From: Singulisphaera sp. GP187
GTDB lineage: Bacteria > Planctomycetota > Phycisphaerae > Phycisphaerales > SM1A02
Assembly: GCA_945862215.1 (NCBI GenBank)
Contig: CAMAXY010000001.1
Coordinates: 1-64,000 of the forward strand
Direction of reading: 5' to 3'
DNA length: 64,000 bases
In this document: in pieces, positions 1 to 64,000 of the stretch
How positions within the stretch are numbered: the first letter of the stretch is position 1
Layout: each line of letters starts with the position of its first letter
Translations under genes and position numbers: made by a program
The notes under the pieces: model-generated
The model's input: the letters and a program-made list of their open reading frames with translations, nothing else
Database searches by the model: none
Told to the model about the DNA's origin: nothing

Positions 1-1902
1 ATTTTGGGATCGATTCGGTCGAGGATTCTGATTCGACTGCTTGTTCGAGCTGCCGTTTTTCTTGCCAGCATTCTCTCCACCGATCAAGTCGCGTGTTCGA
101 TCGCTTGGTTGCATCGAACCTGTCTGAGTTGCGCCAGCTTTTCGCTGTCCTGGCGGCAGAAAACGCTGCCGATTCGCAAGTGCAACTTCCGGTGAAACCT
201 TCAGCAATTTCAAGGAAATGTCCTGTGCTTTGCTGATGTCGTCCTTTGTCAGTTTCGCACGCAATTGATTTCGTTCATTCGCAGCAGTGTTGTTTCCAGC
301 GCTAGCAGCAATATTCAGCCAGGCATATGCGATTGTTTGATCGAATGGAACTCCTGTTCCACGACGATGCAATTGCGCTAGAAAATATTGCGCCCAATCG
401 AGACCTTGTTCTGCAGCATCGATGTAGTAACCCGCTGCGATGGTTTCATTCTGCGGAACACCATCGCCGCGTTCGAAGAGAACACCTAATTGAAACTTTG
501 CATGTGGCACGCCATTCTCTGCAGCGATTTGATACCAACGCGCTGCCTCGAGATCGCTTTCTGGAATGCCATTTCCGCTGTCGTAACGAAGTCCAATCGC
601 AAAGCATGCATCTGGATATTTCTGATTCGCAGCGAGGAGATAGAGTCGACTTGCTTCGGAGTTGTCGCTTGGAATCCCCGTGCCGAATTCGTAGAGTCGC
701 GCGAGTTCGTATTGCGCAGCAGGAAGTCCAGAGATGGATGCTTTGTCGAACCATGCAGCGGCCTCGCGCGCATTTGCTGGAACACCGCCTTCACCACTGA
801 GCAGAATTCTTCCAAGCATCAATTGCGCATCTGCATCGCCACGCTCTGCAGCATTGAGAAAACAACGCGCTGCAGCTTGCCCATCTTTCGTGACTCCATC
901 GCCTGCGCTATGAAGCATTCCCAGCGAAATGTTTGCGGGAATCGAACCTTGAGCAGCAGCGAGCGAATACCAATGTGCGGCGAGAGTCGTATTTCGCGCA
1001 ATTCCATCGCCATATTCGAACATTTGCGCTAATTGCAGTTGAGCTGCTGCAGATCCTGCTTGCGCTGCAATCTCGAACCACTTCGCGGCTGCGGGGGAAT
1101 CCACTGGAACACCAGTGCCGTCACGAAGCGTGATTGCCAACGCAACTTGCGCAAGGACTAATCCCTGTTCGGCTGCCATATTGAACCATTCCAGAGCCTC
1201 TATTGGACTTGCATCAATCCCAATTCCTTGTTGCAGTCGAGCTGCAAACTGATATTCGGATATGGCATCACCTTTTTCTGCAGCGGCGCGAAACCAATCG
1301 GTCGCGGTTGTTTGATCTGTCAGAGTGCTGTCTTGAGTGGAATAGATGAATCCCAGCCATCTTCCCGCTTGCGAGTGATTCGACTTCGCAGCAATTTCAA
1401 GCCAAGGGATTGCCGCAATTGGATCTTGTGCGACGCCAATTCCATCGGCGAGGCGGATGCCAATTTCGAGTGCCGCGTCGGAATTCCCCGCATTTGCGGC
1501 GAGGAGATACCAACGTGCGGCCTCGACGGGATCCATCGTGACACCTTCGCCTTTGTCGGTCATCAAAGCCAGTCGAAGTGCCGAAGGGGAATCGCCCAAT
1601 TCTGCCGCAACTTTCAGCCATTTCGCGATGGCTATCAAATCACGAGCGGCGCCTTTTTTGCTGTTGTCAAAGATGTTGACGAGTTCAAGCGCCGCTTCCA
1701 GACTTCCACCTTTGGCAGCAATGTCGTATTGCCGAATGGCTTCGACCATATCCATCGGGACACCGTCGCCTTTTTCATAGCGCTTGGCCTGAGCAAGAGA
1801 TTCCGCAGGGGTGACTTGTGGGCGATCAGAGCAGCTCATGATCAGCAGAGCTGTACTCGCAATCAGGCAAATCATTTTTGTTTCGCTCGCTCTTGAACTC
1901 AT
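1..1902 (-). CDS. Sel1-repeat lipoprotein, partial at its C-terminus (runs off the left edge)
   Basis: The minus strand is open from an ATG at 1902 to base 1, giving 634 codons without a stop. The first 24 residues form a lipoprotein-type signal (hydrophobic stretch, then IMSC followed by SD). Roughly 14 Sel1/TPR-like repeats of about 36 residues follow, with the pattern A..LG..Y..G.GVP.D...A..W...AA..G. After about residue 540 the repeats stop and a basic, Asn/Gln/Ser-rich tail begins. Sel1 arrays are protein-interaction scaffolds, so a role as an outer- or inner-membrane-anchored adaptor is inference. It lies 40 bases downstream of kup on the same strand and may be cotranscribed. No partner is visible. 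The plus-strand open frames in this stretch are shadows. Confidence 0.88.
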   Translation of the reverse strand, partial: MSSRASETKMICLIASTALLIMSCSDRPQVTPAESLAQAKRYEKGDGVPMDMVEAIRQYDIAAKGGSLEAALELVNIFDNSKKGAARDLIAIAKWLKVAAELGDSPSALRLALMTDKGEGVTMDPVEAARWYLLAANAGNSDAALEIGIRLADGIGVAQDPIAAIPWLEIAAKSNHSQAGRWLGFIYSTQDSTLTDQTTATDWFRAAAEKGDAISEYQFAARLQQGIGIDASPIEALEWFNMAAEQGLVLAQVALAITLRDGTGVPVDSPAAAKWFEIAAQAGSAAAQLQLAQMFEYGDGIARNTTLAAHWYSLAAAQGSIPANISLGMLHSAGDGVTKDGQAAARCFLNAAERGDADAQLMLGRILLSGEGGVPANAREAAAWFDKASISGLPAAQYELARLYEFGTGIPSDNSEASRLYLLAANQKYPDACFAIGLRYDSGNGIPESDLEAARWYQIAAENGVPHAKFQLGVLFERGDGVPQNETIAAGYYIDAAEQGLDWAQYFLAQLHRRGTGVPFDQTIAYAWLNIAASAGNNTAANERNQLRAKLTKDDISKAQDISLKLLKVSPEVALANRQRFLPPGQRKAGATQTGSMQPSDRTRDLIGGENAGKKNGSSNKQSNQNPRPNRSQN

Positions 1903-1942
1903 GTCAATATCGTAACGCTTTCAGCCACCTTGGCGCAATGTT

Positions 1943-3886
1943 TCAGATGTCGACTTGAATTCCCAACTCGACCATTCGGCCAGGTGGAATGGAGAAATAC
2001 AACGGATTGTTCGAACTGATTTGGGCAAGCGCACAGAAAATACGCTTCTGAAAGCCAGGCATCGAAGATCGTCCGCGTGGTGTGATGATCGTTCGGCCGA
2101 GGTAATACGTCGTCGTACCTTCGCTTGTCTCGAGTCCTTGTTCCCCAGCGATTCGGAGCATTCGCGGGACATCTGCAGATTGCAAAAAACCGTGTCGCGC
2201 GGAGAGAGACCAAAAATTGTCGCCTAAATCTGTCGCCGTGACTTGATCTTCAGGATCAACAAAGGGAATGGATGTTGCTTGCACAGACATCACAACCACT
2301 TGTTCGTGCAGCGCTTTATTGTGTTTGATGTGGTGAAGCAATGTCGGCGGTACACCAGTTGATTGCGGAGTCAAGAAAACCGCAGTTCCTGGAACGCGAA
2401 GGATCGGATGCGTCTGCAAATTGTTCAGTAAGTGGACAAAATCAAGAGTCTGCTTCGAATATTTCTCGATCATAATCTTGCGACCACGAGTCCAAGTCAG
2501 CATTAAAAAGATAATTGCAGACGCGATGAGCAATGTCAGCCAACCGCCCCTAGGAATCTTGAATACGTTGGTGACGACAAAGAGCAAGTCGACAGTGAGA
2601 AAAATTCCCCAAAAAATTCCGCAGCGGATAAGTCCCCAACCCTTGTGGCGGAACATCAAAATTCCAAACAGCATCGTGACGATCGCCATATCCATCGCAA
2701 CAGCCAGTCCATACGCATGGGAGAGATGTTCTGATGTTCGAAAACTGAGCACAATGAGGCTGACAGTAATGATCGCAATCACATTGAGTGCTGGAACATA
2801 AATCTGTGATCCATGCTCAGAAGTATGGACGACGCGAAGGCGTGGCAGAAGCCCCATCAGAATCGCTGCATTTGTCAACGAGAACATTCCAGTAATGATT
2901 GATTGGCTTGCGATGATCGCAGCGGCCGTTGCAAGTAGCACCATTGGAATCAGTCCCCATTCTGGAACGAGGAGAAAGAAAGGATTCACGATCGCATTGG
3001 GATCACGCATTAAGAGCGCGCCTTGGCCGAGATAACTGAGTAAAAGCCCAGGTAGCACCACGAAATACCAACACAAGATGATTGGCTTGCGACCGAAGTG
3101 ACCAAGATCTGCATAGAGCGCTTCACCGCCGCTGACGCAGAGCATTGCCGCTCCTAAAACCGTAATGGCAGACCAGAAGGAGTGTTGAAAAATTTCCAGA
3201 ACATAAAAAGGATTGAGTGCTTCGAGCACTTGCGGAGTCTTGGTCACGCTCAAAAATCCGAGTAATCCAATCGTAGAAAACCAGACAATCATTACTGGTC
3301 CGAAGAGCCGGCCGATGTATGAACTGCCTTTGCGCTGAATGGAGAAGATGCCAATCAGCACAATAATTGCTAATGCGATAATGACTTTTTCTGAAAAAAT
3401 AGTATTTTCGCGATTGCCAATTGGAGTTAGTTCTTTTAAACCTTCAAGCGCCGAAAGAACGGACATTGCAGGAGTGATCAGCCCGTCAGAGTAAAGCAGT
3501 GCTGCGCCTGCGATACCAAGCACGAAGAGCGAAGGTGGCAATTTGAAGACCGAACCTTCTTTCGAGTTTGGCAGGAGCGAAAGAAGCGCAAAGATTCCGC
3601 CTTCACCGCGATTGTCTGCGCGAAGAATAAAAAATGCATATTTGATAGCAATGACAAAGATCAGCGTCCAGAAAAACAGACTGATCAGGCCGAACACAAT
3701 GTCGTTTGAGACTTCGCCCGCTTCGGGCTTCAGAAATCCAGCTCGAAAAGCGTAAAGCGGACTTGTTCCGATGTCGCCAAAGACAATGCCCAGAGCAGCG
3801 AGCGCCAGTCCCGCCATCGCAGGATGCTTGGCAATTGCGGACTTTGAATCCGAGTCGTTGAGATCTTGAGAAGCGGGAGTGGTCAT
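1943..3886 (-). CDS. kup: Kup-type low-affinity potassium transporter
   Basis: The 647-residue product matches the usual Kup/HAK/KUP length. The N-terminal half has about 12 hydrophobic segments. The family signature GIVFGDIGTSPLYA lies near residue 35, followed by the conserved LL-YSDGLITPAMSVLSA and NRGEGG motifs, and a soluble C-terminal domain of about 170 residues. It imports K+ (proton-coupled in characterised members) across the inner membrane. The frame is open upstream to 4078, but that extension is low in hydrophobicity and poorly conserved-looking, so the ATG at 3886 (MTTPASQD) is chosen. It is divergent from the flavoenzyme at 4036. Confidence 0.95.
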   Translation of the reverse strand: MTTPASQDLNDSDSKSAIAKHPAMAGLALAALGIVFGDIGTSPLYAFRAGFLKPEAGEVSNDIVFGLISLFFWTLIFVIAIKYAFFILRADNRGEGGIFALLSLLPNSKEGSVFKLPPSLFVLGIAGAALLYSDGLITPAMSVLSALEGLKELTPIGNRENTIFSEKVIIALAIIVLIGIFSIQRKGSSYIGRLFGPVMIVWFSTIGLLGFLSVTKTPQVLEALNPFYVLEIFQHSFWSAITVLGAAMLCVSGGEALYADLGHFGRKPIILCWYFVVLPGLLLSYLGQGALLMRDPNAIVNPFFLLVPEWGLIPMVLLATAAAIIASQSIITGMFSLTNAAILMGLLPRLRVVHTSEHGSQIYVPALNVIAIITVSLIVLSFRTSEHLSHAYGLAVAMDMAIVTMLFGILMFRHKGWGLIRCGIFWGIFLTVDLLFVVTNVFKIPRGGWLTLLIASAIIFLMLTWTRGRKIMIEKYSKQTLDFVHLLNNLQTHPILRVPGTAVFLTPQSTGVPPTLLHHIKHNKALHEQVVVMSVQATSIPFVDPEDQVTATDLGDNFWSLSARHGFLQSADVPRMLRIAGEQGLETSEGTTTYYLGRTIITPRGRSSMPGFQKRIFCALAQISSNNPLYFSIPPGRMVELGIQVDI

Positions 3887-3959
3887 TGGAGAAATCGCAA
3901 CAAACCAATTCCGAAGCGACGGTCGCTGCGGTGGGACGAATCGGAGATTGTATGAGGGA

Positions 3960-3986
3960 TTTGCTTGCAAATGATGAGCAAGCGAA
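3960..3986. promoter_or_regulatory. Imperfect dyad in the kup / sarcosine-oxidase-like divergent region
   Basis: tttgcttgc and gcaagcgaa form a 9-base inverted repeat with one wobble, around a 9-base centre. It lies in the 149-base gap between two divergent starts, so it could be an operator or simply a chance hairpin. Nothing else supports regulation here. Confidence 0.2.
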
Positions 3987-4035
3987 AATGTCTCTATGGC
4001 GAATAATGAGCGCAAATTGATGCGATACTGTGGGT

Positions 4036-5190
4036 ATGTCGCAACAATGGGACGCAATCGTGGTTGGATTAGGGGCAATGGGATCCGCTGCGATGTGGCA
4101 TTTGGCGCAGAGGGGTGTGCGGGTGCTTGGGATCGAACAATTTTCGCGCGGTCACGATCGGGGAAGTTCGCACGGAGGATCTCGAATTATTCGCTTCGCA
4201 TATTTCGAACATTCAGATTATGTGCCGCTGCTTCGAAGGTCAGATGTGTTGTGGAAGGAAATCGAAACGCGAAGCGGGGCGAAACTTGTTCATCGTTGTG
4301 GTGTCCTGTATGGCGGGATGCATTCGAGCGAAGTGATCGCTGGCGTGAAGCATTCTTCGCAGTTACATGGGCTTGCAATTGAATCGATCAATCCTTCAAA
4401 GATCGGTGATCGATTTCCTGCGTTCGCAAATTGTTCTGAACCGATTGATGAATTTCTATTTGAACCCCATGCTGGATTCGTGCGACCCGAACGTGCGATC
4501 TGTGCGATGCTTGATGATGCGCAGCGAAATGGAGCTGTTCTGCGCGAAGGCGAAGCTGTCCAAGAATGGCGAGAACGCGGCGAATATGTCGAAGTCACCG
4601 CAGGTGGTGTGACGCATCGTGCGCGAGAACTCGTTTTGTGTCCCGGCGCGTGGACGCAAGAGTTGGCTCGTACGATTGATGTTCCACTTGTCAATACGCG
4701 GCAAGTAATTGGATGGATTACGCCACGCGAACCCACGCTTGGAGATTCGCAAGTGATGCCAGCATTCTTTTTGGAACGCGAAAACGGAGTTCCAATTTAT
4801 GGCGTGCCGATGGCAGGCGATCAGGGAATGCCAAGTGGAATCAAAGTTGGATTCCATGGCGGCGGCGAAGAATGTGCCGCAGATTCGATTGATCGAGTGG
4901 TGCGACTCGATGAAGTTCAAGCTCTAGAAACTGCGTTTGCACGCGCTGCACCGGGAGTTGCTGGCGCAGTGACAGCATCGTCAGTGTGCATGTACACGAA
5001 TACTCCCGATGGGCATTTCGTCATTGATCGAATGCCAGGATGTCAACGAACATCCATTGCGTGCGGATTCTGCGGTCACGGATTCAAGTTTGCGCCAGTT
5101 GTTGGGGAAATTCTTGCAGATTTAGCGATGCATGGCCAGACAGATTTGCCGGCAGATTTTCTGAAACGAAAAAGATTCGCTCAGGATTGA
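4036..5190 (+). CDS. N-methyl amino acid oxidase, monomeric sarcosine oxidase / SolA family
   Basis: This 384-residue flavoprotein matches the family length (about 370-390). An N-terminal FAD-binding motif GLGAMGSAA starts near residue 11 with a following acidic residue in GIEQF. SSHGGSRIIR is the conserved segment after it. Near the C-terminus, CMYTNTPDGHFVID carries the Cys that binds FAD covalently in monomeric sarcosine oxidase, followed by GFCGHGFKFAP. It should oxidise a secondary N-methyl amino acid (sarcosine, N-methyltryptophan or similar) to the amino acid, formaldehyde and H2O2; the exact substrate cannot be told. A GTG two codons upstream (4030) is an alternative start. The MFS gene downstream is convergent. 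Confidence 0.88.
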   Translation: MSQQWDAIVVGLGAMGSAAMWHLAQRGVRVLGIEQFSRGHDRGSSHGGSRIIRFAYFEHSDYVPLLRRSDVLWKEIETRSGAKLVHRCGVLYGGMHSSEVIAGVKHSSQLHGLAIESINPSKIGDRFPAFANCSEPIDEFLFEPHAGFVRPERAICAMLDDAQRNGAVLREGEAVQEWRERGEYVEVTAGGVTHRARELVLCPGAWTQELARTIDVPLVNTRQVIGWITPREPTLGDSQVMPAFFLERENGVPIYGVPMAGDQGMPSGIKVGFHGGGEECAADSIDRVVRLDEVQALETAFARAAPGVAGAVTASSVCMYTNTPDGHFVIDRMPGCQRTSIACGFCGHGFKFAPVVGEILADLAMHGQTDLPADFLKRKRFAQD

Positions 5191-5214
5191 TCAGTCTGAA
5201 CTTTACGGAACTTA

Positions 5215-6477
5215 TTAAATCTGTTGCAGGCGTCTTCCTGCGAAGAACCAAATCGCAGCAGAAACCGCCATCGTGATTGGGATCAAACTCATTCCCACTC
5301 GCATGCCCATCGAGGAGTCGAATATTTTCCCGACAAGCCAAGGACTGGGAACATCGCCCAAGAGATGAATGAGCAAGACGCTCATCCCGATTGCCAATGG
5401 TCGAAGCATTGCAGAGACCGAGTTGAGGATGACTGTATTGACGGGGCCTTGGGTTGCAAATGAGCACGCAGATGAGATCGTCAGTCCCACGATAATCAGC
5501 CAATCATCATTGGAATACAAGGCGATGACGGAGGTTGGTGCAGCAACTGCCATGCAGATTCCACAGAGTTTTAGGCATGATGCAGAACCTCCGCCAAGTC
5601 GTTTAGCAAATACACCGCCTGCAATTGTTCCAACCAATCCTGATGCAACCAAGACAATCCCAAATGTCGTTGTTGATGATGCGACGCTCCAACCGTGAGC
5701 CGTTTGCAAGTAATAAGGCATCCACACCGCAAGTGCACCAAAGGCAAATGTGAAGGCGATGTATCCGACAGTCGCAGTCACAAATTCTCTTGATTTCAAG
5801 ATTGTTTTGATGCTTGACGAGATGTTGCTCGCGGTGGGGGCATGCATCGATGCACTTGTGCTCGTGCCTGTCGCCACATCTGATTTTCCAGGCTGAGGAT
5901 CTTTCAATTTGAGGCAGACGATTGCAAGCGCAATTCCTGGGACTCCGCCTGCGAGAAAAACTTCGCGCCAGCCCCAGGCGTTCACGATTAATCCCGATGC
6001 GATATAGCTCAGTGCGCTCCCAACAGGAATTGCCGCATAAAAGATACTCAGGGCGAATGGACGTCGCACGGGCGAATAGTGATCAACCAACATCGCGGGG
6101 CCAACAGTGGTGTATGCCGCCTCGCCGATGCCAACGATCGCACGCATGATGAATAATTGCGTGAGCGTGTTTACCAAGCCGCTTCCCATTGTGGCGACGC
6201 TCCAAATCAGAATTCCAGCAGCGAGGATGAGAGTTCGGCTCATGCGTCGAGCAAGAATGCCGAAGACCGGCGATGCCACCATATAGACGAGCAGAAAAAC
6301 GCTTGTCAGCAATCCGATGTCCGCATCATTTGCCCCGAGTGCTTCTTTCAACGGCACGACGATTCCTGCGATCAAATATCGATCAAGATAATTCAACAAA
6401 TTGATCACCGTCAGTGTGGTGAGCGCGATTCGCGCAGATCGCATTGAAGCGTCCGCATGACTCTTTGACTGTGACAT
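5215..6477 (-). CDS. MFS transporter, organic-anion / spinster-like type
   Basis: The 420-residue, strongly hydrophobic protein has about 12 predicted membrane segments. The N-terminal segment reads LTVINLLNYLDRYLIAGIV, and the loop-2 region (FGILARRMSRTLIL) is the MFS-A-like signature. A central cytoplasmic loop rich in Ser/Thr lies around residues 195-225. Sequences with NYLDRY near the N-terminus are typical of the spinster/ACS branch, but the substrate cannot be assigned. It is convergent with the oxidase at 4036-5190 (24-base gap). The ATG at 6477 gives a short charged N-terminus before the first segment. Confidence 0.88.
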   Translation of the reverse strand: MSQSKSHADASMRSARIALTTLTVINLLNYLDRYLIAGIVVPLKEALGANDADIGLLTSVFLLVYMVASPVFGILARRMSRTLILAAGILIWSVATMGSGLVNTLTQLFIMRAIVGIGEAAYTTVGPAMLVDHYSPVRRPFALSIFYAAIPVGSALSYIASGLIVNAWGWREVFLAGGVPGIALAIVCLKLKDPQPGKSDVATGTSTSASMHAPTASNISSSIKTILKSREFVTATVGYIAFTFAFGALAVWMPYYLQTAHGWSVASSTTTFGIVLVASGLVGTIAGGVFAKRLGGGSASCLKLCGICMAVAAPTSVIALYSNDDWLIIVGLTISSACSFATQGPVNTVILNSVSAMLRPLAIGMSVLLIHLLGDVPSPWLVGKIFDSSMGMRVGMSLIPITMAVSAAIWFFAGRRLQQI

Positions 6478-6651
6478 TGATGAAGGTGCTACCTAAACGC
6501 CGCAAATGGGGCAACTGTCTTTTATGCGCAAGGGATTTGTTTGTGCAATCACGGATAGAGTCGTTGCACACGATTCGCAGTCACTTCGTAACATTCATCT
6601 GTTGGCGGAATGCGTCCGCTTTTTCATTTACACCTTTCAGGAGATTTCAAC

Positions 6652-7200
6652 ATGCGTATCAAATTGGCTCCATCCCTTCTTCTCAGCGCTCTCTTGGTTG
6701 CTTGCTCTGGCGTTCCAAAAACTACAGAGCAAAAGGAAAGTCTTTCGAGTGCTGTCAAAAACTCTATTGATTTAGTAAAGGCAGCGGATCCAACTTTGCA
6801 GAAACTCTTTGATTCTGCTTATGGTTATGCCGTGTTGCCATCCGTTGGCAAGGGCGGATTTCTGATTGGTGGAGCTGGCGGCGATGGTGAAATGTTTAAG
6901 GGCGGCAAGTTGGTTGGTTATTGTTCGATGGGCCAAGGAACGATTGGCGCGACAATTGGCGGACAATCTTTCGACGAATTCATCTTCTTGAAGGACGAAG
7001 CGAGTTACAAGGATTTCACAAGTGGTCAGTTCGCTGTTGCTGCGCAGGTTTCTGCCGTGATGGTGAAAGCTGGAACCGGAGCGGCAGCTGCATATCAAAA
7101 TGGAGTTGCTTTGTTTGTGAATAATGCCAAAGGCGCAATGGCTGAAGCTGCGGTTGGTGGACAGCAATTCAACTTTGTGCCGCTTGATTCTGCGAAGTAA
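6652..7200 (+). CDS. SYLF / Ysc84-domain lipoprotein
   Basis: The 182-residue protein starts at an ATG preceded by caggag at a good distance. A lipoprotein signal (LLLSALLVACSG) occupies the first 19 residues. The rest matches the bacterial SYLF (Ysc84) domain: YGYAVLPSVGKGGFLIGGA, GYCSMGQGTIGATIGGQSF and the closing FNFVPL. SYLF domains bind lipids in eukaryotic members; bacterial lipoprotein forms are of unknown function. It stands alone, ends at a strong terminator, and is followed by a dispersed repeat. Confidence 0.88.
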   Translation: MRIKLAPSLLLSALLVACSGVPKTTEQKESLSSAVKNSIDLVKAADPTLQKLFDSAYGYAVLPSVGKGGFLIGGAGGDGEMFKGGKLVGYCSMGQGTIGATIGGQSFDEFIFLKDEASYKDFTSGQFAVAAQVSAVMVKAGTGAAAAYQNGVALFVNNAKGAMAEAAVGGQQFNFVPLDSAK

Positions 7201-7240
7201 TTTGCGACGAAAGTTCGGCAAATTTTGTAAATGAATTCAG

Positions 7241-7269
7241 ACCGCAGGAGTAAATCCTGCGGTTTTTTC
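7241..7269 (+). terminator. Rho-independent terminator of the SYLF gene
   Basis: accgcagga and tcctgcggt make a perfect 9-bp stem with a 4-base loop, followed at once by a run of six T. It lies 40 bases after the SYLF stop. Confidence 0.9.
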
Positions 7270-7278
7270 TTTGCGCGG

Positions 7279-7602
7279 GAACAGCCACGGAAATGCATAA
7301 GTGATCAGCCGTGAAAAGATCCCGCCGGGCTCAGACAGTCCTCGGCGACCGACACGATCTGATTTACGAAATTTAATTGCAAGTGCCGTCGGCCGCCTGC
7401 GGAACTCGCCCGGCAGGATTTTTCAACGGCTGGGTACGCACACAGAAGCACGACGGAATCTGGAAAACGTTCGAGCGAGAATTTGATTCGCTCACGTGGG
7501 CAGCGGAATGATTTGAACCCCGGCGAGTTTGCAAGCCGAGCAAGTCTGCGCAGTTGTCTTGGCGCGCGCCATAGGGCGCGCTGGATTTCAGCGCGCAGCA
7601 TG
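7279..7602 (+). repeat. Structured dispersed intergenic repeat, copy 1
   Basis: About 324 bases that recur at 29976-30300 and, truncated, at 30429-30575. Outer stem: 7306-7330 pairs with 7408-7432 over about 23 bp, with small bulges. Inner stem: 7344-7353 pairs with 7388-7397 with one mismatch. The distal half (about 7480-7602) is the best-conserved part and ends in GC-rich hairpins sharing one strand (7564-7570 with 7575-7581, or 7576-7583 with 7589-7596). Together with bases 7603-7687, where I see nothing recognisable, it fills the gap between the SYLF terminator and the PEP-CTERM-like gene. Short frames inside it look spurious. Direction of transcription, if any, is unknown. Confidence 0.85.
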
Positions 7603-7687
7603 TTTGAGCGCCAGGATATGCGTCCCGCGGCGTTGACAAAAAACATTCCGTGGATTTGTTCGATGTATGCAGCGAATCAGTCCGTCT

Positions 7688-8443
7688 TCAGCGTCTGCGT
7701 CGCGATACAAGTCCTGCAAGTCCAAGAAGCGCGAACGCGCCTGGTCCAGGAACAACTGTGTATGTCAAGAATGCACCAGCAACACTTGGGGTTCCCCATC
7801 CTGTGGTTGCAATCACGTTGCTGCTCAAATGGTCAACTCCAGGATCGTTTCCGCCGCCCCCTGACGTGGCAACATCGAACGAGATGACGCTTCCAACAAA
7901 CAAGTTCATCGAAGCCAAGGACATGGTCCAAGAGACGGTGTTGCCGCTTTGCACATTGCTGAAAGTCGTAGCCGATGCCCAATCCCATCCCAAGAAATTG
8001 TTCGCAACAAATTGCGAATTGTTGCTCGATTGATCAACCCACGAACCAACGAAGTAATCAATTTGTGCACCCGATAAGTCAATCGGTCGACTCCAGGCAT
8101 TCGTACCCGTTCCACCACCAATTGTTGTTTCAAGGAAGATCATGTACTTCGTCCAACTTTGGAACTCTCGAGTTGTCACAGAGAATGTGATATCGGTTGC
8201 GGTGTTCTCAACCCACACGCTTGTGATATCGAGGTTTCCTAAACTATTATCAAACAAGTCGTTTTGTGTGTCTTGAAATAATTGGCCAGCAGATGACGTA
8301 AAAGCGCCAGCAGATGCCAAAGATGTCAGTGATGCGAAAAGCAAACAGACCGCACCAGTTTGGAAGGAATTGAGTCGGAAAGAATTTAGATTTTTCACAG
8401 GTGTTTTCTCGAAAGAGGGGGCGTTGCCTCTGCCTCTCTCCAC
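7688..8443 (-). CDS. Secreted protein with PEP-CTERM-like sorting tail
   Basis: The 251-residue protein has an N-terminal signal peptide (hydrophobic AVCLLFASLTSLASA) and a C-terminal tail VVPGPGAFALLGLAGL followed by VSRRRR. Proline-containing turn, hydrophobic helix and terminal Arg cluster are the architecture of PEP-CTERM/exosortase substrates, with PGPG replacing PEP as often seen in Phycisphaerae. The middle is a Thr/Ser/Gly-rich, beta-rich domain I do not recognise. The start is a GTG at 8443 with gagg about 10 bases upstream; a GTG at 8395 (VKNLNSF) would also leave a complete signal peptide. Likely exported and anchored or processed at the envelope (inference). Confidence 0.75.
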   Translation of the reverse strand: MERGRGNAPSFEKTPVKNLNSFRLNSFQTGAVCLLFASLTSLASAGAFTSSAGQLFQDTQNDLFDNSLGNLDITSVWVENTATDITFSVTTREFQSWTKYMIFLETTIGGGTGTNAWSRPIDLSGAQIDYFVGSWVDQSSNNSQFVANNFLGWDWASATTFSNVQSGNTVSWTMSLASMNLFVGSVISFDVATSGGGGNDPGVDHLSSNVIATTGWGTPSVAGAFLTYTVVPGPGAFALLGLAGLVSRRRR

Positions 8444-8527
8444 AACAAGTTATCCTCAACGAACATAAGTTGAAGTTCATGTATTGTAATCCAATTACAA
8501 CTCAATGCAAATCTTTTCTGAAAAATT

Positions 8528-9370
8528 ATGGACACAAACCAAATGAAAAACACACCTATGCAAGCGCAACACTCTCGCCGAAGTCAATTTTCCTCCCAAT
8601 ATTCGGTCATTTATTGGGTTATTGGAATCTCTATAGTCGCCCTAGGTTTCGCCCAGTCCAAAGAACGGGTTTTTAAATACGCAGTCCACGATATGACTCG
8701 ACCCCAGCCGGCGATTGTCACCCCTGGGCCCGCTTGCCTCAGCAGCGCTCCGAGTGATGCCATTGTTCTCTTTGGCGGTAAAGATTTGTCCGCGTGGTCG
8801 AAAGCCGGAAGTGATGCACTCGTTGGTTGGACTGTGAAGGACGGAATCGTGACGATCGCTCCTGGGTCTGGAAACATCGCAACTCGCCAATCATTTGGCG
8901 ATTGCCAAGTTCACATTGAGTGGATGGTGCCCGCAGAACTGAAGTGCGAGAGTCAGCACGGATGTAACAGCGGGCTCTTTTTTCATTCTCGATACGAAAT
9001 TCAAATTCTGAACTCATCTGGAAATGTCACCTATGCGGATGGAATGGCCGGCTCGCTCTATGGCCAATATCCTCCGTTGGTCAATCCATGTCGTCCGCAA
9101 GGGGAATGGAATACATATGACGTTGTGTTTCGTGGTCCGCGCTTTGATGCATCGGCTGGAATTGTTCGGACAGCGACCGTCACTCTCATTTTCAACGGTG
9201 TTCTTGTGCAGGATGATGTAGAGCTTCTTGGTGCGACAGCTCATGGTGAGCATGCAACATATTCATCGCATCCAGACACGGGTCCAATCATGTTGCAAGA
9301 TCATGGCGATCCTTTGAAGTTTCGAAACATCTGGATTCGACCTCTTGGAAACCCGCAAGTTGCGGAGTAA
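8528..9370 (+). CDS. Exported DUF1080 (3-keto-disaccharide hydrolase-like) protein
   Basis: The 280-residue product has an N-terminal hydrophobic segment (VIYWVIGISIVALGFA, about residues 26-42), then a DUF1080 beta-sandwich. LFGGKDLSAW opens the domain, CNSGLFFHSRYEIQILNS is the core motif, GEWNTYDVVFRGPRF comes next, and PIMLQDHGDPLKFRNIWIRPL closes it. This order is diagnostic of the family, which is expanded in planctomycetes and linked to sugar breakdown; some members cleave 3-keto-glycosides. No Shine-Dalgarno sequence is obvious at 8528; ATG 8543 is an alternative. It is divergent from the PEP-CTERM-like gene. Confidence 0.88.
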   Translation: MDTNQMKNTPMQAQHSRRSQFSSQYSVIYWVIGISIVALGFAQSKERVFKYAVHDMTRPQPAIVTPGPACLSSAPSDAIVLFGGKDLSAWSKAGSDALVGWTVKDGIVTIAPGSGNIATRQSFGDCQVHIEWMVPAELKCESQHGCNSGLFFHSRYEIQILNSSGNVTYADGMAGSLYGQYPPLVNPCRPQGEWNTYDVVFRGPRFDASAGIVRTATVTLIFNGVLVQDDVELLGATAHGEHATYSSHPDTGPIMLQDHGDPLKFRNIWIRPLGNPQVAE

Positions 9371-9406
9371 TCCTGCGCTTTCTCCACCAATACACACGCT
9401 CGGCGA

Positions 9407-10831
9407 TCAGCCGATGGAATTGTTACGCAAGTTGTTGTGCGCGTTGTATGCAGCAACTTTGTAGCACTCCGCATATGTTGGATAGTTGAAAACGTTGGTC
9501 AAAAAGAAATCGAGTCCGCCTTTCAAGCGAAGGACTGCTTGGCCAATGTGAACCAATTCGGTTGCGTTGGATCCAAGAATGTGAACGCCAAGTAGGACTT
9601 TCGATTCACGGTGAAAAATCAGTTTCAGGAATCCGTCCGATGTTTCAGCGATTTTTCCTCGAGCGATTTCACTGTATCGCGCCACACCAATCTCATATGG
9701 CACTTTGTCGGCAGTCAATTTTTGCTCCGAAGCGCCAGCACTGCTCATTTCTGGGATTGAATAAATTCCATATGGATAGTCCTCTCCCATCGGACTGACA
9801 GGCGTCCCAAACATAACACATGCCGCGATGCGACCTTGAGCCGCGCTCGTCGCAGCAAGGGCTGGAAACCCGATCAAATCTCCTGCTGCAAAGATCGACG
9901 GAATTGCGGTTCGATAATTCTCGTCCACTTTAACTCGTCCGCGATTGTCCGAGGTGAGTCCTGCATCTTCAAGGTGCAATCCGTCTGTGCATCCTTGTCG
10001 ACCAGCGCAGACGAGAGCAACATCTCCGGTCATTCGCTTACCACTTTCAAGTTCAATAAGAACACGCCGAGGAGATTCTTCGATCACCGCAATCTTTGCC
10101 ACGGTCTCATTGCAGCGCATGATCATGTCTTGCGTCCGAAGTTCATGAATCATCTCGTCAACGGTTTCATGATCCATGAACGAAATTGGTCGGTCGGCGC
10201 GTTCAACCAGCGTGACCTTTGTTCCAAGAGTCGCGAAGAAAGATGCATATTCGATGCCAATCACTCCGCCTCCTACGACGATCATTGTTCGAGGGATTTC
10301 TCGCAGTGACGAAATGTTGTCACTGGTGAGAACAATCGGAAACTCTTCATTCGATTGGTCTGGGCATCCTGCAGGAATAACCGGCTTCGTCCCGCACGCC
10401 AAAAGAGTGAATGACGTTGTAATTTGTCGATCGCCATCGGGGCTGTCGATTGCGATTGTATTTGCATTGATAAAGGAAGCGAACCCATTGAAAATCTTGA
10501 CATTGTTTCTCAGGAGGTTGGAGCGGATCAATTGCTGCTCTTCTTGGATGACTGAGGAAACTCGATCGAGAAGCATTGGCATTGTCAATTGGATCGGATC
10601 TGCGCCTGCAGCTGAAAGTGATCGCTGAACCGTTCCTCTCTTGAGGCTGATGACGGCTTCACGAAAGGTCTTCGATGGCAGTGTTCCCAAATGAACTGAA
10701 ACGCCGCCAACACCCCTTTGTTTTTCGACAAGAGCGACTCGTTTGCCCAACTTTGCAGCTTGAATCGCAGCGTGCTGACCTGCGGGTCCACTGCCAATGA
10801 CGACGAGATCGAATTCATATGCGTTTTCCAT
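9407..10831 (-). CDS. sthA: Soluble pyridine nucleotide transhydrogenase
   Basis: The 474-residue flavoprotein is of the disulfide-reductase fold. VIGSGPAGQHAAIQAAKLG is the FAD dinucleotide motif. The region that carries the redox CxxxxC in lipoamide dehydrogenases reads GVSVHLGTLPSKTFREA, so the disulfide is absent, as in SthA. VVGGGVIGIEYASFFATLG is the NAD(P) motif and FAAGDLIGFPALAATSAAQG the FAD-closing motif, and the dimerisation domain ends with the YPTYAECYKVAA signature. It interconverts NADH/NADP+ and NAD+/NADPH. ATG 10831 is chosen over the in-frame codon at 10855. Divergent from the DUF2934 gene. Confidence 0.92.
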   Translation of the reverse strand: MENAYEFDLVVIGSGPAGQHAAIQAAKLGKRVALVEKQRGVGGVSVHLGTLPSKTFREAVISLKRGTVQRSLSAAGADPIQLTMPMLLDRVSSVIQEEQQLIRSNLLRNNVKIFNGFASFINANTIAIDSPDGDRQITTSFTLLACGTKPVIPAGCPDQSNEEFPIVLTSDNISSLREIPRTMIVVGGGVIGIEYASFFATLGTKVTLVERADRPISFMDHETVDEMIHELRTQDMIMRCNETVAKIAVIEESPRRVLIELESGKRMTGDVALVCAGRQGCTDGLHLEDAGLTSDNRGRVKVDENYRTAIPSIFAAGDLIGFPALAATSAAQGRIAACVMFGTPVSPMGEDYPYGIYSIPEMSSAGASEQKLTADKVPYEIGVARYSEIARGKIAETSDGFLKLIFHRESKVLLGVHILGSNATELVHIGQAVLRLKGGLDFFLTNVFNYPTYAECYKVAAYNAHNNLRNNSIG

Positions 10832-10916
10832 AAGCGTGCAAAGAGTAGCGAACAATGGTGACTGTCGGGTTCATAAACGATTGGCATCGAGAGGCTCAGG
10901 TGGATACCTTGATGTC

Positions 10917-11372
10917 GTGTCCAAACCTTTGCGAAAAAAAGCCGTTCAGAAAACGAAAGAGAGCACCAATAAAATGCCAACGAAAGTCCCTGTGAAGGCG
11001 GTCAGTAAGACGAAATCAAGTGGTTCGACGAAGCGCAAAGTTGCTACTTCGCTCACCATAACAAAGAGTCCGACAGCCAAGAAGAGTCCGGCAAAGAAGC
11101 CAGCGACATTCAAGAAACTAGCGACATCCAAGAAACCAGCAGTGGCAAAGAAGAAAACTGTTGCAAAGTCTCGTGCAAAGATTGTCGCGACAAAACCACT
11201 CAAGAGTTTTTCAATCGTTGAAACATCGCCAGCGAACTGGTCGCAAACAACCAATCGTCCATCCTTCGAACAAATTCGCTTGGCTGCCTATCACCGTTGG
11301 CTTCAGTCGGGTGGGCATGAAGGAGATAATTGGCTTTCTGCAGAACAGGATTTGCGGGGATCAAAGGAATGA
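10917..11372 (+). CDS. Lysine-rich histone-H1-like protein with C-terminal DUF2934 domain
   Basis: The 151-residue product has two parts. Residues 1 to about 95 are very rich in Lys, Ala, Pro, Thr and Ser, with repeats such as AKKSPAKKPA and TSKKPAVAKKK resembling the H1/HU-tail type of DNA-binding tail. Residues about 115-148 match DUF2934: IRLAAYHRWLQSGG followed by NWLSAEQDL. The start is uncertain: a GTG at 10917 with ggtgga upstream includes the whole basic region, and ATG 10974 is the alternative. The stop overlaps the next gene's ATG (ATGA at 11369-11372), so the two are probably translationally coupled. DNA or RNA binding is inference from composition. Confidence 0.75.
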   Translation: MSKPLRKKAVQKTKESTNKMPTKVPVKAVSKTKSSGSTKRKVATSLTITKSPTAKKSPAKKPATFKKLATSKKPAVAKKKTVAKSRAKIVATKPLKSFSIVETSPANWSQTTNRPSFEQIRLAAYHRWLQSGGHEGDNWLSAEQDLRGSKE

Positions 11373-12097
11373 TTCGAAGTCGAGTGGGGGTCGTTGGAAT
11401 GATGCTCGGATGCGGCACTGGTGTGGCAGTGGCAATCATTTTCGCTGGTGGCATTCGTGCCGACACTGCAAAGCAGGGAAGTACGCCTGCGCAAAAAGAT
11501 TCGCCACTTCAGCCCGACTCTTCACGGCCGAAGTGGACTGCGCTTTTCAATGGTCAGAACTTGGATGGATGGACGATTTTTCCCGCACAATCAAGTGATG
11601 CGCCCAAGGTTTGGAGTTTTCGCGAAGGCGTGTTGATCTGTGGTGGTTCTCCAGTTGGTTACATCCGAACGATCAAAGATTTCACCAATTTCGAATTGGA
11701 ACTCGAATGGCGATTTGATCCAAAGTTGGGTGCGGGAAATTCAGGAGTTCTCTTGCGCGTCGTCGTTCCCGATCAAGTGTGGCCAAAATCAATCGAGGCG
11801 CAACTTGAAAGCCGCAGCGCAGGCGACATCTGGAATATTGGCGAATTTCCGATGCATGCGGAGCCAAGCCGAACCGACGGACGCCACACGACAAAGGTCA
11901 ACCCAACCAACGAAAAGCCACTTGGGGAGTGGAATAAATACGCAATTCTGCTTGATCACGGTCGGCTTGAATTGCGTGTGAATGGCGAATTGCAAAATGT
12001 CGCTCAGGATTGCGAAGTTGTCGCCGGGAAAATCGGCCTGCAATCCGAAGGTGCGCACATCGAATTCCGAAACATGCGTATTCGAACGTTGCCGTAA
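11369..12097 (+). CDS. Secreted DUF1080 (3-keto-disaccharide hydrolase-like) protein
   Basis: The 242-residue protein has a signal peptide (residues 1 to about 32) and one DUF1080 domain. WTALFNGQNLDGWTIF opens it, FELELEWRFDPKLGAGNSGVLLR is the core strand pair, GEWNKYAILLDHGRLELRVNG is the middle motif, and IGLQSEGAHIEFRNMRIRTL closes it. It is a better family match than the protein at 8528. ATG 11369 overlaps the upstream stop and has aaagga before it. Likely periplasmic or surface carbohydrate-related function; the substrate cannot be told. Confidence 0.9.
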   Translation: MIRSRVGVVGMMLGCGTGVAVAIIFAGGIRADTAKQGSTPAQKDSPLQPDSSRPKWTALFNGQNLDGWTIFPAQSSDAPKVWSFREGVLICGGSPVGYIRTIKDFTNFELELEWRFDPKLGAGNSGVLLRVVVPDQVWPKSIEAQLESRSAGDIWNIGEFPMHAEPSRTDGRHTTKVNPTNEKPLGEWNKYAILLDHGRLELRVNGELQNVAQDCEVVAGKIGLQSEGAHIEFRNMRIRTLP

Positions 12098-12128
12098 TTC
12101 GATCTCGGCAAAAACTTCACAGAGCGAT

Positions 12129-13244
12129 TCAACCGTTGCGGCGCATGAAGTCTCTCATAAATTGCGCGAGTGCTTTGCTGGCTTCGATCGGCATTGCGTT
12201 GTACATCGATGCTCGGATCCCGCCTGCATCGCGGTGACCAATGAGTCCATCGAGTTCGGCATCTGTTGCTTCTTGGGCAAATTTTTGGTCGAGATCTTCG
12301 TTCTTGAGTCGGAAGGAAACGTTGATTGCCGATCGACATTCCAAACGACTGAGTCCGCGATAGAAACCTCCAGAGCCATCAATTTCTTTATAGATGACAG
12401 CAGCTTTCGCATCATTTCGTTTTTCCATTTCACGGGTTCCGCCTTGATCGATCATCCAGCGAAACATCAAGCCTGCAGCGTGAATCGCAAATGTCGGCGG
12501 TGTATTGATGCGACTTCCTGCATCAAGATGCGCGGTATATGAAAACATCGATGGAAGTTTGCGGACTGGTTTTCGAATCACTTCTTTGTGGGCAATGATG
12601 ACACACATGCCAGCGACGCCAAAATTCTTTTGGCCTGCGGCATAGACCAGTGCATGCTTCTTCCAATCCATCGGTCGCCCAAAGATTTCGCTGCTTGCAT
12701 CGCAAACCAGTGGCGTTCCAGGCGCAGGAGTGGGAGGAAGGTGAAAACGTGTTCCGTGCACCGTGTTGTTCGAGCAATAGTGCATGTACGCAGCGCCAGG
12801 CGTTGGGATCATTTCGCCAGCAACTGGGACATGGTCATAGTGAAATTTCTTTCCTTCGAAAGGAACTGCAATGGTTGCGGTTGGAACTGCATCGCGTGCT
12901 TCAATGATCGCCTTTGCGGACCAGATTTCCGTGTCGGGATAGTCCGCGGTTGCTCCGTCTGGAATCAGATTGAGAGCAATGAGAGAAAACTGGACTGTTG
13001 CGCCGCCTGGCACAAAAATGATTTCGTAGTCATTTGGAATCTCGCCAAGTTGTCGGCAAGAATCGATCGCATCGCCAAGCACTCGATCGAATGTTGGCAT
13101 GCGATGGCTGTGCTCGAGAATTCCAATCCCCGTCGAGTCGACATTGATCAGGTCATCGCCGAGCTGCGCCAAAACCTCTGGAGGCATTGTTGCTGGTCCT
13201 GCGGAAAAGTTCCATATACGCTTTGTTTTGAGTTGAGTTTTCAT
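12129..13244 (-). CDS. serC: Phosphoserine aminotransferase
   Basis: The 371-residue PLP enzyme starts at ATG 13244 (MKTQLKTKRIWNFSAGP). WNFSAGPATMPPEVL is the family opening, FVPGGATVQFSLIALNL binds the cofactor phosphate, LVCDASSEIFGRPMDW holds the PLP-ring Asp, and the Schiff-base Lys is in AAGQKNFGVAG. It converts 3-phosphohydroxypyruvate plus glutamate to phosphoserine and 2-oxoglutarate, and may also serve pyridoxal phosphate synthesis (pdxJ is elsewhere in this window). It is third in a DUF1015 - serA-like - serC unit, 7 bases after the serA-like stop. Confidence 0.94.
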   Translation of the reverse strand: MKTQLKTKRIWNFSAGPATMPPEVLAQLGDDLINVDSTGIGILEHSHRMPTFDRVLGDAIDSCRQLGEIPNDYEIIFVPGGATVQFSLIALNLIPDGATADYPDTEIWSAKAIIEARDAVPTATIAVPFEGKKFHYDHVPVAGEMIPTPGAAYMHYCSNNTVHGTRFHLPPTPAPGTPLVCDASSEIFGRPMDWKKHALVYAAGQKNFGVAGMCVIIAHKEVIRKPVRKLPSMFSYTAHLDAGSRINTPPTFAIHAAGLMFRWMIDQGGTREMEKRNDAKAAVIYKEIDGSGGFYRGLSRLECRSAINVSFRLKNEDLDQKFAQEATDAELDGLIGHRDAGGIRASMYNAMPIEASKALAQFMRDFMRRNG

Positions 13245-13251
13245 AAGTTGA

Positions 13252-14523
13252 TCACGCTGAAATTGGGGAGCGATGAATAGCTTGAACGCTGACTCCCAGA
13301 ACATGTGGGGCCTGTTGAATAGCAGTGATGTGCCCTTCGGTTGGAGTTTCATTGAGATGAATGCGTGCGATCCCCGCGTCGCCTCCTGCACAAATAACGT
13401 TTTCCATTTCTTCGACATTGATGCCAGCTTTTCCAATCACCTCGAAGATTCCAGCAAGAACTCCAGGACGATTCAAGTGCCTCACGTGGATCAATGTCAC
13501 CGCGCTACTTTCGGTTGTTCGATTGACGCAACCGCTGACGGTTCCATGTTCGAGCCACTGACGGATGATGCGCACAACTTCATGATCAACTGCTTCTCGA
13601 GCTTGCTCTGTCATCGCACCAGATTGCATTGTGCTATAGATGCCGGGCTGTTGGACGAGTTCCAAGATTCCAGCTTTTGATTCTGTCGATTCCACATATT
13701 CATGCAGATCAAGCCCAGCGCGAATGCCCTTTGTTCTTACGGCATTCAGCAGAGCCTTTTGATCAACGACTTTTCCAAGACTTGTATTGATCACGGTTGC
13801 GCCTGGTCGCAGTGCATTGAAAAACTTTTCTCCAAGCAGTCCGTCCGAGTCTTCGTTTGCAGTCACACTGACGCTGACGACATCAGACAACTTGGCAAGA
13901 TTGACAAGATTTGCGCAATAATCAATGCCAAGCGCATCGCATCGCTCTTCGGTGATGTTGCGACTCCACGCAACGACATGCATTCCAAATGCACTGCCGC
14001 GCCGCGCGATTTCTTGACCAACTTGTCCAAGTCCGATGATTCCCAAAGTCCGGCCAGCCAATCCGGATGCGTCGGCGATTCGATCTCGATTCCATTGGCC
14101 TGTACGAATCGCATTGACCTGATCTGGAAGTTGGCGATCACATCCCAAGATCAGAGCCCACGCCAATTCTGCGACAGCCATCGCGCTTCGCCCTGGACAA
14201 TGTGCGACGAAGATTCCTCGCTTGCTGGCCGCATCGATATCGACATGATCGGTTGATGGGCCTGTGCAGATGACTAACCCGAGTCTTACATTGGCATTCA
14301 AAACGGCTTCAGTGACTTTCGTGGTGCGCGTGACCAGAATGTCTGGTTCCAGATCGCGTACTGCAAGTTCGAGCGTGGCGGAAGAAAGAAGTTGATTGAA
14401 GATTACATCGCAACCTGCGGCGCGAAGGCCGTCGATTCCATGCTGACCAAACTGGTCGATCACCAACACGCGCGAGGCGAGAGCCAGCGGTGTTGCAAAC
14501 GCATTTGGATCTGGATCGTTCAT
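13252..14523 (-). CDS. SerA-like 2-hydroxyacid dehydrogenase with ACT domain and altered active site
   Basis: The 423-residue protein has a substrate-binding domain, an NAD-binding domain (GIIGLGQVGQEIARRG) and a C-terminal ACT domain (about residues 345-423, LIHVRHLNRPGVLAGIF), which is the short SerA layout. In D-3-phosphoglycerate dehydrogenases the catalytic Arg is in IN(T/A)SRG and the catalytic His in TPHIGG. Here those positions read INTSLG and STMQSGA, so Arg is Leu and His appears to be Gln. Operon position next to serC argues for a serine-pathway role; residue changes argue against standard catalysis. ATG 14523 overlaps the DUF1015 stop (ATGA). Confidence 0.85.
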   Translation of the reverse strand: MNDPDPNAFATPLALASRVLVIDQFGQHGIDGLRAAGCDVIFNQLLSSATLELAVRDLEPDILVTRTTKVTEAVLNANVRLGLVICTGPSTDHVDIDAASKRGIFVAHCPGRSAMAVAELAWALILGCDRQLPDQVNAIRTGQWNRDRIADASGLAGRTLGIIGLGQVGQEIARRGSAFGMHVVAWSRNITEERCDALGIDYCANLVNLAKLSDVVSVSVTANEDSDGLLGEKFFNALRPGATVINTSLGKVVDQKALLNAVRTKGIRAGLDLHEYVESTESKAGILELVQQPGIYSTMQSGAMTEQAREAVDHEVVRIIRQWLEHGTVSGCVNRTTESSAVTLIHVRHLNRPGVLAGIFEVIGKAGINVEEMENVICAGGDAGIARIHLNETPTEGHITAIQQAPHVLGVSVQAIHRSPISA

Positions 14524-15773
14524 GCGTTGGATGGTAACTCGACATCGTCGTGCAGCGCAAAGGAATGCACGAAGAGTCCGCTTCGAATCTTGGGATCGAA
14601 CCATGTTGACTTCGGCGGCATGATGAGATTTGCGCCTGCGATATTGATTAATTCTTCGATCGATGTTGCGTGCATTGCAAATGCGATATCGCATCGACCT
14701 GCCAAGACCGAGGCAGAAAGATCTTCTGTCGAGCAACCGCCAAGAAAAGAGATGCGCTGGTCTGTTCTTTCGTCAGTGATTCCGAGTATTGGAGCAAGAA
14801 CAACTTTGGAAATTCGCACAACATCGAGTTGATCCAATGCCGAATCCCCAGTTGTTGGTGGGAATCGAAATCTCCACCATGTCTTGTTCACGAAGATGCC
14901 GACTTCTCCGCGACTCGCAGGCGCGGGCCCAACGCTTTCGCCGATTGGTTCCAACAATCCAGTTGCGGCAAGTTTTCGTTCGACATCTTCGCTTGTTTGA
15001 CCTGGCGCAAATCGCGCGAGTCGGTGATATGGCAAGATGACCAGTTCTTCTCCAGGAAAAACAACCGCAGGAAAACGCTGTGACTCATGGTCAGCTGATA
15101 CGCCAAATGAGTTGCGCATATGTTCAGCGACACGCGTTGCTGCGGCACAGCGATGGTGTCCATCAGCGATATACATGCGTTGGATGTCTTGAAAAATCTT
15201 CGTGTATGGATCAATTTCTTGCACCGACCAAAGTGTGTGAGTGACTCCATCCTTCGCTGCGAAATGCAGAAGTGGGCGGTGATTCATGTCGCGAGAGAGT
15301 TGGCGAAGGAACTCGTTCTGTCCCATCACTGTCAAGAGCACAGGCTCGCAGTGCGCTTCAGATGCGAGCATGTGTTCCATTCGATCAAGTTCTTTTTCTG
15401 GTCGAGTCAATTCGTGGCGACGAATATCTCCGCTCTTGTAATCTTCGACATCGACGCAGCACACAAGTCCCGCTTGCCTTCGTCCGCCGCGTGCTTGTCG
15501 ATAGACATACAAACTTGCTGTCGAATCTCGCGTCATCAACTTGCGTGCGATGAGATCTTGCAGATTTTCTTGTCCTCGCCGATACACAACCGGTGAGTGC
15601 GGATCTTGTTCGGTGGAAAAGTCGACCTCGGGGCGGATGACCCGCATAAAATTATTTGTCTTCGTGGCGAATTGAACAGCTTCCGAGCGATCAACAACGT
15701 CATACGGAGGGCATGAGACTTCCGAGGCACGGTGGGCAGGGGTTCGAATTGCCGAAAAGGGGTGAATTCGCAT
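14520..15773 (-). CDS. DUF1015 family protein, first gene of the ser operon
   Basis: The 417-residue protein is recognisable as DUF1015 (COG4198): RIHPFSAIRTPAHRASEVSC with PPYDVVDRSEA at the start, NNFMRVIRPEVDF, SLYVYRQ, the central YIADGHHRCAAATRVAEHM, and FLGGCSTEDL near the end. YIADGHHR is the most conserved family motif and looks like a catalytic or nucleotide-handling site. The biochemical role is not established to my knowledge, but the family is repeatedly found beside serA and serC, as here. No serB-like phosphatase is in the window, so a role in phosphoserine/serine interconversion is a guess only. Its stop overlaps the next start. Confidence 0.88.
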   Translation of the reverse strand: MRIHPFSAIRTPAHRASEVSCPPYDVVDRSEAVQFATKTNNFMRVIRPEVDFSTEQDPHSPVVYRRGQENLQDLIARKLMTRDSTASLYVYRQARGGRRQAGLVCCVDVEDYKSGDIRRHELTRPEKELDRMEHMLASEAHCEPVLLTVMGQNEFLRQLSRDMNHRPLLHFAAKDGVTHTLWSVQEIDPYTKIFQDIQRMYIADGHHRCAAATRVAEHMRNSFGVSADHESQRFPAVVFPGEELVILPYHRLARFAPGQTSEDVERKLAATGLLEPIGESVGPAPASRGEVGIFVNKTWWRFRFPPTTGDSALDQLDVVRISKVVLAPILGITDERTDQRISFLGGCSTEDLSASVLAGRCDIAFAMHATSIEELINIAGANLIMPPKSTWFDPKIRSGLFVHSFALHDDVELPSNA

Positions 15774-15852
15774 TGAATCGGGGAAGTGTATCGAAGGTGG
15801 GGGCGAAAAATTTGAAAGTTGGCTGAAGTCGGGTCATTTGGGGGCCGAATGG

Positions 15853-16797
15853 ATGTTCGAAATGCAAGATCAGCCTCCAATATCGTTCTTGACCACCCTG
15901 ATTGAAGCGAAGGAATCAGAATCGGCTGGTCATTGCATTCGGGTGGGATCGATTGCTGCGGGGATTGCGATGGCGATTGGACTCGAGTCGGGCCAGGTCG
16001 AGTCCATTCGTGCAACTGCGCAGATTCATGACTTGGGAAAGATCACAATTCCCGATGAAATCCTGATGAAACCAGGGCGGTTGACGAACGAAGAATTCGG
16101 AATCATTCGTCGACATCCAGCAGCGGGAGATCGCCTCTTGTCCGCGTTTCCAGAACTCGAATTCGCACGCAGCGGAGTTCTCTTTCATCACGAAAGATGG
16201 GACGGTCACGGGTATCCATCTCGGCTGGGTGGAAGCGACATTCCGCTTTTCTCTCGAATCATCTGTATTGCCGACAGCTTCGACGCAATGTGCACCAATC
16301 GTCCATATTCCAAAGCGCGTTCACCGCGGGAGGCGGTGCATGAGATTATTCGTTGCGCTGGAGGACAATTCGACCCAGACCTTTCAATTGCATTCGCAGA
16401 CACGTTTGAGAAAAGTGACTCGATCACCGCAATCAAAGAAGAATGGATAGTTGGATTGGACAAGCAGCGAATCCGTGATAGTCTTATTGGTGTAGTGGCG
16501 ACGGATCGCCTTGGGGGCGACCGAGAGCGCAACAGTGCAAGGAGATGGCACATGTTTGAAAAATCAGCACCATTAGTATCACTTGTCGCAAGAAGTCTTT
16601 CTAGTTTCGAACGACTCATCTTGGAATTGCATTACATCGATCGTCTGCCTTGCTCAGAAATTTCCGAGGTTCTGGAAGTCACCGAGAAACAAGTCAATCT
16701 GACTTTGGCAGATATTCGCGGTCGCATTAACGGTGTGCGTAGATCTTTTGTTGACACCCTGATCGAGAATGCTGCGCCAGTCGAGCAGATGGGGTGA
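15853..16797 (+). CDS. HD-GYP domain protein fused to a sigma-70 region 4-like helix-turn-helix
   Basis: The protein has 314 residues. Residues about 10-185 form an HD-GYP domain with an intact core: AGHCIRVG, IHDLGKITIPDEIL, HHERWDGHGYP, and IADSFDAMCTNRPY. HD-GYP enzymes hydrolyse cyclic di-GMP. Residues about 250-300, SSFERLILELHYIDRLPCSE onward, match the two-helix pattern of sigma factor region 4 (LxLHYxxxLxxxEIxEVLxVxExxVxxxLxxxRxRI). No receiver, PAS or membrane segment is present. The start at ATG 15853 (ggggg upstream) is preferred over a TTG at 15838. Fusion suggests c-di-GMP turnover tied to DNA binding or to sigma-like regulation (inference). Confidence 0.82.
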   Translation: MFEMQDQPPISFLTTLIEAKESESAGHCIRVGSIAAGIAMAIGLESGQVESIRATAQIHDLGKITIPDEILMKPGRLTNEEFGIIRRHPAAGDRLLSAFPELEFARSGVLFHHERWDGHGYPSRLGGSDIPLFSRIICIADSFDAMCTNRPYSKARSPREAVHEIIRCAGGQFDPDLSIAFADTFEKSDSITAIKEEWIVGLDKQRIRDSLIGVVATDRLGGDRERNSARRWHMFEKSAPLVSLVARSLSSFERLILELHYIDRLPCSEISEVLEVTEKQVNLTLADIRGRINGVRRSFVDTLIENAAPVEQMG

Positions 16798-16862
16798 GCG
16801 AATCAGATAAGTTGGCGTGTATCGCTTTGCCTGTAAATTCCGCAGGAAAACGACCTTTGAAT

Positions 16863-17954
16863 TTATTGCAACCATCCGCTTAGAAGGATTGCTAGATCTA
16901 GACCATTTGTGCTGCCATCGTGGTTGATATCGCCAATGCCGGATGATCCCCAATCCGACAACAAAATTGCAAGATCGAGTCCATTCACCAAGTTGTCGCA
17001 ATTGATATCGGCAGGCGCGCACGAAGATCCGATTGATACAGTGATCTGAAGAGCTGCCGCGTGTGCCAATTGAAATTGTACCTGTGCATTTTCCTTTGCA
17101 TAGAACGCTGGAAAGTTTCCACCTTGTTGCTCTACAAAAGTCAGGCTACTGACCACGAAAAAAAGTTTGCCATCATTGAGAGATGAACGCAAGTATGCCT
17201 GCACGGTCGAGTCGGAGAGGTCGAGATCGAAATACATGGGTGTATATAAAGCGATCAGCGATCCTGCGGGGAGTCCGGCGATCTGACCTGTCGCAAATCT
17301 TCGCGGCTCGAATCGCTCGCGTGGATTGTTCGAGACGTCGATCGAATTGCCCACGGAGTCGAAGCTCATCGCATAGGCGTTGCGGACTCCGGATGCCAAT
17401 GGATTATTCGGAGTCGCATATGGAGAATTCTCTAGAAACGTCGCAGATGTGAAACCATTTCGAAAGCCGCAACCGAAGAGATCAATCGATTGTCCCGCGT
17501 CGGGATCTGTTTGATATTCCGGATCACTCGCTGCCAAGAAAGTTCTCCACCCGTCTGGTGTTGGGTCATACGCGATGACGAGATTATTTGCGAATTCGAT
17601 CGTCAATCGAGCAGAAGTGATGGTGTAATTGCTTGCGCCAAGTCCACCAGTCACTTGTGATGTTGTGTCATATGCAATGATGAATTGACCATCGCGGCTA
17701 TCGAATTCGGGTGCTCCTGGCATCGATCCAAATGTGGAAATCACCGGCCGAGTTCCAGGAGTGGCATTGAATGGATACATCCATCGGTCGATTGTCGGTG
17801 TGGGCCATGAACCATTCACCGTACTGGCATTTGCACAATGAATCGGAGCGATTGCGCCAGTGATTATGCCAGTGAATATGCCAAGAGCGAAGATCAAGAA
17901 TGGAATTCCCACTCTTCGGTCAGAGTGCAATAGTATTGAGTTGGAATGCTTCAT
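16863..17954 (-). CDS. Secreted protein with C-terminal dockerin-like Ca-binding repeat pair
   Basis: The 363-residue protein has a long N-terminal signal peptide (IPFLIFALGIFTGIITGAIA, about residues 17-42) and a beta-rich domain of about 250 residues with no family I recognise. The last 55 residues carry two dockerin-like F-hand repeats: ADINCDNLVNGLDLAILLSD and GDINHDGSTNGLDLAILLSG. Such pairs end many extracellular planctomycete proteins and probably act in surface attachment rather than cellulosome assembly. The frame is open upstream to 18032, but ATG 17954 gives a proper signal peptide. Its start is only 11 bases from the divergent prepilin gene's first ATG. Confidence 0.85.
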   Translation of the reverse strand: MKHSNSILLHSDRRVGIPFLIFALGIFTGIITGAIAPIHCANASTVNGSWPTPTIDRWMYPFNATPGTRPVISTFGSMPGAPEFDSRDGQFIIAYDTTSQVTGGLGASNYTITSARLTIEFANNLVIAYDPTPDGWRTFLAASDPEYQTDPDAGQSIDLFGCGFRNGFTSATFLENSPYATPNNPLASGVRNAYAMSFDSVGNSIDVSNNPRERFEPRRFATGQIAGLPAGSLIALYTPMYFDLDLSDSTVQAYLRSSLNDGKLFFVVSSLTFVEQQGGNFPAFYAKENAQVQFQLAHAAALQITVSIGSSCAPADINCDNLVNGLDLAILLSDWGSSGIGDINHDGSTNGLDLAILLSGWLQ

Positions 17955-17965
17955 TGAATTCAAAA

Positions 17966-18892
17966 ATGTTAGGCAGTCACAACATACAACTTGGGCGAAG
18001 ATTGGCAAGAACTGTTCTCCATTTTTTGGCAAAGAACACCGTTCAGGGACAATGGCGGCGTGGATTTACGCTCGTTGAACTGTTGGTGGTTATTGGTTTG
18101 ATCGCATTGATCATCGGTTTGTTGGGACCTGCATTGAATATGGCTCGGCGCGCGGCAGCTCGAAGTCGAGAAATGGGCGCGGCGAGACAAGTTGCACAAG
18201 CGTGGATTTCATATTCGCTTGAGCAAAATGGACAGTTGTTGCCAGGATTTTTGGCGGGGCTTCCAGCATTCGAAGAAAATGGAGCTGTTATTCCAGTCAA
18301 CACATATGGTGGTGGTGCAACGATCTCCGCACGTTGGCCGTGGAGACTCGCGCCATACTTTGGTGGTGACATGCGTGCGCTCTATGTTGGCGCGCAAGGC
18401 GAAGTGTTATCGAAACTTGAGAATGGAGATCATGGCGAATTTCTCTATTTCGCAAGTCTGTATCCATCGTTTGGTTTGAATAGCACTTGGGTCGGTGGTG
18501 ACAGTGAACGCATGGGATTTCTGCCGCAGACTTTGCCAAATGGTCAACCGAATCCGCTGGGAAGATTTTTCGTATCGCGTCTCGCACAATTTCGACATCC
18601 ACAGCGCGTTACAGTCTTCGTTTCTAGTCGTACTCCAAGCGCAATGGAGGCGCAGTCAACGCAAGGATATTTTCGGGTCGAAAGTCCATGGTTTGTTCTG
18701 TCACAGTGGGCGGTGAAGTATGACCCGATTGATCCCGCATCATGTGGCAATGTGAGTGCGAGATATGGAGATGAAGCTGTTATCGCAACTGCGGATGGTT
18801 CAACCGAAGCAATTGCGATTGAAACGCTCCGTGATATGCGGCGATGGGCCGATCAAGCGGAGACATTTGATTTTCGCTTGACCCCGCCGTAG
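17966..18892 (+). CDS. Stand-alone type IV pilin/pseudopilin-like protein, planctomycete type
   Basis: The 308-residue product carries a prepilin signature WRRG-FTLVELLVVIGLIALI; cleavage would follow Gly 33. With ATG 17966 the leader is unusually long at 33 residues, so a later TTG in the leader, giving about 13 residues, may be the true start. The large C-terminal part ends AVIATADGSTEAIAIETLRD then MRRW, the degenerate form of the DG motif that closes many planctomycete H-X9-DG prepilin-like proteins. It is far from the secretion operon at 46-63 kb but would need the same prepilin peptidase. Function unknown; surface or pilus-like structure is inference. Confidence 0.82.
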   Translation: MLGSHNIQLGRRLARTVLHFLAKNTVQGQWRRGFTLVELLVVIGLIALIIGLLGPALNMARRAAARSREMGAARQVAQAWISYSLEQNGQLLPGFLAGLPAFEENGAVIPVNTYGGGATISARWPWRLAPYFGGDMRALYVGAQGEVLSKLENGDHGEFLYFASLYPSFGLNSTWVGGDSERMGFLPQTLPNGQPNPLGRFFVSRLAQFRHPQRVTVFVSSRTPSAMEAQSTQGYFRVESPWFVLSQWAVKYDPIDPASCGNVSARYGDEAVIATADGSTEAIAIETLRDMRRWADQAETFDFRLTPP

Positions 18893-18908
18893 CACTATAA
18901 ACCTACTG

Positions 18909-20888
18909 TTATTCCTCGTTTTCACGCAGTTTCGCAAGTGCGTTGAAATCTTCCAGCGTCGTGGTGTCCTGCGTGGATTCTTTCCCAGCAGCGATGTCGC
19001 GCAGAAGTCTGCGCATAATTTTTCCTGAACGAGTCTTGGGAAGAAGCGTGGTGAAGCGGATCATGTCGGGTCGAGCGATCGCCCCGATTTCCTTCGTGAC
19101 ATGTTCCATCAATTGCTTTCGAAGAGAATCGTCGGCGGGTCCTTTGAATTGTGGTGCGAGAGTCACGAACGCAGCGATGCCAGTTCCCTTTATCTCGTGT
19201 GGGATGCCAACGACTGCTGCCTCGACTATCGCAGGATGCGAGACAAGCGCACTTTCAACTTCCATTGTTCCCAGACGATGCCCACTGACATTGATCACGT
19301 CATCAATGCGTCCCATGATCCAGAAATATCCGCGTTCATCGCGTCGAGCGCCGTCGCCAGCGATATACATTCCCGGAACCTTCGTCCAATATGTTTCGAT
19401 GAAGCGCGCTCGGTCGCCATGAATGCCGCGCAACATTCCAGGCCACGGACGGCGAATGACCAGTAAACCACCTTGATTTGCAGGCAATTCCTCGCCATTT
19501 TCATTGACGATTGCTGCATCAATTCCAAATGCTGGCAGTGTGCACGAACCTGGAACTGTCGGCGTGCATCCAGGAAGTGGCGTGATGATGTGTCCACCAG
19601 TTTCAGTCTGCCACATTGTGTCGACGATCGGGCAACGCGACTGTCCAATATTTTGGTGATACCAAATCCAAGCTTCTGGATTGATGGGTTCGCCAACTGT
19701 GCCAAGTAGCAGAAGACTGGACAAGTCGTGTTTGCGAGGTTGTTCGTCTCCCCATTTCATAAATGCACGAATTGCTGTGGGGGCGGTATAGAAATGAGTG
19801 ACCTTGTGGCGCGCGACCATTGACCAGAAGCGATCTTCGGCAGGAAAATTTGGCGCGCCTTCATACATCACGGTTGGTACGCGATTGGGAAGCATGCCAT
19901 AGACGATGTATGAATGACCGGTGATCCAACCGATGTCTGCGGTGCAAAAGAAAACTTGATTGCGCTGTGGGACAAGATTGAAAGTCATTCGCGCAGTGTG
20001 CGCGGTATAGATCATGTATCCGCCGGTAGTATGGCATATACCCTTTGGTTTCCCAGTGGATCCACTGGTGTAGAGCAAGAAAAGCAAATCTTCAGAGTCC
20101 ATTTCTTCACAAGGACATTCAGAAGATTGATTTGAAACCAATTCGTGCCACCATTGGTCCCTACCCGTGTGCATCGTGACCGGAGAATTTGTACGGCGCA
20201 CAACCAAAACATTTTGGACATCAGGAAGTTTCTCGCACGCATCGTCGACGTTCTTTTTCAGACTAACGATTTGTCCTCGTCGCCAAGCGCCATCGCACGT
20301 GATGATGATCTTGCTCTTCGCATCTTGTACGCGGTCAACAATCGCAGGCGATGCGAAGCCGCCGAAGATCACAGAATGCGGAGCGCCGATTCTTGCACAC
20401 GCCAACATCGCAATCGCCAACTCTGGAACCATTCCCATATAGATGGTGACCACATCTCCCCGTTGCACACCCATCGACTTGAGCGCATTGGCCGTTTGCG
20501 AAACTTCACGAAGCAAGTCGCGATATGTCAATCGCCGAACTTCAGGATCAGGTGAACATGGTTCGCCCTCCCAGAGAATCGCAAGCTCATCACCGTGTCC
20601 GTTTTTCACTTGCCTATCGACGCAATTTGCACAGACATTGGTGGTTCCATCGACGAACCACTTCGCATCCGGAACATTCCAATCGACAACTCTTTTCCAA
20701 GGTCGATACCAATGAAAATCCTTGGCGATATCTCCCCAGAACCCCGCTGGATCATCAATCGATCTTCGATACATATCGTGATATGTCTTCAGATCGGGAA
20801 CATAAATCGGACCGATATGAGATTGAAAGTGTTCGCTCGGCTCGAAGATCCGATTTTCTTGAAGCATGCTTGTGATGGATTCACTCAT
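18909..20888 (-). CDS. acs: Acetyl-CoA synthetase (AMP-forming)
   Basis: The 659-residue protein matches Acs length and motifs. FWGDIAKDFHWYRPWKRV opens it, YTSGSTGKPKG is the adenylation P-loop, MWQTETGGH is motif A5-like, YIAGDGARRDERGYFWIMGR contains the hinge, and LPKTRSGKIMRRLLR holds the C-terminal catalytic Lys that is acetylated in characterised enzymes. It activates acetate to acetyl-CoA in the cytoplasm. Monocistronic by position: the prepilin gene before it is convergent and the ABC genes after it are divergent. Confidence 0.96.
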   Translation of the reverse strand: MSESITSMLQENRIFEPSEHFQSHIGPIYVPDLKTYHDMYRRSIDDPAGFWGDIAKDFHWYRPWKRVVDWNVPDAKWFVDGTTNVCANCVDRQVKNGHGDELAILWEGEPCSPDPEVRRLTYRDLLREVSQTANALKSMGVQRGDVVTIYMGMVPELAIAMLACARIGAPHSVIFGGFASPAIVDRVQDAKSKIIITCDGAWRRGQIVSLKKNVDDACEKLPDVQNVLVVRRTNSPVTMHTGRDQWWHELVSNQSSECPCEEMDSEDLLFLLYTSGSTGKPKGICHTTGGYMIYTAHTARMTFNLVPQRNQVFFCTADIGWITGHSYIVYGMLPNRVPTVMYEGAPNFPAEDRFWSMVARHKVTHFYTAPTAIRAFMKWGDEQPRKHDLSSLLLLGTVGEPINPEAWIWYHQNIGQSRCPIVDTMWQTETGGHIITPLPGCTPTVPGSCTLPAFGIDAAIVNENGEELPANQGGLLVIRRPWPGMLRGIHGDRARFIETYWTKVPGMYIAGDGARRDERGYFWIMGRIDDVINVSGHRLGTMEVESALVSHPAIVEAAVVGIPHEIKGTGIAAFVTLAPQFKGPADDSLRKQLMEHVTKEIGAIARPDMIRFTTLLPKTRSGKIMRRLLRDIAAGKESTQDTTTLEDFNALAKLRENEE

Positions 20889-20957
20889 CGCAAAGTAGGG
20901 TAACCCCTAAGATGTCTATATGCATCTGTCTCTGAAAAATTCTCAGGCGTTGAAGCG

Positions 20958-21695
20958 ATGTTGATTTTTCGAGATTTGCGCAGAGCTTTCGGATCGTTAC
21001 AAGCCGTTGATGGCGTTTCGCTGCACGTTGATCGCGCGGAAGTTGTCGGATTGCTCGGCCCAAACGGCGCAGGGAAATCTACCACTGTTGCGATGGCGAC
21101 AGGATTGATGCGGCCAGATTCCGGCGAAGTCGAAATTGTTGGATTTGGAGAACCAATGCGAGCGAGTGCTCGTCGACATGTTGGACTCGCACCGCAGGAA
21201 TTGGCGCTCTATGAGGGCTTGACCGCAGTCGAAACACTTGTCTTCTTCGCTCGTTTGTATGGCGCATCTGTTCAACGTGATGCAATTCAAGCTGGATTGG
21301 AAGAAGTGGGACTTGCTTCGCGCGGGAAAGATCGCGTTGGAACATTTTCTGGCGGAATGAAACGACGATTGAATCTTGCGGTTGCGCTCATCCATAAACC
21401 AAGTGTGCTTGTTCTTGATGAACCAACAGCTGGAGTTGATCCGCAATCACGCGCGCATGTGCGAGAGATCATTCGACAGCGCGCAGCAGCTGGATGCGCT
21501 GTGTTGGTGACAACGCATGACATGGAAGAAGCAGAAAAAATCTGTGATCGCATCGCGGTCATGGATCAAGGGAAAATTCGTGCTCACGGAACGCTTTCAC
21601 AATTGCTGACTGCCCACGGCAGCGTGCAAGGCACGAAGGCTCGTGGATTGGAAGAAGTCCTGCTGAATCTCACAGGACGGAGTTTGCGCGAATGA
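20958..21695 (+). CDS. ABC transporter ATP-binding protein (NatA / drug-exporter type)
   Basis: The 245-residue ATPase carries Walker A GPNGAGKST near residue 35, the Q-loop LAPQELALYEGLT, signature LSGG-equivalent FSGGMKRRLNLAVAL, Walker B VLVLDEPTAGVDPQ and the H-loop TTHDMEEAEKI. Its stop overlaps the next gene's ATG (ATGA at 21692-21695). Together they form an ABC-2 exporter of the NatAB/CcmA group; substrate unknown (Na+, antibiotic or polysaccharide are all possible). Confidence 0.93.
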   Translation: MLIFRDLRRAFGSLQAVDGVSLHVDRAEVVGLLGPNGAGKSTTVAMATGLMRPDSGEVEIVGFGEPMRASARRHVGLAPQELALYEGLTAVETLVFFARLYGASVQRDAIQAGLEEVGLASRGKDRVGTFSGGMKRRLNLAVALIHKPSVLVLDEPTAGVDPQSRAHVREIIRQRAAAGCAVLVTTHDMEEAEKICDRIAVMDQGKIRAHGTLSQLLTAHGSVQGTKARGLEEVLLNLTGRSLRE

Positions 21696-23005
21696 TTTCT
21701 CAAATGTTCGCAATCGCATTGAAGGATTTACGATTGCTCTCGCGCGATCGCGGCGCGCTCTTTTTCACGATTGTATTTCCCTTGATTATCGCAGTGCTTT
21801 TCGGAATGGTCTTTGGCAGAGTGTCCACGCCAGGTCCGCTCGATGTTGTTGTTGTCGTCACCGAAGATGGTCCGCTTGCACGATCATTTTCTGCTGCACT
21901 TCAAGCAGATACTGTGCTCCATGTCCAAGTTGCTGCGAACAAGGAGAGTGCAGTTGAAATCGTTCGTCGAGGGAAAGCGGCTGCTGCGATCATTCTTCCA
22001 GATGGATTCGACGCGCGTGCAGAAGCTTTGTTTTCTGGCGGTTCGATGCCCGTTGATCTCTTGGGCGATCCTTCCAGAGCAGCCGAACTTGGATTGCTCG
22101 AAGGCAAGTTGATGGAGATTGGATTTCGTCAGTTCATACTTGCCGTGACGGACTCCGAGCGACTCGCTCGACAATCAACGGATATCAATCGTCAATTGGA
22201 GAACGATAAAACTCTCAGCTCAGAGGAGCGATCCGCGATTACAAAACTTTTCTCTGGCGCGGAAGAACTCGCAGTGGCTCGCAAAGCCGATGATGGCAAA
22301 CAAGGTGCAAATGGCGTACAGATCGCAAAAAGCGGAGGAATGACCGAATTTCGCCCGGTACGAATCCGATCCGAAATGCTTACGCAAAACAAAGCAGATC
22401 CACCTTCAACATATGCCGTGACATTTCCGCAGGGAGTCGTGTGGGGATTAGCAGGATGCGTGATGGCATTTGTCACAACCCTCGCAAGCGAGCGCGCGCA
22501 AGGAACGCTCGCCAGACTTCGTGCAGCGCCGCTCTCTATGCATCTCATTCTCGCAAGCAAGGGTATGGCGTGCGTCGCCTCGTCGATGATCATGCAGTCA
22601 CTTCTGCTCGCATTAGCGTGGTTCGCCTTTGGAGTTCGTCCCATCAATCTTCCAATGCTCATCTTGGCGATGTTGGTGATTGCAATGTCGTTCACCGCAC
22701 TTGCGATGATGATCGCCGCGCTCTTTCGAACAGGTGGTGGAACAGATGGTGCTGCGCGCGCATTGATTCTTGTGCTCGCAATTGTGGGTGGTGGGTCGAT
22801 ACCGCTGGTCTTTATGCCACCAATCTTGCGGTCGATTAGCGTCGTGAGTCCATTCCGTTGGGCGATCTCAGCGCTCGAAGGACCTTTGTGGCGAGGTGGG
22901 TCTATTGCGGATCAATTCGCTGCGATCGGATCGATCGCATTGGTAGGTCTTGCCTGTGCCGTCATTTCTTTAGGCGGTATGGCGATATGGCGTCGCGGAA
23001 TGTGA
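21692..23005 (+). CDS. ABC-2 type transporter permease (NatB-like)
   Basis: The 437-residue membrane protein has one N-terminal segment (ALFFTIVFPLIIAVLFGMVF), a large extracytoplasmic domain (about residues 45-240), and five or six C-terminal segments starting at GVVWGLAGCVMAFVTTLAS. GTLARLRAAPLSMHLILASK is the coupling-helix region typical of ABC-2 permeases. It partners the ATPase encoded immediately upstream. It is convergent with alaS, 6 bases apart, with no visible intrinsic terminator. Confidence 0.92.
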   Translation: MISQMFAIALKDLRLLSRDRGALFFTIVFPLIIAVLFGMVFGRVSTPGPLDVVVVVTEDGPLARSFSAALQADTVLHVQVAANKESAVEIVRRGKAAAAIILPDGFDARAEALFSGGSMPVDLLGDPSRAAELGLLEGKLMEIGFRQFILAVTDSERLARQSTDINRQLENDKTLSSEERSAITKLFSGAEELAVARKADDGKQGANGVQIAKSGGMTEFRPVRIRSEMLTQNKADPPSTYAVTFPQGVVWGLAGCVMAFVTTLASERAQGTLARLRAAPLSMHLILASKGMACVASSMIMQSLLLALAWFAFGVRPINLPMLILAMLVIAMSFTALAMMIAALFRTGGGTDGAARALILVLAIVGGGSIPLVFMPPILRSISVVSPFRWAISALEGPLWRGGSIADQFAAIGSIALVGLACAVISLGGMAIWRRGM

Positions 23006-23011
23006 GCTGAT

Positions 23012-25858
23012 TCAAACACGATTCGTAAATGCAACCGCTGCTGCAAACGCATCATTGATTTTCGATGGATCTTTTCCGCCAGCTTGCGCCATGTCGGGCT
23101 TTCCACCGCCAGATCCACCGCAAGCAAGCGCCGTGACCTTGACCCATTCCCCAGCGTTGATTCCGCGTGCAATCGCAGACTTTGGACTTGTCGCAATAAT
23201 CGCAACTTTCGAGCTTGCTTCATCGGGACTCAAGAACAAGATTGGCGTATCGCTCAAACGAGTGCGTGCGGAGTCGATCGCCGCAATCAGCGCGGCAGGA
23301 TTTGCTCCTGTGAGAATCGCAATGAGTGGCTTGGTCACATCGCCTGCAATGTGTTTCTGCACGATTTCATTCACTTGTGCGAGAGCGCCGTCGCGTGTCG
23401 CTCCTTCTTGTTGTTTGCGAACATCTTTCGCGCGTTCGCGCAAAGCGTCAATTCGTGGCAAAGCATTTCGACGAGCAACGATGCCGATGGCAAGCGTTGT
23501 TTCCAATCGTGTGATCTCCGCAACTTCAGCGAGCATCGCGTCGCCGTCAAGCGATGCAACTGCATCGATGCGACGATTGAGTTCGACAGCGGAATCCTTC
23601 GCGGCGCGCGCGGCGGCTCCTGTCAATCCGAAACATCGGCGTACACCGGCGGAGGAGGCGCCTTCTGAAAGCAGCACGAAAGAGCCAGCTTCCGCAGTCG
23701 TTTTTAAATGCGTGCCTCCGCAAAACTCTGTAGAGAAATCCTTCCACCGTGGATCGCTTGGTGCTGCGAGCAGGGCTTCGATCGTTGATCCAACGCACAC
23801 CACGCGAACTGGATCTGGGTATTGCTCTCCAAAGACCGCGCGCACACCATTGATAGCCCGCGCCTTTCCAAGGTCGACCGTGGCGATATGCACTGGAAGT
23901 TTGCGCGAAATCACTTCATTTACAATGTTTTCGACACGCACGGCGTCGGCGGGGGAAAGAGCCGCCGATCCTGAATAGTCAAATCGAAGCCGATCTGGAG
24001 CAACGAGTGACCCGCGCTGTTGCACATCATCTCCGACCACTTCGCGCAGTGCGAGATTTAGGAGATGTGTTGCAGTGTGATTTGCTTGAATCGCTTCTCG
24101 TCGACTATGGCGCAGAGCAATCTCTGCCGCATCGCCTGTGCGCATGATTCCAGAGTGCACTTGGCCAATGTGCAGGATGTAATCGCCAAACTTCTGAACA
24201 TTGCTGACTTGGAATACGCCATGCGAACCGATTGCATTGCCATCTCCAATTGCGCCGCCGCCATCGATATGCCCAGCGCGAATATCGCCATGGTCTGCTT
24301 CTTGGCCCCCGGATTCAGCATAAAAACAGGTTTTATCCAGCACGATTCCAACTGTCTGCCCAACTGAAATAGAAGGGAGAAAATCTTTTCCATCCCAAAT
24401 CGCAGCGACATGCGCGCGCATCGGTCGACCGCCGTCACGAGAGGTGTCATCTGTCGCGTGCACATGCAGTGCAGCAAGTTTTGCAATCGCATCCGGCGTC
24501 AATTCCAATTGAGGCGCGTCGCTTGCAACGGCTCGACTTGTTTCGCGAGCGCGTTCCATCAGAACTTTGTAACCCTCGAGATCAATTTGCATTCCTCGTT
24601 CGCTTGCCATGACCTGAGTCAGATCAATTGGGAATCCCCAAGTGTCATGCAATCGAAACGCATCTTCTGCAGCGATGCGTGGAGGTTTTGCTGTTGCGCC
24701 GCGCATGGCGGATTCGTCAAAGAGAGCGATTCCTCGTCCAAGCGTGCGACCGAAGAGTTCTTCTTCCGCACGAATGATGTCAGTCGCTTTCTTTGCTCCG
24801 GCAAGAATTTCTGGAAAGGCTTTGCCTAAAGTTTCAACAACCGCGGGAACAAGTTCAAAAACAAACGGACGATCCATACCAAGAGTTTGTCGTCCATGAC
24901 GCGCCGCTCGTCGAATGATGCGGCGTAGAACATAATTTCTTCCTTCGTTTCCAGGGCCAGCGCCATCGCATGCCGCTGCGGTCAAGCATCGAACATGATC
25001 GGCGATCACTCTGTATGCGATATCGATGTGATCGTTCAAGACGCCGCCATATGGTCGCGCTCCTGTCACTTCATGGATCGCGGAAAAAATCGGCGACCAA
25101 AGATCCGTGTCATAATTTGATCGCTTTCCCTGAATCACACTCACCAGTCTTTCCAATCCCATTCCTGTATCGACATGTCGTGCAGGAAGTTGCTTCAGCG
25201 TTCCATCGGTTTCACGATTGAACTGAATGAAAACGTGATTCCAAATTTCTAAGACATCTGGATCGCCAGAATTCACGAGCGCAGCAGCGTTGCGGCCGCC
25301 AATGCGATCGAAATGAATTTCGGAACATGGACCGCATGGACCGCTTTCACCCATCTCCCAGAAATTATCTTTCATCGAGCCAGGAATCACATGATTTTCT
25401 GGAAGAAAACGCAGCCAAATCGCACGCGCTTCTGTGTCGGGTTCCAGTCCTGCCTTTGCATCACCGCCGAAATATGTTGCATAGATTCGGTCGGGATTCA
25501 ATCCAAATGTTCCAGTGAGCAATTCCCATCCCCACGCAATGGATTCTTCTTTGAAGTAATCACCGAATGACCAATTGCCGAGCATCTCGAAAAAAGTATG
25601 GTGATAGACGTCGTTTCCAACATCTTCAAGATCATTGTGCTTCCCACCAGCGCGAATGCATTTCTGAGAATTGACTGCGCGCGTATATGGCCGAGTGCCT
25701 CGACCAAGAAAGACATCCTTGAATTGATTCATCCCCGCATTCGTAAAGAGCAGCGTGGGATCGTCGTATGGCACGACGGGACTTCCTTGCACAAATGTGT
25801 GCGCCGCTTTGTTGCGGAAGAAATCAATGTATGCGGTTCGAATGTCTGCAGCGCGCAT
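23012..25858 (-). CDS. alaS: Alanyl-tRNA synthetase
   Basis: The 948-residue protein is slightly longer than the E. coli enzyme. The class II aminoacylation core is at the N-terminus (LLFTNAGMNQFKDVFLG, YHHTFFEMLGNWSFGDYFK). The editing domain has the HTATH and FCGGTH zinc motifs, and the C-Ala domain ends with the Gly-rich ALACGGSGGGKPDMAQAGGK signature. It charges tRNA-Ala in the cytoplasm. The start at 25858 (MRAADIRTAYIDFF) is the family's usual start. Confidence 0.97.
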   Translation of the reverse strand: MRAADIRTAYIDFFRNKAAHTFVQGSPVVPYDDPTLLFTNAGMNQFKDVFLGRGTRPYTRAVNSQKCIRAGGKHNDLEDVGNDVYHHTFFEMLGNWSFGDYFKEESIAWGWELLTGTFGLNPDRIYATYFGGDAKAGLEPDTEARAIWLRFLPENHVIPGSMKDNFWEMGESGPCGPCSEIHFDRIGGRNAAALVNSGDPDVLEIWNHVFIQFNRETDGTLKQLPARHVDTGMGLERLVSVIQGKRSNYDTDLWSPIFSAIHEVTGARPYGGVLNDHIDIAYRVIADHVRCLTAAACDGAGPGNEGRNYVLRRIIRRAARHGRQTLGMDRPFVFELVPAVVETLGKAFPEILAGAKKATDIIRAEEELFGRTLGRGIALFDESAMRGATAKPPRIAAEDAFRLHDTWGFPIDLTQVMASERGMQIDLEGYKVLMERARETSRAVASDAPQLELTPDAIAKLAALHVHATDDTSRDGGRPMRAHVAAIWDGKDFLPSISVGQTVGIVLDKTCFYAESGGQEADHGDIRAGHIDGGGAIGDGNAIGSHGVFQVSNVQKFGDYILHIGQVHSGIMRTGDAAEIALRHSRREAIQANHTATHLLNLALREVVGDDVQQRGSLVAPDRLRFDYSGSAALSPADAVRVENIVNEVISRKLPVHIATVDLGKARAINGVRAVFGEQYPDPVRVVCVGSTIEALLAAPSDPRWKDFSTEFCGGTHLKTTAEAGSFVLLSEGASSAGVRRCFGLTGAAARAAKDSAVELNRRIDAVASLDGDAMLAEVAEITRLETTLAIGIVARRNALPRIDALRERAKDVRKQQEGATRDGALAQVNEIVQKHIAGDVTKPLIAILTGANPAALIAAIDSARTRLSDTPILFLSPDEASSKVAIIATSPKSAIARGINAGEWVKVTALACGGSGGGKPDMAQAGGKDPSKINDAFAAAVAFTNRV

Positions 25859-25917
25859 TGGAAGAGAAGTCTACGCAATTGTGCCACGAATTTGTTTCGC
25901 CCGTAACATCCGATCCC

Positions 25918-26697
25918 ATGATGCGTCGTCCATTCGTTGGCGGAAATTGGAAGATGAATACGGACCTCGAATCGGGGACGGCTCTTGCATCGGCCTTGGC
26001 AACAGAGTTGAAACACGGAAGTGAAGCAATTGATGTCGTCGTTTTCCCTCCCTATCCATATTTACAGTCCGTTGGTCGAGTGATCGATGGGAGTTCGATC
26101 GCTCTGGGCGGGCAAGATGTGTCGAGCGAAGTCAACGGAGCATTGACTGGTGAAGTCAGCGCAGAAATGCTTTTGGATCTTGGGGTGAAGTGGGTTCTCG
26201 TTGGTCATTCTGAGCGGCGCCATCGCCTCGGCGAAGCGGATTCTTTGGTGGCAGAAAAATTCGCTATGGCAATCGAGAGCGGATTATCGGTTGTCCTCTG
26301 TGTTGGCGAGACTTTGGTCCAGCGAACCACTGGACATGCGCATAAAGTTGTTCTTGACCAACTCGCAAGCGCATTTGAGTGCATTCCCGCAGATGCTTTG
26401 GCTCGAGTCGTGATTGCATACGAGCCCGTTTGGGCAATTGGCACTGGCGTTGCCGCAACTGCGGTCGATGCCGAGGAGGCTCACGGGGTCATACGAGGTT
26501 TTATTGGTTCACGCTATGATTCAGAACTCGCCTCTGGGATCCGCATTGTGTATGGCGGATCAGTAGTGCCTGGCAACGCGAAGACGATCTTCGCTGCGCC
26601 AGGAGTTGACGGTGGATTGATTGGTGGAGCTTCGTTGAAGCCAACTGACTTTCTTTCCATTTGTTCTTCGGCAATGATCGGAATTGCGACCGGATAA
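25918..26697 (+). CDS. tpiA: Triosephosphate isomerase
   Basis: The 259-residue TIM barrel contains GGNWKMN (catalytic Lys), LVGHSERR (catalytic His), AYEPVWAIGTG (catalytic Glu) and YGGSVVPGNA plus GLIGGASL (phosphate binding). It interconverts dihydroxyacetone phosphate and glyceraldehyde 3-phosphate. Two ATG codons are adjacent (25918 and 25921); upstream in-frame sequence back to 25768 overlaps alaS and looks non-coding. It heads a tpiA-secG-yicC cluster. Confidence 0.96.
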   Translation: MMRRPFVGGNWKMNTDLESGTALASALATELKHGSEAIDVVVFPPYPYLQSVGRVIDGSSIALGGQDVSSEVNGALTGEVSAEMLLDLGVKWVLVGHSERRHRLGEADSLVAEKFAMAIESGLSVVLCVGETLVQRTTGHAHKVVLDQLASAFECIPADALARVVIAYEPVWAIGTGVAATAVDAEEAHGVIRGFIGSRYDSELASGIRIVYGGSVVPGNAKTIFAAPGVDGGLIGGASLKPTDFLSICSSAMIGIATG

Positions 26698-26719
26698 CCC
26701 GGCCGAGTGGAATAATCCA

Positions 26720-27199
26720 ATGAGCATGTGGTTTTCGATTCTTACCGTACTTTTCATCTTGTCCAGCATCATTTTGGTGCTTGTGATTTTGGTGCAGCGT
26801 CCGCAAGGTGGCGGATTGGCGCAGGCTTTTGGTGGCGCTTCGGGTGGAGGAACCGACACAGCATTCGGTGGTCGCACCGGAGATGTCTTGACATATCTCA
26901 CGATGGGTGCGTTTGCGCTCTATCTCCTCGTCGCAATCGGACTGAATGTGGTTGACAATCAAAATTCAACTCTAGGTACCCAAACTGAAGAACAGATGAT
27001 CGAGCCCGGACTTCTGCCGACTGATCCAACAAAGACAACTGTCGCACCAACTGGAACGACTCCGACAACTCCAGTATCCGATGCAACGTTGACTGCGCCA
27101 GCACCTGCTGCTGACTCGGTTCCAGCCACGAATCAATCATTGACTGCTCCGGCAGCACCAGCACCAGCACCAGAAGCGCCTGCTGGCGGAAAGCCGTAA
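26720..27199 (+). CDS. secG: Preprotein translocase subunit SecG with extended Ala/Pro/Thr tail
   Basis: The 159-residue protein has two membrane segments (residues about 2-24 and 58-80) around the SecG motif VILVQRPQGGGLAQAFGG followed by GGTDTAFGGRTGDVLTYLT. The remaining 75 residues are a low-complexity Thr/Pro/Ala tail, making it longer than typical SecG (75-115). SecG stimulates SecYEG-dependent export. It follows tpiA by 22 bases, an arrangement common in many phyla. Confidence 0.93.
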   Translation: MSMWFSILTVLFILSSIILVLVILVQRPQGGGLAQAFGGASGGGTDTAFGGRTGDVLTYLTMGAFALYLLVAIGLNVVDNQNSTLGTQTEEQMIEPGLLPTDPTKTTVAPTGTTPTTPVSDATLTAPAPAADSVPATNQSLTAPAAPAPAPEAPAGGKP

Positions 27200-27205
27200 T
27201 CCCCA

Positions 27206-28090
27206 ATGATTCGATCGATGACCGGTTTCGGCATCGCACAAGCCGAGATCGATGGAGCGCTTGTTGCAGTCGAAGTCCGTTCTGTCAATAATCGACATTT
27301 TAAATGCACGCTTCGAGTGCCTGAAGATTTCACTGTTCTTGAAACAGATATTGAAGCACATGTATCGCGCCGCCTTGTTCGTGGCAGCGTCATCGTGACA
27401 GTGAGAATTTCCAATGCTGCAGCGCAAATTACGACACGCATCAACGGCGTTCGCTTGAATGAGTATCTCGCACAACTCACCACAGCACTTGGAGCAGAAG
27501 AAGCATCGCGTATTGATCGTGGCCAGTTATTGCTTCTTCCAGGTGTTGTTGTCGAAGATGGTGGCGCCGTTTTTCTTGAGCACCTGCGCCCAGTTGCGCT
27601 GCGCTTGCTTGATGAAGCATGCGACAAACTTATGACAATGCGCCAGATTGAAGGCGAGGCGCTTCGTGAGCACTTAGTTGAATATGGTGCAATCATTCGT
27701 TCGCGAGTCGAGGCAATTCGACTGCGCGTACCTGAAGTCATTGCGGCATATCAAACTCGATTGCGACAGCGCATTGATGGAATGTTGGCGGAGATTGGCA
27801 AGACTGTCGAGCCGGCAGATTTGCTTCGAGAAGTTGCAATCTTCTGCGAGCGTTCTGATATCGCCGAAGAGCTGGTGCGCTTAACTGGGCATCTTGATCA
27901 ATATGAATCGCTGCTCAATGCAAAAATCGCAGAACCCATCGGACGAACAATGGATTTCGTCGCGCAGGAGTTGTTGCGTGAAGCGAATACGATTGCCAGT
28001 AAATCGGCGGACATTTCAATCAGTCGGCAGGTTGTCGAAATGAAGACTGCAATCGACCGTATCAAGGAGCAGGCGCAGAATGCTGAATAG
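27206..28090 (+). CDS. yicC: YicC/YloC-family endoribonuclease
   Basis: The 294-residue protein begins MIRSMTGFG, the family signature, and continues EVRSVNNRHFKCTLRVPEDF. It ends with the DUF1732 region: LLREVAIFCERSDIAEELVR, MDFVAQELLREANTIASKS and the closing VEMKTAIDRIKEQAQN. Characterised members are endoribonucleases acting on RNA in stress or sRNA regulation. Seven bases separate it from secG. Confidence 0.95.
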   Translation: MIRSMTGFGIAQAEIDGALVAVEVRSVNNRHFKCTLRVPEDFTVLETDIEAHVSRRLVRGSVIVTVRISNAAAQITTRINGVRLNEYLAQLTTALGAEEASRIDRGQLLLLPGVVVEDGGAVFLEHLRPVALRLLDEACDKLMTMRQIEGEALREHLVEYGAIIRSRVEAIRLRVPEVIAAYQTRLRQRIDGMLAEIGKTVEPADLLREVAIFCERSDIAEELVRLTGHLDQYESLLNAKIAEPIGRTMDFVAQELLREANTIASKSADISISRQVVEMKTAIDRIKEQAQNAE

Positions 28091-28173
28091 TGCGGGGGAA
28101 CTCTCACGAGTACAGCTTTCACTTGATGGAGAGCCGAATGAATTTTGTCGCAGAGAGAAGCGTTGACTAAACT

Positions 28174-29205
28174 ATGTCAAGTATGCATGCGACACGAATC
28201 CTGAAGCCAAGTTCGCCAACTGCGCTAATCGGGAATATTCTTGCCTGTGTTTTGGTGATCGCAGCGTCATGCCATGCCTATGCGCAGCCGCAAAACATGA
28301 CTGGCAGGCGTCCTGAGGAAAAAGGTCAAGGAGTCGGAAAAATTCCAGATCCTCCAGTTCCGGTGAAAGTGAAGATCGAACCTGTTGGAGGACAGCAGTT
28401 GTGGCGTGGGGACATAATGCAGAGTCAGATGGTGCCTGCACCTGAGGTTGTTCGACTGTGGTCAGAGGATGTCCTTACAAACGTACGTATTTCCGCGAAG
28501 GTGCTCAGCTTGGTTGCAGATTTGGATTCGCACGAATTTGCTCAGCGTCAAACTGCAAGTGCACGCTTGGCAGATCCGACAGTCACAACTGAAGAAGTTT
28601 TTGCAATTTTAGTTCGGGGAAATCTCAGCGATGAACAACGCGAGCGACTCTTGACTGTTGCGCGCGAGAAAGTTCTTGCGCTTCCTCGAGGCGCACTTGG
28701 CATTCGGATGCAAGTGAGTGGCAATCCCGATAGACCTGGTGTCGAAGTGCAAATGTTGTTGCCTGGTATGCCCGCAGCGTCGGTCTTGAAGATTGGCGAT
28801 CGAATCGAAAGCATCGATGGGAAGCCAGTGAAAACATCAAATGATCTTGTCGACATCATTCAATCGAAGGTGCCAGGTGATTCAGTCAAATTATCTGTGG
28901 CGCGTCAACAACGTGATGAGCGTGAAAAACCGAAATTGGATGGGAAAGGGGGATTTGTCGAGGAGCATGTTGAGGTCGAGGTTGACCTCACTTCAGCGAC
29001 AAATCTCGATCGGTTTGAAGGTCAATTTCCAACGCAGAACCGCAGTATGGTTCTTGAAAGAAGGTTGCTCGCACTGCGGGAAGCCGAAGAAAAGTTTGCG
29101 CCAGCGACGGCAAAGGTGCCGCCAATTCCTGCCACAGCGGCAAAGCCTGTCAAGAAAATGACCGTTGGAAAACAGGAAGCAGATATGTCAGATAAGGCGC
29201 CGTGA
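28174..29205 (+). CDS. Exported PDZ-domain protein
   Basis: The 343-residue protein has an N-terminal signal peptide (ILACVLVIAASCHAYAQ, about residues 22-38) and a PDZ domain at about residues 170-260. GALGIRMQ starts the domain, GVEVQMLLPGMPAASVLKIG is the binding loop, and DRIESIDGKPVKTSNDLVDI is the core. A charged coil and Ala/Pro/Lys-rich end follow. There is no protease domain, so it is an adaptor or scaffold rather than a DegP-like enzyme. It may be the last gene of the tpiA cluster (83-base gap after yicC). Confidence 0.82.
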   Translation: MSSMHATRILKPSSPTALIGNILACVLVIAASCHAYAQPQNMTGRRPEEKGQGVGKIPDPPVPVKVKIEPVGGQQLWRGDIMQSQMVPAPEVVRLWSEDVLTNVRISAKVLSLVADLDSHEFAQRQTASARLADPTVTTEEVFAILVRGNLSDEQRERLLTVAREKVLALPRGALGIRMQVSGNPDRPGVEVQMLLPGMPAASVLKIGDRIESIDGKPVKTSNDLVDIIQSKVPGDSVKLSVARQQRDEREKPKLDGKGGFVEEHVEVEVDLTSATNLDRFEGQFPTQNRSMVLERRLLALREAEEKFAPATAKVPPIPATAAKPVKKMTVGKQEADMSDKAP

Positions 29206-29212
29206 TTCTTCA

Positions 29213-29248
29213 CGCAGAATCTCTCTAGCTCGTCTCGCTGATTCTGCG
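29213..29248. terminator. Stem-loop between convergent PDZ and adk genes, possible terminator
   Basis: cgcagaatc and gattctgcg form a perfect 9-bp stem with an 18-base loop. It starts 8 bases after the PDZ stop. The plus strand continues with A rather than T, and no T-run follows on either strand, so it is not a canonical intrinsic terminator. Confidence 0.35.
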
Positions 29249-29274
29249 AAAAAACAGTGAGGGAGATATCTCAA

Positions 29275-29901
29275 TCAAGCAGGATTCATAGCAGGTTGAT
29301 TGAAATGAGCTTCTTGCACTGGAACCACGACTTCAAGAACGCGTTGGAAGACTTGCGCGGGCGATCCCATCGCATCAATGTCTGAAACGATCGACTTTGG
29401 ATAGAACTCCAAGACTGGGAGAGTCTCTTTGTGATAAACCTCGAATCGATGTCGAATGACCTTATCGTCAGCATCATCCATTCTGTTTTCTTTGAGCGCT
29501 CTTTTCCGCATTCGCTGCATCATCGCATTCTCGTCGTTGCATCGAAGATGGATCACTTTGAAAACATCAAGAGAATTTTCTAGTTCACGAGCTTGGCCAA
29601 CATTTCTTGGGATGCCATCGAGCACGAGTAAATCTTGTTTGGGCTTATAAAGGCTGAGTACGGTTTGTGCATGCATGTTCTGGCGCCACATTTGAATTGT
29701 GAGTTCGTCTGGAACCAGTTCGCCACGCGAAGAAAAATTCAGAAACTGCTTACCAAGATCGCTCGTCATATCAAGCGAGCGAAAGACATCGCCGCAAGCC
29801 AAGTGAAAGAATCCGGGAATCTTTCCAAGAATCTTCCCTTGCGTTCCTTTTCCTGCACCAGGCGCGCCGAAGAGCAGAATGGACTTGTATCGATTAGGCA
29901 T
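29275..29901 (-). CDS. adk: Adenylate kinase-like nucleoside monophosphate kinase
   Basis: The 208-residue kinase has a P-loop FGAPGAGKGTQGK at residues 11-23, the NMP-binding segment HLACGDVFR and the conserved LVLDGIPRNVGQARELE. The LID is reduced to a short RKRALKENRMDDADDKVI stretch without zinc Cys residues, so this is the short-LID form. DGIPRN in place of the usual DGFPR and the unusual NMP region leave some doubt whether AMP is the only substrate. It is convergent with the PDZ gene. Upstream lies the long repeat-filled gap before recJ. Confidence 0.88.
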   Translation of the reverse strand: MPNRYKSILLFGAPGAGKGTQGKILGKIPGFFHLACGDVFRSLDMTSDLGKQFLNFSSRGELVPDELTIQMWRQNMHAQTVLSLYKPKQDLLVLDGIPRNVGQARELENSLDVFKVIHLRCNDENAMMQRMRKRALKENRMDDADDKVIRHRFEVYHKETLPVLEFYPKSIVSDIDAMGSPAQVFQRVLEVVVPVQEAHFNQPAMNPA

Positions 29902-29952
29902 TTCTTGGATGCTAGCAATGGCGGATTCAACTGGTCAATGCAGCGTATTTTG

Positions 29953-29970
29953 TCGATCCACGGATACAGC
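29953..29970 (+). repeat. Left flanking direct repeat of the 29.98-30.6 kb repeat block
   Basis: tcgatccacggatacagc recurs with one change (t to c) at 30605-30622. The pair brackets repeat copies 2 and 3 and the tandem units between them. Confidence 0.6.
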
Positions 29971-29975
29971 GATGG

Positions 29976-30300
29976 AAACAGCCACGGAAATACATAAGTG
30001 AGCAGCCGTGAAAAGTCCTCTCGGGGCTCAGACAGTCCTCGGCGACCGACACGATCCGATTTGCGAAATTTTATTTGCAAGAGCCGTCGGCCGCCTGCGG
30101 AACTCGCCCGAGAGAACTTTTCAACGGCAGGGCACGCAAGAAGATGCGAGACGGAATCTGAAAAACGTTCGAGCGAGAATTTGATTCGCCAACGTGGGCA
30201 GAGGAATGATTTGAACCCCGGCGAGTTTGCAAGCCGAGCAAGTCTACGCAGTTGTCTTGGTGCGCGCCGGAGGGCGCGCTGGATTTCAGCGCGCAGCATG
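29976..30300 (+). repeat. Structured dispersed intergenic repeat, copy 2
   Basis: Full-length second copy in the adk-recJ gap, same orientation as copy 1. Outer stem 30003-30026 pairs with 30106-30130. The paired segment differs from copy 1 on both strands (gccggg/cccggc becomes ctcggg/cccgag), so pairing is kept. The distal 65-base block is almost unchanged, and the GC hairpins recur at 30261-30300 with loop ggag in place of atag. The 840-base gap 29902-30741 otherwise holds only the repeats listed here and a short recJ leader; I see no gene in it. Confidence 0.85.
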
Positions 30301-30301
30301 C

Positions 30302-30431
30302 GTGAGCCCGGTTGCAAATCAGTCCGCTGCCAAAATCTGCACGAACCACTTTTGAGTCCATGCATGTTTGAGCCCATGGGCAAATCAGTCCGCTGCCAAA
30401 ATCTGCACGAACCATATTTGAGTCCATGCAT
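30302..30431 (+). repeat. Two tandem ~65-base units between repeat copies 2 and 3
   Basis: Units 30302-30365 and 30366-30431 share a 34-base identical core (starting caaatcagtccgctgcc) and both end ttgagtccatgcat. The junction sequence catgtttgagc at 30363-30373 resembles the sequence right after copy 1 (7599-7609), suggesting the unit is part of the element's 3' side. Confidence 0.8.
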
Positions 30432-30575
30432 AAGTGAACAGCCGTGAAAAGTCCCCTTGGGGCTCAGACAGTCCTCGGCGACCGACAAGATCCGAATTGC
30501 GAAATTTTATTGCAAGTCCAGTCGGGGGGCCTGCGGAACTCGCCCGAGAGAACTTTTCAACGGCTGGGCACACAA
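30429..30575 (+). repeat. Structured dispersed intergenic repeat, copy 3 (truncated)
   Basis: This copy contains only the stem half of the element. The outer arms are 30439-30463 and 30542-30566. Its 5' arm reads ccccttgggg where the 3' arm keeps cccgagag, so several pairs are lost, and the inner stem is also damaged by extra G. It looks like a decaying partial copy. Confidence 0.8.
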
Positions 30576-30581
30576 GCTGTA

Positions 30582-30655
30582 GCGCGACGGACACAGCCGC
30601 GGAATCGATCCACGGACACAGCCGCGGACACAGCCAAGGAATCGGGCCACAACCG
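30582..30655 (+). repeat. Short imperfect GGACACAGCC-type reiterations
   Basis: acggacacagccgcgga, ccacggacacagccgcgga and cacagccaagga follow one another, and similar units flank copy 2 (29958-29990). The second unit contains the right flanking direct repeat at 30605-30622. Confidence 0.6.
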
Positions 30656-30741
30656 GAGGCGATTGCCGGAGTGTGTCCGAATTTTGATTTGCAAGAACCG
30701 AGTTTTACGTGTGATTCTTCGATCACCCGTAGCCTGTATCA

Positions 30742-32490
30742 ATGAATGGTTGGTTGAAAAAATGGATTCTCCCTGCGGGCGTTCCCTCGGGCACGCTGAT
30801 GCAGCGAATTGCAATAGTGCGAGGAATTCCTGCAAGTTCTCTACCAAAGTTTATTGCGCCAACATTTGGCGATCTTGCGCCACCAAAAGAATTGCACGGA
30901 GCTGTTGAAGTTGGGCAGCGTCTCGCAGCCGCCGTGCGCGCTGGTCGCAAGGTCGCAATTTTTGGCGACTATGACGCAGATGGGATGTGCGCATCCGCAA
31001 TCTTGTTACATCTTATTCGCGCTGCACGACCAAACGATCCGCCCATCGTCTATATCCCAGAGCGCGCAACCGAAGGTTATGGTTTATCCGTCGCTGCAAT
31101 TCAGAATCTCGCATCGATTGGCGTGCAGACGATCATCTCTGTTGATTGTGGCGTGACTGCGATCGAAGAAGCGCGCGAGGCGCGTCGATTGGGTTTGGAA
31201 TTACTCATCACAGATCATCACACGATGCTTCCCGGCGGTGTCTTGCCAGATGTGGATGCAATCGCGCATCCTGGGCTCGGCGGTGGAACGACAGAACTCT
31301 GTGGCGCGGCAGTTGCTTGGAAAGTGGGATGGGCATTCTGTTGTGCATGGTGCGGCAGCGATCGAGTGCCGACAATACTTCGTGAATTGCTGGTGGAAAC
31401 GCTTGCGCTTGCCGCATTCGGCACAGTCGCGGATGTTGTCCCTCTTCGTGGCGAAAATCGTTTGATTGCACGACTTGGTGCTGCGCGAATTGCCAACAGT
31501 GGATTGCCAGGATTGCTCGCGTTGGCACGCGAGGCTGGCATCGGCGCAAATGATCGTGTTGATGCCGAGAGGATTTCTTTTGGCATCGCCCCGATCGTAA
31601 ATGCATGTGGTCGATTGGGTCGTCCACTTGATGCGGTGGCATTGCTTGGACTTCCATCGATTTCGCAAGAGGGCGGCGATACTGCAATGCTTCTTCGATC
31701 CGCCAAGCAGATGGCGTCTAACTTTAAGGAACTCAATAATCGCCGCAAGCAAGTTGAACGATTGATCGTCGATGCTGCATCTGCACGAATTGAAGAAGGC
31801 CTTGGTCGCGCACGCGGTGCATGTGTGCTCGCAGCGCCAGATTGGCCGCGAGGAGTCGTCGGAATCGCGTGTTCACGATTGGCTGAAATGTTTGCTGTTC
31901 CTGTCGTTTTGATGGAAAGCGAAGGCGACTTCGCGCATGGGTCCGCTCGAAGTGTTGAGGGATATTCCGTTTTGGGCGGACTTCATTCTTGTGCTGGGTT
32001 GCTCGAGCGATTTGGAGGACACGCAGCAGCTGCAGGCGTCGCAGTTCGCATGGATCGTCTTGATGCATTTCGCGAGGCGCTTTCTTCGCACGCTGCTGAA
32101 AACAGGAAGAATGATGAAGCGCCATCCATTCGCCCAGATGTCGAACTTCTTCCCTCCGATTTGACGATCGAATCATTCGAGGCGCTTGATGGGCTTGGCC
32201 CATTCGGTCGAACATTTCCTGCACCAACAGTATTTATTCGTGGCGCAGTTGTTTCGGCAGAGCCGCGCCTCTTTGGAGAAAAATCAGATCACTTAAGCAT
32301 CTTCGTGCGCATGGATGGTTCCGATGCAAGAGAAGTTCGCTGCACATGGTGGCGTCAAGCGGGGCAGTTCAACAGAGTGAAACGTGGTTCGCGTTTGAAC
32401 ATGATGGTAATTCCGCAGATCGATAGGTGGAATGGATCTCCGCGCCTGGCTTTTACGGTGATTGATGCGAACGAATGCGTTCCAGTCTGA
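30742..32490 (+). CDS. recJ: Single-stranded-DNA-specific exonuclease RecJ
   Basis: The 582-residue DHH phosphoesterase has GDYDADGMCAS (motif I), VDCGVTAIEEA (motif II), LLITDHHTMLPGG (DHH, motif III), a GAAVAWK motif and the DHHA1 domain with VVGIACSRLAEMF then a GGHAAAAG motif, and a C-terminal OB-like domain (LGPFGRTFPAPTVFIRGA). It digests single-stranded DNA 5' to 3' in recombination and repair. The ATG at 30742 follows the repeat-filled region. Confidence 0.94.
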   Translation: MNGWLKKWILPAGVPSGTLMQRIAIVRGIPASSLPKFIAPTFGDLAPPKELHGAVEVGQRLAAAVRAGRKVAIFGDYDADGMCASAILLHLIRAARPNDPPIVYIPERATEGYGLSVAAIQNLASIGVQTIISVDCGVTAIEEAREARRLGLELLITDHHTMLPGGVLPDVDAIAHPGLGGGTTELCGAAVAWKVGWAFCCAWCGSDRVPTILRELLVETLALAAFGTVADVVPLRGENRLIARLGAARIANSGLPGLLALAREAGIGANDRVDAERISFGIAPIVNACGRLGRPLDAVALLGLPSISQEGGDTAMLLRSAKQMASNFKELNNRRKQVERLIVDAASARIEEGLGRARGACVLAAPDWPRGVVGIACSRLAEMFAVPVVLMESEGDFAHGSARSVEGYSVLGGLHSCAGLLERFGGHAAAAGVAVRMDRLDAFREALSSHAAENRKNDEAPSIRPDVELLPSDLTIESFEALDGLGPFGRTFPAPTVFIRGAVVSAEPRLFGEKSDHLSIFVRMDGSDAREVRCTWWRQAGQFNRVKRGSRLNMMVIPQIDRWNGSPRLAFTVIDANECVPV

Positions 32491-32524
32491 TGGGCAGCGT
32501 CAAAGTTGCAATGCGTCCGTTTTT

Positions 32525-33952
32525 TTATAGCACAATCTTCGCACCCACAGCAATACTGCGTGGAAGATTTGCGCACTGGGCAAGTTCGCTTGCATCGAGT
32601 GCCGTCAACGGTGAAAGCTCGATTGTCGCTGCGCATTCGCCGCCTTCTTCATCACGAGGCACTTCAATTCCACACGCTTCAAACCAACGAGCCGCACGCT
32701 CGGACTGTGCACGTTGACTCGTCGCTGCAGAATCTTCCCCATCCGCATTCTTGATCGGCGCAAACTCTTCGTTGCGTCGAGTTTCATAAACCATCGAGCG
32801 AATGGCCATTGGCACAGCGTCAAAGATGAAAGCTTCCATCTTGATTGCATTGGGAGCGACTGGTTCGACCAGAACTCCGCTATGCATATCGATGCTCGCA
32901 ACCTTTTTCAGCGCACGGTGCAGTGGTAGTCCCTGTCCATCGTCAGCAAGGCGTTCCAAAAAAGCCCTTGAAAATGCATGAATTGCGATAGAACCAGCCG
33001 AGTGCATGAGCGCACCATCGGGATGGGTCGCCTCTGCAAGACGCAAAGGCAAGTCGCTGTACTCCAGAACAACAGTTCGATTATCCCGTCGACAAAAGAC
33101 ACCAACCTTTTCGCTCGGGTCACGCTTGGCAACAACTTTGCTTGAAACTTCACCCGAACTCTCGGGGTGCGCAGCATGCAGACCAAGAAAGAGCGGATCA
33201 ACTGCCTTTACAAGTGGATTGTCAACCTGAAAGTATGACAGCGTGTCGACTCCTTCACGCCGCATTTCTGCAAGTGAACCACTTGCTGCAAGAGCGCGGA
33301 TCGCACCACCATGTCCGTCGGGATTCAGTGCGATCGAATCGGGCGCCGCAAGCAGAATTTTTCCATCAAGCGATAGTGATGGCAAAGTTCCCTGTGCAAA
33401 GAAACGAACACTTTTCTCTCCAAGCTTAAACCAATCATGCTCGCGAAAGAAATCCTGTGTCGATTGATGATTCAGTGGACTGGTCATCAGATACCAAGGA
33501 ATATTCCCACGCCAACGACGCCGCGCTGCAAGAATTGATTCTGCGAAGACTTGAAAGAGCGATTTATGAAGCAGGGGCGTTGCAGGAAATGTTCCCTTTG
33601 GTCCGTTCCACCCAAGACGCGTCCCCTGACCACCTGCGACGGTGAAACATGCAACACGACCAGATCGGACCATCTCTTCCCCAATTGAGCGATACTTCAA
33701 TGCATCCAAAGATTGGGCGCACACGACAGAAACTGGCTGAATGTCATCGGTCGACGGATCCGATTTCGCATGAGATGCAGATGAATTCGCAATTTCTTGA
33801 TTCAGGATTTCGAGTGGCAATGTTTCGCACTGCGCCAATAAATTTTCGCGCCGAGAATCATCAAGAGAATCCCAAAAAGCAAGAACATGTGATTGCCCAA
33901 ATGTGTTCAGACGTTCTTTCGTCTTTCGATATCGATCTTGAAGGGAAGGCAT
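32525..33952 (-). CDS. UDPGP-family UTP-sugar-1-phosphate uridylyltransferase
   Basis: The 475-residue protein belongs to the eukaryotic-like UDPGP family. The nucleotide-binding loop is VAGGQGTRLGWNGPKGTF, NPDGHGGAIRAL and YFQVDNPLVKAVDPLFLGLH are further signatures, and KREAFIFD-equivalent KMEAFIFDAVP lies near residue 385. These motifs fit UDP-N-acetylglucosamine/UDP-glucose pyrophosphorylases; which sugar is used cannot be told from motifs alone. A GlmM-like mutase at 36988 could supply its substrate. It is convergent with recJ. Confidence 0.9.
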   Translation of the reverse strand: MPSLQDRYRKTKERLNTFGQSHVLAFWDSLDDSRRENLLAQCETLPLEILNQEIANSSASHAKSDPSTDDIQPVSVVCAQSLDALKYRSIGEEMVRSGRVACFTVAGGQGTRLGWNGPKGTFPATPLLHKSLFQVFAESILAARRRWRGNIPWYLMTSPLNHQSTQDFFREHDWFKLGEKSVRFFAQGTLPSLSLDGKILLAAPDSIALNPDGHGGAIRALAASGSLAEMRREGVDTLSYFQVDNPLVKAVDPLFLGLHAAHPESSGEVSSKVVAKRDPSEKVGVFCRRDNRTVVLEYSDLPLRLAEATHPDGALMHSAGSIAIHAFSRAFLERLADDGQGLPLHRALKKVASIDMHSGVLVEPVAPNAIKMEAFIFDAVPMAIRSMVYETRRNEEFAPIKNADGEDSAATSQRAQSERAARWFEACGIEVPRDEEGGECAATIELSPLTALDASELAQCANLPRSIAVGAKIVL

Positions 33953-33973
33953 TGTTCTTTGACCGACCTTCTA

Positions 33974-34657
33974 TCAGTCCAATTCAGGTGGGGCAGGATC
34001 GGACCAACCCTCAGGACGATGCCGCACGATTTTCCCACTGAGCAGATAAATCGTTTGCTCGCAAATATTCGTCGAATGATCCGCGATGCGCTCCATGTTC
34101 CGAGTCGCTCCAGTCACCCGGAAAGCAAAGCGAACGCTGCTCGTTCCAAGAGCGACTTGTTCTTGCGCTTGAAGAATCAGTTCGTTGCGAAAACGATCGA
34201 CTGTGTCATCAAAGAGGAGAACCTGCCGCGCAAGTTCGGCATTGGAAGTCGCAAGCGCACGATTGGAATCTCTCAGCATCCCAAGCACGCTATTAGCCAT
34301 CACGCGAAATGTTGGTGGCATTGGGTCAGACAAATGTTGATGCCCAACAACTTGTTCTGCAATGTTGACTCCGCAATCAGCGATGCGTTCGAGTTCGTTA
34401 TTGACCTTGACCAATGTTAGAACTTGGCGGATTGCATGCTCGTTGGTCTGCCCCATGGCCAGCAACGGAATCGACGCTCGCTCGATTGCAACATCGACGC
34501 TGTCGATTTCGTCGTCGAGTGCAACAACGGTCCGCGCTTTTGCTTCATCGTGATCGAAGTACGACTCGATCGCGAGAGTCACAAGCGTCAAGACGCGATC
34601 TCCTTGGGCATGCAAGACAGTTTGCAATTCATTCAACTTCGACGAAAAGGACGGCAT
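33974..34657 (-). CDS. phoU: PhoU-like phosphate transport regulator
   Basis: The 227-residue all-helical protein has two PhoU repeats. DDEIDSVDVAIERASIPLLA and LVKVNNELERIADCGVNIAE form the first, and FDDTVDRFRNELILQAQEQV and TGATRNMERIADHSTNICEQ the second; the paired E.ERIAD motifs bind metal. PhoU links the Pst transporter to PhoR signalling. No pst genes are in the window; it is 21 bases upstream (in transcription order) of the UDPGP gene. ATG 34657 is chosen over an upstream in-frame start at 34762 that would overlap pdxJ. Confidence 0.9.
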   Translation of the reverse strand: MPSFSSKLNELQTVLHAQGDRVLTLVTLAIESYFDHDEAKARTVVALDDEIDSVDVAIERASIPLLAMGQTNEHAIRQVLTLVKVNNELERIADCGVNIAEQVVGHQHLSDPMPPTFRVMANSVLGMLRDSNRALATSNAELARQVLLFDDTVDRFRNELILQAQEQVALGTSSVRFAFRVTGATRNMERIADHSTNICEQTIYLLSGKIVRHRPEGWSDPAPPELD

Positions 34658-34674
34658 GCATCTAGCATATCCCC

Positions 34675-35406
34675 GTGCCAAAATTGAGCGTGAACATTGA
34701 CCATGTCGCCACCATTCGACAAGCAAGAAGGACCTGGGAGCCCGATCCTGTGCTCGCGGCACGCGAGGCGGAATTGGGCGGTGCTGACGGAATCACTGTG
34801 CACTTGCGTGAAGATCGTCGACATATTCAGGACGCGGATGTCGAACAACTTCGCAAAGTGGTCTCAGTTCCTCTGAACTTTGAGATGGCGGCGACCGACG
34901 AGATGGTCGCTTTCGCTTTGCGAATTCGGCCGCAGACGGCAATGCTTGTTCCAGAGGGGCGCAGCGAAATCACAACAGAAGGAGGACTTGATGTCGCCGC
35001 ACTTGGCGATTCGCTGCGTGCGATTGTCGATCGACTCTCGCAAGCGGGAATTGCGTCGAGTGTTTTTATTGATGCTGATCCCCGACAAGTCGAAGCCGCG
35101 GCAAAGATCGGCGTTGCAATTTGCGAAGTGCATACGGGGCCATATTCGCACGCTTTTCATTTGGAGGGATCGTTGGGGGTAACGTCGCGCGCAGAATTGG
35201 AAAGAGTGGCGCGAGTGGGGGCACTTATTCAATCAGCAGGAATGCGCTTCAATGCGGGACATGCTTTGAATTATGAAAATGTCGCTGCGCTTGCGCAGGT
35301 TCCCGAGTTGTATGAATTGCATATTGGCCACTCGATCATCAGTCGTGCTGTTTTTGTGGGCATTCGCAGCGCAGTTGCCGAAATGCGTGAGCTCTGCAGT
35401 CGTTAG
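34675..35406 (+). CDS. pdxJ: Pyridoxine 5'-phosphate synthase
   Basis: The 243-residue TIM barrel starts at a GTG (34675) giving MPKLSVNIDHVATIRQAR, the PdxJ opening signature. ADGITVHLREDRRHIQD, LNFEMAATDEM and the closing ELHIGHSIISRAVFVG complete it. It condenses 1-deoxyxylulose 5-phosphate and 3-amino-2-oxopropyl phosphate into pyridoxine phosphate; serC at 12129 is the usual upstream enzyme. Its TAG overlaps the convergent Nudix gene's stop by 4 bases. Confidence 0.95.
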   Translation: MPKLSVNIDHVATIRQARRTWEPDPVLAAREAELGGADGITVHLREDRRHIQDADVEQLRKVVSVPLNFEMAATDEMVAFALRIRPQTAMLVPEGRSEITTEGGLDVAALGDSLRAIVDRLSQAGIASSVFIDADPRQVEAAAKIGVAICEVHTGPYSHAFHLEGSLGVTSRAELERVARVGALIQSAGMRFNAGHALNYENVAALAQVPELYELHIGHSIISRAVFVGIRSAVAEMRELCSR

Positions 35407-35981
35407 CTATTCGGTCGTGGAGAACTTTCAACCACACGAAACTCAAACGGATCTATCGAGCAGTCGATCTCGACCATAAAAAATCCGCCTCTATGTTTCT
35501 GGGCATTCGGCCACATGACTCGCCGGTCCGTTTCGGGCAGTCCCACTCCATTGCCAAGTCCTGCAACTTCTTCAACAGGAACCCATTGCAATTTGCCTTC
35601 ATCAAATTCCATTCGTGTGACATCCGCAGCAACGATCGGCTTGATGGATTCAAAGAGGAAGATCAGCCAGTGATGTTCATTCTGATATGCCCGTTCTGAA
35701 ACGATTCCGAATAATCGGATGTCCTGAGGATCCAAAGTTAGGCCTGCTTCTTCCCAAGTCTCGCGTCGCGCACATTCGTGCGGCGATTCACCTCGATGGA
35801 ATTCGACCTTACCTCCAATGGGGGAATACATTCCAGGATTTGGCTTCTTCAGTCTGTGCAACATCAGAAGGCGATTCTGTTCGTCATAGAGATAGACCAA
35901 GACTGCAATTTTGTATGGCAGATTCGGCGCTTTTTCTAGCGGATTCGTCGATTGCCCTGCGGAGTCCGCAGGTTGCGTCAC
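35403..35981 (-). CDS. Nudix hydrolase (MutT-like)
   Basis: The 192-residue protein carries a Nudix box: GGKVEFHRGESPHECARRET followed by WEEAGL. The spacing between the first Gly and Glu is longer by two than the textbook pattern. It starts at GTG 35981, which overlaps the dapA stop (GTGA), so it is coupled to dapA. Substrate, a nucleoside diphosphate-X compound, cannot be told. Confidence 0.88.
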   Translation of the reverse strand: MTQPADSAGQSTNPLEKAPNLPYKIAVLVYLYDEQNRLLMLHRLKKPNPGMYSPIGGKVEFHRGESPHECARRETWEEAGLTLDPQDIRLFGIVSERAYQNEHHWLIFLFESIKPIVAADVTRMEFDEGKLQWVPVEEVAGLGNGVGLPETDRRVMWPNAQKHRGGFFMVEIDCSIDPFEFRVVESSPRPNS

Positions 35982-36940
35982 AGCGATGCTCCGGCCTTGT
36001 GCGATTTATTTTGTTGTGCAGTTGTGGAATTTTTCTTCCCTCCAACTTCCTGCGCATCTTCAATCTGCGCATCTCGAAGCAGCGCCGCAATGGTTGATCG
36101 AACCGATTCGCTTGCACGCACCAAAGGCAAACGCACCGAACCAGTATCGCGTCCAAGCAATTCCATGGCACACTTGAGCGGAACAGGGTTGACATCCAGC
36201 GAGAGCAATCCGCGCGAAAGACCAAAGAGTTTTTCGTGAGAGTTTCGAACCGCAGCAAGATCGTTGCTGGCAATGTTGCGACAAAGTTGCGCGACACGTT
36301 CTGGAACAATATTCGAGACAACGCTCACAACACCGACTGCGCCAACTGCGGCGAAACTCGCCGTCAACGAATCGTCGCCCGACAGAATCACGATAGAGCA
36401 TCGGCGGCGAATTTCACTTGCAGAATCCATCGAGCCTGTTGCTTCTTTCAACGCAACAATATTTGGATGCTTCGACAATCGTTCGATGGTCTCGGGCGTA
36501 ATGGCAACGGCCGCTCGCCCAGGAATGTTGTACAGAACGATTGGAAGTTCTGCGCTGTCCGCAATCGCCATAAAATGCTGATAAATACCCTCTTGTGAAG
36601 GTTTGTTGTAATACGGAGTCACTTGGAGCGATGCATGCGCGCCAAGCGATGCAGCAAGTTTGTGCAAATGAATGGCATGCGAAGTGGAATTGCTTCCCGC
36701 CCCAGCGATGACTTGCAGACCAAGTGGTCGTCCTGTCGTAACCGCGCATTCAATCACGGCAATATGTTCATGCTCCTCAAGCGTCGGCGCTTCGCCAGTC
36801 GTACCGCATGGAACGATGCCACGCACTCCGCCGTTTGCTTGAAAGTGAATATGTTCGGCAAGGCGGGGGAGATCGACTGTCGCGCCGTCGCGCGAGAATG
36901 GCGTAATCAGGGCGGTGTATGCGCCAGCGAATGTCAGCAT
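35978..36940 (-). CDS. dapA: 4-hydroxy-tetrahydrodipicolinate synthase
   Basis: The 320-residue aldolase-fold protein has PCGTTGEAPTLEEHE (substrate loop), YYNKPSQEGIYQHF, the Tyr motif LYNIPGRAAVAI and the Schiff-base Lys in NIVALKEATGS. The last 25 residues are a Lys/Gln/Ser-rich tail not seen in most DapA. It condenses pyruvate and aspartate semialdehyde, the first committed step to lysine and meso-diaminopimelate. Confidence 0.95.
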   Translation of the reverse strand: MLTFAGAYTALITPFSRDGATVDLPRLAEHIHFQANGGVRGIVPCGTTGEAPTLEEHEHIAVIECAVTTGRPLGLQVIAGAGSNSTSHAIHLHKLAASLGAHASLQVTPYYNKPSQEGIYQHFMAIADSAELPIVLYNIPGRAAVAITPETIERLSKHPNIVALKEATGSMDSASEIRRRCSIVILSGDDSLTASFAAVGAVGVVSVVSNIVPERVAQLCRNIASNDLAAVRNSHEKLFGLSRGLLSLDVNPVPLKCAMELLGRDTGSVRLPLVRASESVRSTIAALLRDAQIEDAQEVGGKKNSTTAQQNKSHKAGASL

Positions 36941-36987
36941 GCGTTGAGTCTACAAACTGATGCGATCCAAAGTAAGAGGAAACTTTG

Positions 36988-38367
36988 CTATTCGCCAAAT
37001 CCTGCTGCGCGTGCGCACTCATCGCAGAGTTGTTCGGCGCGTGTGCGATCACTTGCTTCAGCGATCAATCGAATGATTGGCTCGGTGTTCGATGCTCGCA
37101 GATGCACCCATCCGTCAGCGAGGTCGATTCGGATTCCGTCGGTTTGGTTCAGTTGTGCGCCTGCGCGATTGGCGAAGTAGTCGCGAACTTTTCCAAGCGC
37201 TTTGGGCACTGCGCTTTGTCCGCCCATGGAGGCAAGATCCAGTTTCCGTTTGATCATCGAATATCGCGGGATTCCATCGATTATTGCGCTCAAAGTCCGT
37301 CCGTCGTGCGCCAAAAGTTCCAGAACAAGAGCCATTGAAGAGAGCGAGTCTCGCACCCAACATATTTTTGGCCAGATAAATCCGCCATTGCCTTCGCCGC
37401 CGCCAATTCCGCCACAGCTCTTGATGCCAGCAACAACATTCGCTTCACCGACAGATGTTCGAATCACCCGCGATGGTGGAAATTTGGCCGCGAGATCGTC
37501 AATCATTCGAGAGGTGGACAGATTCGTCGCCAGATCGCCATGCCCGTGTCTTTGCAGAAGTCGCATGACACCCAGAACGAGCGTGTACTCCTCACCGATA
37601 AATTTCCCATGCTCGTCGACAAGCGCGAGCCGATCAGCATCCGGATCTTGCGCGCATCCCATTGCAACCGAACCCGCCGTTCGAACCGCATCCGACAACT
37701 GGCCGAGATTCGCTTCGATTGGTTCGGGAGTATGGGCAAACGATCCAGTGTGTTCACCATTGAGGTGCACAACATCACACCCAAGTGCATCAAGCAACAT
37801 TTTTCCTGCGCGTGATCCGCCGCCATTGACGCTATCAAGCACAACACGAAACTTTTTCAATCGAATCGCAGCAACATCAACATTCGCCAAAACTCTATCG
37901 ACGTGCACTTGATCGCCATCGCCGCATCGTGTTCTTACTCCGCGCGTGCCTTCACTTGCAGTTTTCCCCGCACGAAATCGAGCGATGACTTGATTCGCCT
38001 CATTCAGTGGCAATGCCAATCCATCGGCATTGAGCGTCTTGAGTCCATTCCATTCAATTGGATTATGGCTCGCAGTTAAAACAATTCCACCAACTGCGCC
38101 GAGATGTCCGATCATCAATCCCACGGTCGGCGTTGAGACGATTCCAAGATCGATCACATCGAATCCTTCAGCACACAACCCATCACATGCCGCGTCAGCA
38201 AGTTCGGCACCAGATCCTCGTCCATCGCGTCCGACAATCAGCTTCGGTCGAGCGTTTGTTGGCAGAGCGCTGCGAATATGTTGAGCAAATGCACCAGAAA
38301 AATTGCGTGCGACATCCGGCGTCATCGACTTTCCGACAAGTCCTCGAGCACCGGAAACAGAAAGCAT
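36988..38367 (-). CDS. Phosphoglucosamine mutase / phosphohexomutase
   Basis: The 459-residue alpha-D-phosphohexomutase starts MLSVSGARGLVGKSMTP. The phosphoserine loop is VLTASHNPIEWNGLK, the metal loop DPDADRLALVD, the sugar loop GEGNGGFIWP and the phosphate loop RASNTEPIIRLIAEA. GEGNGG resembles archaeal-type GlmM and ManB more than the bacterial GEQSGH form, so glucosamine-6-phosphate is likely but not certain. An upstream TTG at 38433 is possible; ATG 38367 is preferred. Confidence 0.88.
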   Translation of the reverse strand: MLSVSGARGLVGKSMTPDVARNFSGAFAQHIRSALPTNARPKLIVGRDGRGSGAELADAACDGLCAEGFDVIDLGIVSTPTVGLMIGHLGAVGGIVLTASHNPIEWNGLKTLNADGLALPLNEANQVIARFRAGKTASEGTRGVRTRCGDGDQVHVDRVLANVDVAAIRLKKFRVVLDSVNGGGSRAGKMLLDALGCDVVHLNGEHTGSFAHTPEPIEANLGQLSDAVRTAGSVAMGCAQDPDADRLALVDEHGKFIGEEYTLVLGVMRLLQRHGHGDLATNLSTSRMIDDLAAKFPPSRVIRTSVGEANVVAGIKSCGGIGGGEGNGGFIWPKICWVRDSLSSMALVLELLAHDGRTLSAIIDGIPRYSMIKRKLDLASMGGQSAVPKALGKVRDYFANRAGAQLNQTDGIRIDLADGWVHLRASNTEPIIRLIAEASDRTRAEQLCDECARAAGFGE

Positions 38368-38449
38368 CAGTGGGGCATCTTGCACGAGTAGAAATCTAGT
38401 CGTTCTGCGCCCATTCGGGGAATTGCAGTCCAATGGCTATACTCAAATT

Positions 38450-38815
38450 ATGTTCGAACTCGAGGTACGGCGGATATTTTCGGCCGCGCACGCAATTGTG
38501 ATTCGTGGCGAGCGTGAAGCGATCCATGGCCACGATTGGCAAGTCGAAGTCGTCGTCAGCGCCGCATCGTTGGATCAAGACGGTTTGGCGTGCGATTTTC
38601 ACGCACTCGAAGCGAGCCTCGACAATGTTCTTCGTCCATTTTGCTCGAGAAATCTGAACGAAACACCCCCATTCGATGTTGTGAATCCCACCGCCGAAGC
38701 TGTTGCAAAACACATCGCCACAGAAATGGCGACGCGCATTCCAAGCCAAGTCTCGATTCGATCGGTCCGTGTGACAGAAGCCCCAGGTTGCTCTGCTCGG
38801 TATGTACTCTCCTGA
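38450..38815 (+). CDS. 6-pyruvoyl-tetrahydropterin synthase homologue, PTPS-III-like active site
   Basis: The 121-residue protein belongs to the 6-PTPS/QueD family. The zinc His ligands are in FSAAHAI and IHGHDW. QueD enzymes have a catalytic Cys four residues before HGH (CxxxHGH). Here that position is Arg and the sequence reads EAIHGH, giving the ExxHGH pattern reported for PTPS-III, which replaces FolB in folate synthesis. So preQ0 synthesis is less likely than a folate side route. The frame is open upstream, but the ATG at 38450 gives the family N-terminus. It is followed by ppk. Confidence 0.85.
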   Translation: MFELEVRRIFSAAHAIVIRGEREAIHGHDWQVEVVVSAASLDQDGLACDFHALEASLDNVLRPFCSRNLNETPPFDVVNPTAEAVAKHIATEMATRIPSQVSIRSVRVTEAPGCSARYVLS

Positions 38816-38873
38816 TGTCTATTCTTTTCATTTCAATGCTTCTCGCTTTCAGATCCGGTGAAACAAAAGACCA

Positions 38874-41117
38874 ATGACCAAATCACAAGCAAACTTCGAT
38901 CCATTTTTCGATGCCTCGGGTTCTGACGGCCAAGGCGATCCAACTCGATTTTTCAACCGAGATCATTCGTGGTTGGAATTTAATGCTCGCGTCCTAGAGA
39001 TGTGTGCTGATCCACGGACTCCTCTTTTGGAGCGCGTTCGATTTATGGCGATCTATACACGCAATCTCGATGAGTTTTATATGAAGCGAGTCGGTGCGAT
39101 GCGGCATGCGATTGAAACTGGAATCAGCGCGACGATTTTCGAACCACTCACTCCTGCACAAGTTCTGCATAGTGTGCGAACTCGTGTGCTTGCTCTTGAT
39201 GGGATCCAAACAAAAATTCTGACCGATCAGTTGCTTCCCGAATTGCGCACCGCGGGAATTGCCCTCTTGCAATGGAGTGATCTTTCAGAGTCCGAGCGCG
39301 CGGAAGCTCAAGCGTGGTTCCGTCGAAATGTCTTCCCGATCTTGACCCCACTTGCCGTTGATCCTGGTCATCGATTTCCGTTCATTTCCAACATGAGCGT
39401 TTCGCTCGGCTTGGTCGTGCGTCGTCCAGGCGAACCAGAAACCATGTTCGCTCGCGTCAAGATTCCAGAATTACCGACTCGAATGTACGAAATGAGGTCG
39501 GGCAAGCGATTCCTTCCAGTGCAAGAGATCATCGAACATAATTTGGATGAACTCTTTCCAGGCATGGAAATTCTCCAAGTGCTTCCATTCCGAGTGACAC
39601 GCGACGCAGAGATCGAAGCAGAGCGTGATGGCTCCGATGATTTGCTCATTTCTGTCGAACAAAAATTGAAAGAAAGGAAATTTGCACGCGTCGTTCGGTT
39701 GGAAGTCGCATCCGGTGCAAGCCCTCGAATTCTGCGCTTTTTAATGGAAGAACTGGATCTTGGCGCAGAAGACATTTATGAAACTTCAGGGCTGACGGAC
39801 TATGGGATTCTGGATGCAATCGCAGATGTCGACCTTCCAGCGCTGAAATATTCTCGTTGGACTCCGCTTCCGCCGGTCGAACTTTCGCCCGAAGCGGGAT
39901 CGAGCATTTTTTCGCAGATTCGCAAAGGCGATATTTTAGTTCATCATCCCTATCAAAGTTTTGATCTCAGCGTTGAAAAGTTCATCATCGCTGCTGCGGA
40001 TGATCCGAAAGTTCTCTGTATTAAGCAATCGCTGTATCGCACTTCCGGTGATAGTCCGTTCATTGCAAGTCTCATTCACGCCGCTGAAAGTGGAAAACAG
40101 GTCGCTGTGTTGGTCGAACTCCGTGCACGCTTCGACGAAGCACGCAATATTGAATGGGCTCGCAAATTGGAAAATGCTGGAGTGCATGTCGCATACGGCG
40201 TGATCGGTTTGAAGACGCACACCAAGACGGCTCTTGTCGTTCGTCAGGAAACTGACGGCATTCGTTGCTACGGCCATGTGGGAACCGGAAATTACAACGC
40301 GCGAACCGCACGCGTCTATGAAGACTTCGGCATCCTGACCAGTGATCCATTGATCACCGAAGATCTTGTTGGACTTTTCAATTACATGACAGGTCGTTCG
40401 AGACAAACGAAGTTCAATAAATTATTGATCGCTCCAGTCAGCATGAAGCGGCGATTTATTGATCTGATCGAGCGTGAAATTGAATTGCATACAGCGCAGC
40501 GTCCAGGGCGAATCATTGCCAAGATGAATCAAATCGAAGACCGCGGCGTGATGGATGCGCTCTATCGCGCCAGCAACGCGGGAGTGCAAATCGATCTGAT
40601 TGTCCGTGGATTCTGTTGCATTCGACCAGGTGTCCCAGGGTTGTCCGAGAACATTCGCGTTCGTTCGCTCATTGGAAGGTTCTTGGAACACAGTCGAGTT
40701 TTCTACTTTGGTGCAGGGAAATCAGAGCCTCTCGATGGCGACTTCTTCATCGGCAGCGCTGATTGGATGTATCGCAATCTGCAGACTCGCGTGGAAGCTG
40801 CGACACCTATCGAAAAATTAGAGCATCGTCGCATTTTGTGGACGACATTGCAATATTCACTGGAAGACGTTCGTCAATCGTGGGAACTTCTGCCCAGCGG
40901 TTCTTATCAACGCGTTTATGATGATGGCCTCCAAGCTGACGATCCGCGCAGATTAGGATTGCATCAACGGCTCATGAACGATGCATTAGCATTACATGCG
41001 CGCAGTCAAGGGGACACGACTTCACTCGCCGATCCTGTCAGCGAGAGTTCACCGCAGGAGCCTCAACTCCAATCGGAGTCGCGTCGCCGGAAGCAGAAAA
41101 ATCCACGTTCGGCTTGA
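38874..41117 (+). CDS. ppk1: Polyphosphate kinase 1
   Basis: The 747-residue protein contains the N-terminal motif FFNRDHSWLEFNARVLEMC, then RNLDEFYMKRVGAM, the PLD-like catalytic motif AYGVIGLKTHTKTALVVRQE with the phosphorylated His, the segment YGHVGTGNYNARTARVYEDF, and a second His region SADWMYRNLQTRVE. It polymerises phosphate from ATP. The last 30 residues are a polar Ser/Gln/Arg-rich tail encoded over the antisense end of the next gene (80-base overlap). Confidence 0.96.
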   Translation: MTKSQANFDPFFDASGSDGQGDPTRFFNRDHSWLEFNARVLEMCADPRTPLLERVRFMAIYTRNLDEFYMKRVGAMRHAIETGISATIFEPLTPAQVLHSVRTRVLALDGIQTKILTDQLLPELRTAGIALLQWSDLSESERAEAQAWFRRNVFPILTPLAVDPGHRFPFISNMSVSLGLVVRRPGEPETMFARVKIPELPTRMYEMRSGKRFLPVQEIIEHNLDELFPGMEILQVLPFRVTRDAEIEAERDGSDDLLISVEQKLKERKFARVVRLEVASGASPRILRFLMEELDLGAEDIYETSGLTDYGILDAIADVDLPALKYSRWTPLPPVELSPEAGSSIFSQIRKGDILVHHPYQSFDLSVEKFIIAAADDPKVLCIKQSLYRTSGDSPFIASLIHAAESGKQVAVLVELRARFDEARNIEWARKLENAGVHVAYGVIGLKTHTKTALVVRQETDGIRCYGHVGTGNYNARTARVYEDFGILTSDPLITEDLVGLFNYMTGRSRQTKFNKLLIAPVSMKRRFIDLIEREIELHTAQRPGRIIAKMNQIEDRGVMDALYRASNAGVQIDLIVRGFCCIRPGVPGLSENIRVRSLIGRFLEHSRVFYFGAGKSEPLDGDFFIGSADWMYRNLQTRVEAATPIEKLEHRRILWTTLQYSLEDVRQSWELLPSGSYQRVYDDGLQADDPRRLGLHQRLMNDALALHARSQGDTTSLADPVSESSPQEPQLQSESRRRKQKNPRSA

Positions 41118-41508
41118 TAATCCCCAAATCAAAAAGTGTCTGAGCCATTTGCCCAGGCAATAAGTATGTCAGTTTTCCTTTGACACTCCATCTTGTCAGA
41201 GGTTCGACATCGCCCCCATGCCTGATGACAACTGGAATTGAATCAAAGGTGATTGATCGAGCTGGCAGAGTGCGACTCGCAATCCAGACGCTGCTCCAGT
41301 TTCCGAGATTTGTGGAAACTTCATAGGTCCATCGATCAAGGACCATTGGCAAGTCGGTCGGATTTCGGATGTCAAGTTTCAATACATATTCACCCGCACT
41401 TGGTCCGTCGGAGACCTTGTCAAGCGAATCCACGCGTACATCTGGCGTGGCGGTGCATCCAAGCAGAATGCTCGGGAGCAACAGGAGAATAAGAAGTCTG
41501 GCGACCAT
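41038..41508 (-). CDS. Small lipoprotein with LEA-2 / WHy-like beta-sandwich
   Basis: The 156-residue product has a clear lipobox (LLLLPSILLGCTA, Cys 18). The rest looks like a LEA14/WHy-type beta-sandwich: VSDGPSAGEYVLKLDIRNPT, then DLPMVLDRWTYEVS, and a ...VPVVIRHGG strand region. That family assignment is tentative. Its 3' end overlaps the end of ppk1 antisense by 80 bases. Divergent from the PQQ-propeller gene with a 39-base gap. Confidence 0.72.
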   Translation of the reverse strand: MVARLLILLLLPSILLGCTATPDVRVDSLDKVSDGPSAGEYVLKLDIRNPTDLPMVLDRWTYEVSTNLGNWSSVWIASRTLPARSITFDSIPVVIRHGGDVEPLTRWSVKGKLTYLLPGQMAQTLFDLGIIKPNVDFSASGDATPIGVEAPAVNSR

Positions 41509-41547
41509 AAGCGCAATCTATACCCTTGTGGGCATAGGATGGGCTGA

Positions 41548-44500
41548 GTGCATTTGTTCATTCGCTGCAATCTCCCCAAGTCCGCTCGTCAAGATGCCGC
41601 ATTCGCCGTTCTTTGCGCGTGTTTCTGTGCATTCACAGCCACGCTTGATTCTCTTGCATTTGCTCAGGAATCGGCAGTTGTAGCGGTCGACGATTCTCCC
41701 GCAGCTGAACAGATGTTGTCGCAAGCCGAGGATCAAGCCGCAAACAATCCCGCCGAATCTGCACGCCTGATCAGTCGCGTTCTGGAAGAATTCGGTCGCA
41801 AGTTGGTCAGAGTCTCAGGAGAGCAAGATCGATTCATGGATGGCCGATCACGCGCTGAGTCTTTCTTGCGATCGCATCCGCAGGTCATGGCAAAATTTCG
41901 TTCTGCTCAAACTGGCGAAGCGGAGCGATTGATCGCAGCAGGGGAAGATCGAAAAGTTGTCGAGACTCGTCTTCTGACTTCGGGAGGACTTCTTGCAGCG
42001 GTTCGCGAAACTCAGCGTGCGATCGAGTTGGCGCAATTCGCTTCGGCGCAGAATCTTCTTGATTCGATTAAGGATCATCCAGATATCGCATCGCTCGATC
42101 CATCTATTCATGCGACTCTTGTGGTGTTGACAGCATGGGGAAATGGTGATGATGCGAGCGCATTGGCTGCTTTGGACATTCTCAAACATTCTTCAGTGGA
42201 GAATCTGCGTCAGTTGGCAGAGAAACTCGCCATCACAATCAAAAATCCATTGGTGGGTAAGAAAGCTGCGATCGATCCACTTGCACCATCGCAATTTGGC
42301 CCCATACCAACCAACCCAGTTCAACTCTGGAGCGAGCCGCTCGAAAATTCGATTTACTCTCGCCTTCAAGACTCCATCGAGAGTGGAATCCCAATGAACA
42401 ACGCCGATGGATCTGCAGCAAGTGGTCGATTTCTCGTGTCGATTCCAACAATTGATGGACCCATTGTGCTGGTCAATGAGGCCTATGTTCTTAGGGCATT
42501 TGACGCATTTTCTCATCTTCCAAAATGGCGTCAGGCAATCGGCAGTGCGAATGCGCCAAGGACCGACATGCAAGCTGGAGATCTTGAAGTCGCTGTTGTC
42601 GCCTCAGATTGTGTGCTGGCACTTTCAGGTCACGCACTCGGGACGGAACGAAGCGGTGGTGGGCGGCTTGTCTGCCTCGATTTGTTGACTGGTCGCAAGA
42701 GATGGGAACTTGCGCCGGATCGTTTCGCAGGACAGTCAGAATTCCGCGAGTTCTTTTTTTATGGCGCCCCAACTGTGGTTCACAATACTGTTGTGTTACT
42801 GGGTCGAAAGATGACAGGCCGTCTTGAAACGGTTTCAACAGTCGTTGGTGTGAATCTTCAAACTGGCGAAGTCGAATGGGTCACGCCAGTCGGAGCTGCG
42901 CCTGGAATTCGCAGTGCAGGTTCGCGACCATACACAACACCAACAACAATTGGTGGAAGAGTTTTCGTCTCGACTGGATCTGGCACATCCGCATGCATCG
43001 ATGCGAGCGATGGACGTATCCGATGGATTCGCCGCGATCCAGTTTCGATTCGCGATATCCAGATGGATGTCATGCCATGGGAAATGGGTGGTGCCGTCAT
43101 CACGACGAGGGGCCTTTTGACGATCGCTCCGAGCGCAACAGAATTGCAACTCCTTTCAATTGATACGGGCGAAGTCATCGATTCATTTCCGATTGGAACT
43201 GCAACCAAGTGGGGAGCAATTCGATATCTCCTGACCGATCGGGAACGATCGTTGGTCTATGGAGTTGGCGACGGTATGACTGCATTCAGAGTGAGTGATC
43301 TGCGAACACCAATTTGGAAATTCCCTGCAATTCCAGAGATAAATACGTCTATTTTAAGGAGTGATCGATCGGGCATTCGAGGCCGAGTGCAATCAGGATG
43401 GATGGAAAATGGTCGTCCAGGCTTGATCGTTCCGTTGGAACTAAACGCGCTGCTTGTTCATGGTGACGATGGCTCGACGGTCCTTTCGATTCCGTGCAAA
43501 GGTCCAGCAAACATTATTGCTCGAGATGGCGTGATCGCCGCGGCGACCAATGACTCGCTCCAGGTGCTCATGGACGCTACGCGTGCGAAGGAGATATTGC
43601 TTGCGGCAACGAACGACCGACCACAAGATGCGGATGCCATCATAGGCCTCGTCGAATTTGCGCTGCGTGCTCGTGACGCAGACCTTCTACGAATCGCAAC
43701 AAAGTCTATCGAGCCAGCGATCGAGGCAACTCGTAAAAGTGTCCAACGCCGAAGTCGGTTCGTGGCGATTTTAATTGATGCGGCGCGGAGTGGTCTCTTA
43801 GGTCGAGATGGATCGGACGCTCTCTTTGCAGCGATCGTTCGTGCGCAGCCAAATGCGACAGAGCGTGCAATGGCGCTTGTCGCGCAGGGAGATTGGCTTG
43901 CAGGATCTGGTCGTTCGAGTGGTGCAATCGCAGTCTGGAGAATGTTGTTGGCAGATTCGGACGCATCGGTTGTCATGATTTCAGATTTCGACGGCAATGC
44001 TCAATCATCCGTGCGGAGTGGATCTGCAGCAGCTTTGCAACGACTCGAGCGCATGGCCTCTATGGTCGGCGGTCCTGCAGAAGCCAAGCAGGCATCGGAG
44101 AGTTCTCCGTCAAATGCGACTGCAGTAGAACTTGAGCGTTTTGCAAGTCGCATGCCGTGCACTGTGGAGGCAGCACGCGCTTGGATTCAGGCAGCACAAT
44201 TGCGAATGAATGAAAAATCAATCGCAATTGCATCGGGGGATTCCGCGGCCGCAGTCGATGCTGCGATTGCGACTGCCAATCGTGTTGTCGTGACAGAGAT
44301 TCTCAACGAGGCAGTTGCGCTGATGAAGAAATCTGATCTCGAAATCACCGCAGCACAATTGCTCGATCGTTGTGTTATGGCTGGGTTCGATGTGCCGATC
44401 ACTTTGCTTGGTGGACTTGATGCATCGCGTGCACTCTTGGCATCTCCCGCGGCTCCGCTTGTCGAGAATTTGCCTCGAGCGATTGCTGCAACCAAAGTGA

Positions 44501-45747
44501 TCACTGCTTCGAGCGAGGTCACTGCGCGACTCATTCCAGGAGTTCTCGCTCCTGTGCGCAACAATGGAACCGCCATCGCTCCAAATACAAGAACCTATCT
44601 TTTGGCCGATCGCATTCTGTCATGTCTTGCACTCCCAGACTTGGGTCTGCGTTGGTCAGTTCCACTTCCCGCAGAAATGCTGCGAGTTTCTCCGATGCGA
44701 GACGGCGTGCTCGTGATAGACCAACCAACGCGTGATACTCGAGGCGCACAAAGAATCGATGATGCAGGAGAAGTCCGCTGGCGTATTGACGACTTTTCAA
44801 TTGCAGTTTCCGAAAATGGTGTCGCAGGCGATCGACCAGAATGTCTCGTGATCACAGGTCATGAGAATGTTGTCGCAGTTCGTGTTGATGGCGCTGTTGG
44901 TGCGTTCGCTCTTGGTGATGGGCAACCAAGGTGGCGCACCCCGACGACAGTGGATGAAATTGTATGTGTTGATGCAAGCGAGACACTGATTGTGATTGCA
45001 GGCACAAGAATCAAGAGTGATGGGAGAACATCTTGGATTGTCGCAATGGATCAAGCCACGGGAAAAACAATTGCAGAATTGCCCTTGCCAGACGACGAGC
45101 AGGTGTTCTGGGTAACGGTCATGGGTCCAGGCGAAATCGCGTTTGGAACTCAGCAAGGGGTCGGTCGCTGGCAACTGTTCGGAACAGCGACGGGACTCCG
45201 GTGGATTTCTACAAGTGGAAAACTTCTAGCAACAGTCACAGGTGAGATGCTGGGTTGGAAATTGCTTGTGAGCACTGCAACGGACCAATCAAACATCTTG
45301 GATTGGCGCTCCGGACTGATCGAGGATGTGCGATTTGGCTCTTCGTCCAAGTCGGCCAAAGACGATGGTCCAAGGCGATGGATTCGAAGTGGTCCCAACA
45401 TCGTTGGCTGGTCTCGGAGCGTCATTGACTTGTTCACTCTTGGCGGTGAACTCGTCGGTTCGTCCAGTTTGCATGGCGCGCGAATGATCCAGGATGTGCT
45501 TCTCGCCAGCGGTGCCATCGTTGCAGTGGAACAAACGACTGGTGTCAATGAACCACGCGACTTCGCCCTTGCTCGCGCCGGTACACGAACGCTTATCCAC
45601 CGATTCGGCTGGAACGACGGAGGGCGAATTATGGGCTCCGCACTCGAAGTGGACTTTGCAGATGGACGCCTCGATCGAATCCAACTTTTGGACGGGTGGA
45701 TTCTGTTGGGTGGGGCTCAATCAACCCTCTCAATTCCACTTCCATAA
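41548..45747 (+). CDS. Large exported protein with two PQQ-type beta-propeller regions
   Basis: The 1399-residue protein starts at GTG 41548 with a signal peptide (AAFAVLCACFCAFTATL, ending AFAQE). Residues about 40-250 are helical and TPR-like. Residues about 270-560 hold PQQ/WD-type blades (GGRLVCLDLLTGRKRWELAP, GVNLQTGEVEWVTPVG, ACIDASDGRIRW). A second Ala-rich helical part spans about 600-950, and a second propeller lies at about 1000-1399 (AVGAFALGDGQPRWRTPT, IVAMDQATGKTIAELPL). The architecture recalls BamB and planctomycete outer-membrane or periplasm scaffolds. No enzyme motif is visible. Function unknown. Confidence 0.85.
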   Translation: MHLFIRCNLPKSARQDAAFAVLCACFCAFTATLDSLAFAQESAVVAVDDSPAAEQMLSQAEDQAANNPAESARLISRVLEEFGRKLVRVSGEQDRFMDGRSRAESFLRSHPQVMAKFRSAQTGEAERLIAAGEDRKVVETRLLTSGGLLAAVRETQRAIELAQFASAQNLLDSIKDHPDIASLDPSIHATLVVLTAWGNGDDASALAALDILKHSSVENLRQLAEKLAITIKNPLVGKKAAIDPLAPSQFGPIPTNPVQLWSEPLENSIYSRLQDSIESGIPMNNADGSAASGRFLVSIPTIDGPIVLVNEAYVLRAFDAFSHLPKWRQAIGSANAPRTDMQAGDLEVAVVASDCVLALSGHALGTERSGGGRLVCLDLLTGRKRWELAPDRFAGQSEFREFFFYGAPTVVHNTVVLLGRKMTGRLETVSTVVGVNLQTGEVEWVTPVGAAPGIRSAGSRPYTTPTTIGGRVFVSTGSGTSACIDASDGRIRWIRRDPVSIRDIQMDVMPWEMGGAVITTRGLLTIAPSATELQLLSIDTGEVIDSFPIGTATKWGAIRYLLTDRERSLVYGVGDGMTAFRVSDLRTPIWKFPAIPEINTSILRSDRSGIRGRVQSGWMENGRPGLIVPLELNALLVHGDDGSTVLSIPCKGPANIIARDGVIAAATNDSLQVLMDATRAKEILLAATNDRPQDADAIIGLVEFALRARDADLLRIATKSIEPAIEATRKSVQRRSRFVAILIDAARSGLLGRDGSDALFAAIVRAQPNATERAMALVAQGDWLAGSGRSSGAIAVWRMLLADSDASVVMISDFDGNAQSSVRSGSAAALQRLERMASMVGGPAEAKQASESSPSNATAVELERFASRMPCTVEAARAWIQAAQLRMNEKSIAIASGDSAAAVDAAIATANRVVVTEILNEAVALMKKSDLEITAAQLLDRCVMAGFDVPITLLGGLDASRALLASPAAPLVENLPRAIAATKVITASSEVTARLIPGVLAPVRNNGTAIAPNTRTYLLADRILSCLALPDLGLRWSVPLPAEMLRVSPMRDGVLVIDQPTRDTRGAQRIDDAGEVRWRIDDFSIAVSENGVAGDRPECLVITGHENVVAVRVDGAVGAFALGDGQPRWRTPTTVDEIVCVDASETLIVIAGTRIKSDGRTSWIVAMDQATGKTIAELPLPDDEQVFWVTVMGPGEIAFGTQQGVGRWQLFGTATGLRWISTSGKLLATVTGEMLGWKLLVSTATDQSNILDWRSGLIEDVRFGSSSKSAKDDGPRRWIRSGPNIVGWSRSVIDLFTLGGELVGSSSLHGARMIQDVLLASGAIVAVEQTTGVNEPRDFALARAGTRTLIHRFGWNDGGRIMGSALEVDFADGRLDRIQLLDGWILLGGAQSTLSIPLP

Positions 45748-45753
45748 AGGGGG

Positions 45754-45782
45754 TTGACATCCTGACCAAGAAAGGCGATATT
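45754..45782 (+). promoter_or_regulatory. Candidate sigma-70 promoter for the poly-Asp gene
   Basis: TTGACA (45754-45759) is a perfect -35 box; 17 bases further lies GATATT (45777-45782), 4 of 6 matches to the -10 consensus. The gene starts at 45811 with AGGAG 11 bases upstream of the ATG. Confidence 0.5.
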
Positions 45783-45810
45783 CCCACGCCCATCAGGAGT
45801 ATGAATCACA

Positions 45811-46476
<666 letters not shown>

Positions 46477-46536
46477 TTCAGACAGCCACAGAGTCCTTTT
46501 CGTCTTTTTTAGAACGCTTTTTCCCCGCGATGATTT

Positions 46537-47739
46537 CTATTTCTCTGGCGGATTCAAGTCGATGCGAGCAATGTTCAATGTGCCGCGTCCTGGTTGAACC
46601 ACAAGAATCAGAGACCCCATCCCTCGACCGATGGGGATCCAGAGAGACTCAATGATGGCGGTGCTTTGCGTGGCATCCTTCGAACCACCTTCGACTGCCG
46701 CTGATTCGACAGAGAGTTGCTTGGTGCTGGTCGTCACAATCTGAGTCGAGGAAATCGCCATTGCCGCGGAGCAACTCGGACTCGTCAAAGCAATCCGATT
46801 ATTCAGGGGATTCCAAATGGCGATTCGACTGAAGCGAGGATGATAAAAATACAGCCTTTGATCAGAAGATTCCCCACCAGTGCGCAGAGGAATCAAAGTT
46901 TGATATGCCATTCGAGCATCTGCTCGCCATGAGAGATCAATGAAAATGATCGGCGTCGTGCTGATGGTCCGAGAGATTGGGAATGCACAGGCCGCAAGCA
47001 CGCCATCGCGCAATCGAAGGGCATACAGAAATTTACCGTCGGACGAAAAACTTGGAGTGAACCATGTCCCATCTTGTGGCGGCGGAATTTCTTGGACTTC
47101 ATCGCCACGCTTTACAAGAATCGAGAACTTCTCCACGTCGCGTCGACGATGACACCAAGCAATTTCACCTGCAGGGCCAAGCGAAGCAAATGCGTTGACG
47201 TCCTCATCGGCAACAAGCCATGTTGGCTCGCCGCCTTGCCAACTGACCTTTCCAATCCAGCGTGCACCATCAACGCGCGGGCTTTCGACCAGAAAACCAT
47301 CAGAATCGCATGATCTTCCAATCAGCAAGTCATTGCCCACAACAGGAAGAAGTGGTGCATTCGCATCAGCGCACAGTGGCGCAATCGCAATCCGTCCAGC
47401 ATCTGGTACTCCACCATCCACTCCTGCGAGCAATGTTGGCCAATCTGCTGCACTTGAAATTTGCACTGCAGCCCAACAACCATCAGGCGAAAGTATGGGC
47501 AGCGCAAAGCCGTCGTACTCGACGGTCCTGATGTGCGCAAATTGAAACCGAATTCGTGTGCCGCTATTACTGAAAGGTTTTGTGACACTTTGCTCTGCAG
47601 CAGAAGTGTCGCCAGTGATTTTCCCAGCGGGAGATCCACTCGCACAGCCAATTGAAGTCGACACACACAGAAGGGCAACAAGCAGCGTCACCGTCAGCGA
47701 TCGTCGAACCCGCCGCAATTCATGCGGTTGATTGCGCAT
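46537..47739 (-). CDS. Beta-propeller-like lipoprotein, last gene of the type II secretion operon
   Basis: The 400-residue protein has a lipoprotein signal (VTLLVALLCVSTSIGCASG, Cys 32) and then repeated beta-strand motifs of the TolB/WD type, e.g. LSPDGCWAAVQIS, GPAGEIAWCHRRR and FSSDGKFLYALRLRDG. It starts 5 bases after (upstream in coordinates of) the end of gspD, so it is cotranscribed. It could be a pilotin-like or outer-membrane accessory factor, but sequence alone does not show that. Confidence 0.78.
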   Translation of the reverse strand: MRNQPHELRRVRRSLTVTLLVALLCVSTSIGCASGSPAGKITGDTSAAEQSVTKPFSNSGTRIRFQFAHIRTVEYDGFALPILSPDGCWAAVQISSAADWPTLLAGVDGGVPDAGRIAIAPLCADANAPLLPVVGNDLLIGRSCDSDGFLVESPRVDGARWIGKVSWQGGEPTWLVADEDVNAFASLGPAGEIAWCHRRRDVEKFSILVKRGDEVQEIPPPQDGTWFTPSFSSDGKFLYALRLRDGVLAACAFPISRTISTTPIIFIDLSWRADARMAYQTLIPLRTGGESSDQRLYFYHPRFSRIAIWNPLNNRIALTSPSCSAAMAISSTQIVTTSTKQLSVESAAVEGGSKDATQSTAIIESLWIPIGRGMGSLILVVQPGRGTLNIARIDLNPPEK

Positions 47740-47744
47740 CAGCC

Positions 47745-50700
47745 TTATGGGTTTGAAGGTTCGATCGGCGCAATAGGATCAACCGGCTTTCCACCAGTCT
47801 TGTCTGGCATAATCAACTTATGCTTTTCAACCATTTTTTCAGTTTCGGAGTTGAGAGGCTTCGAAAGAACTTCGAGGCGTTCTCGCTCATCGGCATTGAA
47901 GTTAGTGTCATTCTCATCTGGAGTGTCCACAACGGTTGGTGTCACAAAGATCAGCAGTTCTTTACTCGATGAATTTGAATTCTTGTTGCTAAAAAAGAAA
48001 TCGAGAATTGGAATTTCGCCAAGAATTGGGAATCCGTTCGATTCTTTGGCTTGAGATTCCACGCGAACTCCGCTGATGCACACAGTCTGTTCATTTTTGA
48101 CAGTGATTATCGTATTTGTCGATCGTCTGGAAATCACGGGGTTACCGCTTCCCCCAACATTGAGAGCCGAGGTTGTGTTGATATTCGAGAGCAGCACTTT
48201 GATTTCCATGGCCACATTCTTTTCTTTCGTAATGCGTGGTCGCACATTCAAGCCAATACCGACAGGAATCTGATCGAAACTGGATGTTGTTCCGCCACCG
48301 GTAGTTCCGCCAGTTGTGGATCCTGTAAGGAATGGAACGTCATCGCCAGCAAAGAATTCCGCCAACTGGTTGTCGCTGGTAAAGACGCGTGGTTGTTGAA
48401 GAATCCGAACCGAAGTATCTCGTTGAAGTGCTTGCAAAATGACGGTCGCATCAACACCGAAAATGAAGTTTGAAGTGTTCAGATCTCCAGGGAAAATATT
48501 GTCCTTACTGCCTTCAAATTGTGTGTCGATGACAACTGCATTGTTGGGATTCGCAGGAGTAATGCTTCCGTTTGGTCCAAATTGAATTCCCATAGCAAAC
48601 AGATCGCCGAGTTCGACCTCCGCCAAAATGCTCGAAATCATGACTTGTCTTCCAGGCTGATCAAGTTCAGCGATGAGCGTCAGAACTGCAGTCTGTATCT
48701 CAGGAGTAGCAAGGACCAGCAGCGAGTTTTGGTTTGCATTTGGTACGACGCGACTCTTCCCGATCACAGCGCTGACTTCGGTGGCCTGAGCGCCATTCGC
48801 GCCGCCTCGCGCATTCTGCCATGGAAATTCAATCGTGGTCCCGGCGGTCGTTCCACCAGATCCTGAGCCAGTACCTGTGGTATTCGAAGAGTCTGTGGCT
48901 CCTCCAGCATCGAAAGCCGAACTTGGATCGGAGACACCTTGATCAGGCGCAGTAATCCCTGCACCAGATCCACTCTCAGCGAGCAATGCGTTAATAATTT
49001 CAGCGAGTAAAACTGCGCTCGCATATTTCAGCTGAACATTTGTCGGCATTCCAACTGTCAGAGGCGTATCGATCTTTGAGAGGAGTTCATCAAGCCACAC
49101 AAAGTTGTCTGGAGTCTTAGTGACGATGATCAGACGATTTGAATCCGGATACGCCTCGATTCGAAAGATATTCGCCACGGCAACATCCGCGCCTGAGTCG
49201 CCGCCACCGCCGCCACCGCCGCCAGCAAGTCTGGTTGCTCCGCCTCGCGCTCCTCCGCTCTGTGAGCGGCTCGCAGCACCAGATTCGAGAAGTGACTGCA
49301 GCAGGTCTTTCACTTTGAGCGGGTCCGTGTACTTCAAGTCGTACGACTTGAAAATCGCGCCGTTTTTCGTAGGAGGAACATCCCACGATGTCGCAATCAT
49401 CTCGCCAATCTTTTCCAGTGTGTGCGGGTCAGATCGAACTGTGATCGAGTTTGTAGCAGCAAGAACTGTAACAACCAGAGTTGGTCCATCAGCGCCACCG
49501 GCCGCAGGAGCAGCGGGTTGATTTGGATTCTGTCCTGGTCTTTGATTTTGTCGAGCAGGTGTTCGTCCTGCGGTTGCAGTGCTTCCCGAGCCAGAAAAGA
49601 TCGCTGTAATCGCGTCAGAGATCAAAGTTGCATCTGCATTTCGAATATGAAATGTCTCGGTCCGAGTGTCGGAAAACGGCGAGACATCCAAAACATTGAT
49701 CATGTCCTGGCAGCGTTTGGCCAAACCCACGTCGCCCTCAAGAATGATCTGATTTGAATTGTTGTCGACATCCAACTTCGCATAATCGGGCATCGAAGAA
49801 CTCAATCGGTCATAAATCGATTGAGCGCGCGTATTTTCAATGCCAAAAATCTTAATGACAACTTGACCATTTTCTTCAAGGCGCAAAACGTCGACAGATG
49901 GTCCAAGGACCATCGCAGGTTGCAATTTTCCGACATTTGTCAACATGTCCACCATGATCAGTTCATCGGTCTCGACAACGCCGATGTCATTCAGTCGAAA
50001 TGCTTGAAAAATTAATTCGAGGGCCTTGAGGCGGCTGATTGGTTTGTCGTTGAGGATGCTGATGACTTGCGTACGAAGTTGAGCAATCCTCGGAATGACG
50101 GCTTTCCCAGTGCATTCCATGATGAACGGGAAGAGGTCTTCGACTTTCGTTTCTTTGAAATTAATCATGACAGTTTCAGTCATGTCAACTTGTCTTCGAT
50201 CTGAGCGAAACTGGCGGATGATCGGTGGTGTTACTGTATTTAGCAGCGTCAGATCCGCAGTAGGTTGAGCGTTGTTGATATCAACATCAATTGGTACTTC
50301 TGCTGGTGGCGCGGCCTGCGCTACTGGTGCAACTGGCACAACGACTGGCGCGGGAACTGGCGCAACTGGCACTGGCGCGACGACTGGTTCAACGACTGGT
50401 TGGACGACTGGCGCGACGACTGGCACAACTGGCACTGGGACAACTGGCACTGGCGCGACGACTGGTTCAACAACTGGCACTGGCACAACTGGCACTGGCG
50501 CGACGACTGTCGCGGGAACTGGCACAACGACTGGCACAACTGGCGCTGGCACAACTGGAACCGGCACAACGACTGGCGCGGGAACTGGCACAACTGGAAC
50601 CGGCACAACTGGAACCGGCACTGGCACTGTCGCGGGAACTCTGGGCTGAGTATTCGGCTGAACTCCTCGACTCGAGGGCGACTGAATCGCAGCAGTGGCA

Positions 50701-50774
50701 GGAAAAGCAAAAATTGAAATCGAAAGCCCAATGTTGAGCAATTTTTTCGTGTTAGATCGATTCTGTAAACTCAA
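47745..50774 (-). CDS. gspD: Type II secretion secretin GspD with Pro/Val-rich N-terminal repeat region
   Basis: The 1009-residue protein starts at TTG 50774, with ggag 9 bases before it. A signal peptide spans residues 1 to about 29, a Pro/Val repeat region 46-153, an N0 domain about 190-270, N1-N3 domains to about 620 (one with an inserted Gly-rich loop), and the secretin domain about 690-930: GRQVMISSILAEVELGDLFA, RILQQPRVFTSDNQLAEFFA, and FPILGEIPILDFFFSNKNSN. It forms the outer-membrane channel. The Pro/Val region is absent from classical GspD and may cross the cell wall (inference). No lipobox. Confidence 0.93.
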   Translation of the reverse strand: MSLQNRSNTKKLLNIGLSISIFAFPATAAIQSPSSRGVQPNTQPRVPATVPVPVPVVPVPVVPVPAPVVVPVPVVPAPVVPVVVPVPATVVAPVPVVPVPVVEPVVAPVPVVPVPVVPVVAPVVQPVVEPVVAPVPVAPVPAPVVVPVAPVAQAAPPAEVPIDVDINNAQPTADLTLLNTVTPPIIRQFRSDRRQVDMTETVMINFKETKVEDLFPFIMECTGKAVIPRIAQLRTQVISILNDKPISRLKALELIFQAFRLNDIGVVETDELIMVDMLTNVGKLQPAMVLGPSVDVLRLEENGQVVIKIFGIENTRAQSIYDRLSSSMPDYAKLDVDNNSNQIILEGDVGLAKRCQDMINVLDVSPFSDTRTETFHIRNADATLISDAITAIFSGSGSTATAGRTPARQNQRPGQNPNQPAAPAAGGADGPTLVVTVLAATNSITVRSDPHTLEKIGEMIATSWDVPPTKNGAIFKSYDLKYTDPLKVKDLLQSLLESGAASRSQSGGARGGATRLAGGGGGGGGDSGADVAVANIFRIEAYPDSNRLIIVTKTPDNFVWLDELLSKIDTPLTVGMPTNVQLKYASAVLLAEIINALLAESGSGAGITAPDQGVSDPSSAFDAGGATDSSNTTGTGSGSGGTTAGTTIEFPWQNARGGANGAQATEVSAVIGKSRVVPNANQNSLLVLATPEIQTAVLTLIAELDQPGRQVMISSILAEVELGDLFAMGIQFGPNGSITPANPNNAVVIDTQFEGSKDNIFPGDLNTSNFIFGVDATVILQALQRDTSVRILQQPRVFTSDNQLAEFFAGDDVPFLTGSTTGGTTGGGTTSSFDQIPVGIGLNVRPRITKEKNVAMEIKVLLSNINTTSALNVGGSGNPVISRRSTNTIITVKNEQTVCISGVRVESQAKESNGFPILGEIPILDFFFSNKNSNSSSKELLIFVTPTVVDTPDENDTNFNADERERLEVLSKPLNSETEKMVEKHKLIMPDKTGGKPVDPIAPIEPSNP
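50316..50639 (-). repeat. Pro/Val-coding low-complexity repeat within gspD
   Basis: About 108 codons of PVPVV, PVVEP and PVAP type built from near-identical 12-18-base units (actggcac/actggcgc on the plus strand). The plus-strand frames are Thr/Gly-rich shadows. Confidence 0.9.
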
Positions 50775-50840
50775 GTCGTATGCTCCAAAGTGGGTTGAGG
50801 CAGAACTGAAACGGTTGAAATCAAACTCGATTGCTTGAAA

Positions 50841-51983
50841 TCAACGATAAAAACTAGATTGCCGTTCTCGAAGAAGTCCAAATTCGCTTCGCAGTCGATC
50901 TTGGGTGGCTTGGTCAAGCCCTTGGGATTGACGCGCTCGCGCCACACGCGCAAGTGCCGCTGCGACATCGCCTTGTGACATCGCAGAAATCTGTTCAGGG
51001 GTGATTGGCAGCAGCGTTGAACCTTCCGGGGTGCCAGTTACCGCAGGAGGCGGCAGTTGGGGTTGGTTGCTTCTATTCGCCCCTACAGCAGATCTCCCAG
51101 AAGACGGCCGAGGCGATCGCGGCGCTTCTCTTTGTGCGTCTGGTGCGTCTGGGTTGGGTTCATCATTCGTATCAACAGAGGACTGTGCAGGAACAGGTGG
51201 AGCGATTGGAGCGATCGGACTCGCAGGAATTGTTCCTTGAGTTGTTCCTTGAGTTGTTCCTTGAGTTATTCCTTGAGTTAATCCTTGAGTTAATCCTTGA
51301 GCCTGTTCGCTCGCTGCAGATTTTTCATTCGCATTCGGTACGCGGATGGCTGGAAATTTTATCGCGGAAGAACTTGAGTTCCCAGCAGTATTCAGTTTCG
51401 ACATATCCGTCGGCGCCCAGACCGCAACGGAATAAATCCCACCCATATGTCCAATTCGAACATTGGTTGGTGGCTCGACTGCGAGGATTTGAATTCCATT
51501 TTTTTCTTCCCCAACCTGAATTGTTAGGTCGCTTCCGAAGAAGATCATTCGACCAAGCATGCCTGTTGGCTTCGTTCCGGTGTATTCCGAAGGCGCAGAT
51601 GGTGGTGGCGGAGGCGGAGGTGGTGGAGGCGGTGCAACGGGCGCAGCAGGTGGTGGCGCCGGCCTTGGTGGTGGTGATGGCATCGTGAACAAACTGCGTC
51701 CAGTAAAACGATCGACGGATACTTTGACCAATGAATCATGCTTTTCAATTGCTTTGTTCATCGCAGAATTCGTCTCGCTTTCGTTCTGCGATGTCATGAG
51801 CGTCACGGCAATTGGAAACAACTGTGCTGCGACGACCCATCCGCAAACTGCGAGTGCGAGGAAACTGCCTATCAACGGAATTGACCAGCGGGGATCTAAT
51901 CCAAAGCGAAAATCATTTGTGCTGCGTTGATTGCTGGTTGATCTTTGTCCAGACGCATTCGAGGAACTTGCAAGGTCGCTCAT
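50841..51983 (-). CDS. GspC-like inner-membrane protein with shared C-terminal module
   Basis: The 380-residue protein has a cytoplasmic N-terminus, a membrane segment at about 34-56 (WSIPLIGSFLALAVCGWVV), a poly-Pro linker around 103-128 and a small beta domain at about 135-195 (IQVGEEKNGIQILAVEPPTN, then VRIGHMGGIYSVAVWAP). A 12-base-repeat-coded TQG stretch lies near 228-250, then a Pro/Arg linker, and a C-terminal module of about 50 residues starting LPITPEQISAMSQGDVAAAL. Position just before gspD and topology fit GspC, although the sequence is not a clear GspC HR domain. The C-terminal module is repeated in the GspL-like protein. ATG 51983 overlaps the gspM-like stop. Confidence 0.78.
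   Translation of the reverse strand: MSDLASSSNASGQRSTSNQRSTNDFRFGLDPRWSIPLIGSFLALAVCGWVVAAQLFPIAVTLMTSQNESETNSAMNKAIEKHDSLVKVSVDRFTGRSLFTMPSPPPRPAPPPAAPVAPPPPPPPPPPPSAPSEYTGTKPTGMLGRMIFFGSDLTIQVGEEKNGIQILAVEPPTNVRIGHMGGIYSVAVWAPTDMSKLNTAGNSSSSAIKFPAIRVPNANEKSAASEQAQGLTQGLTQGITQGTTQGTTQGTIPASPIAPIAPPVPAQSSVDTNDEPNPDAPDAQREAPRSPRPSSGRSAVGANRSNQPQLPPPAVTGTPEGSTLLPITPEQISAMSQGDVAAALARVARARQSQGLDQATQDRLRSEFGLLRERQSSFYR
51231..51302 (-). repeat. Six tandem 12-base units within the gspC-like gene
   Basis: tgttccttgagt repeats three times exactly, then with changes to tattcc and taatcc. It encodes the TQGxTQGx stretch of the GspC-like protein. Copy number could vary between strains. Confidence 0.9.
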
Positions 51984-52591
51984 GATCCGCCTTTCTGTCG
52001 CAAATTTCGGGGGGCAATTGCCCACGCTTCGGTTGAAATTCGGATGTCAACTTTCTTCTGACTTTCAAGCCAGCGCAATTTGATTGAGTTCAGCGAATCA
52101 ATCGATGGACAATTTTCGAAATCAGAAATAATCGAAGCCACATCGTCTGGAGAAATTTCAAATTGGACATCGCCACGAATACGTTCGATTCGACCTCCAG
52201 TACCAGCGATTTCAGACATCGAACTTTGAGCAAGTTTTCCTGCAGAAATCGCGTCGTATCCGTACAGAGTGATGTGATGCTTCTTCATCGTCTCATTCAC
52301 GGCAAGTGCGAGACTCTCGGATGTCTTTGCAAAATCTTCAGGGATTTCAACTGTTCCAAATACGATGGCCGACTGTTTCACATTCTCCGAGAGCGAGTCT
52401 TGTCGCGCAGCACCTCGTTCGAGTAATGCTTGCAGGCGGTCGCCTTCGTTCGCCCATATCCGAGCATAGTTCCAACAGTAATCATCGAGGAATACATAGA
52501 GAAGGCAAACACCCAGAGCAACAACAACCATACGCCAGAGAGGTTTCAATTCCAAAAAACGTACGACAAGTTTTTTTTGTGTCGTGCTCAT
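51980..52591 (-). CDS. GspM/PilO-like inner-membrane protein
   Basis: The 203-residue protein has one N-terminal membrane segment (MVVVALGVCLLYVFLDDYCW, about residues 21-40), a coiled region, and an alpha/beta domain ending AWAIAPRNL. Size, topology and the place between the GspL-like and GspC-like genes fit GspM/PilO. Sequence motifs are weak, as is usual for this family. Its ATG overlaps the gspL stop by 4 bases, as its own stop overlaps the next start. Confidence 0.75.
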   Translation of the reverse strand: MSTTQKKLVVRFLELKPLWRMVVVALGVCLLYVFLDDYCWNYARIWANEGDRLQALLERGAARQDSLSENVKQSAIVFGTVEIPEDFAKTSESLALAVNETMKKHHITLYGYDAISAGKLAQSSMSEIAGTGGRIERIRGDVQFEISPDDVASIISDFENCPSIDSLNSIKLRWLESQKKVDIRISTEAWAIAPRNLRQKGGS

Positions 52592-54633
52592 TTCTTTTTT
52601 GCCTGCTCAAGAAGAAGATAGAACTCCTCACGAAGCCGCGCTTCAACAGCTGGATCAATACCTGGCGACCCACGAGCCTTCGAAACTCGTCCGAGTGTTT
52701 CGCGAGCCTCAGCTTGTGTCATCGCTGAAATTTGTTGAGTGGAGAGCGGAGGTGGTATCGCTGTGGAATCATCACCATTTCCTCCACGGCCACGGCGCGC
52801 GGCATCCGGAGCCGCAGTTCCTGCGCTCAAACTTCTTCGTTGCAATGATCGTGAGTCGCTTGAATTCGCTGCTGCTTTCGCATCACCTGTTTCGGTGCCG
52901 CTCTCTGAAGCCGCGGACCCTTTGGGCGCAATCGGGATCGAAGCGTCAGCCTTGGCAACTGAAACAACATCTGGCGGTGGCTCTTCGCCGTTGCCCGAAT
53001 TCTGAGAATTTATTGGCGAAGAAGTTGCTTCGCCACTCTTGGAAAGTCCCGCGGCTCTTACATCTGCTACGGCGGGCCCATAGCGTCGATCACGCAATGT
53101 TCTGGCAGCAAAATCTTGCGTTTCAGGATAATTAGCAACGAGCAAAGGATTCGCCACCGTTGCGCTGATCGTGAACTTCAGAACACCATTCGCATTTGGA
53201 GCATCCCAATTTTTTTCGATTCGATCAAAGACCCGTGATTCTCGAAGTTGGCGCTCCATCAGAAGGATGGCTTCGGCGGCGGTAATGCCTCCCTGAGGTT
53301 TCGCATTTCCTTGGACAGTCATTGGCGAGCCTTGAGTGAGCGCTATTGATTCAAGTTCGATTCCTTCTGGTGTGCATGAAGCAAGATCTGAAAGCAACTT
53401 TCCCATTGGCCAAGCAATCTTCTCATAATCGCGATACATCGCATTCTGTTTATCGGTTCGGATGAGAGTTCGTTCATATGCTGGGGCATCAGGCAAAAAC
53501 CACTGCAGATAAAGCAGTCGACTTCCCGAAAGGGCTGGTGGAGCAATTGCGATCAAGAACAACGCAGCGACAGCGATACGAATAGCGATCTTGGGTGTGC
53601 TTGCGGCAGAAACCATTCTCGCAAAGAATTCTTTGTGTTGTACCGCAACCTTTTCTTTGAGAGATGCGATGCGAGCAAGAGGTCCGCTCAGAGCGACTGC
53701 TGTGCCAATCAGGATTCCATTTCGCTGCCACCACAGATCATCAGTTGAACTGGATTCTGCTAATGTTCGAAATGATGGAAAACTTCCAGCGAGAGGTGCG
53801 ATAAGTCCATCGCTCTGTTCAAGAAGCACCGCGTTGAGAGCATCCAATGCTGGTTGGATGGATTGCTCTGGAATGTCAGCAAGAATTAGAGTTTCTGATG
53901 TGCTGCGAATGACAGAAGCGCGCCACTCGGTTTCATCAGTCCCATCTTCGCGCAGGGTTCGAAACGCGCTATGAATTCCATCCGAATAGGCAATAGATAT
54001 CGCGCCAGTCGCTCGTTCGAGGTGGACAGCGAGTGATTCAGGATTGCCTTGAAGAATCGCGCCAGTCACGAATGCGACGAGTGCCGCAATCGGAGGGGCA
54101 TAGATCACTTCAACTTGATCTTTCAATGAGGATGGGAGAAATGGTCCAGCGTTTGAAATTGGCCAATCAACCACTAATCCTATTCGGTCGTGGTCTGGAT
54201 CGGAGGTTGGCAGCAGGGCCGAATTCGTTCTCCATCTCGCAGCTCCACCCAAAAGAAAATTTTCAACCTGAAGCCTTAGCGCCATTTCCAATTGATCCGT
54301 GGAAGCGGGAGGCAACTTCAGGGTTCGACAAATGACATCACTTCCAGCAAGCATCACGACGGTTCGCGCTGCGAGATGTTGTTCAATCCAAGAACGAACA
54401 TCTTCAATCGCAGTTTGTCCGACGAATGATTCACATTCAATTATCTCAGTACGCCCATCAGCGATACGTGCCAAAACGGCATCGCAACTCACAAGAGTTC
54501 CCTCCGAAGATCTGACAGACAAAATCGCGACGCGACTTGGATCGGATGGGGGACTCGCTTGCTTCTTACCCGCTTTTTTTGCAGGCTTCTCGCTTGTCTC
54601 TTTGGTTTTCGTCTGTTTGAACTTCATGGACAT
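52588..54633 (-). CDS. gspL: GspL-like protein: PilM-type and PilN-type parts fused, plus shared C-terminal module
   Basis: The 681-residue protein has a Lys-rich start (1-30), an actin-like cytoplasmic domain of PilM/GspL type (about 35-300), a membrane segment at about 352-373 (IAIRIAVAALFLIAIAPPAL), a PilN-like periplasmic ferredoxin fold (about 380-495), a long polar linker with RRGRGG (about 510-628), and a final module starting PPLSTQQISAMTQAEARETL. GspL couples the GspE ATPase to the periplasmic assembly. The end module matches that of the GspC-like protein. It starts 7 bases after the gspK stop. Confidence 0.82.
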   Translation of the reverse strand: MSMKFKQTKTKETSEKPAKKAGKKQASPPSDPSRVAILSVRSSEGTLVSCDAVLARIADGRTEIIECESFVGQTAIEDVRSWIEQHLAARTVVMLAGSDVICRTLKLPPASTDQLEMALRLQVENFLLGGAARWRTNSALLPTSDPDHDRIGLVVDWPISNAGPFLPSSLKDQVEVIYAPPIAALVAFVTGAILQGNPESLAVHLERATGAISIAYSDGIHSAFRTLREDGTDETEWRASVIRSTSETLILADIPEQSIQPALDALNAVLLEQSDGLIAPLAGSFPSFRTLAESSSTDDLWWQRNGILIGTAVALSGPLARIASLKEKVAVQHKEFFARMVSAASTPKIAIRIAVAALFLIAIAPPALSGSRLLYLQWFLPDAPAYERTLIRTDKQNAMYRDYEKIAWPMGKLLSDLASCTPEGIELESIALTQGSPMTVQGNAKPQGGITAAEAILLMERQLRESRVFDRIEKNWDAPNANGVLKFTISATVANPLLVANYPETQDFAARTLRDRRYGPAVADVRAAGLSKSGEATSSPINSQNSGNGEEPPPDVVSVAKADASIPIAPKGSAASESGTETGDAKAAANSSDSRSLQRRSLSAGTAAPDAARRGRGGNGDDSTAIPPPLSTQQISAMTQAEARETLGRVSKARGSPGIDPAVEARLREEFYLLLEQAKKK

Positions 54634-54640
54634 TGTTGGT

Positions 54641-56077
54641 TTACGGTTCTCTGTACATCAGTATCTGCGCGGGCAGTGTCGAACGATCAACTGTCACAAT
54701 CATTTCCGATTCTCCACCGACAGTAATGGATCGTCCTCGACTCGTAATAGTAAAGACGAAGCTCTGGACATCTAGTTTTGGTGCGAGCGATGAAAGTATT
54801 TGCGGAGTCATTCCAGGAATATCAAGAACATCGGCAAGATTTGTCAGCCCCGTGACCTTGGCGTCACGTCTGGAGAGAAGACTATCGACAAGCTTGGGAT
54901 TCAGGTCGAAGACTTCTTTCAAGACTCTGCCAGAGACAGTGTTCACATTCATCTTGCCTGGTTCTGGCCGAGTGAATTCTTTCAGGGTGCACTCATTCAT
55001 AACTTTTCCAATTGCAGCTTTATCTAAATTCCCAGGTCCTGCTTGGGTGACGCCGCCAGTTGCACCACTGCTTCCACCGCTCGATCTTCCTGTTCGACCT
55101 TGTGTGGATGCTCCACCTGAACCTTTGCCGCCCGTCACCGCTCCGCCGGTCGAGTTCGCGCCTCCAGCGGCGGCCGCGCCTCCCTGAGAGAGTGTCGAAA
55201 GTGGAATCACCAAGAGTTGTTCGAGTCGCGCATTTGGAGTTTTCGCGTAGGCGAGAAGTGCGCTTGCTTGTGGTTCGGTCAGTCCCAATCGTTCAACGAC
55301 TTCCGCACTCGTTGCAGTCGCAAGATTCAATCGGTCTTCTCCGCTCGCGGCACGAGGAGATGTCAGGGAACTCGCTGTCAATAGTCCAGACAATCCAGCG
55401 TCAAGAATTCCATCGTGATTATCTTCTGGCCAAGTCTGCTCTCCGTCATCTTCATTGGGATCGAGTCGGCCATCCAAATTCCAATCTTCGCCACGAGTGG
55501 ATTCTGGCCAGACTCCAGCGACTAATTCCAATTCGGCAAAATTGCGAAAACTCGCGTTGCGGGGTTCATAGGACTTGCCTCGATTTTGGTAATACGATTT
55601 TTCAGCACCAAGCATCCCCGCATCTTCATTCGCATCTTTCCAATCGACGATTGCGCCGACGACATCAGGTGTCATGTCTTCAATATTCATCAACTCGGTA
55701 CTGTTGAGCAAATTGATATTGGCCTTGGAGTGTTCATCAAGTGGACCTGCACTTTCGATACCATCCAAAAAGTGGCGAATGTCATAGGTTCCAGTCTCTA
55801 AAGTTCCATATGAATTATCTTCAAGATCTAAGATCAAAGCGAGTGCGTCCTCGGGGTCAGGATTTTCCGTGTGGTATTCCATGATTGCGATCATCGTTTC
55901 GACGCCTGCTCGTGCGGCCCAACGAGCTTGAACGCGAGCGACGGCATCACTTCCCAAGACAGCTTGTCGAAATGAAAGAATCTGAAGACCAGCAACAATT
56001 GCTGCAGCGATAGCGACGGCCCAAATCACAATGACCAGTACAGAACCTCGTCGACTTTTAGCCGTGGCGAAATTCAA
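54641..56077 (-). CDS. gspK: Type II secretion minor pseudopilin GspK
   Basis: The 478-residue protein begins at TTG 56077 inside a TTGA overlap with the gspJ stop. The N-terminal helix RRGSVLVIVIWAVAIAAAIV has the GspK form. HSKANINLLNSTELMNIEDM (about 115-135) and GKMNVNTVSGRVLKEVFDL are the two helix-hairpin-helix-like GspK motifs. A Gly/Ser-rich insert is present around residues 300-345. GspK caps the pseudopilus tip with I and J. Confidence 0.88.
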   Translation of the reverse strand: MNFATAKSRRGSVLVIVIWAVAIAAAIVAGLQILSFRQAVLGSDAVARVQARWAARAGVETMIAIMEYHTENPDPEDALALILDLEDNSYGTLETGTYDIRHFLDGIESAGPLDEHSKANINLLNSTELMNIEDMTPDVVGAIVDWKDANEDAGMLGAEKSYYQNRGKSYEPRNASFRNFAELELVAGVWPESTRGEDWNLDGRLDPNEDDGEQTWPEDNHDGILDAGLSGLLTASSLTSPRAASGEDRLNLATATSAEVVERLGLTEPQASALLAYAKTPNARLEQLLVIPLSTLSQGGAAAAGGANSTGGAVTGGKGSGGASTQGRTGRSSGGSSGATGGVTQAGPGNLDKAAIGKVMNECTLKEFTRPEPGKMNVNTVSGRVLKEVFDLNPKLVDSLLSRRDAKVTGLTNLADVLDIPGMTPQILSSLAPKLDVQSFVFTITSRGRSITVGGESEMIVTVDRSTLPAQILMYREP

Positions 56078-57093
56078 TTTGGCCGAGCTCCAGTTCCTTG
56101 ATTTCCAGGCCGATTTCCGCTCATTCCACCACCTTGGCCGCCTTGCCCGCCCTGGCCACCTTGACCACCGCGGCCACCACCTGGGCCACCTTGTCCACCT
56201 TGACCACCGCGGCCGCCCATTTGTCCACCTTGTCCGCCGCGTCCACCTTGTCCACCTTGTCCGCCGCGTCCACCGCCGCCAGATAATCCATCAGCACCTT
56301 GCGTTCCCGCAATTCCTGCTGCTGCTGCTCCCGCAATCGCAGCATCTGCTGCAGCTTGCGCTGCTGCAACTTCGCCTCCTGCTGCGGACGCAGGATCTTC
56401 GGCGGGAGGTTCCTCATATGGAGGGGGAACACGATCGATCGGCACGATTGTTCGAAGGCTCATCAATTCACGGGAGTCAGCAAAAAAATCTGCGCCTTGT
56501 GCATCTCCTGCAGATGAAACTGTGACACGTAGTGCCACAGGCAGGCCATTGATGTCCGAGTCCCAAGAGTCATACCAATCAGTTCCGTCAGAAGCCTCGA
56601 TGTAAAGTCCGATGATCCCATCCATCATTGGTGCGGCTTTCCCACCGCCGCCTTCATTGTCATCTGGAACTGAATCGGATCTCATCCAGAGTGCGCTTCC
56701 GGATTCGTCATCGGTGACACGCAACTGAACTTCGTGTTCGATTCCATCACCTTCATAAGTCTTATTGCGAACGGGCGAGAGCTTGGTGGAATAGATCAGG
56801 ACGTCATTTCGAGGAAGATCACCGATGGGAGAATTGACAGAGTCGCCAGTCAACAAAATTCGGGTGTCGATCAGGTTGTCGCTGCGGATGACTTGCTGAA
56901 GTTCGCGTCGAATTTTGTCCAGTGCCGTATTTGCCCGCAAATGTGCGTTCAATCGAACTTTCGAACTCGCTCGAGCACGGGCGAGTTGGCTCAGAGAAGT
57001 CCCCAAGGTTCCAACGACGATGACGGCGATGATTCCCGCAATGATCAATTCGACAAGTGTGAATCCTCGACGAGTTATCTTATTTCGTGACAT
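56074..57093 (-). CDS. gspJ: Type II secretion minor pseudopilin GspJ with Gly/Gln-rich tail
   Basis: ATG 57093 has aagga 8 bases upstream; in-frame codons at 57102 and 57117 are less likely. The 339-residue product has leader MSRNKITRRG and pilin helix FTLVELIIAGIIAVIVVG with the normal Gly at -1. The central domain ends with TDWYDSWDSDINGLPVALRV, the GspJ hallmark (W..D..LP..VR). The last 70 residues are GGQ, GGRGGQ and GGPGG repeats, not a feature of classical GspJ. Confidence 0.87.
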   Translation of the reverse strand: MSRNKITRRGFTLVELIIAGIIAVIVVGTLGTSLSQLARARASSKVRLNAHLRANTALDKIRRELQQVIRSDNLIDTRILLTGDSVNSPIGDLPRNDVLIYSTKLSPVRNKTYEGDGIEHEVQLRVTDDESGSALWMRSDSVPDDNEGGGGKAAPMMDGIIGLYIEASDGTDWYDSWDSDINGLPVALRVTVSSAGDAQGADFFADSRELMSLRTIVPIDRVPPPYEEPPAEDPASAAGGEVAAAQAAADAAIAGAAAAGIAGTQGADGLSGGGGRGGQGGQGGRGGQGGQMGGRGGQGGQGGPGGGRGGQGGQGGQGGQGGGMSGNRPGNQGTGARPN

Positions 57094-57544
57094 TACTGCC
57101 ATCCTTCTTGGATTCAAAGTATTCCTGACGATCGATTGGTTCTGATGGAGCGCGCTCTGGATTTGGCTCGTCGCCTAGTCGTAAAGCAATTCGAGTTGCA
57201 CAGCGAAATTCTCGTCCGACTGGATCCGTGATAATCGCCAGAACTTCGCATGGCGCACCAGGGTCTGCCTTTTCGATATTGACTTGAAATTGAAAGTCGG
57301 GCCACGGTTCATCGCAATGACCAGAAAGATTGTGCGACTTCGGCCACAATTCTGGCCCTTCAACAAGAACGCTGGCAAGAAGTTCGTCAAGTAATGCTGC
57401 TGCCATTACAGCACGTTCGCCGCGCTGTTGATCCATCATCGCACGCGCAGCTAAAGAGACGACTGATCCAAGGCCGATCGCCAAAATAATACCGGCGATG
57501 ACGACTTCAATGAGTGCGAATGCTCGGCGAGAATTTTTTACCAC
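57080..57544 (-). CDS. gspI: Type II secretion minor pseudopilin GspI
   Basis: The 154-residue protein starts at GTG 57544, overlapping the gspH end by 7 bases. The leader is MVKNSRRA and the helix FALIEVVIAGIILAIGLG. Short size, position H-I-J and the ELLASV-type region after the helix fit GspI. Residue -1 before the processing site is Ala, not Gly. Confidence 0.8.
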   Translation of the reverse strand: MVKNSRRAFALIEVVIAGIILAIGLGSVVSLAARAMMDQQRGERAVMAAALLDELLASVLVEGPELWPKSHNLSGHCDEPWPDFQFQVNIEKADPGAPCEVLAIITDPVGREFRCATRIALRLGDEPNPERAPSEPIDRQEYFESKKDGSNVTK

Positions 57545-58110
57545 TTTTCGTCTCGCGTTCCATATTGATCAAGGTCAAGTGCCTCTCGAGTTTGAATCGC
57601 AGTTCCGCCCGCATCGAGTCGAGTTGGGACCATCGAATTCGAATCAAGTCTCAACACAGTATCGATCAATCCCGAGAGCAAATGCATCTCGACACTTGGC
57701 CGACCTCCTCCTGGAACGGAAGGAATCAGCCAGTCGGATCCTGAAACTTCAACGTCATCAATTGAAAGCCCAACCAATTCCATCCCTCTGGGAAGTGCGA
57801 CCGGCGAAAGGCGAATATCTGTGACCCATTCGTACTTCGAGCGTTCACCGTCTTCGCTTGTAGCCAACAGGTCGCGATCTTTGGTCAATATGGCGAACCA
57901 TCCCGTTTCTGGATCCTGCCAGAGTGCGATTTGCTGCGATGATGTTGCATCACGAAATGCGAACATAGAAAGCAGGTCACTCATTTTTGCAACAGCGTTT
58001 TCATGTTCGGTTTTAGTTGTTCGAGTAAGTCGAGGGACGATCATTGCGCTCAAGACGGCGAGAATCACCACCGCGACGATTACTTCAATCAATGTGAACG
58101 CTCGGCGCAT
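57538..58110 (-). CDS. gspH: Type II secretion minor pseudopilin GspH
   Basis: The 190-residue protein has a very short leader MRRA, then helix FTLIEVIVAVVILAVLSAMI with VPRLTRTTK. The C-terminal domain is beta-rich, as in GspH/FimT (ISRLSPVALP-type strand, GGGRPSVEMHLLSG). Ala at -1 as in GspG and GspI. It lies 8 bases after gspG. Confidence 0.82.
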   Translation of the reverse strand: MRRAFTLIEVIVAVVILAVLSAMIVPRLTRTTKTEHENAVAKMSDLLSMFAFRDATSSQQIALWQDPETGWFAILTKDRDLLATSEDGERSKYEWVTDIRLSPVALPRGMELVGLSIDDVEVSGSDWLIPSVPGGGRPSVEMHLLSGLIDTVLRLDSNSMVPTRLDAGGTAIQTREALDLDQYGTRDEKW

Positions 58111-58118
58111 GGTTTTCG

Positions 58119-58574
58119 CTACTCCTGGCCGTTGACGATGTCTTTGTTTTCGCCATCACCGCCTGGTTGTCCGTCAGCACCATAGGAAATCAAGTCAAAG
58201 TCTTTATTGATTTCACCAGGAACGATGATGATGTATGGATGTCCCCAAGGATCAAGGAGTGCTTTTTTGTTGTCAAGATATGGATCGTCCCCTTCAGTCA
58301 AGATGTCCAGCTCAAAATCTTCTGGACATCTGCTGAGTCCAGCTTCTGTCATGTACAGACGGACCTGATTCGCAAGTGAGGCCGCTTCTGTCTTTGCGCG
58401 TTTGTCCTTTGCAGACCCAATAAACTTGGTCAGTCGTGGGACAAAGATCGCAGCCATGATGGCGACGATCGTGACTGCCACAATGACTTCGATCAAACTG
58501 AATGCGCGCCGATTGAAGTTGCTTCGAAGTGCGCGACGATTGTTGGCAGAATGGAATGGTGGTTTGATAGACAT
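58119..58574 (-). CDS. gspG: Type II secretion major pseudopilin GspG
   Basis: The 151-residue protein starts at ATG 58574 (MSIKPPFHSANNRRALRS). The leader of 23 residues ends RRA and the helix is FSLIEVIVAVTIVAIMAAIF. GspG hallmarks follow: KDKRAKTEAASLANQVRLYM, LLDPWGHPYIIIVPGE and ISYGADGQPGGDGENKDI, the calcium-binding C-terminus. It builds the pseudopilus. A 55-base gap separates it from gspF. Confidence 0.93.
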   Translation of the reverse strand: MSIKPPFHSANNRRALRSNFNRRAFSLIEVIVAVTIVAIMAAIFVPRLTKFIGSAKDKRAKTEAASLANQVRLYMTEAGLSRCPEDFELDILTEGDDPYLDNKKALLDPWGHPYIIIVPGEINKDFDLISYGADGQPGGDGENKDIVNGQE

Positions 58575-58629
58575 TTGGACCTCGTAAAAAAACCAAATAA
58601 ATTTGAAAAGAGAAATATGGGAAGTAAAA

Positions 58630-59880
58630 TTATCCGCCAATGGCGGCTTGAAGATTGAGGAGTGGAAGAAGAATGCCGAGCAAGACAAATCCTGCCACGA
58701 GGCCCATCACAATGAGCAAAATGGGAGGGAGCGCCTTGGTAAAAACCTTGAGTGAATTATTGACTTGACGATCGAAAGCAGTCGCCGCATGCATCAACAT
58801 GGGCTCGAGTCGTCCCGAACGCTCTCCGATATTCACAATCTGAATGAGCAGTGGGGGGAATAATCCAGAACGCTCGAGTGGATCGGCCAACGAAGATCCT
58901 GTTGTGACACGCTCTTGCACTTCGTCGATCGCGGCCATCATTGCGGAATTTCCCAATGTGTCTCGAACGACTCGCAGAGCTTGCAAAATCGGAATACCTG
59001 CGGAGACGAGGGTTCCAAGAGTGCGTGTAAAACGAGCGACCGCAACGTCTCGAAGCAGAACGCCGACAATCGGAAGACGCAGCAGGGTGAGATCAACAAG
59101 CAATCGATTCTGCGGCTGAGAGATCCAACGTCTCCAGCCAATGATGGCCGTCACTGTCGCAAGAGCAATAGCCCACCACCATCCAGTGATGAATCCAGCG
59201 ATTCCCAAGAGAACTCTTGTTGGAAAAGGAAGTTCCACTCCGGGCTGCCCAGTGATCGGCGCCATCAGTCGCGGCAGCACAAACGTGATGAGCACAACAA
59301 CGCTGATCGAGATCAGCCCAGCGACGATCATCGGATAGACCGTTGCTCCGACAACTTCTCTTCTTAACTCAACGGATCGATCAAGAAGATCCGCCAATTG
59401 ATGCAAAACTTCAGCGTTGCGTCCCGAGGCATCCGCGGCGCGAAACATTCCGACGGTCATGTCATCGAAGGGGGGACCATATTCTTTCGCCGCCTGATGC
59501 AGCGGAACTCCAGCCTCGACACGTTCAATCAAAAAATCAAGAATGACTGGAAGCGCCCGCCCAGAAGCTTGACGTCGAACCGTACGCAATGATTGCATCA
59601 GTGGCAGGCCAGCTTCGAGCGCAGTTGCAATTTCGCGAATGAAACTGGTGAGATCTGTCCGCGATATCGAAGGTCGACCATTGAGGCGTCGATTCGAAAT
59701 GGAGATTTTCTTGGGTGAAGCAATTCGAGGCGATCTTCCTTGCGGCTCAGATTCATTTTCAATCGAAGTCGCAATGATTCCATTTCGGGTCAAGATGCCG
59801 ATGGCCTCTGCGCGATCCTCTGCTTGAATCGTTCCTCCGCTTGCTGCGGCACCGAGTCCTTGATATCGAAAAGTCGGCAT
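58630..59880 (-). CDS. gspF: Type II secretion inner-membrane platform protein GspF
   Basis: The 416-residue protein starts MPTFRYQGLGAAASGGTIQA and has two T2SSF domains: LTSFIREIATALEAGLPLMQ to about residue 210, and VARFTRTLGTLVSAGIPILQ from about 280. Three membrane segments are present. IVNIGERSGRLEPML is the conserved family motif. It anchors the assembly ATPase. Confidence 0.95.
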   Translation of the reverse strand: MPTFRYQGLGAAASGGTIQAEDRAEAIGILTRNGIIATSIENESEPQGRSPRIASPKKISISNRRLNGRPSISRTDLTSFIREIATALEAGLPLMQSLRTVRRQASGRALPVILDFLIERVEAGVPLHQAAKEYGPPFDDMTVGMFRAADASGRNAEVLHQLADLLDRSVELRREVVGATVYPMIVAGLISISVVVLITFVLPRLMAPITGQPGVELPFPTRVLLGIAGFITGWWWAIALATVTAIIGWRRWISQPQNRLLVDLTLLRLPIVGVLLRDVAVARFTRTLGTLVSAGIPILQALRVVRDTLGNSAMMAAIDEVQERVTTGSSLADPLERSGLFPPLLIQIVNIGERSGRLEPMLMHAATAFDRQVNNSLKVFTKALPPILLIVMGLVAGFVLLGILLPLLNLQAAIGG

Positions 59881-59888
59881 GGTGGTTC

Positions 59889-61532
59889 CTATGGCTCAAA
59901 GTCATCGACATCTTGCGTGGCACGCAGAACCTCGGGGATCGTCGTCATCCCAGATTGCGCCTTCAACATTCCGTCGTGTCGCATGACAGTGAAATCTGAA
60001 CCAGCCACTTCTTTCAATTCTGTCACGGAGAGTCGTTTTGTGATTCCGTTCCGCAGCGCCGGATTCATGCGAAGTAATTCGAAGAATCCTAATCGTGATT
60101 TGAATCCGGTCTTCCGGCATTCTTCGCATCCAACTGCTTTCCACTCGCCGCCTTCGAAGCCTGCAATCTCACTTGAAGTCAGCCGAGATTTCGTTTCATC
60201 ATTCAATGGCGTACGAACTTTGCAATGCACGCAGAGCCTTCTTCCCAGTCGTTGCGCCAGCAGTCCTTCAAGCACGCTTGCAACCAAGAATGGTTCCGCA
60301 CCCATGTCGACAAGTCGTCCGATGCTGGAAATGGCATCATTGGTGTGGAGCGTGGAAAGGATGAGATGTCCCGTGAGTGCAGATCGAATTGCAATGTCAA
60401 CAGTTTCGTTGTCTCGAATTTCACCCACCAGAATCACGTCTGGATCTTGACGAAGAATGGCGCGCAGGCCGATCGAGAAAGTCAATCCTCTTTTTGGATT
60501 GACGGGAATCTGATTCACCCCAGACAATTCGTATTCAACAGGGTCTTCAATCGTGATGATCTTCTTGCGCGGGTCATAGAGTTTGCTTAAAGCTGCATAG
60601 AGAGTTGTCGTTTTTCCTGATCCAGTCGGTCCAGTGACCAAGAGCAAGCCGTGCGGCTTTTCGATCAGCCGGTCCATTGTGTTTCGATGAGGCTCGCTCA
60701 TTCCCAAACTTTGCAAATCCAAAGCAAGATTGCTCTTGTCCAGAATACGCATCACAATGCTTTCGCCATAGATCGTTGGAACTGTCGAAACTCGCAAATC
60801 AACTTTTCTTCCTTCGAAGCGCAGCGTGATGTGGCCGTCCTGCGGGACATATCGCTCTGCAATATTCATCATTGCCATGATTTTCACGCGACCAATCAGC
60901 GCAGCTTGCAAATGCTTCGGCGGTGGAGGTTGTTCGATCAGCACGCCGTCCACGCGGTACTTGATCTTCAAGTCGTTTTCGAATGGCTCAATGTGAATAT
61001 CGCTTGTACGACTTTGAATCGCTTCCAGAATGAACAGATTGACAAGGTTGATCAGCGTTGGCTGTTCAGCCATGCGATGCACGTCGGCAGCTTCGATCGC
61101 ATCGACATTGTTATCCGATTCATTGGTCGTCGATTCGTCATTGCCGGCGAGCGATTCTGCAACGCGAGCGGCAGTTGTTCCATACGCACGCCGCATGAGT
61201 TCTCCGAAAGCCTCTGGTTCCACACCAAGTCTTGTCACGGGGAGTTTGGCGATCGCAGCGATTTCATCTGCGGCACCGACATCAAGCGGGTTAAACATCG
61301 CAACGATCAAGCGTCCACGTTCAATTCGAATGGGAACCGATCGAACTCGAACCGCGACTTCGGGAGTCAATAAATCAATCGCAGCTTGATCCGTCTCTGG
61401 TGGTTTTTCAACCCAAGAAATTCCTAGAATGCGACAACGCTCGCGAATTTTTGCAGCTTCATCCGTTGCACTCGGCGGAGTGAGATTGGCCTGCGTGGCT
61501 CCGAGTTGAAGATCGTTTGCCGCTGGTGTCAT
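59889..61532 (-). CDS. gspE: Type II secretion assembly ATPase GspE
   Basis: The 547-residue ATPase has an N-terminal MshEN-like domain (to about 150), then SRTSDIHIEPFENDLKIKYR, Walker A GPTGSGKTTTLYAALSKL, Asp box TIEDPVEYELSGVNQIPVN, Walker B QDPDVILVGEIRDNETVDIA, the His box LSTLHTNDAISS, and a zinc site of two CxxC pairs (CVHC, CEEC). The zinc site marks GspE/PilB rather than PilT. It powers pseudopilus assembly. Confidence 0.95.
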   Translation of the reverse strand: MTPAANDLQLGATQANLTPPSATDEAAKIRERCRILGISWVEKPPETDQAAIDLLTPEVAVRVRSVPIRIERGRLIVAMFNPLDVGAADEIAAIAKLPVTRLGVEPEAFGELMRRAYGTTAARVAESLAGNDESTTNESDNNVDAIEAADVHRMAEQPTLINLVNLFILEAIQSRTSDIHIEPFENDLKIKYRVDGVLIEQPPPPKHLQAALIGRVKIMAMMNIAERYVPQDGHITLRFEGRKVDLRVSTVPTIYGESIVMRILDKSNLALDLQSLGMSEPHRNTMDRLIEKPHGLLLVTGPTGSGKTTTLYAALSKLYDPRKKIITIEDPVEYELSGVNQIPVNPKRGLTFSIGLRAILRQDPDVILVGEIRDNETVDIAIRSALTGHLILSTLHTNDAISSIGRLVDMGAEPFLVASVLEGLLAQRLGRRLCVHCKVRTPLNDETKSRLTSSEIAGFEGGEWKAVGCEECRKTGFKSRLGFFELLRMNPALRNGITKRLSVTELKEVAGSDFTVMRHDGMLKAQSGMTTIPEVLRATQDVDDFEP

Positions 61533-61535
61533 GGT

Positions 61536-62888
61536 TCAGTCTGCAGTCTTTGGCGGAGCCGTTTTTGATTTGTCACTACCACTGCTTGTTGGTCGGGAGA
61601 GAGCGCCGTTCTCTACTGGACTTCGTCTGGGAGCATCGCCACCAGAATCAGAATTCAGAGTTGGTGCGCTTTCTTCGCCTTTGCCTTTCCCGTTGCCCAT
61701 TGGTCGCTGAGCAGCAGCAGCCAACTTTGCTGCTCCGGGGAGTTGTTCCGAAAGTTCTGGCCCGACGATCTCCGCAATTTTTTGGCGAGTTTTTTCATCC
61801 ATCGCATCGCGTTCGTCAAGCATTGGTCGATATGGGTCCAATGGTGGCTTGGGGATATGGCTGGCACTTCCTTGATTCATTTTGCGCCGAGTTTCTTCGG
61901 TTTGCTTTTTCGGTTCCTCGGCGCGATAGAGCGTTGCTAATCGCACTCTCCAGTCCTCATAGAACGTGACATATTCCACTTGAAGAGCATTGAGTTGAGC
62001 GATCTGCTCTGGTGAGAGCCCAGACAATTCAAGCGCAGCAGCAAAGTATGGAATCATCGGGCTTGGTCGATAGACAGCGGGAAATGCAGTTACAAGTGCT
62101 TTCGCCCGAAAAATTGGTCCCCACGTATCTCCGTATCCCTTTGCTATTGCCTCCCTCGCTAAATCTTGCAAGTCACGCAATGCGACGCGAGTTGCCACGA
62201 TCAATTCCAATTCCTTCAGTCCGCGCGCATAGTCCTGAGAAACCAGTGCTTCTTTAATCTTGTCTTGTGAAGCAAGCAACTGAGTTGCCCGTGCAAGAAG
62301 AGCAGCGTCTAATCCAATTTCGTATTGATCAAGAACTTCTTTGTTGGCGATCATGACATCAGGCGGTATGTCGCACTCTCGCGAAATTTGTCGCAGATCG
62401 ACACTCTCTCCACTGAGAAGTCCACGAGGCAGTTCCTTCTCTCGGCGCATTGCTCGCTCTAGTTTTGGCCATCGTTCCTGTTGTTCATCGCTGAGAACAC
62501 TGCGCAGGTTTTCGATGAATCTCTGCTTCAATCGAGCCTTTTCTTGAATCCATTTGTTGATAGGAACCATGATGACTTTCATCGCACCCTGATCACCGGC
62601 GTTGATGATTTGATCCTTCATCCCCTTCATTTCATCACGCAGTCCATCGGAGCCAACCTTAAAGTCGTCGGAGTAATCCTGCATCAAACTTTCAACAGTC
62701 GGCACTTGCCATTCTTCCAAAACGAGAAAATCAACAAAGAGCGTGATGTCTCGACTCATGTAATCAGGCTGAAATGCTTCAACGAATCCCGCCTGAAGTC
62801 CAAGCTGTGCTTGAGCCGGCGGCGCCGATAGCCCGACGCAGATTGCGATTGCGGCAAGAAAAGTACGCGTGTTAGTTTTTAGGTTCAT
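61536..62888 (-). CDS. LTXXQ-like exported protein heading the type II secretion operon
   Basis: The 450-residue protein has a signal peptide (ending PPAQAQ, about residue 28) and an all-helical body. LRSVLSDEQQERWPKLERAM (about 130) and LSGLSPEQIAQLNALQVEYV (about 305) resemble LTXXQ/Spy-type repeats seen in planctomycete periplasmic proteins. The last 60 residues are Gly/Lys/Ser/Pro-rich and disordered. It ends 3 bases before the gspE start, so it belongs to the operon. I do not know a type II secretion component like it; a periplasmic chaperone or assembly factor is inference. Confidence 0.75.
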   Translation of the reverse strand: MNLKTNTRTFLAAIAICVGLSAPPAQAQLGLQAGFVEAFQPDYMSRDITLFVDFLVLEEWQVPTVESLMQDYSDDFKVGSDGLRDEMKGMKDQIINAGDQGAMKVIMVPINKWIQEKARLKQRFIENLRSVLSDEQQERWPKLERAMRREKELPRGLLSGESVDLRQISRECDIPPDVMIANKEVLDQYEIGLDAALLARATQLLASQDKIKEALVSQDYARGLKELELIVATRVALRDLQDLAREAIAKGYGDTWGPIFRAKALVTAFPAVYRPSPMIPYFAAALELSGLSPEQIAQLNALQVEYVTFYEDWRVRLATLYRAEEPKKQTEETRRKMNQGSASHIPKPPLDPYRPMLDERDAMDEKTRQKIAEIVGPELSEQLPGAAKLAAAAQRPMGNGKGKGEESAPTLNSDSGGDAPRRSPVENGALSRPTSSGSDKSKTAPPKTAD

Positions 62889-63088
62889 TTGATGTGTTCC
62901 TGTTTGTGCCAAAGAATCAACCCAATTGAACGCCGAAGTGCGTCAGATATGGCAGGAATTCAACTAATTTTGTGATTGGGGAGTGACTTTATTTTCTGTT
63001 CTTGTAACTCCGATTTTGCGACCTTGGTTTAGTCCTATAACCACTAAAAGATCGATAAAGAGACGCTTTTCGCCAAACTTAGGATATT

Positions 63089-63802
63089 TTACGCCGAAGT
63101 TCGAACTGTTCGCTGTTCGATGCGCTTTACACTGACGGTCTGGACGATTCGATCCACGAAGATTCCAGGGGTATGAACTTGGTCTGGGTCGAGTTGACCA
63201 GTGGGGACCAGTTCTTCTACTTCTGCAATGCACACCTTGCCACACGTGGCGACCATTGGATTAAAGTTGCGAGCGGTTTTGCGATAAATCAGATTGCCGA
63301 ACTCGTCACCTTTCCATGCTTTGACAAGCGAAACATCTGCTCGGATTCCTCGCTCGAGCACGAAAGTTTCGCCGTCGAAAATTTCATGTGGCTTCCCGTC
63401 CGCGACCTGAGTGGCAAGCCCTGTGCGTGTGTAAAAAGCCGGGATGCCTGCGCCGCCAGCGCGAAGTCTTTCTGCAAGCGTTCCCTGGGGAGTGAATTCG
63501 ACCTGCAATTCGCCGGCCATAAATTGCCGCTCGAATTCTGCATTTTCACCGACATAACTGGAAATCATTCGACGGATTTGTCTGGTCTTCAGCAATAAGC
63601 CAAGCCCCCAATCATCGACGCCAGCATTATTGCTCGCGATCGTCAGCCCTTTGACTCCGCTGTCACGCAAAGCAATGATGAGATTCTCTGGAATTCCGCA
63701 GAGCCCGAATCCACCAACTGCGATCAGCAAATCATCTCGCAGAAGCCCATGAAGCGCATCTGCGCACGATTTGTGAACCTTATTGAGAGCCATTAGGGGC
63801 AT
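63089..63802 (-). CDS. scoA: 3-oxoacid CoA-transferase subunit A
   Basis: The 237-residue protein has the CoA-transferase family I alpha features: LIAVGGFGLCGIPENLIIAL near the N-terminus, the SNNAGVDDWGLGLLL segment, ISSYVGENAEFERQF, GTLAERLRAGGAGIPAFYT and ARNFNPMVATCGKVCIAEVE. It transfers CoA between succinyl-CoA and a 3-oxoacid with a beta subunit, which is not in the window on the downstream side (toward 62.9 kb). ATG 63802 or 63793 are both possible starts. The 200 bases 62889-63088 between it and the LTXXQ gene hold nothing I can identify. Confidence 0.9.
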   Translation of the reverse strand: MPLMALNKVHKSCADALHGLLRDDLLIAVGGFGLCGIPENLIIALRDSGVKGLTIASNNAGVDDWGLGLLLKTRQIRRMISSYVGENAEFERQFMAGELQVEFTPQGTLAERLRAGGAGIPAFYTRTGLATQVADGKPHEIFDGETFVLERGIRADVSLVKAWKGDEFGNLIYRKTARNFNPMVATCGKVCIAEVEELVPTGQLDPDQVHTPGIFVDRIVQTVSVKRIEQRTVRTSA

Positions 63803-63833
63803 AGTGTACGCAAGTGGACTAGGCTCGACTGAC

Positions 63834-64000
63834 GTGCGCACGCTGATCGTCCTGTTGATTTTTCTCTCTGCTATGCCAGACACAATGGCTGCTCCGGTTG
63901 TCAAAGAACTCTTCATGGATCGTTATGGTGCGAGCCCCGGCTTGGCTCAAATGTTCAATGGCATCAACTTATTAGGCGCATTCGCGGCGTTGCCACTCTT
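63834..64000 (+). CDS. MFS transporter, N-terminal fragment (runs off the right edge)
   Basis: A GTG at 63834 opens a frame of 55 codons to the window end: a hydrophobic first helix (TLIVLLIFLSAMPDTMAAPV), then a loop KELFMDRYGASPGLAQMF and the start of a second helix (GINLLGAFAALPLL). DTM..PV followed by a Y-G-xx loop is the usual opening of MFS drug-exporter-like proteins. Divergent from scoA (31 bases). Confidence 0.65.
   Translation, partial: MRTLIVLLIFLSAMPDTMAAPVVKELFMDRYGASPGLAQMFNGINLLGAFAALPL

Follow-up and report, generated by a model that had tools for sequence, protein, structure and literature searches.

A dispersed family of probable REP/BIME-like hairpin DNA with a fixed internal loop and free arms in planctomycete-like bacteria

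The REPs described so far are located mainly between genes that are co-directional or convergent, those of the CGTC kind lack a dedicated transposase, and how the latter spread is open (PMC3733652). The account in PMC6006769 adds that GTGG is also accepted as a REP foot, and that the class 3 TnpA-Y1 enzymes, which are rare and mainly planctomycete, go with atypical hairpins with a CnGA foot, present in about 600 copies in one host. TnpA-REP, IntI and IS200 enzymes are described as recognising a folded single strand through its unpaired bases (PMC8266576). The family reported here is palindromic, dispersed and mosaic, its matched arms are exchanged as pairs and its internal loop is kept. We consider it probable that it is a non-coding, REP/BIME-like family of hairpin DNA; it is new in its build, since a fixed inner loop and free arms set it apart from REP/BIME. 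The preliminary description had not recognised it as any known family, and we did not recognise it as already described either, judging the literature largely from titles and abstracts.

The window, i.e., the whole stretch of 64,000 nucleotides that was analysed, comes from genome G000, and the other G numbers denote relatives. The three copies noted previously in it (7279-7602, 29976-30300 and the truncated 30429-30575) are present as reported (Table 1), and the long outer stem was borne out, with 7306-7330 pairing with 7408-7432 in copy 1. The conserved 120-base block that had been placed behind this stem exists as well, but it forms another hairpin of this type, oppositely oriented and here called B. 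The order of a full composite is 12-mers (GGAnACAGCCAC), GCATAAGTG, hairpin A, a linker, hairpin B, module C in at least one copy and a GCGTCCCGCGGCG end, and at many loci A only, or truncated strings, are found. In copy 2, the second arm of B falls within module C and the 3' motif of B has decayed to TGCGTGAGC. Allowing up to 2 mismatches, we found the doubled 12-mer at 12 genomic places, every one adjoining element copies, and in some copies of G008 and G015 its position holds different short tandem repeats. At loci L130, L131 and L142 of these two genomes, repeats in tandem with a period of about 12 bases, read by eye, flank the elements, and their sequence is species-specific. Other tandem or low-complexity repeats of the window were observed at 46143-46303, 50332-50640 and 51233-51301 (CGACGA; ACTGGCACAACG; TTCCTTGAGTTA at 96% matches).

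Table 1. Coordinates of the element parts in the window
Feature	Position	Strand	Details
Left-hand 12-mer, GGAnACAGCCAC type, ahead of hairpin A	7278-7291	+	
A hairpin, copy 1, arm type I	7306-7432	-	motif strand minus
Core of A, copy 1 (GCGAGTT, inner stem, TGTCTGAGC)	7329-7409	-	motif pattern search
B hairpin, copy 1	7499-7633	+	core 7523-7609, left arm 7499-7522
Right arm of B, copy 1	7610-7633		other arm type than the left arm, chimera
12-mers left of copy 2	29962-29988	+	
A hairpin, copy 2, arm type II	30003-30130	-	core 30026-30107
B hairpin, copy 2	30197-30331	+	arms 30197-30220 and 30308-30331
Module C, first copy, end ...gagtccatgcat	30302-30365	+	
Module C, second tandem copy	30366-30431	+	
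A hairpin, copy 3 (A alone)	30439-30566	-	core 30462-30543
12-mer array following copy 3	30588-30643	+	TRF row 30588-30635, period 12

Further copies exist: the query 7250-7620 gave 75 matches in G000 (2.79 Mb), where the 38 merged segments retrieved carry copies. Two contigs of this genome, C1 (end 142938) and C44 (end 19477), break off at an identical position within an element copy; thus, the assembly is interrupted by the repeat, and the number of copies given here is a minimum. The same query matched 14 of the 101 genomes searched, G000 included, and the dense matches were those of G000, G002, G008, G010, G012 and G016, i.e., the own species and five further species of the genus. The covariance-model search that had been proposed from the first reading, carried out with an A-hairpin model of 79 copies and scoring 12 candidates per genome, matched 12 of 251 genomes, eleven in the own genus and one (G019) in a neighbouring genus. 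By the motif pattern, 85 of 301 relatives had a match, many at background level; this pattern fixes the exact motif, hence motif invariance among its matches is not evidence. The counts per strand were 40+37 in G000, 34+20 in G012, 20+25 in G002, 14+29 in G016, 17+17 in G010, 9+12 in G008, 2+10 in G014 and 7+7 in G009, compared with 0 to 3 per strand for a backward control pattern (0+0 in G000). A clear excess was found in the own genus and in g40 (up to 13 per strand), g26 and g16; in other families of the order the pattern was near background. Within the own genus, the pattern had 0 matches in G001, G004 and G013, one in G018 and two each in G005 and G017. Among the matches listed for an exact 24-base A pattern, planctomycete or uncultured MAGs were found; among viral contigs, this pattern had 0 matches, and blastn with the 371-base query returned no plasmid or phage match.

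The unit consists of two stems, outer and inner, with an asymmetric internal loop between them in which GCGAGTT faces TGTYTGAGC. In four genera these strings, or their complement, are unpaired between the outer and the inner stem; in a fifth genus the loop motif has a one-base variant, and in G019 (g2) the outer stem is still paired and the motif reads TGTCGGAGC. In g40, g26, g16 and, in the own genus, class C (G003, G006, G009 and G011), the motif separates a long outer stem from an inner one, the terminal stem of class C occurring as GGACC/GGTCC, GGGGC/GCCCC and GCGGC/GCCGC. Distant covariance-model matches retain GCTCARACA ... ACTCGC on stems that are unrelated yet paired, such as GGTCCCAGG/CCTGGGACC in G015. 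Since these matches came without the motif being fixed, those in G015, G017 and G005, which were obtained without the motif pattern and retain the motif, are independent support for the invariance of the loop. The inner stems of G008 read GGCGAC/GTCGCC at C37, GGCGGC/GCCGCC at C10 and GGAAGC/GCTTGCC at the copy-1 site, and near-identical cores bear several outer arms, each paired with its own partner, at least three in G190 and at least four in G176. Tandem sheared G.A pairs (GC-GA-G / T-GA-GC) might close the loop.

The pairing of the arms was evaluated in 316 distinct copies, which fell into 35 groups by their 24-nt left arms (<60% ungapped identity). The duplex energy of the outer arms had a mean of -25.7 in cis versus -12.6 (sd 4.7) in trans, and in 19 of the 35 groups the pairing in cis was better than with the right arm of any other group. 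Energies of -29 or lower were found in 20 groups, two of which are A arms offset by one base; 12 groups, judged by genome to be chance matches, were unpaired (-7 to -21), and the three further weak groups consist of two with G014/G019-type copies cut at the inner motif and one half element. For the inner arms, the means were -19.8 in 16 real groups and -8.0 in 14 control groups, with the half element among the controls; the best pairing was in cis in 9 of the 16, and one G015 group was outpaired by 12 of 29 trans partners. Among 22 distinct g40 cores, 92.7% of the cells were paired versus 89.5% in shuffles (0/500), cells with both-sided change were 10 versus 4.4 (0/500) and the covariation score was 0.123 versus 0.061 (0/500), and the inner-stem pair 16-34 was seen as G-U, U-A, A-U and G-C. 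In the same cores, pairs with both-sided change (2 versus 1.9) and further pair types (6 versus 5.9) were not above the shuffles.

This evidence for the stems from relatives is stronger than the covariation within the own family, which taken alone would be weak support. Among 79 A copies, 49 have arms II/II, 24 have arms I/I and 6 are chimeras, so that the arms match in 73 of 79 (Fisher's p 2e-14), a value that counts haplotypes rather than events because the copies are related. The compensatory changes had originally been read from gccggg/cccggc in copy 1 and ctcggg/cccgag in copy 2, taken as the same columns. In our reading of the A-copy alignment, the columns are not strictly the same, the 5' arms being of equal length and the paired register one base off, and the two both-sided changes are not independent, since they form one block difference between two arm haplotypes. 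RNAalifold on A1 gave 20 pairs, 4 of them with both-sided change, and a covariation term of -0.35. The arm duplexes of the window A copies have energies of -39.2, -34.6 and -30.4 kcal/mol; the arms of copy-2 B, which pair via the following module, reach -26.3 kcal/mol, and the chimeric arms of copy-1 B -12.4 kcal/mol, the level of unrelated arms. In five foldings (four stretches, one of them on both strands), z was -2.1 to -5.0 for DNA and -3.0 to -5.8 for RNA, with 0 to 4 of 200 shuffles folding equally well; the copy-2 B hairpin had a DNA z of -4.59.

Regarding the gene context, 25 of 32 resolved clusters in G000 (8 of 40 at contig edges being excluded) and 36 of 43 in five relatives (37 of 80 excluded) lie between convergent genes. 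Convergent pairs make up 10 of 48 in the window and 74 of 350 at the relatives' loci, background counts that take in the element-bearing pairs, and the excess has binomial p values of 7e-12 (G000) and 3e-18 (relatives). The gene caller, a simple hexamer model, missed a gene at 29275-29901 (-), which by eye reads as adenylate kinase, adk (MPNRYKSILLFGAPGAGK...); as a consequence site 2, called (+,+), is divergent, and its orthologue in G012 (L250) was miscalled likewise. Thus copies 2 and 3, located between the divergent genes 29275-29901 (-) and 30742-32490 (+), are an exception to the convergent rule of the genus. In the other groups (98 copies, 20 at contig edges and 4 overlapping genes being excluded), the 74 resolved copies are 21 convergent, 26 divergent and 27 co-directional. 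These groups are intergenic (gene-call overlap 4/98) and random in orientation relative to the genes (14 versus 13), with no 3' preference; since their contexts are mixed, the convergent preference is a trait of the A composites, not of the superfamily.

Orthologous sites were compared across species. At site 1, A is present in G012, G010, G016, G002 and G008. At site 2, A is present in G012, G002 and G008, G016 has 12-mers only, and the element is absent in G001, G005, G015 and G018. Such persistence at shared sites across species suggests little recent movement. In addition, 12 flank pairs were searched in five genomes and six of the sites were read. Element-free orthologous sites were found in G008 (C11b, C8 and C17) and in G015 (C37), and at these four sites, the flanks of which are partly decayed, a target-site duplication was not visible by eye. 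Only an apparent outer-stem remnant is left at C8 in G002 and a module C remnant at C17 in G016, and at C11b G015 has unrelated DNA. At the element-free C8 of G008 (L311), a two-way intrinsic terminator was recognised by eye in the place that the element occupies in others. An inverted repeat resembling a terminator (gggcaac..cgtgtcg ttttt cgacac..gttgccc) was also observed inside the copies of L060 (C5 of G000), L029 (C10 of G000) and L319 (G012), and in G015 (L139:631-982) the element directly adjoins the tmRNA gene.

The preliminary description had seen in the compensatory changes the signature of selection on RNA, or on hairpin DNA, structure. A dispersed intergenic element with a real stem, compensatory change, copies in relatives and no Rfam match stood, selection on RNA was not supported, and hairpin DNA proved to be the better half of the claim. 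An RNA family is not proved by compensatory change alone: DNA palindromes have it as well, and template switching at palindromes can itself yield it (PMC8794818). As a structured RNA, the element would be a 3'-UTR hairpin in the transcripts of the genes ending next to it, where it would terminate transcription, stabilise the mRNA end or bind a protein. Such an RNA would account for the placement of the A family, convergent in 61 of 75 resolved clusters and at a median of about 66 bp between stop codon and A stem in 36 convergent copies of the relatives, and for the strong RNA folding; the loop ends could make tandem G.A pairs, and co-directional A copies favour one sense by 10 versus 2 as called (p 0.04), or by 8 versus 2 (p 0.11) without site 2 and its G012 orthologue. 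We consider this explanation unlikely, since the other groups occur in all gene contexts with random orientation, 26 of 74 being divergent, within one element the motif of A is on the strand opposite to that of B in the pairs listed, and the A stems read in the window are not followed by a T-run. In addition, G.T versus A.C mismatches counted by distinct position were 55:40 in the outer and 37:35 in the inner stem, which is no strand bias; raw cells lean to G.T (429:178 and 361:144, respectively), mostly from related A copies. This test favours neither strand as the folded one and does not single out RNA. Rfam gave 0 matches at gathering score in the window and ten relative loci; in four loci, the tmRNA gene beside an element of G015, a weak RF02163 and a sub-threshold RF04247 (38.9 versus 41 bits) in tandem repeats beside an element of G008 were seen. 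A tentative likeness of GGAAAGUCC to RNase P was dropped. For the A composites of the own genus an RNA role is possible, and their convergent placement could be a sign of it. Passive palindromes, the arms of which are kept by template-switch repair and the copies spread by ordinary recombination or duplication, would need neither recognition nor function. Template switching is described as making and maintaining stems (PMC8794818), and the arm chimeras and mosaics are marks of recombination; but in such palindromes the loop mismatches should be repaired or drift, and GCGAGTT/TGTYTGAGC recurs on unrelated stems in four genera and is kept by the independent model matches of three genomes, which makes this reading improbable, although G019 reads TGTCGGAGC.

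A mobilising enzyme was searched as well. PF01797 (IS200-type/Y1 transposase) had 0 matches in the 20 genomes of a first set and matches in 2 of the 10 genomes of a second set, i.e., in 2 of 30 overall, at three loci where the core motif is absent and one half motif lies in L436; mobilisation by RAYT/IS200 was rejected on these grounds. One locus of G115, a host of the g26 subfamily (L437), encodes a RAYT-like HUH protein with NHFHL, which we take to be the HUH signature, and the core of the element is absent from this 3.3-kb locus. When the protein was searched in 25 genomes, good matches were obtained in G115 and G263 only, the same two genomes as for PF01797, the remaining five rows having E values from 0.017 to 0.09. 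The copies might also be what remains of an ancient insertion sequence or MITE family after its transposase was lost from most genomes. The element-free sites in some species, the hosts searched, in most of which a transposase was not found, and the planctomycete class 3 TnpA with atypical hairpins, amplified in one host (PMC6006769), are in line with such an origin, which we regard as very unlikely, considering that no target duplication and no terminal repeats of fixed sequence were seen and that the arms vary between subfamilies within one genome.

Thus, a REP/BIME-like hairpin DNA family, the units of which are combined as intergenic mosaics of opposite A and B, module C and 12-mers, is in our opinion the probable explanation. 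The hairpins would form when the DNA is single-stranded in replication, or as cruciforms, and a putative hairpin-binding nuclease or transposase-like factor would read the internal loop and spread them; by analogy with TnpA-REP, IntI and IS200 enzymes, we infer that the folded single strand is recognised through the loop. The arms may stay complementary partly via template switching between them, as the mechanism is presented in PMC8794818, and recombination between copies would swap arms. In the own genus, selection may account for the long composites remaining where convergent genes have their 3' ends; there they might incidentally supply hairpins to terminators or mRNA ends. Counting against this explanation are the mobilising enzyme not found (PF01797 in 2 of 30 genomes, with the core motif absent there), the target-site duplication not seen by eye at the four element-free sites, and the unmatched-arm chimeras (6 of 79 A copies plus copy-1 B), together with the persistence at shared sites, the convergent placement in the own genus, the inner-arm groups that pair better in trans and the g40 pairs with both-sided change, the number of which is at the level of the shuffles. 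We advance only tentatively that the fixed internal loop is the sole recognition signal, read by a single-strand hairpin enzyme unrelated to IS200/RAYT, with the stems as exchangeable cassettes. An unpaired signal kept in at least four genera while the stems change is a handle for finding a protein that binds the folded strand, and bears on the open question of how palindromic repeats spread in genomes without RAYT.

Compared with the REPs as portrayed in PMC3733652, the family likewise consists of palindromes dispersed in intergenic DNA, with inverted pairs and with subfamilies whose arms have changed in a complementary way, and its A composites share a location between convergent and co-directional genes, near stop codons; the copies are many, intergenic and frequently at 3' ends. 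The palindrome of a REP measures 20-40 bp, whereas the elements described here are about 100-130 nt long (127 nt for the copy-1 A hairpin, 7306-7432), with two stems and a fixed internal loop. A REP foot, i.e., an unpaired terminal GTAG/GTGG or CGTC, is not conserved in the A copies: over the 8 nt preceding the stem, GTAG and CGTC were found in 0 and GTGG in 23 of the 74 copies examined (5 being without anchor), the GTGG sitting at an alignment column that reads A, G or T, and CGTC is at the other foot in 6 copies. In one g40 arm type, however, all copies examined (17 of 17) have a CGTC foot. A PF01797 gene flanked by the element, as in a REPtron, was not found in the 30 genomes searched. By description, the atypical hairpins, high copy number and planctomycete hosts resemble class 3 TnpA-Y1 (PMC6006769), which differs in a 5' CnGA foot and an adjoining class 3 gene, most hosts here being without a PF01797 match. 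The CTGA of the present elements lies within the loop, not at the foot. Integron attC sites bear R''/R' and L''/L' boxes in the folded strand, with the box consensus GTTRRRY, and by eye we saw no box of this consensus in the element. Like ERIC, BOX, REPIN and other mosaic repeats, the family is modular, non-coding, palindromic and intergenic; to our knowledge, none of these repeats combines a fixed loop with free arms. With A on the minus and B on the plus strand, module C in tandem and 12-mers, the composites have the alternating-orientation mosaic structure of a BIME.
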